From Arthrobacter sp. NicSoilB4 (GTDB lineage Bacteria; Actinomycetota; Actinomycetes; Actinomycetales; Micrococcaceae), in the NCBI RefSeq assembly GCF_019977335.1, contig NZ_AP024653.1, positions 1,736,001-1,800,000 of the forward strand: 64,000 nucleotides of DNA. The letters are read 5' to 3'. Positions 1 through 64,000 of this stretch are shown one piece after another. A program made the position numbers and the translations under genes. Under the pieces are notes generated by a model. It was not told the DNA's origin. It ran no database searches and saw nothing but the letters and a program-made list of their open reading frames with translations. The stretch's first letter is position 1. Each line of letters opens with the position of its first letter.

Positions 1-2
1 CC

Positions 3-2524
<2,522 letters not shown>

Positions 2525-2528
<4 letters not shown>

Positions 2529-2953
2529 ACAAGGCCATCATCAAATGTCCCCATTGCGGCAAATCCAACCGCGTGCCGGCCGCCGCCGACGGCCGGCCGC
2601 GTTGCGGGAATTGCCACCGGGAGCTTCCCTGGGTGGTTGAAGCGGGCGACGACGACTTCGGCGAGATCGCCGAACGGTCCGGCGTACCGGCGCTGGTGGA
2701 CTTCTGGGCGGTATGGTGCGGACCCTGCCGGATGGTGAGCCCGGTGCTGGACCAGTTGGCACACGAACGCGCGGGGCAGATCAAACTTGTGAAGGTCGAT
2801 GTGGACCACTCGCCGCAGCTCTCCGCCAGATTCGCGATTCAGGCAGTGCCAACGTTGATGGTCATCGTCGATGGCAATATTGTCGCGAGGCAGGCCGGCG
2901 CAGCTCCCGCCCCTGTGCTGAGGTCCTGGTTGGAGGAGGCCCTCAGGAAGTAG
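2525..2953 (+). CDS. Thioredoxin with N-terminal zinc ribbon (thioredoxin-2 type)
   Basis: A 142-aa thioredoxin that reduces protein disulfides in the cytosol. The N-terminus carries two Cys pairs (CPHC near residue 8 and CGNC near residue 31), the zinc ribbon seen in TrxC/thioredoxin-2 proteins. The thioredoxin domain follows, with active site WCGPC near residue 65 and the cis-Pro region AVPTLMV. The ATG overlaps the clpB stop by 4 bases, and no separate promoter fits between them. Coupling of an oxidation-responsive thioredoxin to a disaggregase suggests joint repair of stress-damaged protein; that is inference from the gene order. Confidence 0.93.
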
Positions 2954-3033
2954 CTGAAGGACAGCGGACGACGCCACAACGCTCGGCACTGCGGTTGTCA
3001 GTGGCGCTAATTAGACCGGGGCGAAGAGCACGG

Positions 3034-3969
3034 CTAGGCAGCTCGACGGGACTCGACGAGATTCGGCACTCCTCCGAAGGAGGCCAAGGTCCGGGCGGTC
3101 TCCACGAACTCACGTGCCAGCCCGTCATTGACATCAGTGCGCCACGCAATCGACAGCGGAGAGGGCGGGACGTCTCGGACCGGGATGAAAGACAGCCCTG
3201 GACGGTCATAGAAACGCTGGGTGGAGGCCTGGGTGAACGCTATGCCCCGCTCACCCATGATGGCTTCGAAACATTCGTCGACGGTGGCTACCTGAGTGCC
3301 CAGACGGACCGGCTGCCCGCCGCGGGCCTGGGTGGCGAGCCAGAAATCCCTCCACTTATCCGGCGCCTTGCGGGCGACGAAGGGCTCATCAACGACCTGT
3401 TCCACCGAGACCTCGGGCAGCCCGGCAAAGCGGGAACTGCTCGCAACCACGAGGACCCGCGGCTCAATGAACAATGTCTCCATGGCGAGCCAGTCGGCGG
3501 CGGGCAGGGGAGGCCGCACAAATGCCACGTCAGCGCTTCCATCGGCAAGACCCGCTGTGGGGTCGGCGAAATCGAACGATCGCATCTGGACGTGGATTTC
3601 CGGGTGGTTGTTTTTGAAGGCGGCGAGAATCCGCGGCGTCAGTTCGGCAGCCGCGTTGGCCTGAAAGCCGACTATCAAAGTGCCCCTCACGCCGCTGGCG
3701 ACCTCACGCGTCAGCGAAACGGCGCGCTCCGCGGCGGATAAAAGCCGCTTAGCTTCGCCCAGTAGCACATCCCCTGCGCTGGTCAGGGAGACGCTGCGGC
3801 TGGTTCGGATCAGCAGGGGAGTGCCGAGCGAATGTTCGAGCTTCCGTATCTGGACGCTGAGGGATGGCTGCGCGATATGGAGCCGGGAGGCGGCTCGCCC
3901 GAAATGCAGTTCTTCCGCAACGGCGACGAAGTACTGCAGGACGCGCAGGTCTAGCTGTGGCTGTTGCAT
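3034..3969 (-). CDS. LysR-family transcriptional regulator
   Basis: A 311-aa LysR regulator. The N-terminal winged helix-turn-helix covers about residues 8-67 (LQYFVAVAEELHFGRAA, then QPSLSVQIRKLE), followed by the linker helix and a two-lobed effector-binding domain. It is transcribed divergently from the SCP2-like/hydrolase/dehydrogenase genes with a 216-bp shared promoter region that holds a T-N11-A site at 4005-4019. LysR proteins usually activate the divergent operon when their small-molecule inducer is bound, so that operon is the likely target. The inducer cannot be read from the sequence. The gene converges on the thioredoxin gene. Confidence 0.93.
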   Translation of the reverse strand: MQQPQLDLRVLQYFVAVAEELHFGRAASRLHIAQPSLSVQIRKLEHSLGTPLLIRTSRSVSLTSAGDVLLGEAKRLLSAAERAVSLTREVASGVRGTLIVGFQANAAAELTPRILAAFKNNHPEIHVQMRSFDFADPTAGLADGSADVAFVRPPLPAADWLAMETLFIEPRVLVVASSSRFAGLPEVSVEQVVDEPFVARKAPDKWRDFWLATQARGGQPVRLGTQVATVDECFEAIMGERGIAFTQASTQRFYDRPGLSFIPVRDVPPSPLSIAWRTDVNDGLAREFVETARTLASFGGVPNLVESRRAA

Positions 3970-4004
3970 CGTTCAACTGTAAGCTCCGCCACAATCGGGG
4001 TCCA

Positions 4005-4019
4005 ATAGTTTCGGGCTAT
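4005..4019. promoter_or_regulatory. Candidate LysR-box (ATAG-N7-CTAT)
   Basis: The inverted repeat ATAG-N7-CTAT, which contains the T-N11-A signature of LysR-type binding sites, lies 35 bp upstream of the lysR ATG and about 165 bp upstream of the SCP2-like gene. Its position between divergent genes fits an autoregulatory and activating site. The short arms mean it could occur by chance. Confidence 0.45.
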
Positions 4020-4185
4020 CGGTGGATAGGGCACAGGTATTGGACCGCTCGGGGTCACGGGGGCTGCAATGGAAACAGCGAAGGGTTGCCAACGGAGATA
4101 GCCACCAAGCACTCCAGGAACCACGCTTTCGAGGCTCGGGCAGAGAAGCCCGACCCTCCGCGAGTCCAACGAGAGGAACAATGAC

Positions 4186-4593
4186 ATGACGGTCGCAACA
4201 CGTGCCCCTTCCGTAGAATCCTGGGTTCAGAGCTTCACTGAGGCCAACAACCAGGACCCGGAAATCCAGGCCCACGGAAAGTACTTCACCTGCTCCTACC
4301 TCCTGGACATGGAGGCGCACACCTTTGTTGTCCGGGTGGAATCGGGCACCATCGCCCAGATTTCCGTGGACCCGGGACCCATTGAGGTGCCCTACCAGTT
4401 CGCCATCCGGGCCAGCGCCCACACCTGGGGTGAATTCGGCAAGCCAGTCCCGGCCCCCATGTACCACGGCATCTGGGCCGCCACTTTCCAGCGCGATATG
4501 AAGCTGGAAGGCGAAGTCCTGGTCCTGATGCAGAACCTGCGCTGCATCACCCGCCAGATCGAACTGCTGCGCTCCACCGGCGCACCCGTCTAG
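4186..4593 (+). CDS. SCP2/sterol-carrier-like small protein
   Basis: A 135-aa soluble protein with no signal peptide or membrane segment. The pattern of strands (YLLDMEAHTFVVRVESG, then DPGPIEVPYQFAIRAS) and a C-terminal amphipathic stretch resembles the SCP2-like lipid-binding fold that actinobacteria often encode beside acyl-substrate enzymes. This is a fold-level guess. The ATG follows a GAGAGG ribosome site by 9 bases. The alpha/beta hydrolase starts 18 bases after its stop, so both probably share a transcript and a substrate. It may bind or present a hydrophobic substrate to the hydrolase. Confidence 0.7.
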   Translation: MTVATRAPSVESWVQSFTEANNQDPEIQAHGKYFTCSYLLDMEAHTFVVRVESGTIAQISVDPGPIEVPYQFAIRASAHTWGEFGKPVPAPMYHGIWAATFQRDMKLEGEVLVLMQNLRCITRQIELLRSTGAPV

Positions 4594-4611
4594 ACCATAG
4601 GAGTTCCTGAC

Positions 4612-5472
4612 ATGAGCAAAATTTCCCCCGTCACCGGCCACTACGTCACCGTCGACGTGGACGGCCTTGAATACAAGGTTTTCTACCTCGAAAACGGCCA
4701 GGGCCAGCCCCTGGTCTGCCAGCACACCGCCGGAGCCCACAACCATCAGTGGCGCGGCCTGCTGGAGGACCCGGAGATCACCGCCAATTACCGCGTCATC
4801 GCCTACGACCTCCCCCGCCACGGCAAATCGGACCCCCCTGAAAACACTGAGTGGTGGACCGAGGAGTACCAGCTCAGCGCGGACCACTTCGCTAACTTCA
4901 TCGTCGCCCTTGTCGATGCACTGGAACTGGTTGACCCCATCTTCATGGGATCCTCCTTCGGCGGCAACATAGCGCTGCAGCTCGCCCACCGCTTCCCGGA
5001 GAGGTTCGACGCCGTCATCCCCGTGGAGGGAGCGGACCACTCACCGGGCTTCTACCTCGACTGGTGGCAGCACCCCCATGCCAATGCCGCTCAGGTGTGC
5101 GGCAGCGGCACTTGGGATCTCATGGCCCCGCAATCGCCGGAGGCCGACCGTTGGAAGACCTGGTTCTACTACACTCAGGGTTCCGAGGCGTTCAAGGGTG
5201 ATCTGTACTTCTATTCGGTGGACCACGATCTGCGCGGCAAACTGGGCGAAATCCAGACGAACAAATGCGCGGTGGTCTTGATGACCGGCGAGTACGACTA
5301 CCTCACTACGCCTGAAGACGGAGCGCGCACGGCCAGCCAGATCCCGGGTGCCGAGTTCATCGAGATGAAGGCTATCGGGCACTTCCCTATGAGCGAGAAC
5401 TACCCGGTTTTTAAGGGATATCTCGTTCAGGCTCTGGACCTGATCCGCACCAAGACAACGGTCGGAGCCTAG
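4612..5472 (+). CDS. Alpha/beta-fold hydrolase
   Basis: A 286-aa cytosolic alpha/beta hydrolase. The nucleophile elbow is GSSFGGN near residue 109, an oxyanion segment precedes it (CQHTAGAH near residue 36), and the catalytic His lies in AIGHFPMSEN near residue 262. The acid is probably the Asp in GEYDYLTTPED. AGGAG lies 8 bases before the ATG. The gene sits between an SCP2-like protein and a succinate-semialdehyde dehydrogenase under a LysR gene, so hydrolysis of an ester or lactone whose product feeds C4 metabolism is plausible. The actual substrate is unknown. Confidence 0.88.
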   Translation: MSKISPVTGHYVTVDVDGLEYKVFYLENGQGQPLVCQHTAGAHNHQWRGLLEDPEITANYRVIAYDLPRHGKSDPPENTEWWTEEYQLSADHFANFIVALVDALELVDPIFMGSSFGGNIALQLAHRFPERFDAVIPVEGADHSPGFYLDWWQHPHANAAQVCGSGTWDLMAPQSPEADRWKTWFYYTQGSEAFKGDLYFYSVDHDLRGKLGEIQTNKCAVVLMTGEYDYLTTPEDGARTASQIPGAEFIEMKAIGHFPMSENYPVFKGYLVQALDLIRTKTTVGA

Positions 5473-5490
5473 CCGGTTCTCGCCTAAGGC

Positions 5491-5522
5491 GTCGGTGCCG
5501 ACCCAACGGGGTCGGCACCGAC
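5491..5522 (+). terminator. Strong stem-loop after the hydrolase gene
   Basis: A perfect 14-bp stem (GTCGGTGCCGACCC, bases 5491-5504, paired with 5509-5522) with loop AACG. No U-tract follows, which is common for actinobacterial terminators. It lies 18 bases past the hydrolase stop and 136 bases before gabD, so the dehydrogenase may be only partly co-transcribed with the two upstream genes. Confidence 0.75.
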
Positions 5523-5658
5523 CCTGCCACCTCAATGGTGAAAGACACAGAAGATTTATCCTCTTCATGCCCTGCCTCTGGCAGCCGGACCGCACGAAAC
5601 TGCTGACGGTCGGGCCGCACGCCTCTACGACTTCCCTAAACCCCTTGGAGATAGAACG

Positions 5659-7140
5659 ATGTCAATAAACGCCCAGCGTGAAGCCGCCCTGCTGGCGTCC
5701 GTGCCGACTGGCCTGCTGATCAACGGCGAGTGGCGTCCGGCCGCGTCAGGGAAGACCTTCGACGTCGAGGACCCCGCCACCGGCAAGGTCCTGCTGAGCC
5801 TTGCCGACGCCGGGCCGGAAGACGGGGCGGCGGCACTGGATGCTGCGGTCGCCGCGCAGGATTCCTGGGCGAAGGTTCCCCCGCGGGAGCGTGGGGAGAT
5901 CCTGCGCCGGGCCTTCGAGCTCGTCACTGAACGGGCCGAGGACTTCGCGCTGCTGATGACGCTGGAGATGGGCAAGCCGCTGGCCGAGGCCCGCGGCGAG
6001 GTCACGTACGGTGCGGAGTTCCTGCGCTGGTTCTCCGAGGAGGCCGTGCGCGCCTTCGGCCGGTACTCGGTGTCCCCGGACGGGAAGTCCCGGCTGCTGG
6101 TGACGAAGAAGCCGGTGGGCCCGTGCCTGCTCATCACACCGTGGAACTTCCCGCTGGCCATGGCCACCCGCAAGGTTGCCCCCGCGGTCGCCGCGGGCTG
6201 CACCATGGTGCTGAAGTCAGCGAACCTGACTCCGCTGACCTCCCAGCTGTTCGCCGCCGTGATGCTGGAGGCCGGGCTGCCCGCCGGCGTGCTCAACCTC
6301 ATCCCGACCTCCACGGCGGGGGCCACCACGGGTCCGCTGATCAAGGATTCCCGGCTTCGGAAGCTCTCCTTCACCGGTTCCACCGAGGTCGGTCGCCGGC
6401 TGCTCGCGGACGCGTCCGAGACGGTCCTGCGGACCTCGATGGAGCTCGGCGGGAACGCCCCGTTCGTGGTGTTCGAGGACGCCGACCTCGACGCCGCGGT
6501 CACCGGGGCAATGCTCGCGAAGCTGCGAAACATGGGCGAGGCGTGCACCGCAGCCAACCGGTTCATCGTGCACGAATCCGTCGCGGAGGAGTTCGCGAAG
6601 AAGTTCGCCGCCAAGATGGCCGGCATGACCATCGCCCGGGGCACCGAGGCCGAGTCCAAGGTGGGCCCGCTGATCGATGCGAAGAGCCGGGACAAGGTCC
6701 ACGAGCTGGTCACCGACGCCGTGAGCGATGGTGCCGTCCTAATCATGGGCGGATCACCCGTGGACGGTCCGGGGTACTTCTACGAACCCACCCTTCTCCT
6801 CGACGTGCGTGAAGGCGCCCGGATCCTGTCCGAGGAGATCTTCGGGCCCGTCGCGCCGATCATCACCTTCGCCACCGAGGATGAGGCGGTCCGGCTGGCG
6901 AACAATACCGAGTACGGACTCGTCGCCTACGTCTTCACGAGGGACCTCAACCGGGGCATCCGGATGGGCGAACGCCTCGAAACCGGCATGCTGGGCCTGA
7001 ACGCGGGCGTCATCTCCAACGCCGCGGCACCCTTCGGCGGGGTCAAGCAGTCCGGCCTCGGACGCGAAGGCGGCCTCGAGGGCCTCGAGGAATACCTCTA
7101 CACCCAGTACATCGGCATCGCCGACCCCTACGCCAGCTGA
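5659..7140 (+). CDS. gabD: NAD(P)-dependent succinate-semialdehyde dehydrogenase
   Basis: A 493-aa aldehyde dehydrogenase of the GabD type, which oxidises succinate semialdehyde to succinate. Visible hallmarks are ITPWNFPLAM (cofactor loop) near residue 158, FTGSTEVG near 238, the catalytic Glu in MELGGNAP near 261, and the catalytic Cys in GEACTAANRF near 295. Length and motifs match the family. GGAGA lies about 9 bases before the ATG. It ends the LysR-linked group and may finish a route from a hydrolysed ester, lactone or GABA-like compound into the TCA cycle. Neither a transaminase nor a hydroxybutyrate dehydrogenase is nearby, so the pathway is incomplete here. Confidence 0.92.
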   Translation: MSINAQREAALLASVPTGLLINGEWRPAASGKTFDVEDPATGKVLLSLADAGPEDGAAALDAAVAAQDSWAKVPPRERGEILRRAFELVTERAEDFALLMTLEMGKPLAEARGEVTYGAEFLRWFSEEAVRAFGRYSVSPDGKSRLLVTKKPVGPCLLITPWNFPLAMATRKVAPAVAAGCTMVLKSANLTPLTSQLFAAVMLEAGLPAGVLNLIPTSTAGATTGPLIKDSRLRKLSFTGSTEVGRRLLADASETVLRTSMELGGNAPFVVFEDADLDAAVTGAMLAKLRNMGEACTAANRFIVHESVAEEFAKKFAAKMAGMTIARGTEAESKVGPLIDAKSRDKVHELVTDAVSDGAVLIMGGSPVDGPGYFYEPTLLLDVREGARILSEEIFGPVAPIITFATEDEAVRLANNTEYGLVAYVFTRDLNRGIRMGERLETGMLGLNAGVISNAAAPFGGVKQSGLGREGGLEGLEEYLYTQYIGIADPYAS

Positions 7141-7173
7141 CCACGGCGGTAGACTTACACCCCAAACCGCAGG

Positions 7174-7204
7174 GGGTCTCCCGTTCTCGAAACATGGGAG
7201 GCCC
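7174..7204 (+). terminator. Terminator after gabD
   Basis: The stem GGGTCTCCC (7174-7182) pairs with GGGAGGCCC (7196-7204) with one wobble pair, has a 13-base loop, and is followed by TTT. It lies 33 bases beyond the gabD stop. Confidence 0.65.
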
Positions 7205-7224
7205 TTTGCTGCGTGCGCGGTTCT

Positions 7225-7505
7225 GGACTTCGGGGGGAGAGGTTCTGAGGGGCATTTCCCGGTCATGCGGCTCTCGACGCTACCGACCATGAAGGGGATG
7301 AACGGATATGGAATCGTTATGTGGCGCCTAGCGACCGACAGTCCTGCGAGGTCAGCCCAAGAGCCCGCAATGAGCGAGGGCATGACCAGGTTGCTCCCGA
7401 AGGTGGAGTTGAATGGCTCGTTCAACTTCATCGAGACAGAGAAACGCCGCACCCGTTCAATGCGGGTGCGGCTGTTTGGGAGGTCTTTGGTGGGGACAAT
7501 CGGGG
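7225..7505. repeat. Dispersed repeat, module gamma (copy 1)
   Basis: About 280 bp that align by eye with 53795-54066: both run through GGTCATGCGGCTCTCGACGC, a stretch around GAGCGAGGGCATGACCAGG, and a hairpin near the end. Here the hairpin is GCCGCACCC (7446-7454) paired with GGGTGCGGC (7464-7472). The module stops at the palindrome at 7506. Open frames in it show no conserved product between the two copies and look spurious. Confidence 0.8.
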
Positions 7506-7522
7506 TGTGGACAGTGTCCACA
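7506..7522. repeat. Palindrome bordering repeat core 1
   Basis: TGTGGACA-G-TGTCCACA, perfect 8-bp arms around one base. It marks the junction of module gamma and the tRNA-like core. The same sequence recurs at 51872 and 54067, and a variant with GCAC in place of GGAC at 11966, 12135 and 44708. Confidence 0.85.
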
Positions 7523-7660
7523 GTTTGGGTCGCGGACTGGGTCGTACGGGTGCCGGACTGGGCCGGGTTGCGGAGGTTTTCGGGGGAGTGGCGGAAGTTC
7601 AGGGGTGGAACCCGGTTCGAGTCCCACCTCGGGCACGTGTTTTCCCTGTTCAGGGGCTTG
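7523..7660 (+). repeat. tRNA-Leu-like repeat core (copy 1)
   Basis: The core contains GAGTGGCGGAA at 7586, like the acceptor/D-arm start of a tRNA-Leu, and GGTTCGAGTCCCACC TCGGGCA ending at 7634, like its T loop, 3' T stem and acceptor strand. The two parts are separated by only about 20 bases, so the anticodon and variable arms are missing and the 5' T-stem strand no longer pairs. A small CCCTG/CAGGG hairpin follows. It cannot fold as a working tRNA. Other copies are at 11989, 44731 and 51700. Confidence 0.75.
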
Positions 7661-8112
7661 CCGGCTTCTGAGTGTGAACAAATCTTTTCCCTGATGGGCC
7701 CCTCGGGGGCCTATTTTTGTTGGTGGTCGGGGGCTGGTTGACTCCTTCTCGTGGTTTCAGGCAGCGGTGGCGCTGCATACTCGTTCATTGCCGGGTACGC
7801 CTGGAGCCGCATGACTGGACGCTGTCCGGGGGAGCGTCGACGCCTTGGCTGGGACGTCGTGACTGTTCATGGCGACGTTGCTAGGTACGTGAATGACTTG
7901 GTGGGGTTTGTTGGCGGTCGGGCGCTAGCGCGTTTCTTGAGCCCCGGGGTCTGTCCGGTCGGCACGGGCGAGTACCTGACCGGTGAGCGTCATCTCCGAC
8001 GGCACTCCCAGAGCAACCAGTGCACAGTTCCTTGCGGTGAGGTCTTGGTCGATCGGGGGATGCGCGGGCATATCCGAGGAGGGCCTGGTCATTGTTTTGC
8101 ACGTCCCGTTTA
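7661..8112. repeat. Dispersed repeat, module alpha (copy 1)
   Basis: About 450 bp homologous to 44873-45318. Shared parts include a GGGCCCC stem-loop with TATTTTT at 7696-7718, CTCCTTCTCGTGGTT, CATGACTGGACGCT, GGCGACGTTGC and a final block containing TCCAAGAGCAACCAG-like sequence. On the minus strand both copies keep a short frame reading LVALGV-SE-T before a stop, near 7930-8080 here, which may be the relic of a gene tail. No complete gene is visible. Confidence 0.75.
7696..7718 (+). terminator. Intrinsic terminator inside module alpha
   Basis: GGGCCCC-TC-GGGGGCC followed by TATTTTT is a classic intrinsic terminator. The same structure occurs in the second alpha copy at 44902-44923. Confidence 0.75.
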
Positions 8113-8261
8113 GCCCCCCAGCACCGGGCAATCTTGCGGGCGGGTCTTACGGGAATCCACCGGCCCGCAAACGCGGCGATCGTGATCGGGAAAGCTTGGG
8201 TAATGCTTGCTCCGGTGTGGGACCGCTATCCGAACGGCAGAATAACCAGAGGGCAAGGACG

Positions 8262-8972
8262 CTAAAGGTCTTCAGGTAGTTTCAAAAGCTCGCTAAGCTC
8301 CGTTTCATACGCAGCTTTAGGGGCGTTGAGGGATTCCATGTGAGGGTCATCTTCAGAGTCCACCGGACGGTAACGCCAGGTGCCCTTCCAGCGGGCCAGC
8401 CCGACTGCGTCCGTGTATTCAACTGTCCCTCTGACAACCTGCTTGTGAATGTCCCCGAGCTTCACTGAAGCCGGAATACCCAGGGGCACCACCAGCGGTA
8501 CCGTTGAGCGGCCGAACGGATCCCGAGGGTCCGGAACGATTTCTGGAAAGCTTGCCCTTACGGGCGGACGGCCATCAGCGAAGTGCCATTCTGCGTCGAT
8601 ATCCTTTGCTGCCCGGCTTGAAGTTAAGTGAAGGTTCCAGTGCGTAAAGCCTTCTACAGGATAAAACCAAAGGACGCCGACATTCGGCCTGCTTTGCAAG
8701 GCGAGGCCGAAGTGGGCCGCCCTTGCTGCCAGTTGAGCTGTTTGCTGGGCAGCTTCCGCCCGCGCTGCGGCTTCCGTGCTGGCGTCCGCCTTTTGTATCG
8801 CGACCATGGCACTTATTAGGCCGGCACCAACCGGGACAGTCAGAGAAAACGTGAGAGAGGGCACGACAAGAGGTAGCCCTGCAACGGCAACAAACACGAC
8901 TCCAAGCACGATTCGAAAGGCTATCTGCCGACGTTTCCGGCGCTTCTCGGAGGTCGTCGTCGCTCTCGTCAC
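8262..8972 (-). CDS. Hypothetical membrane protein, two N-terminal TM segments
   Basis: A 236-aa protein I do not recognise. A basic N-terminus (SEKRRKRR) is followed by two hydrophobic segments, about residues 18-37 and 41-60, then an Ala-rich helix (about 62-90) and a soluble C-terminal domain with mixed strands. The layout suggests a membrane-anchored protein with a cytosolic or periplasmic domain of unknown role. Codon use is ordinary for the window and the frame is long and clean, which supports a real gene. It is isolated in the repeat-rich region and divergent from the next gene. Confidence 0.7.
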   Translation of the reverse strand: MTRATTTSEKRRKRRQIAFRIVLGVVFVAVAGLPLVVPSLTFSLTVPVGAGLISAMVAIQKADASTEAAARAEAAQQTAQLAARAAHFGLALQSRPNVGVLWFYPVEGFTHWNLHLTSSRAAKDIDAEWHFADGRPPVRASFPEIVPDPRDPFGRSTVPLVVPLGIPASVKLGDIHKQVVRGTVEYTDAVGLARWKGTWRYRPVDSEDDPHMESLNAPKAAYETELSELLKLPEDL

Positions 8973-9129
8973 GAATGAAGCTAACCATAATCACTGCCGA
9001 GGTTGTTCCATGTTCTGGAACTGCGCCACCACTTAGTCGAACGCTGTTTGTGGGCGGGCGACCTACTGCTTTCCGACCCCAATGGCATTAGTCTGAGGCA
9101 GAAGACTCGTTGGGACATCGGAGTGCCTC

Positions 9130-9498
9130 ATGCATGACAGCAGTGCGGCCTTCACAATCGCATTCCCCGAGGCGAGGAAAACCAGAACGGCCAGCACTCT
9201 GGCCACGGTTTTCTTCTTGATGTTCTGGATCCTGTGGGGTGTCGACCTATTCGGGGCACCAAGTGTTCCGGAACTGCCTTGGTTCACTATTGCGCTAATC
9301 CCATTCGCACTGTTCTTAGGTTTTTCCATCTATGGATGGCGGAAGCAGAGAGAGCTCGCACCCCTTCTCAATCGCCGATTCGAAGAAGAGTTTGCCGCGC
9401 ACACCCAGGAGGAATACCCACCAGACGTGGACATCTTGAAAGTGCGACGGTCGATAGCCGTCAAGAGACCGGACGGGTCTGTATGTCTTTGGGCGTGA
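9130..9498 (+). CDS. Small hypothetical two-TM membrane protein
   Basis: A 122-aa protein with two hydrophobic segments (about residues 22-41, STLATVFFLMFWILWGV, and 50-69, WFTIALIPFALFLGFSIYG), then a charged C-terminal tail. No family recognised. AGTGC rather than a clear ribosome site precedes the ATG. It is divergent from the 236-aa membrane protein, with 157 bases between the start codons, so both may be regulated from the same stretch. Confidence 0.6.
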   Translation: MHDSSAAFTIAFPEARKTRTASTLATVFFLMFWILWGVDLFGAPSVPELPWFTIALIPFALFLGFSIYGWRKQRELAPLLNRRFEEEFAAHTQEEYPPDVDILKVRRSIAVKRPDGSVCLWA

Positions 9499-9727
9499 AG
9501 CGAAATAGGGATGCCTTCAACGTGTTTCCCATGCGCTGAACCCGGGCCAATGCATCGTAAAAATCGTTCAGATTGTCCAGGCCGAGGGTGGCCCGGACGC
9601 GTCCGGTAAGCCGGTCCGTTAGGGGACCCTGATCGGGCGCTCCGCGTACGGCCGCATCGTCGGCCCAAACCGCGCAAACTATTTGTCGGAATGGGAACCT
9701 TTTCGGATCCTGCGGACACTACAAGGC

Positions 9728-10333
9728 ATGAGGCTAATGGGGGAAACCGACGAAGACCTGTGGCGTGAATGCGTTTCAGGCAACGCTGACGCATTCGGTG
9801 TCCTGTTCGACAGGCACGCGGACGCAGTCTTCAGGTACTGTCTGTCCCGCTGTGGTTCCTGGCACGACGCGGAGGAACTCGTCTCGATCACCTTCTTGGA
9901 GGCGTGGCGACAACGGAACAGGCTCAGACCCGAGAGGGACACTCTGCTGCCGTGGCTGCTCGGCGTGGCGACGAACGCGAACCGCAATCGCGCCAGGGGA
10001 TCCCGGCGGCACGCCGACTTCTTGGCCAGGCTGCCGCACTCCGATCCCCGGCACGGCCAACACGAAGCAGACCATGCAGAATCGGTCGCCTCAAGGATTG
10101 ACGCAGAACGGTCCGTCCGGGAGCTACTCGATACGACCGCCGGTCTGAATGACGGTGAACGTGACGTCGTAGTCCTTTGCCTGATGAACGACGTCGGCCA
10201 AGAAGAGGCCGCCAAGACCCTCGGCGTACGAATCGGCACAGTGAAATCGAGACTGCATCGCGCACGCGCCAAGCTGGGCGCCATGAACCGGGCACTAGAG
10301 CCCGCCGAACAAGTCGACACGATGATCGTTTAA
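9728..10333 (+). CDS. ECF-type RNA polymerase sigma factor
   Basis: A 201-aa sigma-70 family protein of the extracytoplasmic-function type, with region 2 (FGVLFDRHADAVFRYC and DAEELVSITFLEAWR) in the first third and region 4 (LNDGERDVVVLCLMNDVG, then KTLGVRIGTVKSRLHRARAKL) at the end. It redirects RNA polymerase to a small regulon. The ATG at 9728 or 9737 fits family N-termini better than the upstream TTG at 9683. The gene is followed after 11 bases by a single-TM protein that is probably its partner or regulator. Confidence 0.9.
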   Translation: MRLMGETDEDLWRECVSGNADAFGVLFDRHADAVFRYCLSRCGSWHDAEELVSITFLEAWRQRNRLRPERDTLLPWLLGVATNANRNRARGSRRHADFLARLPHSDPRHGQHEADHAESVASRIDAERSVRELLDTTAGLNDGERDVVVLCLMNDVGQEEAAKTLGVRIGTVKSRLHRARAKLGAMNRALEPAEQVDTMIV

Positions 10334-10344
10334 GCGAGGATGTC

Positions 10345-11016
10345 ATGAATCTGTCTGAAGTGACCTACCCGAGAGACACGAAGAACCGTGTCCAGAACCT
10401 CCTCGTCCAGGAAGCCCGCCGGACGCCCAAGCTAAGCCCGCGGTGGCGCAAACCGGCAATTCTGACTTTCGTCGGACTGGCACTGGCCGGCACCACGGCC
10501 GCCGGCGTCTATGTTGCCTTGGCGCCGGTGGACGACACAAGGGACATCCGCTGCTACTACCATGCCGACCTCACCACCAGACCTCCTGTTGTAGGGGTCC
10601 CCGGAGAAACGAAGAACCCCTACATCACCACCGGGACCTTCATCACCGGATTCGACACCAAGAGCAACCCAAACCCGGACGATAAGAACGCCGGAATGAA
10701 ACAGATCAACGACCCCATCAACCAGTGCAGCAAGGTATGGGATCTAGGAGAGATGAACCCCGGCGGACTCACTGATGACCTCATCCCGGACGGATTTGTG
10801 TCTCCGCCCCCCGGTCCTCGGGGGGCACGTCCCCTCCGTGAGGGTGCGGACAAGGACCAGAACGGCAACCCTCTCTGGCCCGGGCCGGTCAGCATGGCCC
10901 TCGGCAACTATGTTCCGTTTCTGACCGAGTGCGTCGTGGACAACACCGTCGCCGTCATCCCCGGCCCGGCCGAGGTCTGCGCCCAGCTCGGTATTCCTGC
11001 ACTCGACAAGAACTAG
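10345..11016 (+). CDS. Single-TM protein encoded with ECF sigma factor
   Basis: A 223-aa protein with a basic cytosolic N-terminus of about 35 residues, one TM helix (LTFVGLALAGTTAAGVYVAL, about 43-62) and an extracellular domain of about 160 residues with two Cys near its end (LTECVVDN and AEVCAQLG). The same topology is seen in actinobacterial proteins that follow ECF sigma genes and act as anti-sigma factors, but no zinc-type HxxxCxxC motif is present, so that role is unproven. The ATG at 10345 is preceded by GAGGA. A strong hairpin ends the two-gene unit. Confidence 0.75.
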   Translation: MNLSEVTYPRDTKNRVQNLLVQEARRTPKLSPRWRKPAILTFVGLALAGTTAAGVYVALAPVDDTRDIRCYYHADLTTRPPVVGVPGETKNPYITTGTFITGFDTKSNPNPDDKNAGMKQINDPINQCSKVWDLGEMNPGGLTDDLIPDGFVSPPPGPRGARPLREGADKDQNGNPLWPGPVSMALGNYVPFLTECVVDNTVAVIPGPAEVCAQLGIPALDKN

Positions 11017-11022
11017 ACAGTT

Positions 11023-11059
11023 GGCGTCCTGTCACAAGAATTGGGGGCGACAGGACGCC
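11023..11059 (+). terminator. Terminator of the sigma factor operon
   Basis: A perfect 11-bp stem, GGCGTCCTGTC (11023-11033) with GACAGGACGCC (11049-11059), loop of 15 bases, 6 bases past the stop codon. No U-tract follows. Confidence 0.7.
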
Positions 11060-11193
11060 CAGGCTTGGCTAGTCGACTCCGCGGGGATCGCCCACATTCG
11101 TTGTACCACGAGGTTCCGTTATGGGATCGTCTAGCGGGCAACGGGTGACATTTAGCGCTGCGGTGAGTGGCAGGTCCAGGTCAGCGCACAGCC

Positions 11194-11765
11194 CTAAGGC
11201 CCTGATCTGCTCGGGGTTGCCGGTAACGGTTCAATCCTTGCCTCGTTATCGTGCCTGGAACGCACCGGTTTCCCGATATAGAGCCGGATCACTTCGAGTG
11301 TCGGCGGGTGGGTTGGTGAGGGCACTTCCGTCAACGGGAAGAACGCGATCTCGCTGACCTCTGATTTCTCCGGCCTAACATTCCCCTTCCACCTTTCCAG
11401 GACAAAACACAGCGCAAACGCATGTACTTTGTCGCCGTTCGGATACTCCAGCTGATGAAGCTCCGGCTCGGAAAGACACGCGAACGCGACCAAGTCCGCA
11501 GAATTGACCAGGATTCCGGTCTCCTCAAACAGTTCGGCGACGGCGGTGCCTGCGAAACTCTGCCCGGGCTCACAGGCGCCTGCGGGAAGCTCCCAGACTC
11601 CGTTGTCGACCCTGCGCTGGAAAAGTGCGGTGCCGTGACACCCAGAACCAGAACCAGAACCTGTGCTCCCGGCAGCAGCAGTTGACGGGAACCAACTTTC
11701 TGGCGCAGCTCCCAAACGTACGCCGGACAGTCGGGGGTCATGCAGGTTGCTGGTCTCTTCTCCAT
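11194..11765 (-). pseudogene. NUDIX hydrolase, frameshifted
   Basis: The N-terminal part (PAYVWELRQKVGSRQLLLPG, as in NUDIX proteins of this type) is read in one frame to about base 11650. The rest, from TALFQRRVDNGVWELPAG onward with the NUDIX box region, is in another frame down to 11194. The switch lies at the three-fold GGTTCT tandem repeat (minus strand, plus-strand bases 11640-11660). Even when joined, the NUDIX box is altered: the first Glu is Gln and the Arg of REUxEE is Ala. I read it as an inactivated gene. A sequencing error in the tandem repeat would restore the frame but not the box. Confidence 0.8.
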
Positions 11766-11965
11766 GAGATGTTCGGAAAGGAGGAACCCGCCGCCATGAT
11801 GGTCGTAGGTTTTCAGCATGAGTTCCGCCCCCTAGCGCGGTCCTTGTTCCCGGCCGGTCCGGTTCCGGAGGCCGACTATCGGCGCGAAATCGCGCGCAGG
11901 ACACGACCGCCCCGCTCGAACGGCCTTCTATGCAGCTTGGTTGGGCCGGAAGTAGACAAGAAAGA

Positions 11966-11988
11966 GGGTGTGCACATTGTGCACACCC
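11966..11988. repeat. Left palindrome of repeat core 2
   Basis: A perfect inverted repeat with 11-bp arms (GGGTGTGCACA and its complement) around one T. It borders the tRNA-like core on the left. The same 19-bp inner sequence borders the core on the right at 12135. Confidence 0.9.
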
Positions 11989-12134
11989 TGGGCTTCGGAT
12001 CGGGCCGTACCGGTGCCGGACTGGGCCGGATTGCGGAGGTTTTCGGGGGAGCGGCGGAAATTCAAGGGCTGGAACCCGGTTCGAGTCCCACCTCGGGCAC
12101 GTGTTTTCCCTGTTCAGGGGCTTTTTGATGTTTT
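11989..12134 (+). repeat. tRNA-Leu-like repeat core (copy 2)
   Basis: This shares about 140 bp with copies at 7523, 44731 and 51700: GGGCTTCGGATCGGG, GTGCCGGACTGGGCCGG, GGCGGAAATTCAAGGGCTGG, then the tRNA-like 3' end (T loop, 3' T stem, acceptor strand) ending with TCGGGCAC at 12101. The CCCTG/CAGGG hairpin and CTTTTT follow. It is the only copy with an intact, identical palindrome on both sides. Confidence 0.8.
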
Positions 12135-12153
12135 GTGTGCACATTGTGCACAC
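12135..12153. repeat. Right palindrome of repeat core 2
   Basis: GTGTGCACATTGTGCACAC: 9-bp arms around one T, identical to the inner 19 bp of the palindrome at 11966. Confidence 0.9.
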
Positions 12154-12348
12154 TCTCGCCTCTGATCTGATGTTCCGGGTGTGTGGGGTCCCGGATAGAC
12201 CTATTCGGTTGTGGGGGAGTGGCTCACTACGGCGGACCGCGTACCGCCCTGTGGGGTCTCTGCTGGGAGTCCATCGTTGTTCGTCCTTCCGTTGGGTTTT
12301 CGCGTTCACCACGTCATGGTGGCTAGGGCCGCTTGCAACATGACTTGC
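12154..12348. repeat. Dispersed repeat, module beta (copy 1)
   Basis: About 195 bp nearly identical to 51891-52084 and clearly related to 54082-54252. Shared sequence includes CCTCTGATCTGATGTTCCGG, GTGTGTGGGGTCCCGG, TAGACC-ATTCGGTTGTGGGG and CGTTGGGTTTTCGCGTTCACC. Short frames across it are not conserved as proteins. The module always begins at the palindrome. Confidence 0.8.
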
Positions 12349-12464
12349 TGAATATTCTTTCGATCGACCGAGGGTTGCGGCCCGGTCCGGAATCTCCGCT
12401 CTGATACCTGTTCATGCAGGAAGGCGGGCGTAACGGCATGACCTGGCAACCGATCCGGAGCTGA

Positions 12465-13014
12465 TCATGAGCTCGCTGAGCCTGGCGAGTGGGCAGCCGG
12501 GCTGGGTTCGAGGGCGATTTCCAGGAACTGGTGGGCTTTGCTGCCACGGTCTTCCCATTGCCGGCGTTGGGCATCAGGTCGGCCGCTTGCGGTCAGAATT
12601 TCGCCGACGGCGTCCAGAGTATCGAACAAGTCGATGAGGCCGGCGTCCTGGACGATGCTCAGGTGCGTGCGCCTTCCCGATAGGGCCTCAGGCCAGGCGG
12701 GCGCGTCGAGTCGAGACCGTCCAGTCCATCGGGAAGTCGGCCGGCTCATGGTCCAGGCTCGTGATGCCCCGGTACTGGCAGCTGTAGTCGAGGGTTATGT
12801 ATTCAGAGTCGAGGGCGGCCATGGTGTCCTTCGGTACCGGGGCAGGTTCGTCCCGCGCAAATTGATCGGTAGGTTGCCACTTCTGCGATTCGGAGCCAGT
12901 TCCAAAACACCGGGCCGAAAGCCTGCTCGGCAGGACGCGGACAGGCTCATACACGGTACCTCCTGACGCCTGTTTGCCCAGCGAGCATACGGGAGGCACA
13001 CTGCCGGGTCCCAA
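12465..13014 (-). pseudogene. Possible degraded gene of unknown function
   Basis: Two overlapping minus-strand frames read as one protein interrupted near 12700. The first contains SEYITLDYSCQYRG and PADFPMDWTVSTR; the second contains LSIVQDAGLIDLFDTLDAVG and ends at 12465. Joined, they give a plausible soluble protein of about 150-170 residues. A good AGGAGG site near 12963 serves a third frame (ATG at 12999), so the N-terminus is also broken or misread. I recognise no family. Weak support; it may be a decayed gene next to the repeat at 12154-12348. Confidence 0.3.
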
Positions 13015-13298
13015 GAAGCTCTCAGCTTTGAGGATTAGTGTGGTTAGGGACCGGAGGCCAACAGGCGCAGAACCATGGCCGAGAAATCTTACCCATGACG
13101 TGCTCCTGATGGACCTGAGGCGACTCCGCCTTCGCCAAGACTGTCTTGACGCCCGAAGCTCAGGGTCGCGGATTCGGACGCCTGCCGCCTGATGGAGGGA
13201 AGCAATTCCTCCGACACTTCAACTTTCAGCTAGACGGCACTTACGGTCGCCCGGTTCGAAGCCGCCATTAGTCGCCAAACAAGGAAGCCAGATCCAAC

Positions 13299-13514
13299 AT
13301 GAAAACAACCATGGACCTGCCGGTGACCGTCAGGGCAACTGACCGTGCCAGCATGGAGCGCCAGCTCGACGAAGCCGTTCAGGATGCCTTGACACAGGCA
13401 ATGCATGAAGGGTGCCAGGGAATCCTGGTTACCCAGGTTGACCCCGCCTCCTTCACGGTCGATCTCAGCGATGCCGTCCCGTTCGGACTGACCCGCGAAC
13501 ATCGGGCCTGGTAG
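13299..13514 (+). CDS. Small hypothetical protein, 71 aa
   Basis: A short, clean frame starting MKTTMDLPVTVRATD with an acidic, amphipathic composition and no membrane segment. It reads as a compact alpha/beta peptide (PVTVRATDRASMERQLDEAV, then GILVTQVDPASFTVDLSD). No family recognised. It converges on the FadR-type regulator with 26 bases between stops. Confidence 0.6.
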   Translation: MKTTMDLPVTVRATDRASMERQLDEAVQDALTQAMHEGCQGILVTQVDPASFTVDLSDAVPFGLTREHRAW

Positions 13515-13540
13515 ACCACCCTTGCTGGGCATCGCCGTGA

Positions 13541-14287
13541 CTACTTGGCCCCTCCGCTGCCGGATTGGGAGCGGGCGCCGGCGCTATGAGTTGCCACGGG
13601 CGCGATGAGTTCCTGGATCCCGCCGATGTGGTCCCGCATTGCCTGTTCGGCGGCAGGGCCGTCCGCGGCCTTGAGTGCGTCGATGATGGCCCGGTGTCCC
13701 GAGAGTGAAGCGGCCTTGCGGCTGGCGCCCTGAAAGCCGAGCCGGCGTGAGGAGCGCGCCCAGTCGCTCACGAGGCGAATGAGCTTGGAAAGCAGAGGAT
13801 TTCGCGCAATGTCAGCCACCATGACATGAAATTCGACGTCGAGCTCAAGCAGCCTCGCGGAGCTCGTCTCCTCTTCTGCGGTGCGCAGAATTGCCTCAAG
13901 CTTCCTCAGGTCCGACGGTGTCGCCTTGGCCGCGGCAAGCGCCGTGACCCCTGGTTCGATCGTGCAGCGCATTTCCATGATCTGGTTGAAGTCCTCCTGC
14001 GCCGCGCTGTAGACCGAGGAGAGCTCCTCTGCCTGTTTCGGCGTTGAGGATTCGAGCACGATGGTCCCCCGGCCAGGGCGGCGGCTCACGAGCCCGCGGA
14101 GCTCCATCTCCAGCAACGCCTCTCGCAGCGTCGTCCGTGAGACCCCCAGCGTCGCGGCCAGCACCCGCTCGGCGGGTATCTTCTCGCCGCGGGGGAGTTC
14201 GCCTCGGATGATCATGAGTTCCAGCTCGGCAGCGAGATTGCCGCCCATGGATACCCAGTCGTGACTCACTGCGGACCAATTGACCAC
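13541..14287 (-). CDS. GntR-family regulator, FadR subfamily
   Basis: A 248-aa regulator with an N-terminal winged helix (IRGELPRGEKIPAERVLA, then LGVSRTTLREALLEME, about residues 30-85) and a C-terminal all-helical FCD domain carrying the metal/ligand residues typical of FadR types (LDVEFHVMVADIARNP and SGHRAIIDALKA). I use the GTG at 14287, which leaves a normal lead-in to the helix-turn-helix; ATG 14248 is the alternative. It is divergent from the Nramp-like/GGT operon, with a palindromic operator between them, and probably represses that operon until a carboxylate ligand binds. Confidence 0.9.
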   Translation of the reverse strand: MVNWSAVSHDWVSMGGNLAAELELMIIRGELPRGEKIPAERVLAATLGVSRTTLREALLEMELRGLVSRRPGRGTIVLESSTPKQAEELSSVYSAAQEDFNQIMEMRCTIEPGVTALAAAKATPSDLRKLEAILRTAEEETSSARLLELDVEFHVMVADIARNPLLSKLIRLVSDWARSSRRLGFQGASRKAASLSGHRAIIDALKAADGPAAEQAMRDHIGGIQELIAPVATHSAGARSQSGSGGAK

Positions 14288-14340
14288 CGTGCACCTCGTC
14301 TCTGCCGTTTCGGTTGCGCTTAACAGTCTAGCCGTGGCAT

Positions 14341-14363
14341 ATTGGTTGGACCAACAGACCAAT
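14341..14363. promoter_or_regulatory. Operator for the FadR-type regulator
   Basis: ATTGGT-N11-ACCAAT is a perfect 6-bp-arm palindrome. It encloses a second one, TTGGACCAA (14346-14354). The site lies between the divergent regulator and transporter genes, 30 bases before the transporter ATG. TTGGT/ACCAA half-sites are usual for GntR-family operators. Confidence 0.7.
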
Positions 14364-14392
14364 GGCGGTCTTGATCACAACTACGGAGCCAA

Positions 14393-15658
14393 ATGGAAAA
14401 GGTCCTTACGCAGGAGACACAGCAAGTCGGCGGCACGTCCCGCTGGCGCCGGATTGCCGGCGTTGCCGGTCCAGGGTTCATTGTCGCCGCTGCAGGCGTC
14501 GGTGCCGGGGATCTCATTGCCTCCCTTAATGCCGGCGCCAGCTTCGGGCTAACCCTTGCTTGGGCCGTCGTCGTCGGCTGCTTCATTAAGTTCATCGTGA
14601 CCGAGTGCATCGGTCGCTGGTCGCTTGCTACGGATATTAGCCCGCTGCGTGGTTTCCACCAGCTCAGCAAGATCTTCACCGGCTACTTCGGGATCTACTC
14701 GATCATCTTGGGGTTCTTCTACGGCGCGGCCATCGCCGGCGCGCTCGGACTCACGGTGCACGCGATGTTCCCGGCGGTCGACATCAAAGTGGGCGCCATC
14801 GTTGCCGTCCTGTGCGGCCTGGGTATCCTGTGGATCGGCAAGTACAGCTCCTTCGAGAAGCTCATGTCCTTCTTTGTGGCTGTCATGTTCATCTCCATTG
14901 TGGGCGCCGCAATCTTGACCAAGCCCGATCTCAGCATCCTGCTGAGCGGCCTGACGCCGCGCGTCCCGGAGGACGGAACTTTCTACGTACTTGGCGTCAT
15001 GGGCGGGGTTGGCATGTCGATCGGTCTCCTGTCCTATGGCTACTGGCTCCGCGACCGGGGCTGGAACGGTCCCAGCTGGATCAAGACGATGCGCCTTGAC
15101 CTTGTCATCGGCTACGGCATGACCTTCATCTTCATGTTCGCCATGATGATTGTCGGTGCGGCCTTCCTGCAGGGCACCGGCACCGAGGTCGGCGGACTGA
15201 GCGACCTCAACGCCCTAGCCACCCCCTTCGCGGAACGCTTCGGCGAGCCCGCCAAATGGCTCCTGCTCATCGGAATGTTCTCTGCCGTCTTCAGCTCACT
15301 CATCGGCGGGTACAACGCCCTGGCCAACGTCTTCAATGACATCTTCAACATCTACCGCAAGACCGACAAGGAGCGGGACGAGAACGCCGCCCGGTCCGTA
15401 CCCTTCCGCGCCTACATCCTGTGGATGTGCATTCCTCCACTGGCCATGCTGTTCCTGGACAAGCCGGTCACGCTGGTGCTGATCTACGCCGCACTGGGCG
15501 CACTGCTGATGCCGGTCATGATCGGCGGGCTGCTCTGGCTCATGAACTCCAAGCACCTGGACAAGAAGCACCGCAATGGCCTCGTAATGAACGCCTCGCT
15601 GGTCCTAGGCCTCGTCATTTTCGTCGGCCTGGGCCTCAACGAACTCCTTAGCCTCTGA
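14393..15658 (+). CDS. Nramp-related transporter lacking the canonical metal-binding motif
   Basis: A 421-aa polytopic membrane protein of the Nramp superfamily with about 11 TM segments. TM1 starts GPGFIVAAAGVGAGDLIAS: where metal-transporting Nramps have DPGN, this has GAGD. The TM6 MPH motif is also absent (GVGMSIGLLSYGYWLRDRG instead). Both substitutions remove known metal ligands, so the substrate is probably not Mn or Fe and may be organic. It is the first gene of an operon with gamma-glutamyltransferase and a DUF1275 protein under a FadR-type regulator, which points to uptake linked to gamma-glutamyl compounds. Confidence 0.85.
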   Translation: MEKVLTQETQQVGGTSRWRRIAGVAGPGFIVAAAGVGAGDLIASLNAGASFGLTLAWAVVVGCFIKFIVTECIGRWSLATDISPLRGFHQLSKIFTGYFGIYSIILGFFYGAAIAGALGLTVHAMFPAVDIKVGAIVAVLCGLGILWIGKYSSFEKLMSFFVAVMFISIVGAAILTKPDLSILLSGLTPRVPEDGTFYVLGVMGGVGMSIGLLSYGYWLRDRGWNGPSWIKTMRLDLVIGYGMTFIFMFAMMIVGAAFLQGTGTEVGGLSDLNALATPFAERFGEPAKWLLLIGMFSAVFSSLIGGYNALANVFNDIFNIYRKTDKERDENAARSVPFRAYILWMCIPPLAMLFLDKPVTLVLIYAALGALLMPVMIGGLLWLMNSKHLDKKHRNGLVMNASLVLGLVIFVGLGLNELLSL

Positions 15659-15708
15659 TCCCGGGGCACCGATGACTCCCGGGCGCACAGCCTAGAAAGG
15701 CAGATGCA

Positions 15709-17517
15709 TTGAATTTCACAACCCGCCCCGAACTCACCGGGACGTTTGGAATGGTTTCCTCCACGCACTGGATTGGCTCCCAGGTCGGCATGGGCGTGCT
15801 GGAGCGCGGCGGCAACGCCTTCGACGCGGCAGCCGCAGCGGCGTTCACACTGCAGGTCGTCGAGCCCCACCAGAACGGCCCCGGCGGTGACCTCCCGCTC
15901 ATCTTCGCCCGTGCCGACGATAAAAAGCCCACTGTGCTGTGCTCCCAGGGTCCGGCCCCGGCGGCCGCAACCCCGGAGGCCTTCGCCGAACTGGGGCTCG
16001 ATATGGTGCCCGGCACCGGGACCCTGGCCGCGGCGATCCCAGGATCGACGCTTGGCTGGATGACGTTTGTGCGCGATCACGGGACCATGAGCCTGAGTGA
16101 GGTCCTGTCCATGGCAGCGTCCTATGCCGAGCACGGGTTCCCCGCAGCGGCGAAGGTCGTGGAGTACATCAAACGGATGGAGCCGCTGTTCCGCGAGCAC
16201 TGGGGACCGTCCGCCGATGTCTACCTGCCCGGGGGCCTGGTTCCCGTCGAGGGGCAGCTGCTCGTTAACAAAGCCCTGGCCCGCACCTACCGGCGCCTCA
16301 TGGACGCGGAAGACGTCGTACTGCTCGGCGGCGGCACCCGCTCCGAGGGCTTTGACGCCGCCATCAGGGCATGGACGGAGGGATTCGTTGCCGAGGCCAT
16401 CGCCGCGTTCGTCAAGACGCCCTGGCGGGACTCGAGCGGGCGCGACCATGCCGGCTTCCTCTCCCGTGAGGACATGGCGTCGTGGCGGCCTCACTATGAG
16501 GCGCCCGTGACCCTGGAATTTCGGGGGCACACGGTCTGCAAGCCCGGCTTCTGGAGCCAGGGTCCCGTCTTCCTGCAGCAGCTCGCCCTGCTGGACGGGA
16601 TGGACGTCAAACCGGGCACGGCGGACGGCATCCACAAGATTGTGGAGGCCACCAAACTGGCCTTCGCGGACCGGGATGCGTGGTACGGCGACGTAGCCGA
16701 CGTTCCGTCGCATATCCTCCTCTCAGCCGAGTATGCGGCCGAGCGCCGGAATCTCATCGGTGGCGCGGCCTCGATGGAAATCCGGCCCGGCCGGCCCGGC
16801 GGCCGTGAGGCGCTCCTACCGGAGCTTCGTGTCACGGGAGACTTTGACATCCGCGGGCTCAGCGGCGTCGGCGAACCCAACGCCGTCGCTGCGCTGCTGG
16901 ATTCCGGCCCCGCGTCCAATGGGGAGGCCCGCTCGGACACCGTGCACGTCGACGTCGTCGACCGCTGGGGCAACATGGTCTCGGCCATGCCCAGCGGCGG
17001 CTGGCTGCACTCCTCTCCCGTCATACCGGAGCTGGGGTTCCCGCTGGGGACCCGGCTGCAGATGGCATGGCTCGAGTCGGGTCTACCCAACACCCTGCGT
17101 CCGGGGAAGCGGCCCCGCACCACACTTTCTCCGACCCTGGTTCTGAAAGGCGGCGAACCGGTGCTCGCTTTTGGCACCCCCGGCGGCGATCAGCAGGACC
17201 AGTGGCAGCTGCATTTTCTTCTCAACCATTTGCTCGCCGGGATGAACTTGCAGGAGGCCATCGATGCGCCATCGTTTCACAGTACGCACTTTCCCAGCTC
17301 CTTTTATCCACACGAGCATCAGCTCGGCGTCGTCGTGATAGAGCGGCGGATCGGCGCGGAGATCGTGCGGGAGCTGCGGGCGCGCGGCCACCACGTCGGC
17401 GTGGCGGGTGACTGGGAGATCGGCCGAATGTGTGCAGTCTCTCGGGATCCTGCGACGGGGACCGTGCGCGGGGCCGCCAACCCGCGCGGCATGCAGGGCT
17501 ACGCGGTGGGGCGATGA
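15709..17517 (+). CDS. Gamma-glutamyltransferase family protein
   Basis: A 602-aa Ntn-hydrolase precursor that cleaves itself into two subunits and hydrolyses or transfers gamma-glutamyl groups. The nucleophile Thr is in SDTVHVDVVD near residue 410; the substrate-binding region follows (SAMPSGGWLHSSPVIPE) and GTPGGDQQDQW is near residue 490. No signal peptide is visible, so it acts in the cytosol, unlike E. coli GGT. The start is TTG at 15709, with AGAAAGG 9 bases upstream. It lies 50 bases after the Nramp-like gene and overlaps the DUF1275 gene by 4 bases, so the three act together. Confidence 0.92.
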   Translation: MNFTTRPELTGTFGMVSSTHWIGSQVGMGVLERGGNAFDAAAAAAFTLQVVEPHQNGPGGDLPLIFARADDKKPTVLCSQGPAPAAATPEAFAELGLDMVPGTGTLAAAIPGSTLGWMTFVRDHGTMSLSEVLSMAASYAEHGFPAAAKVVEYIKRMEPLFREHWGPSADVYLPGGLVPVEGQLLVNKALARTYRRLMDAEDVVLLGGGTRSEGFDAAIRAWTEGFVAEAIAAFVKTPWRDSSGRDHAGFLSREDMASWRPHYEAPVTLEFRGHTVCKPGFWSQGPVFLQQLALLDGMDVKPGTADGIHKIVEATKLAFADRDAWYGDVADVPSHILLSAEYAAERRNLIGGAASMEIRPGRPGGREALLPELRVTGDFDIRGLSGVGEPNAVAALLDSGPASNGEARSDTVHVDVVDRWGNMVSAMPSGGWLHSSPVIPELGFPLGTRLQMAWLESGLPNTLRPGKRPRTTLSPTLVLKGGEPVLAFGTPGGDQQDQWQLHFLLNHLLAGMNLQEAIDAPSFHSTHFPSSFYPHEHQLGVVVIERRIGAEIVRELRARGHHVGVAGDWEIGRMCAVSRDPATGTVRGAANPRGMQGYAVGR

Positions 17518-18269
17518 CCGCGCTTGTAACGAAAGATGCTCTCGCAGCTGCGCCCGTGGCCCGCACGCCCGCGGCGCGGCTGCACCTCTGGCTCATGCTT
17601 ATCCTGACGTTTTCCACCGGCGTCATCGATGCCGTGGGCTATCTGGGCCTGGACCGGGTCTTCACGGGCAATATGACGGGCAACGTGGTCATTCTGGGCA
17701 TGGCGCTGACCGGCACAACCAATTTGCCCGTTGTCGGCCCCGTATTGGCCCTGGCCTTCTTCTTCGTCGGTGCGATGGTTTCCGGGCGTATGCTGCGGGG
17801 AAGGCCCGACGGCTGGTCCGGGCCTACGTCCATGGCGCTGGGCGTGGTCAGTCTCCTGCTGTTGGCTGTCGCAGCCGTATTGTTCTTCCTCGGAGCGCAC
17901 GATTTCCCGCACCAGGCCGAACTCGTGACTTCGGTGCTCGGGCTCGTCATGGGAATCCAGGCGGCCGCAGCACGGCACGTCAAAATCGCCGATGTGACCA
18001 CGGTAGTAGTCACATCGACCCTGACGGGGCTGGCGGCCGACTCACGCTTCGCGGCCCGCAAGGATCAGGATTGGCGCAAGCGGCTGCTCGCGGTCATGCT
18101 GATCCTGCTCGGCGCGCTCACCGGAGCTGCTCTCCTGGCCGCGGCCATGTGGCTGCCCATCCTGCTCTCCGCTGTGCTCACAGCCGGTGTAGTCGTCGCG
18201 GGCCATCTCCGGGTCCGGACCGATGCCGGGCGCAGCGGCAGGAAGGTTTCCTTCAGGCGCCGGCGCTGA
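17514..18269 (+). CDS. DUF1275 (YoaK-type) membrane protein
   Basis: A 251-aa integral membrane protein with six hydrophobic segments. The family signature is visible at the start (TFSTGVIDAVGYLGL, then FTGNMTGNVVILG). Start ATG 17514 overlaps the GGT stop (ATGA). Family function is unsettled. In this operon a small-molecule transport role beside the Nramp-like protein is plausible. The C-terminus is basic (RKVSFRRRR). Confidence 0.88.
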   Translation: MTALVTKDALAAAPVARTPAARLHLWLMLILTFSTGVIDAVGYLGLDRVFTGNMTGNVVILGMALTGTTNLPVVGPVLALAFFFVGAMVSGRMLRGRPDGWSGPTSMALGVVSLLLLAVAAVLFFLGAHDFPHQAELVTSVLGLVMGIQAAAARHVKIADVTTVVVTSTLTGLAADSRFAARKDQDWRKRLLAVMLILLGALTGAALLAAAMWLPILLSAVLTAGVVVAGHLRVRTDAGRSGRKVSFRRRR

Positions 18270-18702
18270 GTTGCCCCAGCGCAAGGTGGCCTAGACAGCG
18301 GGGCGTGATGGCCTTGCTCGCCTTCGGTGCGGCAGGTCGTTGCGTCGCGGAAAGTGAGGCGCTTGCCGGTCGAACCGGTGAATTCGGCGAGGGCACGCCT
18401 CGCTTTCCGCGACGTTCCAAAACCTCTCGCTGCAGTCCGCTACCCGGGCATCATCGCTCATCGCTGGCCGCCTGTCCTAGCAGATAGTTAGAGCTTCTTA
18501 CCAACCTTGCTGAAGTAAATCAGCAACTCTTACGCTCGGCTCGAATTGATATGCCTATGACTAAGGGCTTGGCGGTTCGGACGCGCAATATTCGCGATGC
18601 TAAATGTCGCTTCCCGGACGTGTGTTAGCTTGATCACCATCCTTGCCGGCCCGGGGGCGCCGGAAGGCTTGAATCCACCACAGCTACCTTTTCGGAGGCA
18701 CC
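18270..18702. other. Intergenic: cruciform element and leader promoter
   Basis: No gene is visible. The first half holds a long imperfect inverted repeat at 18343-18414; the second half is the promoter region of the small ORF at 18703. Confidence 0.6.
18343..18414. repeat. 72-bp cruciform with internal hairpin
   Basis: Arms 18343-18361 (CGTCGCGGAAAGTGAGGCG) and 18396-18414 are complementary at 18 of 19 positions. The 34-base interior contains CCGGT-CGA-ACCGG (18366-18378). It sits 74 bases after the DUF1275 stop and may end that operon. Its size and symmetry also fit a REP- or MITE-like element. Confidence 0.75.
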
Positions 18703-18948
18703 ATGGGACTTCGCTCCCACATGCAAGTAGGCGGTCGGGCTATTGCTGCCGACACTCCTGAAACCGGTCTTTACTCCGGTTCAGGACTTATTCTCAATTC
18801 TGGGTCCACTACGGAGGTGGCGCCGCGCGGGAACGCTCTGGCGTATCTGCTCGACACGGCAGTCGAAGAAGCCTGCACCGGTCGCGCCGCTGGCTGCACG
18901 GGCAACCCGACCCGTCCCGCATCGGTGGTCCTGGGTGGTGCGGCATGA
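18703..18948 (+). CDS. 81-aa leader ORF coupled to the amino acid permease
   Basis: A small frame with a very good ribosome site (GGAGG, 5 bases before ATG). Its TGA overlaps the permease start (ATGA), so permease translation probably depends on it. The peptide (GLYSGSGLILNSG, TEVAPRGNALAYLL) has no membrane segment and is not a known family to me. It could be a true small protein or a translated leader that sets permease expression. Confidence 0.6.
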   Translation: MGLRSHMQVGGRAIAADTPETGLYSGSGLILNSGSTTEVAPRGNALAYLLDTAVEEACTGRAAGCTGNPTRPASVVLGGAA

Positions 18949-20534
18949 CACCACCGAGCGGAACTTTCGTAGAAATCAAGCCCGATGGAACAGCGCAACA
19001 GGGGTCCTCCCTTGCGAGCGGGGCAGATCGTGCTTCCGGTGAAGCCACCAACGAACTCAAGCGCGGGCTAAGCAGCCGCCACCTGCAGATGATAGCCATC
19101 GGCGGTGCGATCGGTACCGGGCTGTTTGTGGCCTCGGGCAGCACCATTTCCCAGGCGGGTCCCGGAGGTGCGTTGGTCGCCTACGCGCTGGTCGGGCTGA
19201 TGGTTTTTCTGTTGATGCAGTCACTGGGCGAGATGTCGGCCAGAATTCCGGTTGCCGGTTCTTTCCAGTCCTTCGCCACCCGTTTCGTCTCCCCGTCCTT
19301 TGGGTTCGCGATCGGCTGGAACTATTGGTTCAATTGGGCCATCACGGTGGCCGCTGAGCTGGTCGCGGCCGGAATCATCATGGACTTCTGGTTGCCCGGA
19401 GTCCCAGGATGGGTGTGGGCCGGGATCTTCCTGCTGGTGCTGACCGGGCTAAATGCCCTCTCGGCGAAGTCGTTTGGTGAGTCTGAGTTCTGGCTCTCAC
19501 TGATCAAGGTCGGCGCGGTGGTGCTCTTCCTAGTGGCGGGCGTGCTGATGATTTTCGGCATCCTTGGGGATAACTCTCCGGGACTGAGTAACTGGGAAAA
19601 CCGCGATGACGTGTTTCACGGGGGTTGGGTCTCGATCATTTCAGTCTTCATGGTTGCCGGGTTCTCCTTCCAGGGCACCGAACTCGTAGGAGTCGCCGCA
19701 GGCGAAGCGAAGAACCCGCGCCGCGAAGTGCCGAAGGCCATCCGCACGGTCTTCTGGCGCATCATGCTCTTCTACATTGGTGCCATCTTTATCATCGGCT
19801 GCCTCATCCCGTTCACCGATCCGAGCCTGCTGGCTTCCGGCGAAGCCGATATTGCAACATCCCCATTTACCCTCGTCTTCTCTCGCGCCGGAATCGCCTT
19901 CGCAGCGGCCTTGATGAACGCCGTGATCCTGACCGCGATCCTGTCCGCAGGCAACTCCGGGCTGTATGCCTCCACCCGGATGCTTTACGCCATGGCCCAT
20001 GACGGCATGGCCCCGAAGATCTTCGGCCGCACCAATGCACGTGGCGTGCCGGTCCCGGCGTTGCTGGCCACCGCGGCTGTGGGACTCTTCGGGTTCCTCT
20101 CCGCGATCGTCGGTCAGGGCGCAGCCTACTCCTGGCTGCTGAACATGTCGGGCCTATGCGGCTTCATCGTCTGGGTGGGGATTGCGGTTTCCCACTACCG
20201 ATTCAGGCGCGGCTTCCTGGCCCAGGGAAACAAAGTCAGCGACCTGCCTTACAAAGCGACCCTGTTCCCCATTGGCCCACTGCTGGCCTTCACCCTGCTC
20301 ATACTGGTGATCGCGGGACAAAACTACGAGGCTGTGCTTGCAGGACGGAGCATGGAGGTACTTTCCTCCTATATCGGGTTGCCGGTCTTCATCGTTCTGT
20401 GGCTTGCTCACCGCCGCATCACCAAATCCAAAGTGGTGCCGCTGCTGGAGATGGACCTCACGGCACCTAAGGACCTCGAGGACGAACCCAGGGGCGGCAA
20501 CCCGTCACTCACCGCATTGCGAAGCTCGCGGTAG
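18945..20534 (+). CDS. Amino acid permease, LysP/AAT type
   Basis: A 529-aa APC-superfamily permease with 12 hydrophobic segments, which imports amino acids with protons. Family signatures are LSSRHLQMIAIGGAIGTGLF near residue 42, GWNYWFNWAITVAAELVAAG near 122 and FQGTELVGVAAGEAKNPRR near 240. The closest E. coli relatives are LysP and similar basic/aromatic amino acid carriers; specificity cannot be fixed. A hydrophilic N-terminal tail of about 40 residues precedes TM1. The start overlaps the 81-aa ORF. A clear terminator follows. Confidence 0.9.
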   Translation: MTPPSGTFVEIKPDGTAQQGSSLASGADRASGEATNELKRGLSSRHLQMIAIGGAIGTGLFVASGSTISQAGPGGALVAYALVGLMVFLLMQSLGEMSARIPVAGSFQSFATRFVSPSFGFAIGWNYWFNWAITVAAELVAAGIIMDFWLPGVPGWVWAGIFLLVLTGLNALSAKSFGESEFWLSLIKVGAVVLFLVAGVLMIFGILGDNSPGLSNWENRDDVFHGGWVSIISVFMVAGFSFQGTELVGVAAGEAKNPRREVPKAIRTVFWRIMLFYIGAIFIIGCLIPFTDPSLLASGEADIATSPFTLVFSRAGIAFAAALMNAVILTAILSAGNSGLYASTRMLYAMAHDGMAPKIFGRTNARGVPVPALLATAAVGLFGFLSAIVGQGAAYSWLLNMSGLCGFIVWVGIAVSHYRFRRGFLAQGNKVSDLPYKATLFPIGPLLAFTLLILVIAGQNYEAVLAGRSMEVLSSYIGLPVFIVLWLAHRRITKSKVVPLLEMDLTAPKDLEDEPRGGNPSLTALRSSR

Positions 20535-20580
20535 CCGAGGCCCCAGAAGGAAGGAAGCGCGGGATCTAGGTCAGAGAGTG

Positions 20581-20611
20581 GGAAGCCGGGTGAGAATTAA
20601 ACCCGGCTTCC
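20581..20611 (+). terminator. Terminator after the permease
   Basis: A perfect 11-bp stem (GGAAGCCGGGT with ACCCGGCTTCC) and a 9-base A/T-rich loop, 47 bases past the stop. Confidence 0.8.
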
Positions 20612-20781
20612 CCCCGGGTCAGTAGCGGCCGGTTTCTGCCCGTAGTCCTCGCCGAGAGGACGGTCCTCTCGCAGAAATTCCCTAACGACGACGCTGATCT
20701 CGTCGGTCTCATCGCCATCGTCCTGAGACTGGGCGACCTGATCTGGCGACGGACCTGACGCGGATCGACCGGCGGAGGCGG

Positions 20782-22001
20782 TTATTGTCTTGGCGCCTGC
20801 GGCTGCGTTGCGAGAAGGGCGGCGTTCACTCGGTCCTGGAGTTGGAGTTGGAGGAGGGGAGCCTGAGAAGCGGGCCAGATCTCGAGCAGATTGACCAGCA
20901 ACCGCCGAAGGCGGTCGAGCACCATGGTGAACGGCGTCGCGAATTGCAGCAGATCCTCGATTGCGATGCGCAGGTAGTCCTCCCAGATGGGCAGCACAAG
21001 TCGGACGCGTGTAACGCCGGCGTCATCAGATACGTCTGAGACTGCCAGGTCTCTCTTCGCCACCGCCCGCAGCAGTCCCTCGGCGGCGTCGATGGCGTCC
21101 ACTGCTGTCGCGGGTCGTTGACGGAGGGGGACAGCGCCCGTAGCGCGATATCGGCAAGCAACCGTAAAGCCAGCGTCGGGTCCTGGTCGAAGGTCCGTTC
21201 GGCGCTAAGCACCACTGCCGCCCGCACAACCTCATGGCTCAGTTCACCTCCGTGGATGCCGGCAAGCGGCGAGTCATCGTGGACGGTGTCTCCCACGCCG
21301 ACGCAGAACACCACGAGCGCGTCTGCTCGCGTGGCCTCATCAATCAGCCGCCGAAGCTCTAGCTGCTGAACAACTCCGGGCACGCCGGTCCAGGTGATGG
21401 TGCGCCGCATCTCCGGCAGCTGCGCGGAAGGCTCATCGGGCACCTTCGGGTCGGATCGCAGCGGATAAACAGCAGCGATCACGGCGCGGCCGCGCGAGGT
21501 TACGGCTTCCAGCACCGATGGCAGCTTGAGCGACAGAAATGCTCGAATCTGCAGGGCCCGGATGAGCGCGAAAGTAACGAGAGTGGCGAGGAGCGCTGTG
21601 ACCGGTACGAGTGCCGTCACCTCGCCTAAGTTAATACTGACGACGCCTGCGGTCACGGCAAAGGTGAAGACGGCGACGGCCAATGCGAAGGTTCGCCACA
21701 CGAGGGGGTCGCCGTGAAAGAGGTTCCACCGTGGCGAGAAGCTGCTGGCGGACCATTGCACCACGCCGAAGAGCAATGCGAAGACAATGCTGATCACGCC
21801 GATCACGCCGATTCCGAGGGTGAACAGAAGCTCGGAGAGTCGGTTTCCCTCCACTGTTGGTCCACCGGAGACCCGGGGGAGCGCAAGGCCGAGGGCCAGA
21901 CCGGCCAGCGAGCAGCACAGCTGGGCGAGGCCCGCACGCAGTCGTCGCCGTGCACGGAGCAACCGCCGGGGAGCGCCGCGCGACGAAAATGCGTTCGCCA
22001 C
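20782..22001 (-). pseudogene. DUF2254 membrane protein, single-base frameshift
   Basis: The first frame (22001 to about 21110) encodes four TM segments and the family core up to ALRALSPSVNDP. The expected continuation (VDAIDAAEGLLRAVAKRDLAV and on to 20782) is in another frame. Restoring one base near plus-strand 21108-21113 gives a continuous DUF2254 protein of about 405 aa. Everything else is well conserved, so decay is recent or the base is a sequencing error. The family is of unknown function. Confidence 0.85.
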
Positions 22002-22253
22002 TTAGTCGCGGCCGCTCATCTCGCCCTAGCGCTATCGGGTAATACGGGCATCACAACCTCCTGGGCGCGCCAACATTGTGATCAGCTGGCGCGGATCGCG
22101 GCATCGTTTGGAATGCATGGATCCTCCCCAGTCTTCCACGTTAGCTTCTGCGGATCTTGGTTTTCACCGCTCTCGCTCGGGATGATCCGGGACGTCAAGC
22201 CCACACGCTATCTGGCGGCGCCCCTGCCGGCGTAGCCGATGATCCCGTGGGGC

Positions 22254-22922
22254 TCAGAGGTTGTCGATCCCGTTGCCAATGACCACTACGCCAAGCACGA
22301 GGAGAAGGACAGTCATGACTGGTGCGTTGTTCTGCACGAGCCAATCACGCAGCGACTCGAGAGGCGGCGTCATCTGTTTGGACGCGACAAGGTATGCGAT
22401 GACCGGGATGGCGACAGTACTGGCCGCGACGAACACGAAAACGGCGATTGCCAGCGTTTCTTCGGCGCGGGTGGACCCACCGGCGCCGATGGCGAGCCCG
22501 GCCCCGATGGCCATTAGAAGATTCTTCGGGTTTGCCGCTGCGAGAAGGAAACCGAGGAAGGCCGCGCGTCCGGTGGTTACGGTATCGATGGCTGCCATCC
22601 ATTTGGGAAGTTCCGCCTTCTCGCCGGCTGTCGGACGCATGCGCCATTGCCGTAGTGCGAGGAGGAGAAGTCCGGCGCCCAGGAGAATCTTGATGGTCCC
22701 CGCGATAGGCCTGGAGCCTGGGTCCTCCTCGGGAATGAGGCCGCTGAGCAGGGTGGAGACGACGACGGCGACGATGATGCCGATGACCCAGCCGAGGAGG
22801 AAGCCCACGCTCACTCCCTTCGCCTGTGGCGACAGGAGCATGAGAATCGCGGCGATAATCGGGACGGGGCTGATGGCTATGCCGAGGGCTAGAGGGAGGA
22901 TTCCCCCGATTTCGGATCCCAT
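22254..22922 (-). CDS. GAP/Sap-family (LysE-like) membrane protein
   Basis: A 222-aa protein with six hydrophobic segments, of the type named GAP or Sap (sulfolipid-addressing) in actinobacteria and related in fold to LysE exporters. Visible: ILPLALGIAISPVPIIAAIL at the start and LAAANPKNLLMAIGAG mid-protein. I use ATG 22922, preceded by GAAGGGAAG. It lies 192 bases downstream of the molybdoenzyme gene on the same strand and may be an outlying member of that operon, possibly an exporter for its product. Confidence 0.82.
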   Translation of the reverse strand: MGSEIGGILPLALGIAISPVPIIAAILMLLSPQAKGVSVGFLLGWVIGIIVAVVVSTLLSGLIPEEDPGSRPIAGTIKILLGAGLLLLALRQWRMRPTAGEKAELPKWMAAIDTVTTGRAAFLGFLLAAANPKNLLMAIGAGLAIGAGGSTRAEETLAIAVFVFVAASTVAIPVIAYLVASKQMTPPLESLRDWLVQNNAPVMTVLLLVLGVVVIGNGIDNL

Positions 22923-23114
22923 GCAAGCTTCCCTTCGCGCGGGCGCCGGCGCTCGGTGACGGCACGAAAACGAGCCCGTTCCGGGCCCAGTTTCGTGGTG
23001 GCACATGTAGCGGCCGCACCTGATGGGTTCGCCGGTATCCCGTTCGGGAGCAGCGGGGCTTCAGCCCTTATCACGTACCTTCTCCAGCCGCACAGTGAAA
23101 GCTGCGCGGCGGGG

Positions 23115-24194
23115 TCAGGTGATGTCGATGTAGATAACTTCGACGGCGTTGTTGCCGTAGCCGAGCCGGTTCCAGGGCGGGACTTCGGGCTGGACGTTTC
23201 CGGCCGCGTCTGTGGCCCTGGCGCGAATGGTGTGGCGTCCGATGTCTGTGGCTTCCCAGTCGAATGACCATTCCTGCCAGTGATAAGGGCCTGACGGGGG
23301 CTGGAGGGTGGCCGCGTACCACTCGCCTTCGCCGGTGAGGCTAACGTCGACGCGTGTCACCGGACCGGTACCTGACCAGGCTTTGCCGCGTACCGTATGC
23401 GTGCCGGCGGCGATAGTCGATCCGGCAGCCGGATCGGTGATGCGGGCCCGTACGTGCATGATGTCGACGGGCTCCGCGGGACGGTCTGCCCATTCGTACA
23501 TGTAGTGTCCGGTCTGGAACTCGCCGACGAACGCCTCGGTCAGGACGTCGATCCGTTTGAGCCACTTCACGGAGGCCACGGCGTACCAGTGCGGGACGAT
23601 GAGCCGGAAAGGAGCCCCGTGGTCCTGGCCCAGTGGGCCGCCGTTCATCTCGTAGGCAATGAGTATCTCTGCGGCCGGATCGGCGGCGCGGGCCAGGGGC
23701 AGCGCGCGGACGAAACTCAGGTTAGTCTTGTCGGTGTCGGGGAGCACGGGGGTGAGGTGGTAGGCGCCGTGGTCGGCGCCCTCGAAGCGCACGTCGACGC
23801 CGCTGGCGTCCGGGCGCGCTTGTGCGAGCACTTCATGCAGGAGGGCCCCCTTCCATCGGGCGGTCGAGACGGCGTAGTCGCCCCAGGGCTCACCGCTGGG
23901 CAGGGGACGCATTTCCAGCCGCCCGTTTCCCGCGCATTCGAGGGTGACCGCACGCTCGTGCGGGGGCATGGCCCGAAGGTCGTCGAGCGTCAGGGTCAGG
24001 GGATGGCCCACGGCGCCGCCGATCTCGAGCGTTCCGTCGTGGGAGGGCACTGAGAAGTTGCTACGGACGTAGTGCAGCTCGGTGGGGGTGATCTCGCCGA
24101 GAAGCGCAGCAGGTGGCGCTTCGGCATTGTACGGTGCCGGGTTAATCATCTGCAGGGCGGAACGTGCGGCGCGCAGTTCGTCGGTTACGTCCAT
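23115..24194 (-). CDS. Sulfite-oxidase-family molybdopterin oxidoreductase
   Basis: A 359-aa molybdenum-cofactor enzyme. The Moco domain has the conserved Cys ligand in TLECAGNGR near residue 85, and DHGAPFRLIVPHWYAVASVKW near 190-210; the C-terminal dimerisation domain has the Ig-like fold (ITDPAAGSTIAAGTHTVRG). No haem domain and no Tat signal are visible at this start, so it appears cytosolic. Start ATG 24194 has AGGAGG 8 bases upstream; the longer frame to 24281 lacks one. The gene lies in a tight minus-strand run with the ECH, DyP and DUF4331 genes. The substrate need not be sulfite. Confidence 0.9.
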   Translation of the reverse strand: MDVTDELRAARSALQMINPAPYNAEAPPAALLGEITPTELHYVRSNFSVPSHDGTLEIGGAVGHPLTLTLDDLRAMPPHERAVTLECAGNGRLEMRPLPSGEPWGDYAVSTARWKGALLHEVLAQARPDASGVDVRFEGADHGAYHLTPVLPDTDKTNLSFVRALPLARAADPAAEILIAYEMNGGPLGQDHGAPFRLIVPHWYAVASVKWLKRIDVLTEAFVGEFQTGHYMYEWADRPAEPVDIMHVRARITDPAAGSTIAAGTHTVRGKAWSGTGPVTRVDVSLTGEGEWYAATLQPPSGPYHWQEWSFDWEATDIGRHTIRARATDAAGNVQPEVPPWNRLGYGNNAVEVIYIDIT

Positions 24195-24219
24195 GGCTAG
24201 ACCTCCTGATGGATCCTGA

Positions 24220-25086
24220 TTAGTAGTCGGCGTCGCGGAAGACAGGTTCGCGGTCTTCGTTGAAGGCGCCGATGCCTTCAATGCGGTCGGGATGGAGGGC
24301 CGAGCGCCAGTGCGCTTCCATCATGATCGCGATCGCCTGTTCCACCGGCTGCCCCGCCCCTAGTTGCACGGCACGTTTGACCGCCTGGACCGCGGTCGGG
24401 GAGTTGCTCGCGATGGTCTCGGCGATGCGCGCGGCTGCGTCCGCCAGTTCGTGCTGGCCGTGGATCTCGTTGACCATGCCGAGGCGGTGCGCTTCGGCTG
24501 CGGTGATCGGGTCCCCGGTCATGAGCATTTGCATGGCCCTTCCGGTTCCGAGGAGGCGCGGCAGGAACACCGGTGAGCCGCCGCCAGCCGAGAGGCCGAT
24601 CATCGCCTCGGGCTGGCCGAAGGTGGCATTTTCTGAGGCGATGATGAAGTCGCAGCTCTGGGCGAGCTCGCATCCGCCGCCGTATGCGATTCCGTTCACG
24701 GCGGCGAAGAGCGGCTTGCGCAGCTGCCTCACGGTGTACAGCGTGCGATCGAAGGCCTGGCGCTGGCGCAGCCAATCCTCTTTGGTCATTTTGTTGCGCT
24801 GACGCAGGTCGCTACCGACGGAGAAGGCCCGGTCTCCGGCGCCGGTGAGTATGACGACACGGACCGCGGTGCGGACGGCGATCGTTTCGATGATTTCGGT
24901 CAGACGCGCGCCCATCTCGGTGGTGATCGCATTGTCGGCGTGGGGCCGGTTGAGCGTGACCACCGCGATCTGGTCGTCCTTGCGGTAGTCGAGGAGGATG
25001 GGGGACTCTGGTTCCACGGCATCGGGGGAGGGGCGGGCGAAGTCGAGTTTCTTCCAGCGGTCGGCGCCCGCGGACGTCGGGGTCAT
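24220..25086 (-). CDS. Enoyl-CoA hydratase/isomerase family protein
   Basis: A 288-aa crotonase-fold protein. The oxyanion-hole segments are DRAFSVGSDL near residue 90 and NGIAYGGGCELAQSCDF near 133, with a catalytic-type Glu in GGGCEL. ATG 25086 has AAGGAGAG at good distance; ATG 25116, overlapping the DyP stop, is an alternative. It acts on an acyl-CoA, but no ligase, dehydrogenase or thiolase accompanies it, so its place in the cluster is unusual. Confidence 0.88.
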   Translation of the reverse strand: MTPTSAGADRWKKLDFARPSPDAVEPESPILLDYRKDDQIAVVTLNRPHADNAITTEMGARLTEIIETIAVRTAVRVVILTGAGDRAFSVGSDLRQRNKMTKEDWLRQRQAFDRTLYTVRQLRKPLFAAVNGIAYGGGCELAQSCDFIIASENATFGQPEAMIGLSAGGGSPVFLPRLLGTGRAMQMLMTGDPITAAEAHRLGMVNEIHGQHELADAAARIAETIASNSPTAVQAVKRAVQLGAGQPVEQAIAIMMEAHWRSALHPDRIEGIGAFNEDREPVFRDADY

Positions 25087-25112
25087 GTCGTGCTCTCCTT
25101 GGGTGGGGGCGG

Positions 25113-26450
25113 TCATGGCAGCTCTGCCAGCCAGCGCATCGCCGACAGGCTCGGGGCGAAGAAGTATTCGCCCCCGCGCGTGGTCACGAACGGGGGTACA
25201 TCGTGCAGCCGGCGCCGGATCGGCCGCTGGGGGATGGTGAAGCTCGTCGTGCCATCGCCCGGGCCGACGAGAGGGTCCGCCTCATTCGAGGCGCCGATGA
25301 AGATACCGTCATTTAGCCATTGGGTCTTGACGAACTCGAACTGGCGCTTGATGTGGGCGCCGGCGAACACAAAGATGATGCCGCGGTCGGCGCCGTCGTC
25401 CTCCAGAACTCCCTCGGGGAGTTCGGGGCCGTAGCTGGTGCCGCGCCGGATCATCCGGTGCAGGCGGACGTTGACGCTGCCGTCGCTGTCCAGCGCGTCG
25501 CGCGGGTTCGCGCGCCGTGCGTGGGCGCCCACGGGGCATTTGAATCCGCGGGGGTCGTCGCCGTACAGGAAGTTGTTGTTCTGCTCCGGGTCGGTGCCGA
25601 GTTCCGGATCGTCCCGATCCGGGGAGAGCGCGAGCGGGGCTCCTCCTTGCCACCGGCCGACCATTTTCGCGCCAAGGAGTGCCTCTTCCTGGCGGCTGGC
25701 AGCCTTCGCGCGAAGGTATTGGCGGTAAGCAGCCACCTTCGTGTGCAACTTTCGGAGGACGACATAGGTGCCGTTCCGGCCCAGGACGTCCGGAGTAGGC
25801 ATCGGCGGCAACTCTCCCGTCTCGTCAGGGTAGCCGAGGATAATCTCGCCGGCCTTGAGCGGCCGCTCGTGCGGGTTCGACGGCGGCCGGCCGCTGCCCT
25901 CCACAGCCGGCTGGCTGATACCGTCCTTGAAGCCGAAGGAGGTACGCCCGGTCGGGAGCTGGTAGCAGTCCTGACGCCAGAGGACCGTGATGCCGGTCAG
26001 CTCCTGATGGGCGCGCCGGGCCTTTTCAATGACGGCCTCGAGGCGAGCGGGGTCGGGTGAGAGCACCGCTATCGCGATGTGGACGTCGGGCGTGCCGAGC
26101 GGCTCCTCCCAGTGCTCCGGGCTGCTCTCGCCGACGTCTCCGAGGTGCACCGCGCGCGCGGCCATCCCTTCGCGAAACTCGGGGGCGAAGCTGTCCAAGG
26201 AGGACTGCGGTACCCCGAGGGCTTCGAGTCCGTGATACGTGAACCCGACGGTCATCCAGGCGTCGTGGGCGGGATCGGACGAGGGCGTCCCGGAATCGAC
26301 GACGGCGGCCAGCCTGCTGACCAGCTCGTGCCCGTCAGTGCGGTCATCGATTCGCAACAGCAGGTAGGCGCCGACGTAGGGCGAGGGGCGTTCGTGTAAC
26401 GCCCCGCTTTGAATGTCGTCGAGCTCGAGGCCAACGCTGTTGGAAGACAT
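25113..26450 (-). CDS. DyP-type haem peroxidase
   Basis: A 445-aa dye-decolourising peroxidase. Family motifs: GFKDGISQP (the GxxDG motif with catalytic Asp) near residue 172, the proximal haem His in PVGAHARRANPRD near 310, and the distal Arg in RMIRRGTSYG near 335. It oxidises organic substrates with peroxide. There is no Tat signal or encapsulin-targeting tail that I can see. The start lies 2 bases after the DUF4331 stop, so the two are translationally linked. The length fits the longer DyP subclasses. Confidence 0.92.
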   Translation of the reverse strand: MSSNSVGLELDDIQSGALHERPSPYVGAYLLLRIDDRTDGHELVSRLAAVVDSGTPSSDPAHDAWMTVGFTYHGLEALGVPQSSLDSFAPEFREGMAARAVHLGDVGESSPEHWEEPLGTPDVHIAIAVLSPDPARLEAVIEKARRAHQELTGITVLWRQDCYQLPTGRTSFGFKDGISQPAVEGSGRPPSNPHERPLKAGEIILGYPDETGELPPMPTPDVLGRNGTYVVLRKLHTKVAAYRQYLRAKAASRQEEALLGAKMVGRWQGGAPLALSPDRDDPELGTDPEQNNNFLYGDDPRGFKCPVGAHARRANPRDALDSDGSVNVRLHRMIRRGTSYGPELPEGVLEDDGADRGIIFVFAGAHIKRQFEFVKTQWLNDGIFIGASNEADPLVGPGDGTTSFTIPQRPIRRRLHDVPPFVTTRGGEYFFAPSLSAMRWLAELP

Positions 26451-26452
26451 GG

Positions 26453-27580
26453 TCAGTGGTGTTCCGGAGGTTCGGGCGGGTTCTGGTTGGGCGCGGAGAG
26501 GTAGGGAAAGCTGCGCGAGGCCGGCCGCGAGGACCCGTCGACTCCATCGCGGATGACAGGCCCGTTGCCAGCATTGATCAGAGTCGTGAAGAAGGTGTCC
26601 ATGACATCATCGTTGAGCGTGCGTCCCCCGCAGGTCTCGTGGGCCCGGCCTTGGCGGGCGGAAAGTTCTATCTCGAGGAAGGAACCCTGCTCCTGGTAGG
26701 GCTTGGTGACGTCGACGACCAGGAAATCGGCGAGCACGAGCTCGGTCAACGGATGGCCGTTGCCGTTGGTCGGCCAATCGGTCTTCCCGTCGAGGCTGTC
26801 CCAGAAGGCGAGGTTGGCGTTCAATCGCGCCCGATATGCGCCTTCGTACCCGTGGGCGAGGTGGAATGCGTCCTCCATGTTGTACAGGTCGCGGATCTCA
26901 AGGTCTTGATTGACCGGATCGAACTGTTTGGGTCCGAGCATCAGGTTTTTCACCTCGGGCCGCCCGACGTGTTCGATACGCACGTTGAACGTGCCGCGCG
27001 TCAGCGTCTCGGCGACCACTCCAACGAGCGTTGCGGCACCCAGCAGCGAGCAGTCGATCTCGAGGACAAGTCCGAGGACGTTCTTGCCGTCAAGGTAGAT
27101 CGCCCCAGGGTCCGTGAAAGCGAGCTGGCCGGTCGCTACTGTTTTCAGCGCCGCGGGAGCGTCCAGGATGAAAGGATCCCAGCGCGCACCCGCGAACACC
27201 CGGACGCCGTGGCCGGAACCGCCACCGTCGTCGTTGACGCGGAACGAGACTCTCCCGCCCGACGGAGTCGTGCAGGTCCCCTCCTGATCGAAGGGTTGCA
27301 CGTCCGGGCTGGTCGGCGTTGTGAACACGCAGTCGAACACGAACTCCTCGGCGCCGGCAGCGAACGGTGCCGCGTCGCCGGCCGCGGTGGAGGTAAGCGG
27401 TCGGAGGCGGAACCGGTAGATGAGCCCGTCAGAGAAGGCGTTGGAAATCTTTGCGAACGGCAGTGTGTTCATCACGAGAACCAGATGCCCAGCGCGGTCC
27501 GGGCTTGGAAAGGCGTAGAAATCGGTGATGTCGGCGATCGGGTTGGCCAGTGCCCGGGGGCCGGAAATGTGATCCGACAT
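26453..27580 (-). CDS. DUF4331 family protein
   Basis: A 375-aa protein that opens with the family hallmark DHISGPRALANPIADITDFYAF near the N-terminus. The family is of unknown function and is often extracellular, but no signal peptide is visible from ATG 27580. The rest is beta-rich (RVSFRVNDDGGGSGHGVRVF, EIDCSLLGAATLVGVVAE). It starts 5 bases after the upstream 183-aa gene and ends 2 bases before the DyP start. The 306-bp frame extension upstream is only an overlap with that gene and was not used. Confidence 0.88.
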   Translation of the reverse strand: MSDHISGPRALANPIADITDFYAFPSPDRAGHLVLVMNTLPFAKISNAFSDGLIYRFRLRPLTSTAAGDAAPFAAGAEEFVFDCVFTTPTSPDVQPFDQEGTCTTPSGGRVSFRVNDDGGGSGHGVRVFAGARWDPFILDAPAALKTVATGQLAFTDPGAIYLDGKNVLGLVLEIDCSLLGAATLVGVVAETLTRGTFNVRIEHVGRPEVKNLMLGPKQFDPVNQDLEIRDLYNMEDAFHLAHGYEGAYRARLNANLAFWDSLDGKTDWPTNGNGHPLTELVLADFLVVDVTKPYQEQGSFLEIELSARQGRAHETCGGRTLNDDVMDTFFTTLINAGNGPVIRDGVDGSSRPASRSFPYLSAPNQNPPEPPEHH

Positions 27581-27585
27581 GCCCG

Positions 27586-28137
27586 TCAGTCCCCGGCCTC
27601 GTCGAGCAGCGGCTGCAGCGCAGGGTGCTGAAGCGCTGCCGCGGCGTCGGGGTGGTCGAGCACGCGCTGGAAGGCCGCGTTCACCCGCTGCGCCTTGCGG
27701 ATCTCCTTCACGGTGCCGGGGTAGTTGCGTGCATACGCAGCGGCACGTTGCTGAGCGCCGAGTACAAATGCTTTCTCGGTGGCCAGGTCGGGCAGACCGT
27801 CGTAGCCCTCCGCGTGCTCGAAGATCAGATTGAAGAGCGCGAGCGTCGGCCCCGAGTTGAAGAAATCTTCCATGTAGGCGTCCCACCGGCCGTCGAAACT
27901 TGTGATGAACGCAAGACGCGTGTCGTCATCGAAAAGTACGAACCGGGCTTCGTGGATTGTCGTGATCGCCATTCCGTAATCCCCTGGCCGGTACCCGGGG
28001 GTCTGTTGCAGATCGTTCAGCGCGGCCCGCAACGATTCGCTCCGGCCCGGTTTCACACGGAAGAACAGGCTGAACTCGCTGGTGGGGCCGACGCCGAGGC
28101 CAGGATCGGACGGTTGGGGCGGCGCGGATGTCGCCAT
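27586..28137 (-). CDS. Unknown 183-aa protein, first gene of DyP/DUF4331 operon
   Basis: A soluble protein with a Pro-rich N-terminus, then an alpha/beta region (FSLFFRVKPGRSESLRAAL, ITTIHEARFVLFDDDTRLAF, ITSFDGRWDAYMEDFF) resembling a dimeric ferredoxin-like barrel of the ABM/EthD type, and a helical C-terminus. The fold assignment is tentative. GAAGGAG precedes ATG 28137. As the first gene of the run it probably follows the promoter in 28150-28300. Its product may process or sense the DyP substrate. Confidence 0.72.
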   Translation of the reverse strand: MATSAPPQPSDPGLGVGPTSEFSLFFRVKPGRSESLRAALNDLQQTPGYRPGDYGMAITTIHEARFVLFDDDTRLAFITSFDGRWDAYMEDFFNSGPTLALFNLIFEHAEGYDGLPDLATEKAFVLGAQQRAAAYARNYPGTVKEIRKAQRVNAAFQRVLDHPDAAAALQHPALQPLLDEAGD

Positions 28138-28539
28138 GCGGTGCTCCTTCGCTGATGTCCGGCAAGCATGTCAGGAGTCCCCAACCCGCACCTCACCCGA
28201 ATGGGGTGACTCGGCATCACTTTCAGGCACCTACTTGCATATCCCGTCGCCATCTTCCTGTTCGGTCGGCGAGCGTGGCGGAAACCGATTGCAAGGCAAC
28301 GCCGGGGCGTCTGCTGTGGATCTTGTCGCCGTCGACAGACCGTTGCCACGTGTCATGACACGCAAGTCAGCGGGCCGCGTGTGCCTTCATACCCGGGTGC
28401 GCCGGTTGGCAGGAAGTTTTTTGGGGTTTAGCCTTAGGGTGCGCAGGATGGCCTACGGGTGGCCGAGCGCGCTGGTGGGTGACCGGCGAGGGGATCTTCA
28501 GCAACGTTTCGGTCTCAGAGACGGAGCGACGTAGTGACG
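28138..28539. other. Divergent promoter region (DyP operon / response regulator 1)
   Basis: About 400 bp without a gene. It must hold the promoters of the DyP operon (left) and of response regulator 1 (right). Just before the latter, a CGT-rich weak hairpin around GGTCTCAGA at about 28514-28532 matches the upstream element of the two paralogues. Confidence 0.55.
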
Positions 28540-29475
28540 ATGATGGCCGATTCTGGAATTAGCGGGACACTATCCTTGAATGCTCGGGGCGTCTATCTGC
28601 TCGACGATCACGAGGTCGTCCGGCGGGGCCTACGGCACCTCCTGGAGTCCGACGGCCAGAGCATCGCCGGAGAATCAGGGTCCGCGCCGAAGGCGCTGCG
28701 CCATATTCGCGCCCTTCGCCCCGAGTTGGCCATTATTGACGATGATCTCACCGATGGTTCCGGGATCAGGGTGTGTCGGGATATTGCGGCGGCCGGCCTC
28801 GGCACTAGGTGCGTGATTCTGACCGGGGAGAGCAGCGAGTCCGTGCTGATCGACTCCATTCTGGCCGGCGCATGGGGATGCCTGTCCAAGCAGGACAACA
28901 ATGGCGAACAAATAAGACTCATTCGCCGCGGCCTGGCAGGGCACACAGCATACAGCGGCCGGTTCCGGGCCGCGCTTGCTGCCCCCTCGGCGCTGCGCGG
29001 GCCGAAGCGCCCGGAAGAGCTTCTTCTGACCCTCACAAGACAGGAAATGAATGCCGCCGTCGGGTTGGCGCGAGGGCTGACCAACCGCCAGATCAGCCAG
29101 GAGATGTTTGTGGCAGAAAGGACCGTTAAGCACATGACCTCGTCCGTGCTGAGGAAACTCGGCATGGCACGGAGAACAGAGGCCGCCGTGTTCATCACGA
29201 AGGCGCTGAATCCCACGGAAAACCGTTCGTACCGCTCAAGCCCATTCCCGGATCTGATCGCGGAGGTCACGGCAGCACTACTGGATTGCATCAGCGAGTC
29301 CGGGACCTTGCCGGTCATACACGAAGAGCGGGCTGGGGATGTCCGGCGGCTTGCTGAGGCACTTACAGCGATGGGGACCGGCAGAATAGAAACCGGGCTC
29401 CTGCCGGCACCTCGGGACGCGGCCAACGGCGGTTCTGGGTCCGGTTATCAGGAGCGTCACCGGGTTTCACGCTGA
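28540..29475 (+). CDS. NarL/LuxR-type response regulator, paralogue 1
   Basis: A 311-aa response regulator. The receiver domain (about residues 12-128) has the acidic pair in LLDDHEVVRRG, the phospho-acceptor Asp in IIDDDLTDGSG, Thr in ILTGES and Lys in CLSKQD. A LuxR-type helix-turn-helix follows (LTRQEMNAAVGLARGLTNRQ and VKHMTSSVLRKLGM, about 165-225). An extra tail of about 80 residues (YRSSPFPDLIAEVTAALLDC...) is shared with the paralogues at 32254 and 54527. No histidine kinase is adjacent. ATG 28540 is chosen because both paralogues start MMAD. Confidence 0.9.
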   Translation: MMADSGISGTLSLNARGVYLLDDHEVVRRGLRHLLESDGQSIAGESGSAPKALRHIRALRPELAIIDDDLTDGSGIRVCRDIAAAGLGTRCVILTGESSESVLIDSILAGAWGCLSKQDNNGEQIRLIRRGLAGHTAYSGRFRAALAAPSALRGPKRPEELLLTLTRQEMNAAVGLARGLTNRQISQEMFVAERTVKHMTSSVLRKLGMARRTEAAVFITKALNPTENRSYRSSPFPDLIAEVTAALLDCISESGTLPVIHEERAGDVRRLAEALTAMGTGRIETGLLPAPRDAANGGSGSGYQERHRVSR

Positions 29476-29850
29476 CGGCGGACTCACGCCGCCCTGGCGC
29501 GGCCGCCTGAAATCCCTCGCGGGTAGACGATCATGCCCCCTGCCGGTGAGCGGGGGGCGCCTTGGGCCGTGAAGTGGGTGTTGCTCGGGCACGGACTTAA
29601 CGATGTCATGAATGTCAGGCCGGGCGGGCGCCCTCGAGGGCGTTGTCTTCGGGAACCGCATTGTGCCGACGCCGGATGAGGCCGTCCCCGGCGTTGGTGC
29701 CCAAGGTTGCGGGTCGCCGTGGGATCTGCGGTATTGGCACCGGGAATCATCATCGTCGGATGAGGTCGTGGCCCCGGTGCAGCCCGAGAATGGTCGTGCT
29801 CGCCAGTGACAGAGCGTCCTGCCGCATCCCATCCCGGAACGGAGCCTCCA
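29476..29850. other. Intergenic, no gene seen
   Basis: 375 bp between response regulator 1 and the lipoprotein gene. It contains a GC-rich weak inverted repeat around 29535-29560 and the lipoprotein promoter. Frames here are short and not protein-like. Confidence 0.5.
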
Positions 29851-30297
29851 ATGTCGAGACCTCACCCAATCCTTGCAGGACCGATCGCAGTCGCCGCTTC
29901 CCTCGCGCTGCTCACGGGCTGCAGTACTTCCAGCCCCGGGACGAGCGTCAGCAGCGCCCGAGCGCAGGAGAACGTTTCGCAGGCGTGCGCTGCTGCCAGC
30001 GCCTATTCCGCAGCCCTGACAAATTTCAAACAGACACTCAAACCCGGCGCAACAGTGGAGCAGATCAACTCGGCACGAGACCAGGTCGCGAAAACCTACG
30101 ACGATCTGATCAGGGCCAGCCAGGACGTCGCCAGGGACGAGGTGGACGCCGTCCAAGCGGCCGAAAAGAACTTCGATCGAGCCGTCAAGGCCGTTCCCGA
30201 CGATGCCACCCTGACCCAGGCGTTCGGTTCCCTAAGGGACGAAGCAGCCAACGTCCAGGCCGCGGTCAGCGACCTCCGGACGGCGGCCAAGTGTTAG
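29851..30297 (+). CDS. Small secreted lipoprotein, helical
   Basis: A 148-aa lipoprotein. The signal peptide ends at the lipobox LLTGC near residue 27 (IAVAASLALLTGCSTSSPG). The mature part is a long helical, Ala-rich domain (NFKQTLKPGATVEQINSARD, VDAVQAAEKNFDRAVKAV) with coiled-coil character and a Cys pair (SQACAAAS and the C-terminal KC). It would sit on the outer face of the membrane. Function unknown. ATG 29851 follows GGAGCC and gives a standard signal peptide; the upstream frame start is not needed. Confidence 0.82.
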   Translation: MSRPHPILAGPIAVAASLALLTGCSTSSPGTSVSSARAQENVSQACAAASAYSAALTNFKQTLKPGATVEQINSARDQVAKTYDDLIRASQDVARDEVDAVQAAEKNFDRAVKAVPDDATLTQAFGSLRDEAANVQAAVSDLRTAAKC

Positions 30298-30393
30298 GTT
30301 CGCCAATTTCTGTTCATCCGCAGTAGCCCCCATGCCGCGCATTCGGCTGCCTTAGTGCCAAATGCCCCCCCAGCTGAAAGCAGGGAAGTCAAC

Positions 30394-30780
30394 GTGAGTG
30401 TCTGGGGAAACTTTTGGAACATTATCTGGTGGCTGTTCTATGTGTGGGCCTTCTTCGCCTTCCTGTGGGCGTTGTTCACCGTAATTGGGGACCTGTTCCG
30501 GGACGACAAGCTCAGCGGCTGGTGGAAGGCCATCTGGGTCATCTTCCTGGCTTTCGTGCCCTTTCTGAGCCTTCTGGTGTACTTGATTGCCCGCGGTAAG
30601 GGCATGGCCGAGAGGTCTATGGAACGGGCGCGAAAACATCAGGAGGCCGCGGATGCATACATCCGGGGGCTCTCTGCAGCGAGTCCAAGTGAGGAGATCT
30701 CCAAAGCCAGGGCTCTTCTGGACTCGGGAACCATCAGTGCTGATGAGTTCGACATGATCAAGAGCAAAGTACTGGTCTGA
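30394..30780 (+). CDS. Two-TM protein with C-terminal SHOCT domain
   Basis: A 128-aa membrane protein with a Trp-rich first TM (FWNIIWWLFYVWAFFAFLWA), a second TM (IWVIFLAFVPFLSLLVYLIA) typical of PLD-nuclease-N-type anchors, and a C-terminal SHOCT motif (SEEISKARALLDSGTISADEF). Start GTG 30394 is preceded by AGGGAAG. SHOCT domains mediate assembly; proteins of this layout are common small envelope proteins in actinobacteria. It is followed 7 bases later by a SRPBCC protein. Confidence 0.85.
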   Translation: MSVWGNFWNIIWWLFYVWAFFAFLWALFTVIGDLFRDDKLSGWWKAIWVIFLAFVPFLSLLVYLIARGKGMAERSMERARKHQEAADAYIRGLSAASPSEEISKARALLDSGTISADEFDMIKSKVLV

Positions 30781-30787
30781 GAGCGCC

Positions 30788-31381
30788 ATGAAATCCTATG
30801 AGGCCAAGACACTGATCAATGCCCGGAAATCCACGGTATGGGACATCATCACGGACGGCGGCAACTACACAGTCTGGGACTCTGGCATTACCCACATCTC
30901 CGGCGGACTGCGCAACGGGGGCACGATTCGAGTCCGGAGCCGGACCGGCGGAAACCGTACTTTCCGTCTGCGCGTCCGGCAAATGCCGGGCGAAGCGATG
31001 ACATGGACCCGGCGCCTGGCCCTTGGCCTGTTCAAGGGCGTGTGCACGTTCACGCTCACGTCCCACGGCGAAAAGACGCTTTTGCACGTCAGGCAGGATC
31101 TTGCCGGCCCACTGCTGGGCCTGCTGTGGAAGACCCTGCCCGATATTGAGCAGGCTTTCGCCGAGTACGTAAACGCCGTTAAGAAACGCGCCGAACTGCT
31201 CAGCAGACATGAAGCCAGGATCCACGCTTCACAAGGCCGACCACAGGACGTATCGGGCGAACGCTCAGACCAGCCGAGTGCCCGCGACACTCCGCCTTGG
31301 TCGAGAACGCTTCTTCCCCACGACCAACGTTGGCCTCAACCTCTGCGTCTGCAACAGGACCCTTCAAAATCCTCCTGGTAG
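30788..31381 (+). CDS. SRPBCC-family (polyketide-cyclase-like) protein
   Basis: A 197-aa protein. The first 140 residues fit the START/SRPBCC ligand-binding fold: KSYEAKTLINARKSTVWDII at the start, strands GTIRVRSRTGGNRTFRLRV and FTLTSHGEKTLLHVRQDL, and a long C-terminal helix. The last 50 residues are polar and low-complexity (GERSDQPSARDTPPW), probably disordered. It is co-transcribed with the SHOCT protein. The ligand is unknown. Confidence 0.82.
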   Translation: MKSYEAKTLINARKSTVWDIITDGGNYTVWDSGITHISGGLRNGGTIRVRSRTGGNRTFRLRVRQMPGEAMTWTRRLALGLFKGVCTFTLTSHGEKTLLHVRQDLAGPLLGLLWKTLPDIEQAFAEYVNAVKKRAELLSRHEARIHASQGRPQDVSGERSDQPSARDTPPWSRTLLPHDQRWPQPLRLQQDPSKSSW

Positions 31382-31960
31382 ATGTACGACTGCTTCATAA
31401 GCATCATGACTTCGCAACGCATCATGACGCCGAACGCCCGGCTTTGCATCTGGTGGATCATTGACCTGTTCCGGATCACCAAAGAATACGCCGCCGACGG
31501 TGCCTCCATGCCGTTGGGCGGGACCAATTCCCAGCGCCGCGGCCTGCGGCTGGCATCGACCGCCGTGGCCGCCGCCCTCCTGGCTGCGGTGACCTACATC
31601 ACCGGGGAACCTGTCGCTGGGACAATCGCCGCTACCGTCACCGCGGTGAACGAACTGCTGAACCCGGCCCCGCCGCCACCGGTCAAAAAGTGGGTCACCG
31701 TTGCGGAGGCCTCCGGCACCAAGCTCCCGGGGCCGGTCGTGACCGTCACCGGAAAACTTCACATCGAGTACACCTTCACCGGCCCGGCGGTGGCCTACCT
31801 CCAGCCTGCGAAAGGACCGGCCATCACCATTCTTGCCCGGATCAAGGCCGGAGCCGGGGCGACCGGCATCGCTCTGCAGCCGGGGACCTACACGCTGATA
31901 GTCAGCACTACCGGCACCATCTGGCACCTCACGGCCGAGGAATACCGGCTCCCCGGGTAG
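31382..31960 (+). CDS. Hypothetical protein with one TM segment
   Basis: A frame of 192 codons. A TM-like segment (STAVAAALLAAVTYITGEPV) lies near residues 60-80, followed by a Pro-rich linker (NPAPPPPVKKW) and a beta-rich soluble domain (PVVTVTGKLHIEYTFTGPAV, GIALQPGTYTLIVSTTG). The start is unclear: ATG 31382 follows the SRPBCC stop directly, while ATG 31409, 31424 or 31508 also fit, and none has a good ribosome site. It looks like a membrane-anchored outward-facing domain of unknown function. Confidence 0.62.
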   Translation: MYDCFISIMTSQRIMTPNARLCIWWIIDLFRITKEYAADGASMPLGGTNSQRRGLRLASTAVAAALLAAVTYITGEPVAGTIAATVTAVNELLNPAPPPPVKKWVTVAEASGTKLPGPVVTVTGKLHIEYTFTGPAVAYLQPAKGPAITILARIKAGAGATGIALQPGTYTLIVSTTGTIWHLTAEEYRLPG

Positions 31961-32215
31961 CGGCACGGCCTGTGCCGCATTCGCCTGGACACAGGGCCCC
32001 GCAGCACCTTCAAAGCAACTCGAGGATGCCGACCGTATGCCATGCCCCGGACATCTCGTGCTCCGGGACGTGGGCACTTTTGCCGGAACTCCATCAGGTC
32101 TAGCTTGGAGAGCATCAGGCCCGTGCACACGAACGCGGGCTGGCCGGGAACACCGGGCGGGGGGTCCGGTGGTATTGGTCGCGGCGGCGGGGTCGGCCCC
32201 AATCATCCAATACAG

Positions 32216-32237
32216 CGCCTTCAGGGTCTCAAAGGCG
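32216..32237 (+). promoter_or_regulatory. Conserved hairpin upstream of response regulator 2
   Basis: CGCCTT (32216-32221) pairs with AAGGCG (32232-32237) around GGGTCTC. The same element, CGCCT...GTCTCAC...AGGCG, lies at 54488-54509 before paralogue 3, and a weaker form before paralogue 1. In all three it ends about 15-30 bases before the ATG, so it may control translation or bind a regulator. Confidence 0.55.
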
Positions 32238-32253
32238 AAGGAACGGAACAGGA

Positions 32254-33118
32254 ATGATGGCGGACCCGGGAATCCCTCCGCAGCATCCAAAGCCCGGCCG
32301 GGGTGTGTATTTGCTGGACGACCACGAGGTCCTTAGGCGGGGCTTGCGCCAGGTGCTGGAGTCCGATGGTCGGGGAATCGGGGTCCGCCCGCGAAGCAGC
32401 TCGGCGGATCCCAGCCCTTCGCCCGAATCTGGCCATCCTTGACGATAATCTCACAGACGGAACCGGTGCCGAGGTGTGCCGGGCCATCGCCGCGGCTGGC
32501 TCAACTACACGGTGCGTCACCGGGGGAGCCGACGAAGCCTTGCTGCTCGACTCCATCTTGGTCGGCGCGTGGGGATGCCTGTCCAAGCAGGATGACTGCA
32601 GCGAACAGCTCCGGCTGATCCGCCGCGCACTGTCCGGTTACAGCGCTTACAGCGGGCGGTTCCAGTCGGCGCTTCTGGACCCGTTCCCCGGGCCGAAACG
32701 CCCGGATGAGAGACTCCTGACCCTCACGAGACAGGAAACGAATGTCGCCGTCCGTCTGGGGAAAGGGCTGACCAAACGCCAGATCAGCCAGGAGATGGGG
32801 CTGACAGAAAAGACGGTGAAGAACATGGTCTCGTCCGTGCTGACGAAACTCGGCATGGAGCGTAGAACACAGGCCGCGGTGTTCATCTGCGGAGCGCTGA
32901 ATCACTCGGACGATCCTGACTGCGGCGGCTACCGGTCCAGTCCGTTCCCGGATCTGGTCGCCGAAGTCACCTCAGCGCTGCTGAGCTGTACCAGCGAGGA
33001 CCGCTCAGTGCCGCCTACGGACGCCGAGCGGGCATCGTACGCCCTCCGGCTTGCCGCCGCCCTCGCCGCAACCGGGATCCGGCCGACGCGCCGGCGCCCG
33101 CTGCCGAGCCGGACTTAA
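32254..33118 (+). pseudogene. NarL/LuxR-type response regulator, paralogue 2, inactivated
   Basis: The start (MMADPG, LLDDHEVLRRGLRQVLESDG) is in one frame to about 32371; the rest, from GESGSAREAARRI to the end at 33118, is in another. Alignment with paralogue 3 shows that 11 bases are missing after GATGGTC at 32371. A second, in-frame loss removes two residues before the conserved Thr region (RCVTGG against RCVLMTG). The Asp region (ILDDNLTDGTG), helix-turn-helix (KRQISQEMGLTEKTVKNM) and C-terminal extension are retained. Two independent lesions make a sequencing artefact unlikely. Confidence 0.88.
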
Positions 33119-33266
33119 GAACCCCGGATTCCGCGCCGGCGTTCCCGGGTCCGTAAAGCTGGTGAGCCCGACACCACATCGGGAGAGCCCACGGCGGTGC
33201 ATGCTCGGAGGGCCCGCACTAATAGGGCGTCCACTGGACGCTGTCGTGGCTGTCCTGTCGAGTCGG

Positions 33267-34451
33267 TCAGGTAGTGTGCAGGCGCCGTGACCGGCGACGC
33301 GGGGCCACGGCGGTCCCGTGGGTGTGTCCGATGGCCTCGAGCACCACGGCGGGCAGGCTCTGGGTGCTCATCATGATCTCCCGCTGCCGGCGTGAACCTG
33401 TGCCGGAGGTCAGGATCCTTGCCGCTTCCGAGGTCACTTGCTCCTCGTCCCCGCTGTCGGCCAGGGCCGGCCGGATATGGGAGAGGAGGACCTGGACCGC
33501 TTCTCCGGCCGGGCATGGAGTGTTCAGCAGGGGGTGCAGGAGAGTGCCGTCGACTCCTGATTGACTCGCCTGCCACGCCGCCAGACGCAGTTGCCCGGCG
33601 GACCGGCGGGGCGCAGAAATCCCGGCGCGCCATTCCTGGGCGGCACGTTCAACGAGTGCCCGCACGATCGCGGCAATCGCGGCCGCGTGTGAGGCCTCCA
33701 TGCAGACGTCGGCAATGCGTACCTCCACCGTCGGGTGGTTCCGGGAGAGGCGCGCGTCGAAGTACACCATCCCTTCGTCCAGGAGTACGCCCGTTGTCAG
33801 CAGGGATTGCACGTACCGGTGGTATTCCCGTTCTGATCCGAACCTTTCGCAGGGCCCGGAGGTCGGCCAGCGGTTCCAAGCCTGGTAGCGGAAGCTTGCG
33901 TATCCGGTGTCGGCACCCTGCCAGAAAGGGGAGTTCGCGCTCAGCGCCAGCAGCACGGGCAACCAGATCCGGATGCGGTCCAGAACTGCCACACCTTCGT
34001 CACCGTCGGTGATTCGGACGTGAATATGGAAGCCGCAGGTGAGTTGCTCCCGGAGCGTCAACCCGAACCGGGTTGCCATGTTCAGGAATCGGGGCTGCGG
34101 GACGAGGGTGGGAGTAGCCGGGACGGGACTGGTGGCCACGGCGACCGCTCGTGCCCCCACCGAGTGGGCTGCCTCGTCGGCCAGCTGCCGGCCCTCGCGG
34201 ATGAACGTAATCATTTCCTGCAGCGTGGAACAGACAGGCCCGACGGCCTCGAGCTGCTCTTGCTGGACCTCCAAAGCCAAGAATGGGCCGCCACTGGTTT
34301 CAGGGCGCTGCGGGGCCTTGGCCAAGCACACTTCCGCGGCGGGCACGGGCTGCCCCGTCGTGGCATCGACGAGCAGGAATTCCTCCTCGACGCCGAACGT
34401 CCTTTGAACCCCTCCGCCAGAACGGCTGGGTGGTCTCGTCAGTGAAGAATT
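33267..34451 (-). CDS. YbdK-type carboxylate-amine ligase (GCS2 family)
   Basis: About 394 aa of the glutamate-cysteine ligase 2 family, which forms gamma-glutamyl amides using ATP. Family core: RTFGVEEEFLLVD at the start, FLALEVQQEQLEAVGPVC, QLTCGFHIHVRITDGDEG (metal/substrate loop) and RLSRNHPTVEVRIADVCMEA. The usual start lies just before RTFGVEEEF; TTG 34451 has AGGAG 5 bases upstream and is chosen over the longer frame, which runs to 34745. Real activity in many members is weak, so the product is uncertain. The gene converges on response regulator 2. Confidence 0.88.
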   Translation of the reverse strand, partial: NSSLTRPPSRSGGGVQRTFGVEEEFLLVDATTGQPVPAAEVCLAKAPQRPETSGGPFLALEVQQEQLEAVGPVCSTLQEMITFIREGRQLADEAAHSVGARAVAVATSPVPATPTLVPQPRFLNMATRFGLTLREQLTCGFHIHVRITDGDEGVAVLDRIRIWLPVLLALSANSPFWQGADTGYASFRYQAWNRWPTSGPCERFGSEREYHRYVQSLLTTGVLLDEGMVYFDARLSRNHPTVEVRIADVCMEASHAAAIAAIVRALVERAAQEWRAGISAPRRSAGQLRLAAWQASQSGVDGTLLHPLLNTPCPAGEAVQVLLSHIRPALADSGDEEQVTSEAARILTSGTGSRRQREIMMSTQSLPAVVLEAIGHTHGTAVAPRRRSRRLHTT

Positions 34452-34988
34452 CAAGGCAGCTCCTAACAGGAAGGCCTCCAACCCTGCCACCACGGCAGGG
34501 CGGCTGCCAATGAAGCTATCCAGCCCTCCTCCACGAGCCATGATCACCGGCCCGTGCTGCTGAACTCCCCCCAGAATATCCCCGACAAAAGCATGTCGGA
34601 AGGAAAAGCCTATAAGACGGTCATCGAGGCGCACGTGGACCCATGGCCCACACCTTCCGGGGAACGGTACGCGTAGCAGCGGGTCGGGCAGTGATGCGGG
34701 ACTACCGGAGGCGCGTCCGTGCGCAGGGACAACTTTCCCCGCCACAGCCGCAGAACTGCCGGACCAGGACTGTAGCCCGTATCCGGGCTGGACCAGCTAA
34801 AGCTCTTGCGGGTGTCCCAGCCACGAATGGCTGGGACACGGGAGCGGCACGCCAACATCCGTTGACAACATCATTGAGTTTCCTTCGGATTCTAGGCATC
34901 CGATCCACCCCGTCTAGCCCCGGTTCCGCAAGCTCCACCGGGGCCTGCGGTGCAGGAAAATGTCCCTCCGGCGCTCCTGCGTCGCTGA

Positions 34989-35042
34989 TTTCCTTGGGGG
35001 AATTTCCTGCCCCTTTTTCCTTGGGGGAATTTCCTGCCCCTT
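34989..35042. repeat. Perfect 27-bp tandem duplication
   Basis: Units 34989-35015 and 35016-35042 are identical (each begins TTTCCTTGGGGG and ends CTGCCCCTT). Inside each, TTCCTTGGGGGAA is a weak inverted repeat. The two copies lie 75 bases before the TetR operator. Confidence 0.85.
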
Positions 35043-35114
35043 GCACACCACGTTCGATCTGTCGAGAACGGGCATTTCCCCTCTAGCGGCTGAGCGGGGT
35101 GGTGTTCCGTCGTC

Positions 35115-35144
35115 TTAAGTAGGTAGACTGGGCTACCTACTTAA
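35115..35144. promoter_or_regulatory. TetR operator, 12-bp perfect inverted repeat
   Basis: TTAAGTAGGTAG, 6-base spacer, CTACCTACTTAA. It ends 4-16 bases before the possible TetR starts, so the repressor would block its own promoter and that of the coupled exporter gene. Confidence 0.88.
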
Positions 35145-35147
35145 GGG

Positions 35148-35741
35148 TTGTGTGATGTTGTGGGTGATGGTCTGGGCCGGGAGCGGCCGGCACGTGATCG
35201 GTTGATGACGGCCGCCGCTGAGTTGTTCTATGCGCATGGGATGGCCGCTACCGGGATTGATGCGATCACCGAGAGGGCGGGTGTGGCGCGGAAGAGCCTG
35301 TACAACAACTTCGCGTCCAAGGACGATCTGGTGCTCGCGTATATCCGGGAACGCCACCAGGAGTGGCTGGGCCTGTACGAGCTGCGCGTCGTCAATGCAC
35401 AGACTTCGCGCGATCGGGTGTTGGCGGTGTTCGATGCCTACATCGACCATGCCGGGGCCGCCTACGTCCACGGGTTTCGCGGGTGCGGGCTGCTCAACGC
35501 AGCCGCCGAGCTGCCGGCGGGCGCGCCCGGGCGGGTGGCGGTCCGCGAGCACAAGGAACAGGTCGAGGCGATCCTGGCCGCTGGTCTGGCCTTGATCGTC
35601 GACGCCGACCGGGCCGCAGAGCTCGCCGAGCAGTTGGCGTTCGTGCTCGAAGGTGCAGTAGCCCGCGCCGGCCTAGAGGGCTCTGTTGAGCGCTTGGTCC
35701 ATGCCCGCGCGATCGCCGCCTCGCTGGTGGATGCGCTGTGA
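35148..35741 (+). CDS. TetR-family repressor
   Basis: A protein of up to 197 aa. The TetR helix-turn-helix covers about residues 15-60 (LFYAHGMAATGIDAITERAG, then KSLYNNFASKDDLVLAYI), with a helical ligand-binding C-terminal domain carrying the TetR_C pattern (FRGCGLLNAAAELP). Start TTG 35148 or GTG 35160 are both possible; neither has a ribosome site, so the mRNA may be nearly leaderless. The stop overlaps the start of the EamA gene (GTGA). With the palindromic operator in front it should repress both genes until an exporter substrate binds. Confidence 0.92.
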   Translation: MCDVVGDGLGRERPARDRLMTAAAELFYAHGMAATGIDAITERAGVARKSLYNNFASKDDLVLAYIRERHQEWLGLYELRVVNAQTSRDRVLAVFDAYIDHAGAAYVHGFRGCGLLNAAAELPAGAPGRVAVREHKEQVEAILAAGLALIVDADRAAELAEQLAFVLEGAVARAGLEGSVERLVHARAIAASLVDAL

Positions 35742-36766
35742 GGCGCGAGAAGGTGATCGCCATCGCGGCGATCACCATCACCTCAATGCTGTGGGGCACA
35801 ACGGGCACCGCCGCGACATTCGCACCCGGCGCCGGCCCGCTGGCGATCGGAGCCGCCGCCCTGGGGATCGGCGGCGTTTTGCAGGCTCTCATCGCGATCC
35901 CGGCGCTACGCGCCAGCCGCGGGAAACTACGCGCCAACCTACCCCTGACGGGACTGGGCGCGGTGGCGGTGGCGATCTACCCGCTGGCGTTCTACAGCTC
36001 GATGCACCTGGCCGGGGTGGCGCTCGGCACCGTCGTGTCCCTGGCATCGGCACCGCTGGCTTCCGGTGTGCTGGAATGGTTCGTCCAACGCACCCCGCTC
36101 AGCCGGTGGTGGATGCTGGCCGCCGGGCTTGGCATAACTGGCAGCACTTTGCTGTGTCTTTCTAAGATGGCCCTCGACCCCGGCGATGTCGGTTCGACGC
36201 TTGCCGGCATCGGGCTCGGTCTGGTCGCAGGCGCCACGTACGCCACATATTCGTGGTGCGCCCAACGCCTCATGAGCCGCGGCATTAGTCGCGCCGCCTC
36301 GATGGGGGCAGTGTTCGGAGCCGGCGGCATTCTGCTTGTGCCGGTCCTGCTTATGACCGGCGCACCGCTGATCGCGAGCTCTCAGGTGTTCGCCGTCGCA
36401 GCCTACATGGCTCTGATCCCGATGTTTCTGGGCTACTTGCTCTTCGGATATGGTCTGGAGCGCGTCACTGCCAGCACCGCAACCACGATCACCCTGAGTG
36501 AACCGGCCATCGCCGCGGTCCTGGCCGTGGCCATCGTCGGCGAACGCCTCAGCACTGTTGGCTGGGTAGGGCTTGGCATCATTGCCGTGGCCCTCGCTGT
36601 TCTGGCGATCGCGCCAACCAACACGGTTAGTGCACTGCCGAAATCAGACCCTGTCGTTGTTCTGACACGCCGTCCTCGGCCGGTACTCAAGATGGAAGGC
36701 GGAACAACCTTCGTTGACGCCGACGCCGTCTCCGCGCTCAAGCACGCTCGCTCCCCTGGACGGTGA
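35738..36766 (+). CDS. EamA-family (DMT) exporter
   Basis: A 342-aa membrane protein with ten hydrophobic segments arranged as two EamA repeats (AITITSMLWGTTGTAATFA..., and IGLGLVAGATYATYSWCAQR...). DMT proteins of this type export amino acids, drugs or metabolites. Start GTG 35738 overlaps the TetR stop. The C-terminal 40 residues are polar and extend beyond the usual end. The substrate is unknown and is probably also the TetR ligand. Confidence 0.9.
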   Translation: MRREKVIAIAAITITSMLWGTTGTAATFAPGAGPLAIGAAALGIGGVLQALIAIPALRASRGKLRANLPLTGLGAVAVAIYPLAFYSSMHLAGVALGTVVSLASAPLASGVLEWFVQRTPLSRWWMLAAGLGITGSTLLCLSKMALDPGDVGSTLAGIGLGLVAGATYATYSWCAQRLMSRGISRAASMGAVFGAGGILLVPVLLMTGAPLIASSQVFAVAAYMALIPMFLGYLLFGYGLERVTASTATTITLSEPAIAAVLAVAIVGERLSTVGWVGLGIIAVALAVLAIAPTNTVSALPKSDPVVVLTRRPRPVLKMEGGTTFVDADAVSALKHARSPGR

Positions 36767-36769
36767 CCC

Positions 36770-36986
36770 CGACGTCCGGTCGGTCGCTGCGTCAGCACGG
36801 TCCGACAGTCCCTCGAGGCCGATCTGATCGACCACGTGCACATCGTCCTCGTGCCGATCGTCCTGGGCCGGGGCGAGCGGCTCTGGGATGGACTCGGAAG
36901 GACTCGAAGCAACCATTGAAATCGAAGCGACCCCTTGTGTACTCGGAGTTCTCCATCTGACCTTCGCCCGTCGGACGGCCCGGTAG
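36770..36986 (+). pseudogene. C-terminal remnant of a RibD/dihydrofolate-reductase-like gene
   Basis: Bases 36790-36895 read STVRQSLEADLIDHVHIVLV and PIVLGRGERLWDG, a hallmark of the RibD C-terminal (DHFR-like) family. After one base shift at about 36895 the frame continues GLEATIEIEATPCVLGVLHL to a stop at 36986. The N-terminal two-thirds, including the cofactor site, is missing. The remnant follows the EamA gene directly, so a deletion probably removed the rest. Confidence 0.78.
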
Positions 36987-37061
36987 GTCGACATGTATGG
37001 GGCAGGCCTGGTGCCAGTTCTCAGGAAAGAGGCAGCGGCGGGGAACCGGTAGCGAATGTGT

Positions 37062-37098
37062 CGAAGCTCCGATCAAATGACGGTTGATCGGAGCTTCG
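37062..37098. terminator. Bidirectional terminator, 15-bp stem
   Basis: A perfect stem CGAAGCTCCGATCAA (37062-37076) with TTGATCGGAGCTTCG (37084-37098) and a 7-base loop. It lies between the reductase remnant and the end of the fructan operon and can serve both. TCCATTTTA follows on the plus strand. Confidence 0.85.
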
Positions 37099-37209
37099 GT
37101 CCATTTTATGCAACTGAACTTCGGAGGCTGCTCGGAAGGTATGAACGGCGGTTGGGAACGCGGGCAGTTACCAGATATAGGACGGCTGCCCGCGACGAAA
37201 CGGACGGCG

Positions 37210-38148
37210 CTAGGTCTGTTGGTTCTGAAGCTGGGAGCGAAGTTCGTCTGCGGTCGGGGGATTTGCACCAGCCCGGCGTACGGTGATCGCAGCCGCCATG
37301 GCGGCCGTTCGTCCGAGCTGCTCCAGAACAGCGGGTGCCAAACCATCGGTTCCGCGGGTGAGGAGGCCCAAGATCAGCGCGGACATGTACGAGTCGCCTG
37401 CCCCGATGGTATCCACGACTTTCGATTCCACTGCCGGGACCTTCACGCGGGTTGCGGCTGTTGCAAGGAGCGAACCCGATGAGCCTTGGGTGATGACGGC
37501 CAGGTCGGCGCCCAAATGCAGGATGTGTGTGGCGGTCTGGTCTGAGTTCTGGTCCGGGTAGAGCCAGTGCGCGTCCTCGTCGCTGAGCTTGACGACGTTG
37601 GTGAGGTGGACCAGGTCTTCGAAGATGGATACGGCTTCGGCGTGGCTGCCGAGCAGGGCGGGCCGGATGTTGGGGTCATACGTGACCGTGCATCCGGGGC
37701 GGCGCTGCTGAAGGAGCGATTTGACCGCGTCGGCACCCGGGGCCAGAAACGTGGCGATGGAACCTGTGTGGACTATCTCAGGGACGACGGCGGGAACCGG
37801 CGGTTGGATGTTCCAGGCGATGTCAAAGTCGTAGCTTGCTGAACCGTCGGGGGCGAGGGCTACCGTGGCAGTCGAGGTCCTGGGGAGCGAAGGGGACCCC
37901 GGCAGCAGTGACACACCGGCGCTGAGAATGTGCTTCTCGATTGCCGCGCCGCGGTCATCGTTACCGAACGCCGTGAGCAGTCCGGTGTTGACGCCGAGCC
38001 GGCCGAGCCCGTAGGCGACATTGGCCGGTGATCCGCCGGGGTGCTCAGTCGTGCCTTCGTGCGAGGTGACGATGTCGGTGAGGGCTTCGCCGATGACGAG
38101 GACATCGAGGGGTTGCCCCGCCTGGCTGGCGGCATCGGGGTTGTGCAT
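37210..38148 (-). CDS. PfkB-family sugar kinase (fructokinase)
   Basis: A 312-aa ribokinase-fold kinase, most likely phosphorylating fructose. N-terminal signature GGSPANVAYGLGRLGV near residue 39; the C-terminal ATP/anion-hole signature DTIGAGDSYMSALI near 245 contains the catalytic Asp. It is the last gene of the LacI/ABC/GH32 operon, where it would act on fructose released by the GH32 enzyme. Two AAGG-type sites precede ATG 38148, and the GH32 stop is 25 bases upstream. Confidence 0.92.
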   Translation of the reverse strand: MHNPDAASQAGQPLDVLVIGEALTDIVTSHEGTTEHPGGSPANVAYGLGRLGVNTGLLTAFGNDDRGAAIEKHILSAGVSLLPGSPSLPRTSTATVALAPDGSASYDFDIAWNIQPPVPAVVPEIVHTGSIATFLAPGADAVKSLLQQRRPGCTVTYDPNIRPALLGSHAEAVSIFEDLVHLTNVVKLSDEDAHWLYPDQNSDQTATHILHLGADLAVITQGSSGSLLATAATRVKVPAVESKVVDTIGAGDSYMSALILGLLTRGTDGLAPAVLEQLGRTAAMAAAITVRRAGANPPTADELRSQLQNQQT

Positions 38149-38173
38149 GTGTTGTCCTTTCTGCTGGCGGGCG

Positions 38174-39682
38174 TTAAGCGAATTGAGTGATTTCGAGGCG
38201 GTTGATGGTTGCTGTCCCGCCGATCGCGTAGACAGCGACGTCGGTGCTGGTGTGGGCCGGAAAGATCAGTTCCGTCATGGTGACCTGGCCGCCCCGGGCG
38301 AAGACTTCAACGGAGCAGCGGTCCACGTAGATGGTGAGATCGTAGGACCCTTCCGTGGTCAGGACGGGTGCGCTGTCGACGGAGGGGAAGGCTTTGTGGA
38401 AATCAGTGTCCCCGGAGTCCCGGCGGTCAACGATCAGGATTGCTTCGTCCGGTCGGATGCCAACTCGGGTTCCGCGGGCTCCGTCGCCGCGCACGACCAG
38501 CCCGAATTCCTCGGCTGTCCCCGGGGTGAGGGTGATATCGATGCGCTGGACGCTGCCCGCGGCATCTTCCAAGATGTGGGTGCCGTCGGCGATTTCGGTG
38601 TCCGCAAGGCTGAACTTTTGGCCTTGCTCGGGAAGTGCGGCGAAATTTCCGGTGGCTTTTTGGATCAGGCGGGGTTGTCCGTCGATGGTGTGGAGGGATA
38701 TTTCGCGGGCGAGTGTCATGGGGCTGCGCCACGGTGTGGTGGGGATGTGGTTGGCGTATTCCCAGTTGTTCATCCACGCGATCATGAGGCGGCGGTTGTC
38801 GGGGACGTCGCTGAAGGAGACGGCGGCGTAGTAGTCCCGGCCCCAGTCCAGCCACTGGTACTCGCTCAGCCGGGCGGGGTCCTGGAGACCTTCGGTGACG
38901 GTGGTGGCCGAGGCGAACGTGGTGCCGTCGAATTCGCCCACGAAATACTGGCCAGCCGAGCCGTTGTTGGGTCCGCCGGGGTTGAGGTTGACGGTGAGGA
39001 CCCACTGCAGCCTGGCCGGGTCGCTGTCGAGGGGGAGGGGGAACAGGTCGGGGCATTCCCACACGCCTCCGGTGGCGTTGGCCGGGCCGAAGGTGCTGAG
39101 GTATTCCCAGTTCCGGAGGTCATCGGAGCGGTAGAGCACGACCTGGAAGTCTTGGGCTTCCACGGCGGCCATGACCCAGTAGCTGCCGGCGTCGCCGTCG
39201 TACCTGATGACTTTGGGGTCGCGGAACTCGGCTGATCCGCGGTTCAGTACGGGGTTGGCGGTGTGTTTGGTCCACGTGTATCCGCAGTCCAGGCTGTAGG
39301 CGAGCGACTGGGCCTGGAGTCCGCCGTGCGCGGATCCGGGCTTGAAGGCGCTGGTGTAGACGGCGACCAAGGGCGGTGCCGAACCGGTGCCGAATCCGCT
39401 GGTGTTGTCTTGATCAAAGACGATGCTGCCGGAGAAGATGTCTTCGTCCTCGTCGCAGGCGATGGCGACGGGGTGTTCGGTCCAGGTCAGCAGGTCCGTG
39501 GACGTGGCGTGCCCCCAGGACATGTTTCCCCAGACGTTGTCCACCGGATTGTTCTGGTAGTAGAGGTGATAGACGCCATCATGGAAAATCAGTCCGTTGG
39601 GATCGTTAAGCCAGGTGTTCCCCGCGGTGTAGTGCAGGGCCGGCCGGAAGGTGTCGGCCGTGGTGGCGGTCGCGGCGGTCAT
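38174..39682 (-). CDS. Glycoside hydrolase family 32 (invertase/levanase type)
   Basis: A 502-aa GH32 enzyme that splits beta-fructosidic bonds in sucrose, inulin or levan. All three carboxylates are visible: the nucleophile in NTWLNDPNGLIF near residue 25, the transition-state Asp in AEFRDPKVI near 150 and the acid/base Glu in WECPDLFPL near 205. The C-terminal beta-sandwich follows from about 340. There is no signal peptide from ATG 39682, so it acts inside on imported oligosaccharides. The upstream part of the open frame (to 39916) is not coding. It follows the binding-protein gene after two hairpins. Confidence 0.93.
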   Translation of the reverse strand: MTAATATTADTFRPALHYTAGNTWLNDPNGLIFHDGVYHLYYQNNPVDNVWGNMSWGHATSTDLLTWTEHPVAIACDEDEDIFSGSIVFDQDNTSGFGTGSAPPLVAVYTSAFKPGSAHGGLQAQSLAYSLDCGYTWTKHTANPVLNRGSAEFRDPKVIRYDGDAGSYWVMAAVEAQDFQVVLYRSDDLRNWEYLSTFGPANATGGVWECPDLFPLPLDSDPARLQWVLTVNLNPGGPNNGSAGQYFVGEFDGTTFASATTVTEGLQDPARLSEYQWLDWGRDYYAAVSFSDVPDNRRLMIAWMNNWEYANHIPTTPWRSPMTLAREISLHTIDGQPRLIQKATGNFAALPEQGQKFSLADTEIADGTHILEDAAGSVQRIDITLTPGTAEEFGLVVRGDGARGTRVGIRPDEAILIVDRRDSGDTDFHKAFPSVDSAPVLTTEGSYDLTIYVDRCSVEVFARGGQVTMTELIFPAHTSTDVAVYAIGGTATINRLEITQFA

Positions 39683-39717
39683 GAAGGACGGTCTCGTTTC
39701 TGTGCAGGTCTGGGGGA

Positions 39718-39738
39718 GGAACCCTGCAAAAGGGTTCC
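39718..39738 (-). terminator. Intercistronic hairpin 1 (SBP/GH32)
   Basis: GGAACCC with GGGTTCC, 7-bp stem, between the binding-protein and GH32 genes. It forms a pair with the stronger hairpin at 39748. Confidence 0.6.
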
Positions 39739-39747
39739 CTGAGGGGT

Positions 39748-39777
39748 GGGTGGGCCGGCGCGCACACCGGCCCACCC
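39748..39777 (-). terminator. Intercistronic hairpin 2 (SBP/GH32)
   Basis: A perfect 11-bp GC stem (GGGTGGGCCGG with CCGGCCCACCC) and an 8-base loop, 12 bases past the binding-protein stop. Such structures after a binding-protein gene usually stabilise the upstream mRNA and lower read-through, giving more binding protein than downstream enzyme. Confidence 0.82.
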
Positions 39778-39789
39778 GGCAGGAGGGAG

Positions 39790-41397
39790 TTAGGAGTTCT
39801 TTTTGTAGCGGTCGTAGGCCTGCTGGTAGACCTCGATCATCTTGTCGACACCGACGTTCTTGAGCTGGGAGACGTAGCCGTCCCATTCCTGGTCGATGCC
39901 GCCGGAGACAATCCATTTGGCGATGTTCTGCTTCACCAGGGATGTGGTGTCGGTCTGGATGGTGCTGATCTGCTGGAGTTCCTCGTTGGACAGGGCGACC
40001 GGGGGGTAGCCGTCGTTGCCGGCGAACGGCTTGTAAATTTCGCTGACAGCCTTCTGGCGTTCCGCGGCGCGCGGTTCGGGTGCGACGACGGTCGTGAAGT
40101 TCTCGGCCGTGTTGGCCTTCGGGCCGCCGGGGGCGACCTTCTGGCGGCGTTCGCCTTCGCTGGTTCCGGCCGGGGCCGGGATCTGGGTCAGCAGGCCGGT
40201 GGCGTCCTTCTGGAGAGTTTCACCGATCGGTCCCCAGTTGGCTTGGGCGGACTGGAGGGGGTCATAGAGGTTGTCGGCCCAGCGCATGGTCGCGGCCGGG
40301 TACTTGTTGGTCCGGGTGATGGCGAACGCGCCGCGGGCGATCTCCTGGTTGTTGGACTGGCTGGCGATCCGTTTGCCGTCCACGCCTTCGAGTACCGGCA
40401 CGAGGGAGTAGTTGGCGGCGCGGTCCGCGCCGACCATCTCGGGGACTTCCCACCAGACGAAGGAGCCGAGGTTTTCCGTGGCGGCCTTGCCCTTGGCCAG
40501 GTAGGCCTTGTCGTCCTGGGAGAAGGATTCGGGGTCGATCAGGCCTTCCTGGTACCACTCGTGCAGCGTCTGGATGGCCTTCTTGTAGCCGTCTTGGGTG
40601 GGGGTGAAGATGACTTTGTCGTCTTGGACGATTCGGTGGTCCATGTTGTCCGGCACTCCGCCGAGGGCGGCGATCAGGTCAACGATGTCCCCGCACCAGG
40701 AGCCGGGCATGAAGCTTAGCGGGATGGTCTTGCCGGTCCCGGAGGCGTCCTGGGTCTTGAACGCGAGCAGCGCGTCGTGGAACTCGTCGATGGTCTTCGG
40801 CATCGGGATGTTGAGTTTCTTCAACCAGGAGGTGTTGATGGCCAGTTCGTTGGGGAACTGGACCAGGCCGAGTTCTTCGACGGACGGCAGGGAGTAGATG
40901 TGCCCGTCCGAGGAGGTGATGGCTGCCTTGATATCGGGACGGGCAGAGAGCAGCTTGGAGAGATTGGGCGCGTTCTTCTCGATGAGTCCCTCGAGGGGGA
41001 TGAGGGTGCCGCTGGCGGAGTACGTGGCGATCTCGGCGTCGGTCAGGCCGGTGTTGAAGAACGCGTCGGGCAGGTCCCCGCTGGCCAGGATGAGGTTCTT
41101 CTTTTCCTGGAAGACCGTCTCGGGCAGGTTTTCCCAGTTGACGTGGATGTTGGTGGCTTTTTCCCATTCCTGCACCACGGTCATGGTGTTGTAGTCCGGG
41201 GCCAGGGCGGCCTTGGTCCCGGAGAATGTCAGGTCGAGTTGCTTGCTGACAATCGGGAAGCCGGATTCCTGGAACCCGAAGTCGGCGGAGGCGTCCTTGA
41301 TCTCCGTGGAGCCGGACTTGCCGCCGGAGCAGCCGGTGAACGTCAATGTTCCGGCCAGGACGGCGCCGAGGACGGCGTATTTACGGCTAAGTGCCAT
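39790..41397 (-). CDS. ABC sugar-binding lipoprotein
   Basis: A 535-aa extracellular solute-binding protein of the large LipO/oligosaccharide type. The signal peptide ends with lipobox FTGC near residue 22 (AVLAGTLTFTGCSGGKSG), so it is anchored outside the membrane. The mature protein has the two-lobed fold with typical segments (VVQEWEKATNIHVNW, ASGDLPDAFFNTG, MPKTIDEFHDALLAFK). ATG 41397 has AGGA at 7 bases; ATG 41403 is too close to it. It delivers sugar to the two permeases upstream in the operon, probably fructo-oligosaccharide judging by the GH32 gene. Confidence 0.92.
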   Translation of the reverse strand: MALSRKYAVLGAVLAGTLTFTGCSGGKSGSTEIKDASADFGFQESGFPIVSKQLDLTFSGTKAALAPDYNTMTVVQEWEKATNIHVNWENLPETVFQEKKNLILASGDLPDAFFNTGLTDAEIATYSASGTLIPLEGLIEKNAPNLSKLLSARPDIKAAITSSDGHIYSLPSVEELGLVQFPNELAINTSWLKKLNIPMPKTIDEFHDALLAFKTQDASGTGKTIPLSFMPGSWCGDIVDLIAALGGVPDNMDHRIVQDDKVIFTPTQDGYKKAIQTLHEWYQEGLIDPESFSQDDKAYLAKGKAATENLGSFVWWEVPEMVGADRAANYSLVPVLEGVDGKRIASQSNNQEIARGAFAITRTNKYPAATMRWADNLYDPLQSAQANWGPIGETLQKDATGLLTQIPAPAGTSEGERRQKVAPGGPKANTAENFTTVVAPEPRAAERQKAVSEIYKPFAGNDGYPPVALSNEELQQISTIQTDTTSLVKQNIAKWIVSGGIDQEWDGYVSQLKNVGVDKMIEVYQQAYDRYKKNS

Positions 41398-41468
41398 GGT
41401 CATTCCTATTCTGAGGTGGGATTGCTGCCGTCCGACGGCGGTTGCCCGGACGGTCGATAGGGGAGGGG

Positions 41469-42428
41469 CTATTTGACTGCGCCGATCATGGCGCCCTTGG
41501 TGAAGTGCTTCTGCATGAATGGCAGGGCAATCATGAGTGGCAGGCTCGAGACGACGATCATGGCGTACTTGGTGAGCTCTGCGATCCTTTGCGCGGCGGC
41601 ATAGGATTCGATGTCCCCGCCGGTGGTGCCGGAGGATGAGACGTCTGACTGGATGAGGATGTTCCGCAGGACGAGCTGCAGCGGATATTTGGAGTCGTCG
41701 TTCAGGAAGATCAGGGCGTCGAAGAACGAGTTCCAGTGCGCGACGACGTGGACCATGATCATCAGCATGATCAGCGGTTTGGACAGCGGCAGCACCATCT
41801 TGAAGAAGAAGGTGAAGTCGTTGGCTCCGTCCATCTGGGCCGCTTCACGCAGTTCGTTCGGGACGGTGTGTTCGAAGAAGGAGCGGGCGATGATCAGGTT
41901 CCACACCCCCACTGCCCCCGGCAGGACCACGGCCCAGACGGTGTCCAGCATCCCCAGGTCCCGGACCACCAGGTACTTGGTGATGAGGCCGCCGTCGAAA
42001 AACATGGTGATGACGAACAGGAGCATCAGGATCTTGCGGCCCGGCATGTCCTTGCGGGAGAGGGCGTAGGCGCCACAGAGGATCGTGGTGACGCTGATGA
42101 CGGTTCCCAGGACGGTGTAGACGACCGTGTTGCCCAGGCCGTTCCAGATCCGGCTGTCAGCGAAGATCCGCTCGTAGCCCTCCGTGGTCACGCCGGAGGG
42201 GAACAGCCAGACCTTGCCTTCGTAGACCGCGTTGGGGTCGCTGATGGAGGCGATCACAATGAAGTACAACGGGTAGACGACGGCCAGGATGGACAGCACC
42301 AGCACCGATGTGGCGGCGATGTTGAACACGCGGTCGCCGTACTTGTCCCTCAGGGTCGGCTTGGGGCGGGGCCGGCTCACGGCCCTGGCTGGGTTTTCGA
42401 TGTTGACGGGGCTGGTTTTCAGAGACAT
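41469..42428 (-). CDS. ABC sugar transporter permease (LplC/MalG type)
   Basis: A 319-aa permease with six TM segments after a cytosolic N-terminus of about 35 residues. The EAA loop that contacts the ATPase reads LREAAQMDGANDFTFFFKMV near residue 200. It is the second permease of the importer and starts 7 bases after the other permease gene. No ATPase gene is in the operon; a shared MsmK-like ATPase elsewhere in the genome would be needed. Confidence 0.93.
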   Translation of the reverse strand: MSLKTSPVNIENPARAVSRPRPKPTLRDKYGDRVFNIAATSVLVLSILAVVYPLYFIVIASISDPNAVYEGKVWLFPSGVTTEGYERIFADSRIWNGLGNTVVYTVLGTVISVTTILCGAYALSRKDMPGRKILMLLFVITMFFDGGLITKYLVVRDLGMLDTVWAVVLPGAVGVWNLIIARSFFEHTVPNELREAAQMDGANDFTFFFKMVLPLSKPLIMLMIMVHVVAHWNSFFDALIFLNDDSKYPLQLVLRNILIQSDVSSSGTTGGDIESYAAAQRIAELTKYAMIVVSSLPLMIALPFMQKHFTKGAMIGAVK

Positions 42429-42435
42429 CTCGGCA

Positions 42436-43410
42436 TCACCACAGGGTCGACTGGTTGGCCCGGCGCGCCACCGAGTTGAAGAAAAGCAGCAGCGCCAGGT
42501 TGAGGATGGAATTGAACAGGCCGATGGCAGCCGAGTAGCTGAACTGCGCCTGCTGCAGGCCCGCGTGGTAGACGTAGGTCTGGATGATCTCCGACGTCGA
42601 GAGGTTCAGGGGGGTCTGCATTAGCAGTGCCTTCTCGAAACCAACGTTGAGCAGGTTCCCAATGGCCAGAATGAACAGCACAGTGATGACCGGCATGATG
42701 CCCGGCAGATCGATGTGCCGGATGCGCTGGAGCTTTGAGGCGCCGTCGACCTTGGCCGCGTCGTGAAGGGCGGGATCAATTCCGGCCAGAGCCGCCAGAT
42801 ACACAATCATTGAGAACCCGGCGTTTTGCCAGACATCCGAGAGGACGTAGATGGGACGGAACCATTCCGCGGATCCCATAAAGAAGATCGGCTCGCCCCC
42901 GCCCAATTGGATCGCGTTGTTCACCAGACCGGATCTGGGGGATAGGACAACAAACATGATGCCCACGACCACGACCGTGGAGATGAATGCCGGCGAGTAC
43001 AGCACTGTCTGGGTGAATTTCTTGAACTTTTCGCTTTGGAGCTGGTTGACCAGCAACGCCAGGATGATCGGAACCGGGAAGGCCACCAGCAGACCCAGAA
43101 GCGCGATCCACAGCGTGTTTCCGATGACCTGGCCGAACTGGTACGAGTTCACAAACCTGATGAAGTGGGTCAGACCCACCCAAGGGCTGTCCGTGAAGCC
43201 GTCCACCGGGTTGTAGTTCTTGAAAGCGATCTGCACTCCGTACATCGGCCAGTATTTGAAGACCAGAATGTAGATAATCGCAGGGGCTAGTAATACGTAT
43301 AACTGCCAGGCCCGAAGAATTCGTTTCAGCCGAAGCGAAAAAGAAATCCTTCGTTGCGGCTGGGGTGCCGCGGCCGGACGCCGGCGTCCGGCCGGGATAA
43401 TGCGGCTCAT
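42436..43410 (-). CDS. ABC sugar transporter permease (LplB/MalF type)
   Basis: A 324-aa permease with a basic N-terminus (GRRRPAAAPQPQRR), six TM segments and the EAA loop HDAAKVDGASKLQRIRHIDL near residue 215. It pairs with the permease at 41469. Its ATG overlaps the lacI stop (ATGA), so regulator and transporter are translated together. The 5' part of its coding sequence contains a near copy of the LacI operator (43290-43303). Confidence 0.93.
   Translation of the reverse strand: MSRIIPAGRRRPAAAPQPQRRISFSLRLKRILRAWQLYVLLAPAIIYILVFKYWPMYGVQIAFKNYNPVDGFTDSPWVGLTHFIRFVNSYQFGQVIGNTLWIALLGLLVAFPVPIILALLVNQLQSEKFKKFTQTVLYSPAFISTVVVVGIMFVVLSPRSGLVNNAIQLGGGEPIFFMGSAEWFRPIYVLSDVWQNAGFSMIVYLAALAGIDPALHDAAKVDGASKLQRIRHIDLPGIMPVITVLFILAIGNLLNVGFEKALLMQTPLNLSTSEIIQTYVYHAGLQQAQFSYSAAIGLFNSILNLALLLFFNSVARRANQSTLW
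43290..43303. promoter_or_regulatory. Possible auxiliary LacI operator inside permease gene
   Basis: GTAATACGTATAAC matches the promoter operator GTTATTCGTATAAC at 44482 in 12 of 14 positions and is almost fully symmetric. It lies about 1.2 kb into the operon. A second operator inside the first structural gene would allow looping, as in lac. Chance is possible. Confidence 0.4.
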
Positions 43411-44450
43411 GGCATCTCCTTTGGATGTGTCACTGAGTTGCGTTCAATAAGAGGGCACTCCATCAGCTCGACCCGGCCATCGGGTTCCGCGCCCTGGAGG
43501 ATCAGGTCAACCGCGCGCCGGCCCATGGCGACGAACGGCAGTTCAAGGGTGGTAAGTCCCGGGCGAAGGTGGGGCGCCAGGGTCGACTGGTTGTCGAAGC
43601 CCACGATGGATACATCCCCGGGGATCGAAAGGCGCAGCTCTGAGACGGCTTGATACGCGCCCCAGGCCGTCCGGTCGTTCGCGCAGAAGATAGCCGTCGG
43701 CGGCTTCGCCGCAGTCATCAGCTCCATCGCGTACCGGTAGCCGTCTTCCTCATTGCCCGCACCGAACCGGATGACGACTGGGTCCAACACCAGTCCGGCT
43801 TCCTCAAGCGCCCGCGTGTAGCCCTCGTAGCGGCCCACGGCAGCTGGGAGCCCACTTTCCAAAGTCTCGATGTTGATGAGTCCAACCCTGGAATGCCCGG
43901 CCTCCAGCAGGCGCCGCGTAGCTACATAGCCACCCCGCACCTCATCGGGAGCTACGCTCGGAATGCGGCCCGCGCGGTCCTGGGAATTCAGCACCACCGA
44001 CGGAACGCCCGCCAGCACTTCGGGGACTTCGAGCCGCCGGTGGTACATGGCGGCGTAGACCACTCCAGCAACTTTGTAGGAGAGCATGGTGTCCAGCGAT
44101 GCGGTCTCAAGTTCCTCGTCGCCGCCGGTGTTCACCGTGAGCAGGAGGAGTCCGTCCTCCCAGGCCCGCTGCTGCGCGCCTTCAATGATGGCGCCGGCAA
44201 AAGGCGAAGTGGCCACGGAATCGCCGATGAATCCGATCATGCCGGCCACGCCTTCGCGGAGAACCTTGGCGTGGGCGTTGGTGCGGTAGCCGAGCCGGTC
44301 CACGGCGTCGCGTACCCGCTTGCGAGTGTCCTCGGAGAAGCGCGATCCGGAGGCGGAATTCAGCACGAGCGAGACAGTGGCCTGCGAGACGCCGGCGGCA
44401 GCAGCGACGTCATGCATTGTCGGTCCTGACTTTTGCCGTGATCCAGCCAT
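43407..44450 (-). CDS. LacI-family repressor of the fructan operon
   Basis: A 347-aa LacI regulator. The N-terminal helix-turn-helix is MHDVAAAAGVSQATVSLVLN with the hinge (YRTNAHAKVLREG) by residue 60, followed by the periplasmic-binding-protein-like effector domain. ATG 44450 has AAGGAGG at 5 bases; the GTG two codons upstream is too close to it. As first gene of the operon it regulates itself through the operator at 44482-44495. The inducer is probably a product of the sugar imported by the operon. Confidence 0.93.
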   Translation of the reverse strand: MAGSRQKSGPTMHDVAAAAGVSQATVSLVLNSASGSRFSEDTRKRVRDAVDRLGYRTNAHAKVLREGVAGMIGFIGDSVATSPFAGAIIEGAQQRAWEDGLLLLTVNTGGDEELETASLDTMLSYKVAGVVYAAMYHRRLEVPEVLAGVPSVVLNSQDRAGRIPSVAPDEVRGGYVATRRLLEAGHSRVGLINIETLESGLPAAVGRYEGYTRALEEAGLVLDPVVIRFGAGNEEDGYRYAMELMTAAKPPTAIFCANDRTAWGAYQAVSELRLSIPGDVSIVGFDNQSTLAPHLRPGLTTLELPFVAMGRRAVDLILQGAEPDGRVELMECPLIERNSVTHPKEMP

Positions 44451-44481
44451 GGGCACCTCCTTGGGCCAATTACATTGGTGG

Positions 44482-44495
44482 GTTATTCGTATAAC
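44482..44495. promoter_or_regulatory. LacI operator at the fructan operon promoter
   Basis: GTTATTCGTATAAC: inverted repeat GTTAT-N4-ATAAC, 32 bases upstream of the lacI ATG. It overlaps the likely -10 region (TATACG on the minus strand), so bound repressor would block initiation. Confidence 0.75.
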
Positions 44496-44656
44496 TTGCT
44501 AAACTGTAGCCTGAGTCACACGTGGCGTCAACGGTGCGGGAAGTTGTGAGGGCGGGCGGGGGAGATTTCTCCTTCGCGAGTCAGCCGCCGGTGGCGCGGG
44601 GGCGGCTATATGGCATTCGAGTACTGAATCGCCATAGTTGCTGCAAAGAGCCCCTT

Positions 44657-44684
44657 CCCAACCGGGCGAGCTCGCCCGGTTGGG
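44657..44684. repeat. 28-bp perfect palindrome
   Basis: CCCAACCGGGCGAG followed by its exact reverse complement with no spacer. It lies 24 bases left of the palindrome that borders repeat core 3 and may be a terminator or an insertion-site remnant. Confidence 0.85.
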
Positions 44685-44707
44685 GGCCCCGAAGCGTGCA
44701 AGGAAGC

Positions 44708-44730
44708 GGGTGTGCACAACGTGCACACCC
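44708..44730. repeat. Left palindrome of repeat core 3
   Basis: Arms GGGTGTGCAC and GTGCACACCC around AAC. This is the same family as the palindromes at 11966 and 12135, with a 3-base centre. Confidence 0.85.
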
Positions 44731-44872
44731 TGGGCTTAGGATCGGGTCGTACTGGTGCCGGACTGGGCCGGATCGCGGAGGTTTGCGGGGGAGTGGCGGA
44801 AATTCAAGGGCTGGAACCCGGTTCGAGTCCCACCTCGGGCACGTGTTTTCCCTGTTCAGGGGCTTGTGAGCC
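44731..44872 (+). repeat. tRNA-Leu-like repeat core (copy 3)
   Basis: Closest to copy 2: GGGAGTGGCGGAAATTCAAG, GGGCTGGAACCCGG and the tRNA-like 3' end closing with TCGGGCAC at 44842, then the CCCTG/CAGGG hairpin. The right side carries only half a palindrome (GTGTGCACA at 44878) where module alpha begins. Confidence 0.8.
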
Positions 44873-45318
44873 TCTGAGTGTGCACAGACTGTTTACTGAT
44901 GGGCCCCTCCGGGGCCTATTTTTGTTGGTGTGCCGTTGCTGTGGCCGGCGGCTCCTTCTCGTGGTTCGGGCAGCGGTGGCGCTGTTTACTCGTTCATGGC
45001 CCGGGGTGCCGCCAGCTGCATGACTGGACGCTGGCTGGGGGAGCGGTGCTGCCTTTGCTGGTTTGCATTTCTTGATGTCATGACTGTTCGTGGCGACGTT
45101 GCCAGGTAAGCGCATGACTTGATACGTCTTGTTGACGGTCAAGCGGCTAGCGCTTCCTTGAGCCGAGGTGTGCCGGGTCGGCACCGGCGAGTCCCTGGTC
45201 CGTGAACGTCTTCTCCGACGACACTCCAAGAGCAACCAGGGGCATTCTTCCGGGCGGTAAGGTCTTGGTCGTTCGAGGATACGAGGGCGTATCCGATGGG
45301 GGCCCGGTCATGGACTTG
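44873..45318. repeat. Dispersed repeat, module alpha (copy 2)
   Basis: Homologous to 7661-8112, including the GGCCCC/GGGGCC terminator with TATTTTT at 44902-44923 and the final block ending near CCCGGTCATGGA. The minus-strand frame reading RMPLVALGVSSEKTFTDQG before a stop near 45146 matches the relic frame of copy 1. Confidence 0.75.
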
Positions 45319-45484
45319 TATGTATTTGAGTTCGACGTCTCCAGCAGGTATCCGCTTTCTGGCCTCGATCAAGCAAGGAAATGGTCTCAAACCCTCCGCC
45401 CGTTCGGCCGGCACGGGCAAAAACATTATCCCGGCGACTAAAGGCTGGCGATGTGTCCAGCGTGGTCTCCACCGGGATCCCTGG

Positions 45485-45924
45485 ATTTCGGTTTTCCCCA
45501 CACTTCTTCGCCGGGCGTGTGTCTCAGTTTCACCGCTCCAGTGGAGACGAGTATTCATCGCTCTCTCCCAGTGCCAGTAGGGATGCGATTGCTTTTGATG
45601 TGGGGTCATTGTGGGAGTTCAGAAGCCAGGAAACCGTTGCCACGGAATCAGTAGGCGCAGCAGCAGTTCCACGTCGGGCGGCACTCATCATGGCTGCACT
45701 TACTTCCTTCCTATATCGCTCCCACAAAATTTCACTATGAAGCGGACAGGCAAGTTCCATCGGTCGAGCCGCTAGCCGGTCAAAGGTAATTAGTCCAAAC
45801 GGGTCGTGATGAGGCGATAACTTCACGCCTGTCTCACCGCAGCCAGCAACGGGACACTGATTCGAAGTATTCATTTCCATTGTTCCTCTCTTGCAGGTAC
45901 TTCGTGAATTGTCAGCGATGGAAC
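45485..45924. repeat. Inverted duplication, left arm (about 440 bp)
   Basis: The reverse complement of this stretch matches 47570-48010 with only scattered differences. It carries the 114-aa small-protein gene and about 30 bp of upstream sequence (CATCGCTGACAAT-CACGAAG, then TACCTGCAAGAGAGGAAC). The arms flank about 1.65 kb that contains a dead histidine kinase gene. Confidence 0.88.
45530..45874 (-). CDS. Cys/His-rich small protein, copy A
   Basis: A 114-aa protein with a possible zinc site: CPVAGCGETG near residue 6, HH at about 21 and CPLHSEI near 43. The rest is helical and ends LALGESDEYSSPLER. ATG 45874 is chosen because copy B starts at the same codon. Copy B at 47618 is almost identical, with a few substitutions (for example R/K in WERYRKEV). 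No family recognised. Conservation of both copies as open frames argues for a real gene. Confidence 0.7.
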   Translation of the reverse strand: MNTSNQCPVAGCGETGVKLSPHHDPFGLITFDRLAARPMELACPLHSEILWERYRKEVSAAMMSAARRGTAAAPTDSVATVSWLLNSHNDPTSKAIASLLALGESDEYSSPLER

Positions 45925-46399
45925 ATTTCATCGTCCGGCGCTCATCGGGGGCACTTCACTGTTCGGGGCTTGAACCGGCGGATCTACTGGTCACGCCGCC
46001 GGACGTGGAGGCCGCGGTTTCAGAGGTACAGGCTTGCGTCGACAGCAACCTGTCTGGGGGACTGGAGGGAGTAGGTGCTTGCGCAAAGTTATCATTGAGC
46101 CTCACATCTTTAGCCGGTATAAGTGCCGGTCCTCTTTCGGCTAAAGGTCTCGCCGCTCGCCACCGACGCTCCGGTAAGGCGCGGTCGCCGTCGCGTTCGC
46201 GGCGACTCCGGTTTGAACAATGGTGGGCTCGCCGACTGTGTCCTCCGTATGGATCGCCTGAGGAATTTCTGTGCGGAACGGTTAGAGGTCCCCGGATGTG
46301 CACGGAGCGGGAAGTTGTCGTATTTGGCGACACACCGCCCTGACGGCGCTTGGCCCAGTCCTCGTTGTCCCGTCGTTGTTGTTCCCTGCTGTTTGTGAC
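45925..46399. other. Intergenic, no gene recognised
   Basis: About 475 bp between the left duplication arm and the histidine kinase remnant. Frames are Arg/Pro/Ser-rich shadows without family features. One perfect hairpin-like stretch (TTTAGCCG-GTATAAGTGCCGGTCCTCTTT-CGGCTAAA) lies at 46110-46145. Confidence 0.45.
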
Positions 46400-47071
46400 C
46401 TAGCCAAACCGAAGCGACCATGAGACCCAGTGCGGATTGTCGTGAGCGGGCTCCGCAGTTCGTGGCTGGCATTGGAGATGTGGCTGACTTGTGTACGGAT
46501 CGTGTCCACCTGGCGCGGTGAACGCCCGACGAGGAAATGCACGGACAGGCCCACCACGGCCAGCAGTAACGGCATGGCGGTCAGTAAGAATCCGTGGACA
46601 ATCCGGACCGTGTCTGATTGGGGCTGAATGGTCCGGCAAGCCAGAACCCACTACTTGCTGCCTTCGACTTCGACGTCCAACACCACAAGGTAGCGCTCGT
46701 CGGCGTCCCCTAGGAGTCCGGGTGCCGATAAGTTTTCGGTCACGATCTGCTCCGCAGCAGGTCTGAGGGAACTCAGCGGCGCCTCAATTGCCTGGGCTCC
46801 GACGCCGCGATAACAATTCCCCTCTTGTCGAGGATTTGCACCAAGGGGTCTTTAGTTACGGTGCCGGCGAAGTACTCGAGACGAGCGCCGACTCCAGTCT
46901 CTGGAGCAGCAGTTATCCTCTGGTCAGCACGGCGACGGCGACGGCGACGGCGGCCATGGCCGCGACAGTGGACTGCCATCGGAGTCCACGCCGCACGCCA
47001 CGCTTTCGCCGTGGTTGCTTCAGTCCCCTCCCCGGAAGCGCAGCGGCGGGCGACGGATTCGGTTGAACCAT
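46400..47071 (-). pseudogene. Sensor histidine kinase, heavily decayed and truncated
   Basis: The minus strand from ATG 47071 reads a basic N-terminus and the start of a TM helix (WQSTVAAMAAVAVAVAVLTRG), then hits a stop. Other frames continue with FAGTVTKDPLVQILDKRGIV (extracellular sensor), EQIVTENLSAPGLLGDADER, a second TM (LTAMPLLLAVVGLSVHFLVG) and the phospho-acceptor box VSHISNASHELRSPLTTIR. After that the similarity ends near 46400, and the ATPase domain is missing. At least three frame changes and several stops are needed. Confidence 0.82.
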
Positions 47072-47569
47072 AGTCCAAGGATTCAGCCTGAACCGTCCCG
47101 ATGCGATGAGAGCCTAGGCCGGTCTCAGGTTCCCCTCAGGAGCCCGGCCGCATTATGGAAGGGAACTGGATGTGGAATGACCAAATGCGACACGAGAGAG
47201 CGCCGGACGATGTTGATGAATGTGGTGTACGGCGGGTTACGCCGCCTCTGTCGTCAACGAGTTTTCTGATCGCTTGTTCTCCGTCCGGGCGCTTCGGACG
47301 AATTGGGTGAATGCAGGGTTGTTTCCATTGGAATTCACATTTTTTGCGTATCAAGCTGCGAATAGAACGAACCAGGGCGTGTAGGTCCTCGTGGGATTGC
47401 GAGAAATCATGAGCACAAAGTGGGGTTTTGCCGCGATCGTTGATAGTTTGCGTAATGACAGTGCGCCCCAAACAAATGGCGGCGCTGGCCTCGAAAAGAC
47501 TGGAAATTACGGCAGAATAACCAGCGCTAAAATGCTCACTTTTCAGCCCACAAAAATGGCTCACTTTCG
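47072..47569. other. Intergenic, possible IS21-like end
   Basis: About 500 bp without a gene. At 47531-47566 two spaced copies of GCTCACTTT (TGCTCACTTTTCAGCC... and GGCTCACTTTCGACC) resemble the multiple terminal repeats of IS21-family elements. No istA or istB is nearby, so only an end may remain. Confidence 0.4.
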
Positions 47570-48010
47570 ACCATCGCTGACAATGCACGAAGTACCTGCA
47601 AGAGAGGAACTATAGAAATGAATACTTCGAATCAGTGTCCCGTTGCTGGCTGCGGTGAGACAGGCGTGAAGTTATCGCCTCATCACGACCCGTTTGGACT
47701 AATTACCTTTGACCGGCTAGCGGCTCGACCGATGGAACTTGCCTGTCCGCTTCATAGTGAAATTTTGTGGGAGCGATATAAGAAGGAAGTAAGTGCAGCC
47801 ATGATGAGTGCCTCCCGACGTGGAACAGCTGCTGCGCCTACTGATTCCGTGGCAAGGGTTTCCTGGCGTCTGAACTCCCACAATGACCCCACATCAAAAG
47901 CAATCGCGTCCCTACTGGCACTGGGAGAGAGCGATGAATACTCGTCTCCACTGGAGCGGTGAAACTGAGACACACGCCCGGCGGAGAAGTGTGGGGAAAA
48001 CCAAAATCCA
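47570..48010. repeat. Inverted duplication, right arm (about 440 bp)
   Basis: The counterpart of 45485-45924 in opposite orientation. Both arms break off together just before the 3' end of a short extra frame (THARRRSVGKT). The outer boundary here joins an unrelated gene fragment. Confidence 0.88.
47618..47962 (+). CDS. Cys/His-rich small protein, copy B
   Basis: A 114-aa near copy of the protein at 45530-45874, with the same Cys/His pattern. Its ribosome site (GAGAGGAAC, 9 bases before ATG) is conserved, but the extra ATGGAA codons of copy A are changed to TATAGAA, confirming that ATG 47618 is the true start. Function unknown. Confidence 0.7.
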   Translation: MNTSNQCPVAGCGETGVKLSPHHDPFGLITFDRLAARPMELACPLHSEILWERYKKEVSAAMMSASRRGTAAAPTDSVARVSWRLNSHNDPTSKAIASLLALGESDEYSSPLER

Positions 48011-48149
48011 AGAGTCCCGTTGCAAACGACGGCGCAGTTTTCAGGTTCCGCTGACGTGCAGGGGTTCGCCTCTTTTACGCGGCGACCCGTGCCTTGTCGG
48101 CATGATGGAGCACTCTTTTCTCGGAACGAGATGGATCTAAGACGCTGCC

Positions 48150-48413
48150 GTTGATCCCGTCTATGCATCCGCCTTGGCGGCCAGCATCCTGACCGGCCAG
48201 CCCCGGGCCGACCAGTACTTCGAGGTCGATGGGACGATGGAAATAATTCCCGAGTCCGTCCATCTGCGGAGCGCCGGAAACCCCAACGCCAGAGTTCCCG
48301 TCATCGGCTCCACAGTTCCCGACAGCACAGGCGAAGTGACAACCATCCATGCAGGAAACCTGGAGATGTCAGTCCGTCGGTCACTCAACCTCGTCGGAAG
48401 CCCCCAGAGCTAA
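48150..48413 (+). pseudogene. C-terminal gene fragment of unknown function
   Basis: An open stretch without a start codon reads PRADQYFEVDGTMEIIPESV, NPNARVPVIGSTVPDSTGEV and ends at 48413. The beta-rich sequence looks like a real protein tail. Stops lie just upstream near 48137, where the duplicated arm ends, so the gene was probably cut by the rearrangement. No family recognised. Confidence 0.35.
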
Positions 48414-48579
48414 GGACCCTTACAGCCAATTGGGACCAACAGACCACGCCAGTGCAACTCGCATCGTCGATCCAGACCTGAACGGCCGGTGATTGCCCCG
48501 TCCGAGGTTCCACTAACGGACCGGCTTGCGGGCCTCATCGCCTCGCCTGTGCGATCAACCGCTCTGCGATGATGGCCGG

Positions 48580-49320
48580 ATGTACGTCAACGTGGACGAG
48601 GGCAGCGATCCGGTTCTAATGATTCACGCGGCGGGCGTGAGCGGATGGATGTGGAGACCCCTGCGCGAACTGCTGGGGCCGACCATAAAAGCCATCGTCC
48701 CAGACCTCCCAGGATTCGGCCGTAGCGCAGCACAGCCGTACCTCTCGCATGAAGACACCGTGCGAGGACTCACCGACGTCATCGAACGCCATGCCCCGCA
48801 GGGAGCCCACGTCGTCGGCTTCTCCATGGGAGCCCAGCTCGCGATCCTGCTCGCTTCCGAGCTACCCCGCCTTGTGCGGGGCGTCGTCGTCGTCAGCGCT
48901 GAAACAAAACCCGCTCCCTTTCCCGGACCTACGCTGGCACTGCTCAGCCTGGCTGCCCCGCTCGCTCGGCACAGGCGGTTTGCGGCGGCCCAAGCACACC
49001 AGCTCGGTATCCCCAATCGCCTTGTGGACGACTACTTTCATGACAGCGCCGCAACGACTCGCGAAACCCTCCTGTCTAGCGTGAGCGAGAACATCCGATT
49101 CACGCTGCCCGCGACATGGAGCGACTATCAGGGAGCCGTCGACGTACTGGTTGGAGCGAACGAACGAAAACTCATGCACGAATCCGCCGAGCTGACCGCT
49201 TCGGCGCTTCCTGGCAGCACTCTTCGCACGGTGCAGGGCGCTGCACATGACATCCCGTTCAGCCAACCCGGCGTTATCGCATCCACGCTTCACGGCCAGA
49301 TCATCGGATTCACCCCCTGA
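48580..49320 (+). CDS. Alpha/beta-fold hydrolase (esterase-like)
   Basis: A 246-aa hydrolase. The nucleophile elbow is GFSMGAQ near residue 94; HAAGVSGWMW (oxyanion side) precedes it near 17. The catalytic His is in GAAHDIPF near 222 and the acid is probably the Asp in VDVLVGANERK. No signal peptide. Start ATG 48580 is preceded by GATGG only, a weak site. It stands alone between degraded sequence and a cupin gene on the other strand; the substrate is unknown. Confidence 0.85.
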   Translation: MYVNVDEGSDPVLMIHAAGVSGWMWRPLRELLGPTIKAIVPDLPGFGRSAAQPYLSHEDTVRGLTDVIERHAPQGAHVVGFSMGAQLAILLASELPRLVRGVVVVSAETKPAPFPGPTLALLSLAAPLARHRRFAAAQAHQLGIPNRLVDDYFHDSAATTRETLLSSVSENIRFTLPATWSDYQGAVDVLVGANERKLMHESAELTASALPGSTLRTVQGAAHDIPFSQPGVIASTLHGQIIGFTP

Positions 49321-49673
49321 CCGCGCATCACCACGGACCATTCACGGGCGGACTCAGGAGCAGCAAGGCGTGACAAAAAGCTCCGCGAGAACGCTGCCAC
49401 TTACCGCTGCGATTCACATCGGGAGGCGCATCGCTATTTTCAGAGCAGGCGGTCTCCGGTGTTTTACTTCAGTTCGTTCGTGGTCCGACGTGGCTGCGGC
49501 AGGGTGACCGCCGTCCTTCCCGCCGGGACGGACTCGAATCTCACGGTCGGTACCTGGACCATGACCGAGACCCGCCCGAACCTCACCAAGGCACGACGCT
49601 GGCACCCGGATTTCGTAAGCTGCCTCCTCGCCCGCACCGTGACTGGCGGGGCGTCGGCACGGGGGAATGTGGG
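49321..49673. other. Intergenic, no gene seen
   Basis: 353 bp between the hydrolase and the cupin gene. It contains the inverted repeat CCGTCC-N9-GGACGG near 49512-49532, possibly a terminator. Frames do not resemble known proteins. Confidence 0.45.
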
Positions 49674-50192
49674 TCAGCTAGTGAGCGGCGGCCCGATGAT
49701 CTCGATGTTGTGGCGTGCAGCGATCGCGGTTAGTGAAGGGCCGTCGATGGGTTCAGGTTCCGGCAGTTCCCTGCGCGCTGCCGGCGCTCCTGCCTCGGCG
49801 GCGAAGCTTTCGAAGCCGGCCGGGACAGTGATCACGAGGGAGCGGAAGGACTCTTCCGGCCCGGCGAGAAATGTGTGGGTGGAACCTTGGGGAAGAAAGA
49901 CGAAATCGCCCTTTTGCACGGTGAAGCGATGCCCGTCGCTCTCGAACAGGGCCGTGCCCGAAATAATGTAGAAGGATTCGTCCTCAACCAGATGCCGGTG
50001 CATCGGTGGCGCGTAGCCGGCCGGATGGAGTATCTCCACAATGGTCAGCCGCTGCTTCGTCTCCGGGCCACCTGCCTTGACCATGACCAATGCATTCGTG
50101 AACCACAGGGCGGTCCCCTCGTCGGCTGCAAGTTTGTACGCCCGGCCCTGCAGGCCGGTGGCCGGCGCGGTCGTATCCTCTATCCTGTCCAT
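49674..50192 (-). CDS. Cupin-domain protein
   Basis: A 172-aa single-domain cupin. Metal motif 1 is PPMHRHLVEDESFYIISG (His, His, Glu) near residue 60; motif 2 is reduced (PQGSTHTFLAG, one His) near 103. Proteins of this type are often small dioxygenases or isomerases, or simple binding proteins. No partner gene is adjacent. Confidence 0.85.
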   Translation of the reverse strand: MDRIEDTTAPATGLQGRAYKLAADEGTALWFTNALVMVKAGGPETKQRLTIVEILHPAGYAPPMHRHLVEDESFYIISGTALFESDGHRFTVQKGDFVFLPQGSTHTFLAGPEESFRSLVITVPAGFESFAAEAGAPAARRELPEPEPIDGPSLTAIAARHNIEIIGPPLTS

Positions 50193-50320
50193 GACACTCC
50201 TCAGCTTGGAAGTGCCTGCAATGCTACTCAGGATCCCGAACCGATCAATGCCGTGCAGCTTCCTGGCGGTCCGTAAGAGAGCGAAGATGACGGCATGCCC
50301 GTTACCGTGCGGTCGGCCTA

Positions 50321-50600
50321 TTGCCGGCAGAAAATTCGACTGATCGACTGAACAGGCTTTCCGTCGCAGCCATCATCCTCGCTTTGATCGCCGCTTCCGG
50401 CGTCTGGATTTTTGGAACTGCCGTCGTCGCCGTCTTCGCCGTGGGGTGCGGGCATATGGCGCTCAGCCAGATCGGGTCGAAGGGTTCGCGGCCGCGGTCT
50501 GGCTATTGCGGCCCTGGCCATTGGTTACGGCATCCCCACATTCGCATTGATTAACACGCTGATGTTCAATCCCGGCGCGATTCAGCAGCTCGTTAGTTAG
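50321..50600 (+). pseudogene. DUF4190-like two-TM protein, frameshifted
   Basis: The first frame has RLSVAAIILALIAASGVWIF and AVFAVGCGHMALSQIGSKG, typical of DUF4190; the second half of the family pattern (RGRGLAIAALAIGYGIPTF) is in another frame. The shift lies at about 50489 in GGTTCGCGGCC. Removing one base would restore a 90-aa protein. Sequencing error is a real alternative. Confidence 0.75.
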
Positions 50601-50820
50601 CCTCGCTGCCGGTCGACTCTTGTCTTCATTGTCGAGCTAGGCCTCATTGCACAGAGTCACCGCGGCCGTGTCTGCCCGAGTCACTGCCTGACTCGAGTTG
50701 TCCCGCTGAGGGATCCCTTGGCGGGCACTTGGTCGTGGACAGCCAGCAGATGCCCCGAAAGCGAACATCGACCGTGCGTAGGCGCCTAACGGTATCTCGT
50801 GGGCGTATAGGCTACGTGCC

Positions 50821-51438
50821 ATGATGACCAACCAGCGCCTCAAGCCACTGCTCGAGCAGTACGACTGGGCGACGGGACGACTTCTCACTCGCCTCGCCGG
50901 GCCCACCAGCAACTCGGGTGATGACAGCGACGTCGAAGTACCGGTACTGACGGACGCCGAGTACCTCTGGGAACCGGTCGCCGCGTGCTGGTCGGTACGG
51001 AGGCGCGCCGATGGGCCCGGACCGGGCGCCGTCAAGCTCATTGGCTCGGGTGAGTGGGGGCGAGACGGCGCCCCCGAAAGTCCGTGGCCTACGCCCCTCA
51101 CGACGATCGCCTGGCGGCTTGACCACATCTCCGAGACGCTGTTGGGCCGATCCAACCACCTCGGGGGCGACCGAACGTTCGATCGAGCGACGTACGAATC
51201 ACGACCAGATGCAGCGGGCGCTATCGAGAGGTTCCGACAGGCCGCAGCCGACTGGCGCCGGGTACTACTCAGCGTCGATGAGTCCGACTATGACCGGACC
51301 GGGCTAAGCAGCTACCCGTACGGCAGCGACGCCGAGGAGACGTTTCCGTCGATCGTGTGGTGGGAGAACCAGGAGATCCTGCACCACGGAGCCGAGATCG
51401 CGCTGCTCCGCGATCTCTACGTTCACCACGCTCAGTAG
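50821..51438 (+). CDS. DinB-superfamily protein
   Basis: A 205-aa four-helix-bundle protein of the DinB/YfiT superfamily, whose members bind a metal and often act as thiol-dependent transferases. Visible: LLEQYDWATGRLLTRLAG at the start, TIAWRLDHISETLLGR (first His) near residue 98, and WWENQEILHHGAEIALLRDL (paired His) at the end. Length and His spacing fit the family. No partner gene is close. Confidence 0.85.
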   Translation: MMTNQRLKPLLEQYDWATGRLLTRLAGPTSNSGDDSDVEVPVLTDAEYLWEPVAACWSVRRRADGPGPGAVKLIGSGEWGRDGAPESPWPTPLTTIAWRLDHISETLLGRSNHLGGDRTFDRATYESRPDAAGAIERFRQAAADWRRVLLSVDESDYDRTGLSSYPYGSDAEETFPSIVWWENQEILHHGAEIALLRDLYVHHAQ

Positions 51439-51699
51439 CGACGAGCGCGCACAGCGGACAGCTCAGCTGGCGGAGTCTCTACGTAGTCGGCAATTCCATG
51501 AATGTGTCCCGCGTCGTAGAGAATTTAACGTCATCTCGTGCACGAAATGATAAAGAGGATTATGTCCGCATCGGTGCATAGGTGCCCGCAAGCCGATCCT
51601 CAAACGGACGCACATTTGCGATGCATTCCGCCTTGCTCGCCGGGACATGCAATCGAGATGCTCGGGTTCTTGACCGCGCACAGCCACAGAATGCTTTGT
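51439..51699. other. Intergenic, start of repeat mosaic
   Basis: 260 bp with no gene. The last bases (TTTGTGCAGACCC) are the right half of a decayed border palindrome that leads into repeat core 4. Confidence 0.45.
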
Positions 51700-51871
51700 G
51701 CAGACCCTGGGCTTCGGATCGGATCGGGTCGTACTCGTGCCGGATTGGGCCGGATTGGGCCGGATTGCGGAGGATTTCAGGCGAGTGGCGGTATCTCAAT
51801 GCCTGGAACCCGGTTCGAGTCCCACCTCGGGCAAGTATTTTCCCTGTTCAGGGGCTTTTTGGTGTTTTTTC
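51700..51871 (+). repeat. tRNA-Leu-like repeat core (copy 4, diverged)
   Basis: The same core, with a local duplication (GGCCGGATT three times) and the tRNA-like 3' end closing with TCGGGCAAGT at 51834 instead of CACGT. The CCCTG/CAGGG hairpin and CTTTTT follow. The left palindrome is decayed; the right one at 51872 is perfect. Confidence 0.75.
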
Positions 51872-51890
51872 GTGTGGACAGTGTCCACAC
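51872..51890. repeat. Right palindrome of repeat core 4
   Basis: GTGTGGACAGTGTCCACAC: 9-bp arms around one G, the same as the palindromes at 7506 and 54067. Confidence 0.9.
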
Positions 51891-52084
51891 TCTTGCCTCT
51901 GATCTGATGTTCCGGGTGTGTGGGGTCCCGGGTAGACCTATTCGGTTGTGGGGGAGCGGCCGGCTACGGCGGCCCGCGTACCGCCTTGTGCGGCCTCTGC
52001 TGGGTGTTCATCCTTGTTCGTCCTTCCGTTGGGTTTTCGCGTTCACCAGTTCATGGTGGCTAGGGCCGCGTACAACATGACTTC
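51891..52084. repeat. Dispersed repeat, module beta (copy 2)
   Basis: Nearly identical to 12154-12348 over its full length, ending at CATGGTGGCTAGGGCCG-TACAACATGACT. Again it starts exactly at the palindrome. Confidence 0.85.
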
Positions 52085-52457
52085 TGCCTTTGCCCCCGCA
52101 GTCCTGCATGAAGAGGGGTCGGAGCGAAAACTCTGGACCAGCCGCAAACCCAGGTCCAAGTAGAGAACAAAAGCCATTCTTTTGTTGATTTCGGTGCCGT
52201 ATGGCGGAAGCACGGCGGCCGTGCAAAGCGAACACTCGGCATTCAAGTGGATTCCTGGAGGATGCCCAGCCGCAATCGCTGTCTTGATGACGTCATCGCC
52301 ATGGTCCTTACCAGGTGATTCGGTTACCCGGGCCAGAGGCATGGCGAGGCAAACAGCGTCCGGGGTTGTTCTACACTCGAAAAAAGGGACATACAGGGCG
52401 GACCGCCCGATATGCCCGAAGTGGTACACACTGCAACCCCCAACGAAGGGAGGCCCC
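52085..52457. other. Intergenic before the metallophosphoesterase
   Basis: About 370 bp without a convincing gene; the long frame running into the next gene from 52182 has no ribosome site and is not protein-like. The promoter of the downstream gene must lie here. Confidence 0.5.
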
Positions 52458-53426
52458 ATGCGCCGCAACCGTGTTATCGCTGGGGTTTCCGCGTTCCTCT
52501 TAGGCGTCACTTGTCTTTGGGTCGTGTCCCTCTCCATCGGCGGTCGGATCACTGATGTTCGGATCGCTGCTGTCGGTGACATGAACGGCGTCAGGAACTA
52601 CGCGCCTGATAGCCCGTCCGGTCGGAACGGTGCGGCGATCACCCGGCTCGTGCAGAACAATGAGATTGACGCGTTCCTAGGGCTCGGGGACTTCCAATAC
52701 GACGCCGCGTACTGCGCTGACTACGTGAAGTACTGGACGCCGCTGTGGGGTGGCACAAAGCCCAAGTTGTACTGGGTGTCCGCACCCAACCACGACTGGC
52801 AACCCGGCCGCAACGAAGACCTCGGCAACTTCATGAATGGCCAATGCCCGGGGTCTACGGCGAAGGCTGCGATCAACCAGCAGCGTGGGTTCATCGGGAA
52901 CGGGAAACCGTACTCGAAGGACTTCGGGAACTGGCACTTCGCGTTCCTGTCGTCCGCGCACTGGCGGTTCAACCCCTCGCAGGCTCGGGCGTTGACGACG
53001 TGGCTGGACAACGACCTCGCTGCTGCTAAAGCGGCGGGTAAGCACCTGGCAGTCGTGCACCATGAACCGTACTTCACGTCGAACACGAGGGAGCATGACC
53101 GGGCCTCTGACCACAAGCCGTGGATCGACGTGATGTGGAAGCACCGGGTCCGTCTGACCCTGTCAGGGTCACAACACAACTACGAACGCTCATGTCCGGT
53201 GAACAACGCCGACCAGTGCGTCAGTGACGGGATGACCGCGTTCCAGGTTTCCACCGGAGGTATCGATCTGCGCCCCTTCACCAACAGTCCGTCGTACATC
53301 GTGAAGCGGTTCAGCGACACCCACGGGTTCCTTCGGATGACACTCCGAGACGACGGGTCTTTCGACTGGAACTTCGTTCCCACGTCGGGGTCGGGCACGG
53401 ACGCAGGGACGCGTTCCGCACCGTAG
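52458..53426 (+). CDS. Secreted or anchored metallophosphoesterase
   Basis: A 322-aa calcineurin-like phosphoesterase. A TM/signal segment (VIAGVSAFLLGVTCLWVVSLSIGG) lies at residues 6-29 without a clear cleavage site, so it may be anchored with the enzyme outside. Motifs in order: AAVGDMNG, GLGDFQYD, APNHDW, VVHHEPYF and SGSQHNYER. In the last, the first His of the usual GHxH is Gln, and motif 1 has GDMN instead of GDxH; both affect metal ligands. GAAGGGAGG precedes ATG 52458. Confidence 0.85.
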   Translation: MRRNRVIAGVSAFLLGVTCLWVVSLSIGGRITDVRIAAVGDMNGVRNYAPDSPSGRNGAAITRLVQNNEIDAFLGLGDFQYDAAYCADYVKYWTPLWGGTKPKLYWVSAPNHDWQPGRNEDLGNFMNGQCPGSTAKAAINQQRGFIGNGKPYSKDFGNWHFAFLSSAHWRFNPSQARALTTWLDNDLAAAKAAGKHLAVVHHEPYFTSNTREHDRASDHKPWIDVMWKHRVRLTLSGSQHNYERSCPVNNADQCVSDGMTAFQVSTGGIDLRPFTNSPSYIVKRFSDTHGFLRMTLRDDGSFDWNFVPTSGSGTDAGTRSAP

Positions 53427-53794
53427 TCAAGGCCACCGCCAAGCCCTCGCAGACCAGGGGCACCATACTAAGCGACCGGGCGGCCACCGTCCTCATAGGC
53501 GTAGTTACCTCAGTGTTGGCAGGCAGTGCCCTCGCCCCGATGGAACTCAAGGACTGGTTCAAGCCCTTCAACAACTCCTGCGTTCCGGCCTTCGTACGCT
53601 GATCACGAAGCCGCACTCCCCTCCTTCCCAGTGCTTTTCAAACGCCGAAAACCGGCCTTCCGTCAGCTATCAGATGTGAGGTCAACTGTGAAGACAGGGT
53701 GCGAAATCGGTCGTGCGAGGTTGTGAGCGGCGTCATGCAGAAGGTCGCCCATTCAGTGCCGTGATGCGGCGAGCACTGCCCCCGGGGTTAGGCG
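53427..53794. other. Intergenic, possible short coding relic
   Basis: Bases 53427-53602 are open in one frame (TILSDRAATVLIGVVTSVLA, then MELKDWFKPFNNSCVPAFVR) and end at a TGA. It resembles the tail of a small membrane protein but has no start. The rest shows nothing clear. Confidence 0.35.
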
Positions 53795-54066
53795 AGCACG
53801 CGGGGAGGGGATTCTGAGGGGAACGCCTGGTCATGCGGCTCTCGACGCTGCCGGCCATGAAGGGATGAACGGAGGTGGAAGCGTTATGAGAAGCCTAGCG
53901 ACCGACAGCCCTGGTCTGCCCAAGAGCCCGCAATGAGCGAGGGCATGACCAGGTTGCTGCCGCACGTGGAGTCCTACGGCTTCTTCAACTTTGTCGAGAC
54001 AGAGAAATGCCGCACGCCGTCATTGCGGGGTGCGGCTGGGTGCCTTTAGCGGGGAGAATTGGGGGC
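53795..54066. repeat. Dispersed repeat, module gamma (copy 2)
   Basis: Homologous to 7225-7505: GGTCATGCGGCTCTCGACGC, CTAGCGACCGACAG, CAATGAGCGAGGGCATGACC and a conserved hairpin GCCGCAC (54009-54015) with GTGCGGC (54030-54036). It ends at the palindrome at 54067. Confidence 0.8.
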
Positions 54067-54081
54067 GTGGACAGTGTCCAC
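54067..54081. repeat. Lone palindrome joining modules gamma and beta
   Basis: GTGGACA-G-TGTCCAC. Left of it is module gamma, right of it module beta. No tRNA-like core is present, unlike at every other gamma or beta site in this window. Confidence 0.85.
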
Positions 54082-54252
54082 ACTCTCCAGCCTCTGATCT
54101 GATGTTCCGGGTGTGTGGGGTCCCGGATAGACCTTTTCGGTTGTATGGGGGAGTGGCCGAATAAGGCGGACCGCGCACCGCCCTGTGGGCTTCTGCTGGG
54201 AGTTCATCCTCGTTCGTCCTTCCCTTGGACCATCCCGTTCACCAGCCTCTGG
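54082..54252. repeat. Dispersed repeat, module beta (copy 3, diverged)
   Basis: Matches 12154-12348 through CCTCTGATCTGATGTTCCGG and TCCCGGATAGACC, then loosely through CGTTCGTCCTTCC to CGTTCACCAG; the last part differs. Confidence 0.75.
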
Positions 54253-54526
54253 GCCCATGCTCCGAACGGCGCCGCCTACACTCCCGTTCCGGCGCCAGCT
54301 ATGGGCCCGGCTGCCTGACGTGACGGCGCCGGCCGGCTGACCGGACGCTATTGGTATAGGAAGCTTTTAGGTCTAGCGTCAGGAGGGAAAGGGCCTGTGT
54401 GCATGAATGCGCGCCGGCAGCAGTCCGGATGGAGGTTCCGGGTTCGCCTTCGAGTCGGTGGGGCAGGCTCTAGGGATTCACTAACAACGCCTTCGGAGTC
54501 TCACAGGCGAAAGATACGGAACAGCG
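54253..54526. other. Upstream region of response regulator 3
   Basis: No gene. The conserved hairpin element CGCCT...GTCTCAC...AGGCG lies at 54488-54509, 18 bases before the ATG, as before the other two paralogues. Confidence 0.5.
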
Positions 54527-55399
54527 ATGATGGCTGACCCGGAAGTCCGCCCACACGACAGCTACGCCGGCCGTGGCGTGTATTTGGTGGACGACCACGA
54601 GGTCATCAGGCGAGGTCTGCGCCAACTGATCGAGTCCGATGGTCTTTGCATCGCCGGGGAGTCAGGGGCCGCCCGCGAAGCAGTGCGGCGGATCCCTGCC
54701 CTTCGCCCGGAGCTGGTGATCCTGGACGATGATCTTCCGGACGGTTCCGGTGCCGACGTCTGCCGGGCCATCGCAGCGGCCGACCCGGGCATCCGGTGCG
54801 TGCTGATGACCGGGGACAGCGACGAAGCCGTGCTGATCGACTCCATCCTGGCCGGCGCGTGGGGGTGCCTGTCCAAGCAGGATGACAGCAGCGAACAACT
54901 CAGGCTCATCCGACGGGCCCTGGCCGGGCACACCGCGTACAGTGGCTGGTTCCATCCGGTGCTTCTGGCCCCGTGCCCCCTGCTAGGGCACGCACGGGCG
55001 GATGACCGTCTCCTGAGCCTCTCAAGGCAGGAAATGACTGCCGCCATTGGCATGGGAAGAGGACTGAGCAACCGCCAGATCAGCCAGGAAATGTTTTTGG
55101 CAGAAAAGACCGTGAAAAATATGGTCTCGTCCATCCTGATGAAACTCGGCATGACGCGCAGAACCGAGGTCGCAGTTCTCGTCACCACAACCCTGAATCA
55201 CCCCGAGCACCCCGACGATAATGGCTACCGGTCCAGCCGGTTCCCGAATCTGATCCCCGAGGTCACGGCCGCGCTGCTGAACTGCACCAGCGAGACTCGC
55301 ACCATGCCCACTGTCGAAGAACAAGCAGGGGACGCGGACCGGCTTGCCGACGCCCTTACCGCGACCCGGACCGGGCTGACAGTGACCCGGCCCCACTAA
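54527..55399 (+). CDS. NarL/LuxR-type response regulator, paralogue 3
   Basis: A 290-aa response regulator, the best-preserved match to the pseudogene at 32254. Receiver: VDDHEVIRRG, phospho-acceptor Asp in ILDDDLPDGSG, Thr in LMTGDSDEA, Lys in CLSKQDD. Helix-turn-helix: LSRQEMTAAIGMGRGLSNRQ and KTVKNMVSSILMKLGM. A C-terminal extension of about 70 residues (YRSSRFPNLIPEVTAALLNC) follows and is conserved in all three paralogues but absent from ordinary NarL-type proteins. No kinase gene is adjacent, so it is probably driven by a remote kinase. Confidence 0.92.
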   Translation: MMADPEVRPHDSYAGRGVYLVDDHEVIRRGLRQLIESDGLCIAGESGAAREAVRRIPALRPELVILDDDLPDGSGADVCRAIAAADPGIRCVLMTGDSDEAVLIDSILAGAWGCLSKQDDSSEQLRLIRRALAGHTAYSGWFHPVLLAPCPLLGHARADDRLLSLSRQEMTAAIGMGRGLSNRQISQEMFLAEKTVKNMVSSILMKLGMTRRTEVAVLVTTTLNHPEHPDDNGYRSSRFPNLIPEVTAALLNCTSETRTMPTVEEQAGDADRLADALTATRTGLTVTRPH

Positions 55400-55787
55400 A
55401 GGCCGCACTTAAGGAGCCCGGACCACCGCACGCGGGATCATGGCGGTGAGGGATGTCTGTCGAGCACCGCAATTCTTCGGATGTACTCACCGTGTCAGGT
55501 TGCGATACGGAATCCTCCGTAAACGGGCTGCCCGCGGGTACCTCGGCGCCGTCCGGCTAGTGATTGTGCTGTCCGCGGAACGGGAAGAGGTTCGAAGAAC
55601 GGCGAAGTTTCGCTGACGGCGGCAGCAGAGACGCTGCCGATCAGCTCCCTGAACTCGCGCCGAAAAGTCGGACCCGGATGAGCTTCGTTGGCTCGCTGCC
55701 AACGGCACCAGCGATGCCGCTGACATTTTCGCCGAGCCTATCGATGAAGGCTCCGCCGACGACGCATGGGGGTCCGCCAGGCACGAC
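55400..55787. other. Intergenic, possible relic frame
   Basis: About 390 bp. One frame at 55675-55790 reads DELRWLAANGTSDAADIFAE without a start and runs into the SDR gene on the other strand. It may be the tail of a lost gene; otherwise nothing is seen. Confidence 0.35.
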
Positions 55788-56681
55788 TCACTGCAGCCCT
55801 GCCAGTTGCGAGCATGCGTCCCAGAGGCGTTTACGGGCTTCAGGGTTCGAGCCCATGCCGGGCGTGGGGAGTTCCTTGCGCTTTGACCAGAGCTTGCCGG
55901 ATACACCGGCTGTTTCCTGTGACGTGGCCAGCCAGAGGGCCGTGTCCGCCGCTTCTTCCGCGGTCGCGCCAAACGTGTTGGCGAGCAGGCGGAAGGGGCC
56001 GCCGACGTCGTGCAGCAATGACGTGTTCTTGACGAGTCCCGGGTGGACGGCATTGGCCACGACGCCCGCGCCTTGGAGGCGTTCAGCGAACTCCTGGGTG
56101 AGCAGAACCCGGGCGAGCATAGTCGGCGGTGTCGATCGGAGGTAGCTGTACCTGCCCGTGGCGGTCTGCAAGTCATCGAAATTGAGTTTGGTGTTGCCGT
56201 ACTTGGACGCGATATTCACAATGCGGCCCACGCGAGCCCCCTCGGCGTGCTGGTTGGCAGTCTCCGGGATTGCCTCCGTTGCGCCGGCACTTTTGAGAGC
56301 GTCCAGCAGCAGGTTGGTCAGCACGAAGTACGCCATCACATTGGTGGCGAATGTGAGTTCCAGCCCGTCAGGAGTCACATGGCGGTCCTTGCGAAAGACG
56401 CCCGCTGAGTTGACCAGCACGTCCAGCCTGCCATGGCGGGACAGGAACTCGGCCGCCGCCGTGCGGATCGAGGACTGCACCGAGAGATCGCAGGCCAATG
56501 GCTCCAGCAGGGCGCCCGGAACGAGCGTCCGGATGGACATTACCGCCTCTTCCGCCCGAGCCGGGGACCGGCCCACCACTACGACCAAGGCACCGTCGCG
56601 CGCAAGGCCCGCTGCCACTGCTTGTCCCAGTCCGCTCGCCGCACCCGTTACCAGCGCCACTGTCCCATCCATGGAACCCAT
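55788..56681 (-). CDS. Short-chain dehydrogenase/reductase with altered active site
   Basis: A 297-aa SDR. Rossmann motif VTGAASGLGQAVA near residue 10, NSAG near 90 and the Ser region IVNIASKYGNTKLNF near 150 are present, but where YxxxK is expected the sequence reads RYSYLRSTPPTM, with no Lys at +4. Later parts (NAVHPGLVKNT) are normal and resemble the retinol-dehydrogenase/WWOX-like group. It may be catalytically weak or use another residue. GAGGAGG precedes ATG 56681. It is 146 bases downstream of the NADP-binding protein gene on the same strand. Confidence 0.85.
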   Translation of the reverse strand: MGSMDGTVALVTGAASGLGQAVAAGLARDGALVVVVGRSPARAEEAVMSIRTLVPGALLEPLACDLSVQSSIRTAAAEFLSRHGRLDVLVNSAGVFRKDRHVTPDGLELTFATNVMAYFVLTNLLLDALKSAGATEAIPETANQHAEGARVGRIVNIASKYGNTKLNFDDLQTATGRYSYLRSTPPTMLARVLLTQEFAERLQGAGVVANAVHPGLVKNTSLLHDVGGPFRLLANTFGATAEEAADTALWLATSQETAGVSGKLWSKRKELPTPGMGSNPEARKRLWDACSQLAGLQ

Positions 56682-56827
56682 ATGTCTTCGCCTCCTCAGG
56701 CATGTCCTTCTCCCAAACACGTTGCCATGCATAGCTGCGGCGCCCGCCGCGGCCTGCCTCGGCGGGCCACCATCACAGCACAGCGGTCATGTGCTGCTTC
56801 CGGTGTTCTGGCCAGTGGGCCGCGGGA

Positions 56828-57505
56828 TCAGCGGACGATCTTGAAGTTGAAGGCAGGCGTACCGAGTGCACCCCAGAGGCGAAGCCAGACGGGGAGAAGC
56901 ATTTCGGTGCCGCGGGCAGTGGTGATGTCGCCGAGGTCGATGACATCCTGGTGGCCGAACTCCTTCAGCAGTTCCGTGACGGTTTCCTTGGCGGCGGCGT
57001 CGTTCCCGGAGACGAAGACAGTGCTGGCCTCGGGAAGGCTGCCCGGACGGGCCATCAGGTCGGCGTTCAGGGTGTTGAGGGACTTGACCACGCGGGCGGT
57101 GGGGAAAGCGCGCTGGATTTGCTCGCCGAGGGAATCGGTGTCCTTGACGAACAGGGTCGGCGGCATGCCTTGGCTGAAGTCGAGCGGGTTGGCGATGTCC
57201 AGGATGACCTTGCCGTCGAGGTGTTCAACCCCTGCCTGGGCCAGGACGTCCAGGGATGCAGCGCCGTTGGTCGCGTTGACAACGAGTTCGGCTCCGGCCG
57301 CGGCGTCGGAGAAGCCGGCCAGAGTGACGCCGGGGTTCTCTGCAGCCCAGTCGGCGAAAGGCGCGTTGCCCATGGGGTCGGCCTCCGTCCGGGCAAGCGT
57401 GGCCTCAGGATCGCGGGTGCCGATGATGACACCGTGGCCGAGTTCAACCAGCCGCGCGGCGATCGTGCGGCCCACAGTGCCGGTTCCGAGAATGGCGGTC
57501 TTCAT
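56828..57505 (-). CDS. NADPH-dependent F420 reductase-like protein
   Basis: A 225-aa Rossmann-fold protein of the F420H2:NADP oxidoreductase-like family. GTGTVGRTIAARLVELGH at the N-terminus binds NADP (IIGTRDPEA, with the Arg typical of NADP users). The rest (VVNATNGAASLDVLAQ, DIANPLDFSQGMPP) fits the family. Such proteins in actinobacteria are often redox enzymes with unknown partners. It is divergent from a TetR gene, which probably controls it through 57542-57585. Confidence 0.88.
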   Translation of the reverse strand: MKTAILGTGTVGRTIAARLVELGHGVIIGTRDPEATLARTEADPMGNAPFADWAAENPGVTLAGFSDAAAGAELVVNATNGAASLDVLAQAGVEHLDGKVILDIANPLDFSQGMPPTLFVKDTDSLGEQIQRAFPTARVVKSLNTLNADLMARPGSLPEASTVFVSGNDAAAKETVTELLKEFGHQDVIDLGDITTARGTEMLLPVWLRLWGALGTPAFNFKIVR

Positions 57506-57541
57506 AAGTTGATCTCCTGTTGTCGATGAGCCTGGATCCGA

Positions 57542-57585
57542 TGTGACGGATCATTCTCGATCAGTTTGTGACGGATCGTTCCGTC
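57542..57585. promoter_or_regulatory. Operator region of the TetR gene
   Basis: The direct repeat TGTGACGGATC occurs at 57542-57552 and 57567-57577. The second copy is part of the perfect inverted repeat GACGGA-TCGT-TCCGTC (57570-57585). TTGACA on the minus strand at about 57585-57590 gives a -35 box for the reductase gene, so a bound repressor would cover it. Confidence 0.7.
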
Positions 57586-57639
57586 TGTCAAACTGGAAGC
57601 AGTAAGACCTCTGGAGAAGTTCAATAGGAGTAAATTTTC

Positions 57640-58218
57640 GTGGCACGCAAGACTGGCGAAGAGAACCGGCGCAACGTTCTCGAGGTAGCGACGCGTTTGT
57701 TCTACCAGCGCGGCATCCGGGCGGTCGGGATGGACACCGTGGTCAAGGAAAGCGGCGTCGGTAACGCCACTGTTTACCGCCAGTTCCCCACCAAGGATGC
57801 CCTCGCCACCGCCTACGTGCAGGGCCGCGCGGACGCCTGGTTCGAGCGTATGCGGCAGGCAGCCGAAGAATACCCGGCCCCACGGGACAAGCTCATCGCC
57901 GTCTTTGAGGTACTCGCGGGGGACACCGCCGGCGCCTCCTACCGCGGATGCCCGATGCTGAACACCAACACCGAGTTCCCCGATGGGCAGCATCCGGCAC
58001 ACCTCGCGGCCATCGGGCACAAGCGGCAGGTACGGGAGTGGTTCCGTACCATCGCCGTCGACGCCGACGTGCAGGACCCGGATCAGCTCGCGGACGAATT
58101 GCTTATCGTCCTCAATGGCGCCTACGCCACAGGCGCTGTGCTCGACGGGGCAACCTACGGCCAGCGCGCCCTGGCCATGGCCCGGCGAATCGTCGACGAC
58201 GCCTGCCCCCGTCTTTAG
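57640..58218 (+). CDS. TetR-family regulator
   Basis: A 192-aa regulator. HTH at about residues 5-50 (LFYQRGIRAVGMDTVVKESG, then GNATVYRQFPTKDALATAYV); the C-terminal domain has the TetR_C pattern FRGCP-like motif (SYRGCPMLNTNTEFPDGQHP), the same subclass as the protein at 35148. Start GTG 57640 has AGGAG 8 bases upstream. It is divergent from the NADP reductase-like gene and followed by a NAD(P)H oxidoreductase gene, both likely targets. Confidence 0.92.
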   Translation: MARKTGEENRRNVLEVATRLFYQRGIRAVGMDTVVKESGVGNATVYRQFPTKDALATAYVQGRADAWFERMRQAAEEYPAPRDKLIAVFEVLAGDTAGASYRGCPMLNTNTEFPDGQHPAHLAAIGHKRQVREWFRTIAVDADVQDPDQLADELLIVLNGAYATGAVLDGATYGQRALAMARRIVDDACPRL

Positions 58219-58336
58219 CACCCCCTGCCAGCTGCCCGTGCTGGCAGCCAAAGCTCAATGCGGTGCTGGCGTCCGCCACATCAGCACGGTTCCTCCGAAC
58301 CGCCTCGACCCACTTCCGAAAGATGCACGCCTTTCC

Positions 58337-58882
58337 ATGACCCCGCACCGCACACTCGTCATTGTCGCCCACCCAGACCTGGAGAAATCGCGGATCACGG
58401 CCCGGCTCACCGCAGCGATCAGGGACGTGGAACACGTCACCGTTCATGATCTCTCCGCCGTCTACCCGGACCGGCGCGTGGACGCCATCAGGGAGCAAGA
58501 ACTCCTGAGCGGGCATGACGCCATCGTGTGGCAGTTCCCTTGGCACTGGTACTCCGTGCCCGGCGTGCTGAAGGAGTGGATGGACCAGGTCCTCACCTAC
58601 GGTTTTGCCTACGGTTCCGGCGGGGACGCTTTGCGCGGCAAACGGCTGAGGCTGGTCATTTCAACCGGCGGTCCCGAATCCTCCTACACACCCAGCGGGC
58701 ATAACCGCTTCACCATGGCTGAACTCCTGCGCCCACTTGAAGCCACCGCGCACCTTTGCGGGCTGCAAATGGAAGAACCCTTGGTCCTGCACTCTGCGCC
58801 CGGCGTCACGGCCGCGGAACTGGCGCAACACGCAGCGCGCTACCAGGAACTGCTTTCTGCCGTCCCCGCCGCCGCACGCTGA
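58337..58882 (+). CDS. NAD(P)H oxidoreductase, flavodoxin-like (KefF/MdaB type)
   Basis: A 181-aa flavoprotein: TLVIVAHPDLEKSRITARL at the start (FMN phosphate site), VWQFPWHWYSVPGVLKEWMD near residue 68, and TGGPESSYTPSGHNRFT near 115, all typical of the quinone/nitroreductase-like flavodoxin_2 family. It reduces quinones or similar electrophiles. It lies 118 bases after the TetR gene and may be regulated by it, giving a small electrophile-response unit with the divergent reductase. ATG 58337 has a weak ribosome site. Confidence 0.9.
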   Translation: MTPHRTLVIVAHPDLEKSRITARLTAAIRDVEHVTVHDLSAVYPDRRVDAIREQELLSGHDAIVWQFPWHWYSVPGVLKEWMDQVLTYGFAYGSGGDALRGKRLRLVISTGGPESSYTPSGHNRFTMAELLRPLEATAHLCGLQMEEPLVLHSAPGVTAAELAQHAARYQELLSAVPAAAR

Positions 58883-59048
58883 GCCCAGCGCGTGACTTGA
58901 CCACCTCGATCGGACGTTCTCCCTAAGCATCCGGCGGCATAGGCGTGCCGGAACCAGTGCGGCTGGCAAATTCCATCATCACCCTAAGGGGAGCGGCTGT
59001 CCTGGCGATGGGTTGACCGGTGGATGCCCGCGCACGACAATGCGAAGC

Positions 59049-60188
59049 ATGAGTGATCACCGCAGCCTTTCCGAGCCGGCTCCGTTCACCGCCCAAGACT
59101 TCGCCGAGAGGTTGCGGCGAGCAGCCCACGCCGCCCAGGATGCCGGGCTCGACGGCATCCTGGTAACTCCCGGACCGGACCTGCTGTACCTCACGGGGTA
59201 CGCACCCGTGGCGATCACTGAGCGCATCACAATGCTTGTGATCCCCGTCGACGCGGAGCCCGCCATGATCGTTCCAAGGCTCGAGAGGCCCGACGCGGAA
59301 GCGGCCGCCGGCGCCTCGATTCTTAGGATCACCGACTGGACCGACGGGAGCGACCCCTACACGGCGTCGGCGACGCTGATGGCCGGCACCGGACGTTATG
59401 CCGTCTCTGACTCGGCCTGGGCCATGCACCTCCTGGGCCTGCAGGATCGACTGCCCAAGTCGTCCTACGTCTCGATGACGACCGCCCTGCCGATGCTTCG
59501 GGCGATCAAGGACGACGACGAGATCGCGCGGTTGGCGGCGGCCGGCGCGGCCGCGGACCAGGCGTACGAGGAGATCGTCACCGTGCGGTTCGCTGGGCGC
59601 AGCGAGACCGACGTCGGCTCTGATCTCGCCGACCTACTTCGCCAATTCGGGCATTCGCAGGTGGACTTCACTGTCGTCGGTTCGGGTCCGAACGGAGCCA
59701 ACCCTCACCACGAGATCGGTCCGCGGATCATCGAGGACGGCGACATGGTGGTGCTCGACTTCGGCGGCCTCAAACACGGCTACGGATCAGACACGACGCG
59801 GACCGTGCACGTCGGCGAACCCAACGCCGAGGAGCGCGAGGTTCACGACGTCGTCAGACACGCACAGCAGGCCGGATTCGAGGCCGTGCAGCCAGGCGTC
59901 GAGTGCCAGGAGATCGATCGCGTGTCCCGTGCGGTGATCAATGAAGCCGGATACGGCGACTACTTCATTCACCGCGTCGGGCACGGAATCGGACTGACGA
60001 CTCATGAGCCGCCGTACATGGTCGAGGGCGAAACCCAGCTCCTCCACCCAGGCATGTGCTTCTCGATCGAACCCGGAATCTACCTGCCGGGTAGGTTCGG
60101 CGTAAGGATCGAGGACATTGTGACGGTCGTTCCCGACGGCGGACGGCGACTCAATCAGACCTCGCACGAGATGAGAATCGTCCACTAG
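59049..60188 (+). CDS. Xaa-Pro peptidase family protein (M24)
   Basis: A 379-aa M24 metallopeptidase. The N-terminal creatinase-like domain covers about 1-140; the pita-bread domain has all five metal ligands: Asp in VVLDFGGLKHGYGSDTTR (two Asp), His in RVGHGIGLTTHEPP, Glu in CFSIEPGIYLP and Glu in VRIEDIVTVV. It removes N-terminal residues before proline, or cleaves a related dipeptide-like substrate, in the cytosol. Start ATG 59049 or 59040; neither has a clear ribosome site, so the choice rests on the family N-terminus. Confidence 0.93.
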   Translation: MSDHRSLSEPAPFTAQDFAERLRRAAHAAQDAGLDGILVTPGPDLLYLTGYAPVAITERITMLVIPVDAEPAMIVPRLERPDAEAAAGASILRITDWTDGSDPYTASATLMAGTGRYAVSDSAWAMHLLGLQDRLPKSSYVSMTTALPMLRAIKDDDEIARLAAAGAAADQAYEEIVTVRFAGRSETDVGSDLADLLRQFGHSQVDFTVVGSGPNGANPHHEIGPRIIEDGDMVVLDFGGLKHGYGSDTTRTVHVGEPNAEEREVHDVVRHAQQAGFEAVQPGVECQEIDRVSRAVINEAGYGDYFIHRVGHGIGLTTHEPPYMVEGETQLLHPGMCFSIEPGIYLPGRFGVRIEDIVTVVPDGGRRLNQTSHEMRIVH

Positions 60189-60217
60189 TTGGCCCCCGGG
60201 CATGCGATTGTTCCTAT

Positions 60218-60871
60218 ATGACAGTTCAGGAAGCGCTAAAGGTTGCGCTGAAAGAGATGCTCGGTACCTGCGCCCGGAGCCACGGCTTTAAGGGCACAGC
60301 TCCGACCTGGCGGAAGTCGACGCCTTCAGGCGATTGGGCCGTCATGAACGTGCAATCCTTATCTTTTAGTTCGGCGGAACATCTGAAGTGCGTAATCAAC
60401 CTGGCAGTCGCCCCCGAGCCTTGGCTGCGCTGGAGTCGGGTGAAGTTGGGCGCCGGAATGCCGAAGTCGGTCACCGAATCCCTTGGCCTCTATCGCGAGC
60501 GGCTTCATCCGGAGGGGGCGGCACCGGGCCGGGATGTCTGGTGGGAGATGAGGGATGCTGTTTCCGTTACGTCCGCAGTCGCGGGCATGGCCATCCAGTT
60601 GGACGTCGCGGGCTGGCCAGTTCTCGACCGGTTGCTGAGACCGGAGAGCATGCTCGAACAGGTTCGAACCGGGAACCTAGGAATTTGGAAGCGGTCGAGT
60701 TCCGGCGTTCTCTTCGCCCGAGCTGAGGCCCTACTGCTGATGGATGGCGGCCCGAGCCCCGAGTTAAACGAGCGCTTGCAGTTTGCGCTCGAAAACTGCA
60801 TGCCACAGCAGCGGGAGAACGCCCTCGAATTTGATGCCTGGGTGCGGGAACAGGCGAATCACGCCGACTGA
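60218..60871 (+). CDS. DUF4304-type protein
   Basis: A 217-aa soluble protein. The N-terminus (ALKEMLGTCARSHGFKGTA, then WRKSTPSGDWAVMNVQS) and the CVINLAVAPEPW strand fit DUF4304, a family of unknown function. No membrane segment. It stands alone, 29 bases after the M24 gene on the same strand, so it may be co-transcribed. No cofactor motif is visible. Confidence 0.75.
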   Translation: MTVQEALKVALKEMLGTCARSHGFKGTAPTWRKSTPSGDWAVMNVQSLSFSSAEHLKCVINLAVAPEPWLRWSRVKLGAGMPKSVTESLGLYRERLHPEGAAPGRDVWWEMRDAVSVTSAVAGMAIQLDVAGWPVLDRLLRPESMLEQVRTGNLGIWKRSSSGVLFARAEALLLMDGGPSPELNERLQFALENCMPQQRENALEFDAWVREQANHAD

Positions 60872-60915
60872 ATACGGCTCCTCGAAGGCCCCAAACAGCG
60901 CCAGTTAGCGATCCT

Positions 60916-61383
60916 TTACCGTGCACTCAATAGGCCGGACTTTGCTGGGAGTCTAGTGCTGGACGGGACACAGAAGCGCACTAAAACAACTTCCGTCGAC
61001 TCCGAGACCGTAAAGGTGGGATCACGCATGACGGCACGAAAGGCGGGGCTATGCCAGAATTCCTCGTGGCCTGCACGCCAGCCGGAGACTGTCTGGTAAC
61101 CCTCGCCTTCGTCGACCGCGTGAGCTGCATCAACGGCGTCAAGGGGCACTACGCGAACCTGGGTAACTTCCGTGATGCAGACGGGCCGCCCTGTCGAATC
61201 AACGACCACGCCGCGTTCGCCAACGACGGGCAACGGCTGGTCGTCTAGCTCGTATTGGACGGCCAAAGAGGTCGTGCTCGTCTTCCGTCCGTCAAGGATT
61301 GCGCCAACGAGTGCATCTCGCAGGGGGCCCGGAAACCCGTACTCCTCGACCGGTAGACCAGCAATTTCGTTTGGAGACAGCAT
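60916..61383 (-). CDS. ASCH-domain protein
   Basis: A 155-aa protein with the ASCH fold, which is thought to bind RNA. Signature: FPGPLRDALVGAILDGRKTS near residue 16 (basic GRK motif), then GERGVVVDSTGRPVCITEV and the C-terminal helix/strand with VVLVRF. ATG 61383 is chosen over the longer frame because the family begins a few residues before this domain. Convergent with DUF4304. Confidence 0.85.
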   Translation of the reverse strand: MLSPNEIAGLPVEEYGFPGPLRDALVGAILDGRKTSTTSLAVQYELDDQPLPVVGERGVVVDSTGRPVCITEVTQVRVVPLDAVDAAHAVDEGEGYQTVSGWRAGHEEFWHSPAFRAVMRDPTFTVSESTEVVLVRFCVPSSTRLPAKSGLLSAR

Positions 61384-61557
61384 GCTGAAAATCCTAAGCT
61401 GTCCGACGTGGAACTGTGGACAAAGTTTGGCTGGGTGTGTACGTATTGAAGGGCCGAGCACGAGACGGGCGTGCCTACCGGATCTGTCGGTGAGTTCCAG
61501 CCCGTTCCCGGGGCTTCGGGCACATCCACTATCCGCGCGCGAAATTTGGGGGCACGT

Positions 61558-62217
61558 TTGAAGCTCTTGCTTACCTCAGGCGGCGTGACGAACCCGAGCA
61601 TCCACTCGGCGCTCGTGCAGCTTCTCAACAAGCCGGTCGCACACTGCCACGCCCTGGTCGTCCCGACAGCGCAGTGGGGTCACCCGATGTGCGGACCTGC
61701 ATCGGTGCGGGGCCTCCTGGCTACCGAGCCCGACTCCCGTCACTTGTCCGGCCTGGGCTGGGCGTCGCTCGGCGTTCTCGAACTCACCGCGCTGCCCACC
61801 ATCGGCGCGGAGCGGTGGGTCCCCTGGCTTCGGGAGGCCGACGTGCTCTTGGTCGACGGCGGCGATGCGACGTACCTCTCCCACTGGATGCGGGAGTCAG
61901 GGCTGGCCGACCTGCTGCCGTCACTTCCCGACACGGTGTGGGTGGGAGTGAGTGCCGGAAGCATGGTGGTGACGCCCCGGATCGGGAAATACTTCGTCGA
62001 GTGGCCATCCGCTCCGGATGATCGGACGCTGGGGGTGGTGGAATTTTCGATCTTTCCGCACCTGGACGCTTTCCCGGGCAACACCCTGGCCCACGCAGAG
62101 CGGTGGGCCGACGACCTCGGCGGCCCGGCCTACGCCATCGACGAACAGACAGCTATCAAGGTGGTCGACGGCGCCGTCGAGGTGGTTTCCGAAGGACAAT
62201 GGAAGAAGTTCGGGTGA
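61558..62217 (+). CDS. Peptidase E-like protein (S51 family)
   Basis: A 219-aa class-I-glutaminase-fold protease. Nucleophile Ser in VWVGVSAGSMVV near residue 130; DVLLVDGGDATYL near 95 matches the S51 pattern; a His follows in FSIFPHLDAF. It splits small aspartyl dipeptides in characterised members. Start TTG 61558 (KLLLTSGGV) puts the first strand at the N-terminus as usual; the longer frame to 61471 has no support. Divergent from the ASCH gene. Confidence 0.85.
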   Translation: MKLLLTSGGVTNPSIHSALVQLLNKPVAHCHALVVPTAQWGHPMCGPASVRGLLATEPDSRHLSGLGWASLGVLELTALPTIGAERWVPWLREADVLLVDGGDATYLSHWMRESGLADLLPSLPDTVWVGVSAGSMVVTPRIGKYFVEWPSAPDDRTLGVVEFSIFPHLDAFPGNTLAHAERWADDLGGPAYAIDEQTAIKVVDGAVEVVSEGQWKKFG

Positions 62218-62544
62218 TAGGTGCCCAGCATTTGTGACCTCGCGTGGCTTTTGTGAACAGCAGGGACGGGACGAACAGGGAAGGTCTGCAGCGAAACGGG
62301 CAGGTTGGGACTGCCCCGGGTTTTGTTGACTCCTGGACCTAGCGAGCGAGGCCGCGAATTCCCGGTGACAGTTGATGACGCTCCCATCGCCCAGACCTTC
62401 GGAACGGAGGTTTGCCGGCCGGGGCCTGGTTCCGAGGATAATCCCCAGCCGAGCTCGCGCTCAGGCAGGATGAGCTCCGTCGCTACCCTAAGATCCATGC
62501 GATCAACGTGACACAGCCTGCGAAGCCCGCAGCCGCAATTTCCC
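62218..62544. other. Intergenic, no gene seen
   Basis: 327 bp between two convergent genes. Nothing protein-like or strongly structured was found. Confidence 0.45.
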
Positions 62545-63312
62545 TTAGAACAGCGGCCAGGGTAAGGCCGGCATCTCACCGCTCGGAGCCGGAAACCGCC
62601 CTGCCAGGCGCAACCGGGCGCAGCGCGCGGCGAGCGATGCGATTTCTTCGGCGCTGAGCAAATCCGCCAGATTTCGTCCCAGCCCACCTTGGAGTCCTTC
62701 ACGGACGCGATCTATGCCGTCGCGTTCCTCGGCGGTCAGAGCGTCGCCCAGCCATCCCCACAGCACCGTGCGCAGCTTGTTGTCACGGTGAAAGGTGAGC
62801 CCATGGTCCACGCCGTGCCGGTGTCCGTCCGTCATGGCAAGAATGTGGTCGCCTTTGCGGTCGGCGTTGTTGACGACCATGTCGAACACCGCCATGCGTC
62901 TGAGCGCTGGCGAGTCTTCGTGGACGAGGGCGACCATCTGTCCGGTCTCATCTCGTCCCTCGAGAATTTGTTTCCAGCCCGTCTCCGGCACCAGGTCCGT
63001 CGCGACCAGGCTCACAGCGCTTTGGGCGGGGTCCTGCTCCTGCCAGAGCTGCACCATTCCTTCGCCCAGGGGACCATCGCGCAGCCAGGTGTGCGGCACC
63101 ACGTTCCAGCCGAGGGCCTGCGAGACCAGGTAGGCTGCCACCTCCCGGTGAGCCAGGGTGCCGTGGGGAAAATCCCACAGCGGACTTTCGCCTGCTATCG
63201 GTTTGTAGACGACCACGACGTCGCCGATGCTCCCCAAAAATGTGGCGTTTGACGCCGTCGTGATGCGGCCGGTGAGCGTCAGCTCGGCGGTCACGAGGTC
63301 CGGCGCTGGCAT
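62545..63312 (-). CDS. SCO1664-family protein
   Basis: A 255-aa protein of the actinobacterial SCO1664 family, distantly kinase-like. Visible: TFLGSIGDVVVVYKPIAGES near the start, LWDFPHGTLAHREVAAYLV near residue 50, FDMVVNNADRKGDHIL near 135 and GVDHGLTFHRDNKLRTVLWG near 165, the last two like the catalytic and metal motifs of PI3/4-kinase folds. Its ATG overlaps the DUF3090 stop (ATGA). Cellular role unknown; it always travels with the DUF3090 gene. Confidence 0.9.
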   Translation of the reverse strand: MPAPDLVTAELTLTGRITTASNATFLGSIGDVVVVYKPIAGESPLWDFPHGTLAHREVAAYLVSQALGWNVVPHTWLRDGPLGEGMVQLWQEQDPAQSAVSLVATDLVPETGWKQILEGRDETGQMVALVHEDSPALRRMAVFDMVVNNADRKGDHILAMTDGHRHGVDHGLTFHRDNKLRTVLWGWLGDALTAEERDGIDRVREGLQGGLGRNLADLLSAEEIASLAARCARLRLAGRFPAPSGEMPALPWPLF

Positions 63313-63866
63313 CAGACCTCGGGAAAGGTGCAGATGTGCCCGTCGGCGTCTATGGGGTAACCGCAGAGCGGACAAGCCGGACGCCCTGCGCCCACGATCT
63401 CCCGGGTGCGCTTGGCGAACGCGCGGGCGGTGCCGACCGGCATCCGCACCAGCAGCATTTCGGGCTCATCAGCGCCGTCCTCATCCTGCGCTGCGTCGTT
63501 GTCATCAGCATCGACATCGGTGATGGGGTGGGCCTCGATTACGACCTGGGCGGTGGTTGGGTCCCAACCTAAGCTCATGGCGCCGGTGCGGAACTGCTCC
63601 TGAACGGCCTCGAGCTGGTCATTGTCGACAAGTTCGACGGGGGTGCTGGTGGGAACGCTGAAGGGGTTGCCTTCGACGGTGATGAGCTGGTCGAGAATTT
63701 CGTCGATCTTATCTGCGAGCAGAGCCGACTGCTGCTTCTCCAGCGCGATACTCACGATCTGCTTCCCTGCGCGCACCTGCAGGTAGAACGTGCGCGCCCC
63801 CGGAAGGCCAATGGTGCCGACGACGACCCGATCAGGCCAGGCAAACTCGTGAACTCGTGTAGGCAT
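63312..63866 (-). CDS. DUF3090 protein
   Basis: A 184-aa actinobacterial protein. The C-terminus holds a probable zinc site (CPLCGYPIDADGHIC near residue 165); the N-terminal half is beta-rich (ARTFYLQVRAGKQIVSIALE). A strongly acidic stretch (DVDADDNDAAQDEDGADE) lies near 120. It is the middle gene of the conserved trio. Function unknown. Confidence 0.9.
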   Translation of the reverse strand: MPTRVHEFAWPDRVVVGTIGLPGARTFYLQVRAGKQIVSIALEKQQSALLADKIDEILDQLITVEGNPFSVPTSTPVELVDNDQLEAVQEQFRTGAMSLGWDPTTAQVVIEAHPITDVDADDNDAAQDEDGADEPEMLLVRMPVGTARAFAKRTREIVGAGRPACPLCGYPIDADGHICTFPEV

Positions 63867-63890
63867 GTCAGTATTTTAGGCACATGTGGT

Positions 63891-64000
63891 TCATGGCGCC
63901 CTTAGCCCTGCACCGCCGCCCACCGGCGCATCGCCAGAGTGGATGCCGTTTGACAGCCACGACAGATCACCCGCGTCGGTGTTGGTCGCGTAGACGCTCG
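63891..64000 (-). CDS. Histidine phosphatase-family protein, C-terminal end only
   Basis: Only the last 35 codons are in the window. They read TNTDAGDLSWLSNGIHSGDA and end GGGAGLRAP. This matches the tail of the MSMEG_4193-type histidine phosphatases that precede DUF3090 in actinobacteria. The position 24 bases before the DUF3090 start supports the call. Confidence 0.7.
   Translation of the reverse strand, partial: SVYATNTDAGDLSWLSNGIHSGDAPVGGGAGLRAP

Follow-up and report, generated by a model that had tools for sequence, protein, structure and literature searches.

Tycheposons of Prochlorococcus target tRNA genes, carry cargo, use a tyrosine recombinase and occur as many units. Compared by description, the locus reported here differs from them in that its examined integrase-bearing unit has conjugation genes and is ICE-like. 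ICEs and CIMEs have been described as accreting in tandem at a tRNA gene, and ICESt1/ICESt3 and the CIMEs of Streptococcus thermophilus are examples of ICE/CIME arrays (PMC5704250); the island array at ssrA in Dehalococcoides includes 15 islands without an integration module (PMC3146451). Our locus resembles the ICE/CIME arrays in that its islands follow one another at the 3' end of the target gene, with an att site at each junction, and in its units without integrase or transfer genes beside an integrase-bearing ICE, but its units are far more numerous, its extent is far greater (att copies over up to about 440 kb in genome G129) and its arms carry palindromic octamer pairs (PMC5704250). With the Dehalococcoides arrays it shares many tandem islands behind one RNA gene whose 3' end is repeated, many of them lacking an integration module; those arrays use a serine recombinase and the ssrA tmRNA, whereas a tyrosine integrase and tRNA-Leu(CAA) are found here (PMC3146451). 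The literature that we searched contained no direct paper on a tRNA-Leu(CAA) hotspot in Arthrobacter or Pseudarthrobacter.

Results

The att core and the tRNA-Leu(CAA) gene

We analyzed a window of 64 kb (the whole stretch of DNA) from genome G000, that of a soil bacterium related to Arthrobacter, in which five junctions combine a palindrome with a core and with modules called gamma, delta and beta, one of the five being coreless. The core ends in GGTTCGAGTCCCACCTCGGGCAC and a terminator, matching the 3' end of tRNA-Leu(CAA) exactly. The real gene, 52 kb to the left of the window (G000 C1:1683718-1683800), has this terminator and a delta arm behind it. Copies of the core are found at 1683.8 (the gene itself), 1702.9, 1743.6, 1748.1, 1780.8, and 1787.8 kb, all on the tRNA strand and within 104 kb downstream, while the rest of the genome gave only short chance hits. 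Since the copies are one-stranded and clustered behind the real gene, each core is what remains of an att site where two integrated islands meet, and gamma, delta, and beta are the element arms that flank it. Neither Rfam nor ARAGORN detected an RNA gene in the window, so the core is not a functional tRNA. An earlier note on this DNA had taken the core to be an excisable cassette, a view that we abandon because the core is an att site built of tRNA-Leu sequence. We also discarded the reading of the core as a mobile 150-bp cassette or MITE, since it is tRNA-derived and confined to one locus.

In the four junctions that keep the core, the arms and cores all lie on the plus strand. Junction 1 consists of gamma (7231-7505), a left palindrome (7506-7522), an att core (7523-7659) whose left part is element-derived and precedes the tRNA 3' end and terminator, and delta (7661-7860), an alternative right arm with half a palindrome that is also the arm right behind the real tRNA-Leu in G000. 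Junction 2 has a left palindrome (11969-11985), a core (11986-12126), a right palindrome (12136-12152) identical to the left one over 19 bp, and beta (12153-12558). Junction 3, a palindrome, core, and delta at 44711-45061, adds to those listed in the earlier note. At junction 4 (51705-52083), the left palindrome is lost, and the core is followed by a palindrome (51873-51889) and beta. The arrangements that had been proposed from the letters alone, gamma, palindrome, and core at 7.2 to 7.7 kb and core, palindrome, and beta at 12.1 and 51.9 kb, were thus confirmed, the latter two extending over 11.97 to 12.5 kb (with a palindrome on both sides of the core) and 51.7 to 52.1 kb. To the right of junction 3, the window also contains a 461-nt inverted repeat (45461-45921 and 47571-48031, 96% complementary, 1.6 kb apart), copies of which, about 95% alike, occur in the arrays of G046 and G061.

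Gamma joins beta at a single palindrome near 54 kb

The remaining junction carries gamma (53799-54064, plus strand), one palindrome (54066-54082), and beta (54083-54246, plus strand) in direct succession with no att core between them, as had been claimed. Its gamma, the arm normally left of the att core, is 81 to 82% identical to 7231-7505 and contains a hairpin terminator (GCCGCAC...GTGCGGC). The palindrome comprises two inverted TGTGGACA-type octamers and reads GTGGACAGTGTCCAC, with C as its outermost left base where the other copies have T. Beta, the arm right of the att core, is truncated after about 164 nt, and homology to cargo of G147 begins at 54246; its closest betas are those of the window at 12153 and 51890 (87-88.5% identity). 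A search for a decayed att core to the right of 54.25 kb, extended up to 1820 kb of the chromosome, found none.

Two further features of this DNA were noted. One is a short reading frame in gamma (7295-7470 and 53862-54020), conserved and equipped with a ribosome-binding site, that overlaps the hairpin terminator; it begins MKSLATDSP in G031 and G014, and in the 53.9-kb copy it is broken. The other is a set of three response-regulator genes of the LuxR type (28540-29475, 32366-33118, and 54527-55399), related to one another, within the array; their relatives are found in arrays or accessory DNA of G046, G053, G147, and G159.

The array across the genus

The 23-bp tRNA 3' end was present in 144 of 150 genomes of the genus, many of them with multiple copies, and ARAGORN placed tRNA-Leu(CAA) at the head of the array in G000, G031, G046, G014, G098, G129, and others. 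Four features of ICE/CIME arrays were tested. The target gene is intact at one end of the array, and each junction holds a target-derived att repeat in a single orientation. An integrase-bearing unit with conjugation genes lies beside the target gene in G046, where two TGTGGACA octamers in direct orientation and a gene for a 376-aa tyrosine integrase come immediately after the tRNA. This first unit spans 62 kb up to the next att core and encodes the integrase, an NlpC/P60 protein, a TraG/VirD4-type coupling protein, a TrwC relaxase, and a type I restriction system. G129, G116, G143, and G098 also encode integrase domains, at about 635 bp from the tRNA on its downstream side. Finally, there are units that lack an integrase yet keep their att sites, as seen in the window and in G000 more widely: no integrase domain was detected in the scanned window genes or in the G000 array, and the cargo of the window units consists of metabolic and regulatory genes. 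The only two tyrosine recombinases of G000 lie outside the array and are Xer-like by score and number.

Among complete genomes, the largest spread of att copies was up to about 440 kb (2264-2701 kb in G129). As regards an integron cassette array, which would have an IntI integrase and attC sites that fold as single strands, the array integrase matches general integrase families, and the repeats bear the tRNA 3' end. Strains of Arthrobacter and Pseudarthrobacter are the carriers that the public collection names, and no similar DNA was found in phage and plasmid collections. Judged by this gene content, the array appears to be an ICE together with integrase-less CIME-like islands, an arrangement of a known kind.

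Some arrays hold additional DNA. In G129, the normally single DUF3090 gene is present in three copies (C1:2402244, 2700619, and 2788775), two of them immediately in front of an att core, as though chromosomal DNA at the right end of the array had been taken up by islands. A tandem trio of tyrosine recombinase genes, RIT-like, lies within the array of G031 (C1:1411128-1413486), and copies with equal scores occur elsewhere in that genome.

The palindrome is a pair of inverted octamers

The palindrome is made of two inverted copies of TGTGnACA, the same octamer that, in the intact element, occurs as direct repeats in the interval from the tRNA to the integrase gene. A loose version of the palindrome gave 13 strand-hits in the window compared with 0.93 expected, a number reached in 0 of 100 shuffles. 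The octamer occurs 15 times in the 64 kb, and 12 of these copies fall within 0.94 kb of junction DNA, a density of 12.8 per kb versus 0.05 per kb outside. Most left arms that we examined end in the palindrome or a variant of it; as for the right arms, beta carries the palindrome and delta one half of it. These positions suggest that the integrase may bind the octamer and the palindrome as arm-type sites. Next to the integrase gene, the octamer has a variable base that differs between integrases, giving TGTGGACA in G046, G129, and G014 versus TGTGTACA in G098, as if site and enzyme had changed together.

Palindromes on both sides of the core were found at 31 of 77 mapped junctions, and in these 31 the left and right copies are 167 to 177 bp apart. 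In three of the 31 filled junctions, among them 11969/12136 in the window and the one in G125, the two palindromes share at least 17 bp, the identity in these three amounting to 19 or 20 bases.

The coreless form is derived

We then counted filled and coreless forms throughout the genus. Of 42 sites with a palindrome followed by beta, 37 were filled and five were coreless, these counts being lower bounds given by the exact beta-start pattern and the arrays retrieved. Four of the five coreless sites are joined exactly at the palindrome: the window site, G130 C17, G014 C161, and G014 C26, with gamma as the left arm in the first three and another arm in the last. Gamma is also conserved to the left of a palindrome and core in G031, G014, G046, G125, G081, and G139. 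In neither gamma nor beta are the coreless copies each other's nearest relatives; they are scattered among filled ones, the gamma of the window site being 96% identical to that of a filled junction in G125 and the gamma of G014 C161 95.5% identical to that of a filled junction in G031. The core was therefore lost several times, independently. Because the four coreless sites differ in their flanks and in their nearest relatives, we rejected the idea that the gamma/beta junction stems from a simple large duplication.

In G031, G166, G183, and G070, the palindrome and beta lie directly behind the real tRNA-Leu, which identifies the tRNA 3' end, not gamma, as the natural neighbor of beta. From this and from the independent losses of the core, it follows that the empty form, gamma-palindrome-beta, is the derived state. 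The 54-kb site is a readable scar left by a known type of process, and no new kind of element.

Comparison with the filled junction of G125

One filled relative of the window site is in G125, where two identical 20-bp repeats, 172 bp apart, surround the core and the 3' part of gamma is shared with the 54-kb site. When we joined these repeats in silico, the alignment to the window site grew from 282 to 440 aligned bases. The beta at 54083, however, is 77% identical to the G125 beta, below the mean of 85.5% for all beta pairs, so the window site is not a simple allele of the G125 junction. A check for filled and empty forms at one strict locus across strains yielded no such pair; the G125 junction has a beta of a different lineage.

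The window genome is colinear with G125 from -4.0 to 7.66 kb (about 89% over 11.7 kb), and the colinearity stops exactly at an att core. In G125, this segment and the tRNA-Leu are on separate contigs. That the DNA from the tRNA-Leu to 7.66 kb of the window genome is split in G125 over two contigs (C4:1332795 and C5:867055) suggests a large rearrangement with an end in the array.

The 5' part of the G125 gamma resembles the 7.2-kb copy of the window, whereas the 3' part resembles the 53.8-kb copy. One breakpoint fits 52 of the 58 informative sites, a fit reached in 0 of 20,000 permutations, and this pattern points to homologous exchange between gamma copies; such exchange would mean that the repeats of the array do recombine.

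Discussion

The site at 54 kb is, in our judgment, probably a scarred junction in a tandem island array at tRNA-Leu(CAA) that lost its att core by recombination between two palindromes. From the anatomy of the junctions, a tyrosine integrase would join the att site of an element to the 3' end of the tRNA gene, the att site presumably being ordered as a left arm (gamma or another), a palindrome, the left part of the core, the tRNA 3' end with its terminator, a palindrome, and beta or delta. Repeated integrations would leave one att core at every junction between islands, which is the pattern observed. The palindromes of the left and right arms could then act as direct repeats, with up to 19 or 20 bases in common and, at one junction, a spacing of about 172 bp, and recombination between them would remove the core, as proposed for 54066-54082. 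Deletion between such repeats requires no special enzyme. The most likely route would be an ordinary homology-driven one, by replication slippage, single-strand annealing, or RecA, and it would turn neighboring islands into a single unit that no longer has an att site inside it. The earlier note's proposal that the site arose by recombination between border palindromes is therefore retained in part: the join is the one expected and filled counterparts exist in other genomes, but what was removed was no cassette. Counted against this reading are the lack of a filled/empty pair at one undisturbed locus, the divergence of the 54083 beta from that of G125, and the small fraction of palindrome pairs that share at least 17 bp. 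Because of the divergent beta, the loss may have extended beyond the core, or a different neighbor may have been present in the ancestor.

A variant of this explanation, not exclusive of it, is a larger deletion in which the palindrome recombined with that of a distant junction and one or more whole islands were lost. The betas most similar to the one at 54083 are those of its own genome (88.5 and 87.2%), the G125 beta being distant from it, and the mosaic gamma of G125 documents exchange between array repeats. Nothing, however, points to which islands would be missing, and loss of the core alone takes fewer assumptions; we regard the larger deletion as possible but clearly less likely.

It is improbable that the arm palindromes are a second built-in recombination site by which the array is edited, neighbors being fused into larger units that move together. 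Slightly more doubtful still is the idea that a dedicated recombinase acts site-specifically at the palindrome itself to excise or insert the core. The four joins exact at the palindrome and the palindromes flanking the core in 31 of 77 junctions would suit such an enzyme, but the tRNA-Leu sequence within the core is the hallmark of an att crossover there, the two Xer-like enzymes outside the array are the only tyrosine recombinases of G000, and the octamer recurs as direct repeats beside the integrase gene, as for arm sites. Least credible is the suggestion of the earlier note that the site predates insertion, in which case the core would later have entered an ancestral gamma-palindrome-beta and duplicated the palindrome: the structure by itself is formally compatible with it, but beta lies right behind the real tRNA in four genomes, core and delta follow gamma in G046 and G000, the coreless copies are nested among filled ones, and the left and right palindromes usually differ, which argues against a target duplication.

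Loss of the att core through arm repeats, the reading that we prefer, shows a route by which the junctions of island arrays get erased. Such loss would merge two islands and hide their old border from programs that find att repeats. The genus-wide array at tRNA-Leu(CAA) constitutes a large natural series that allows comparison of junctions in the filled, half-lost, and lost states.
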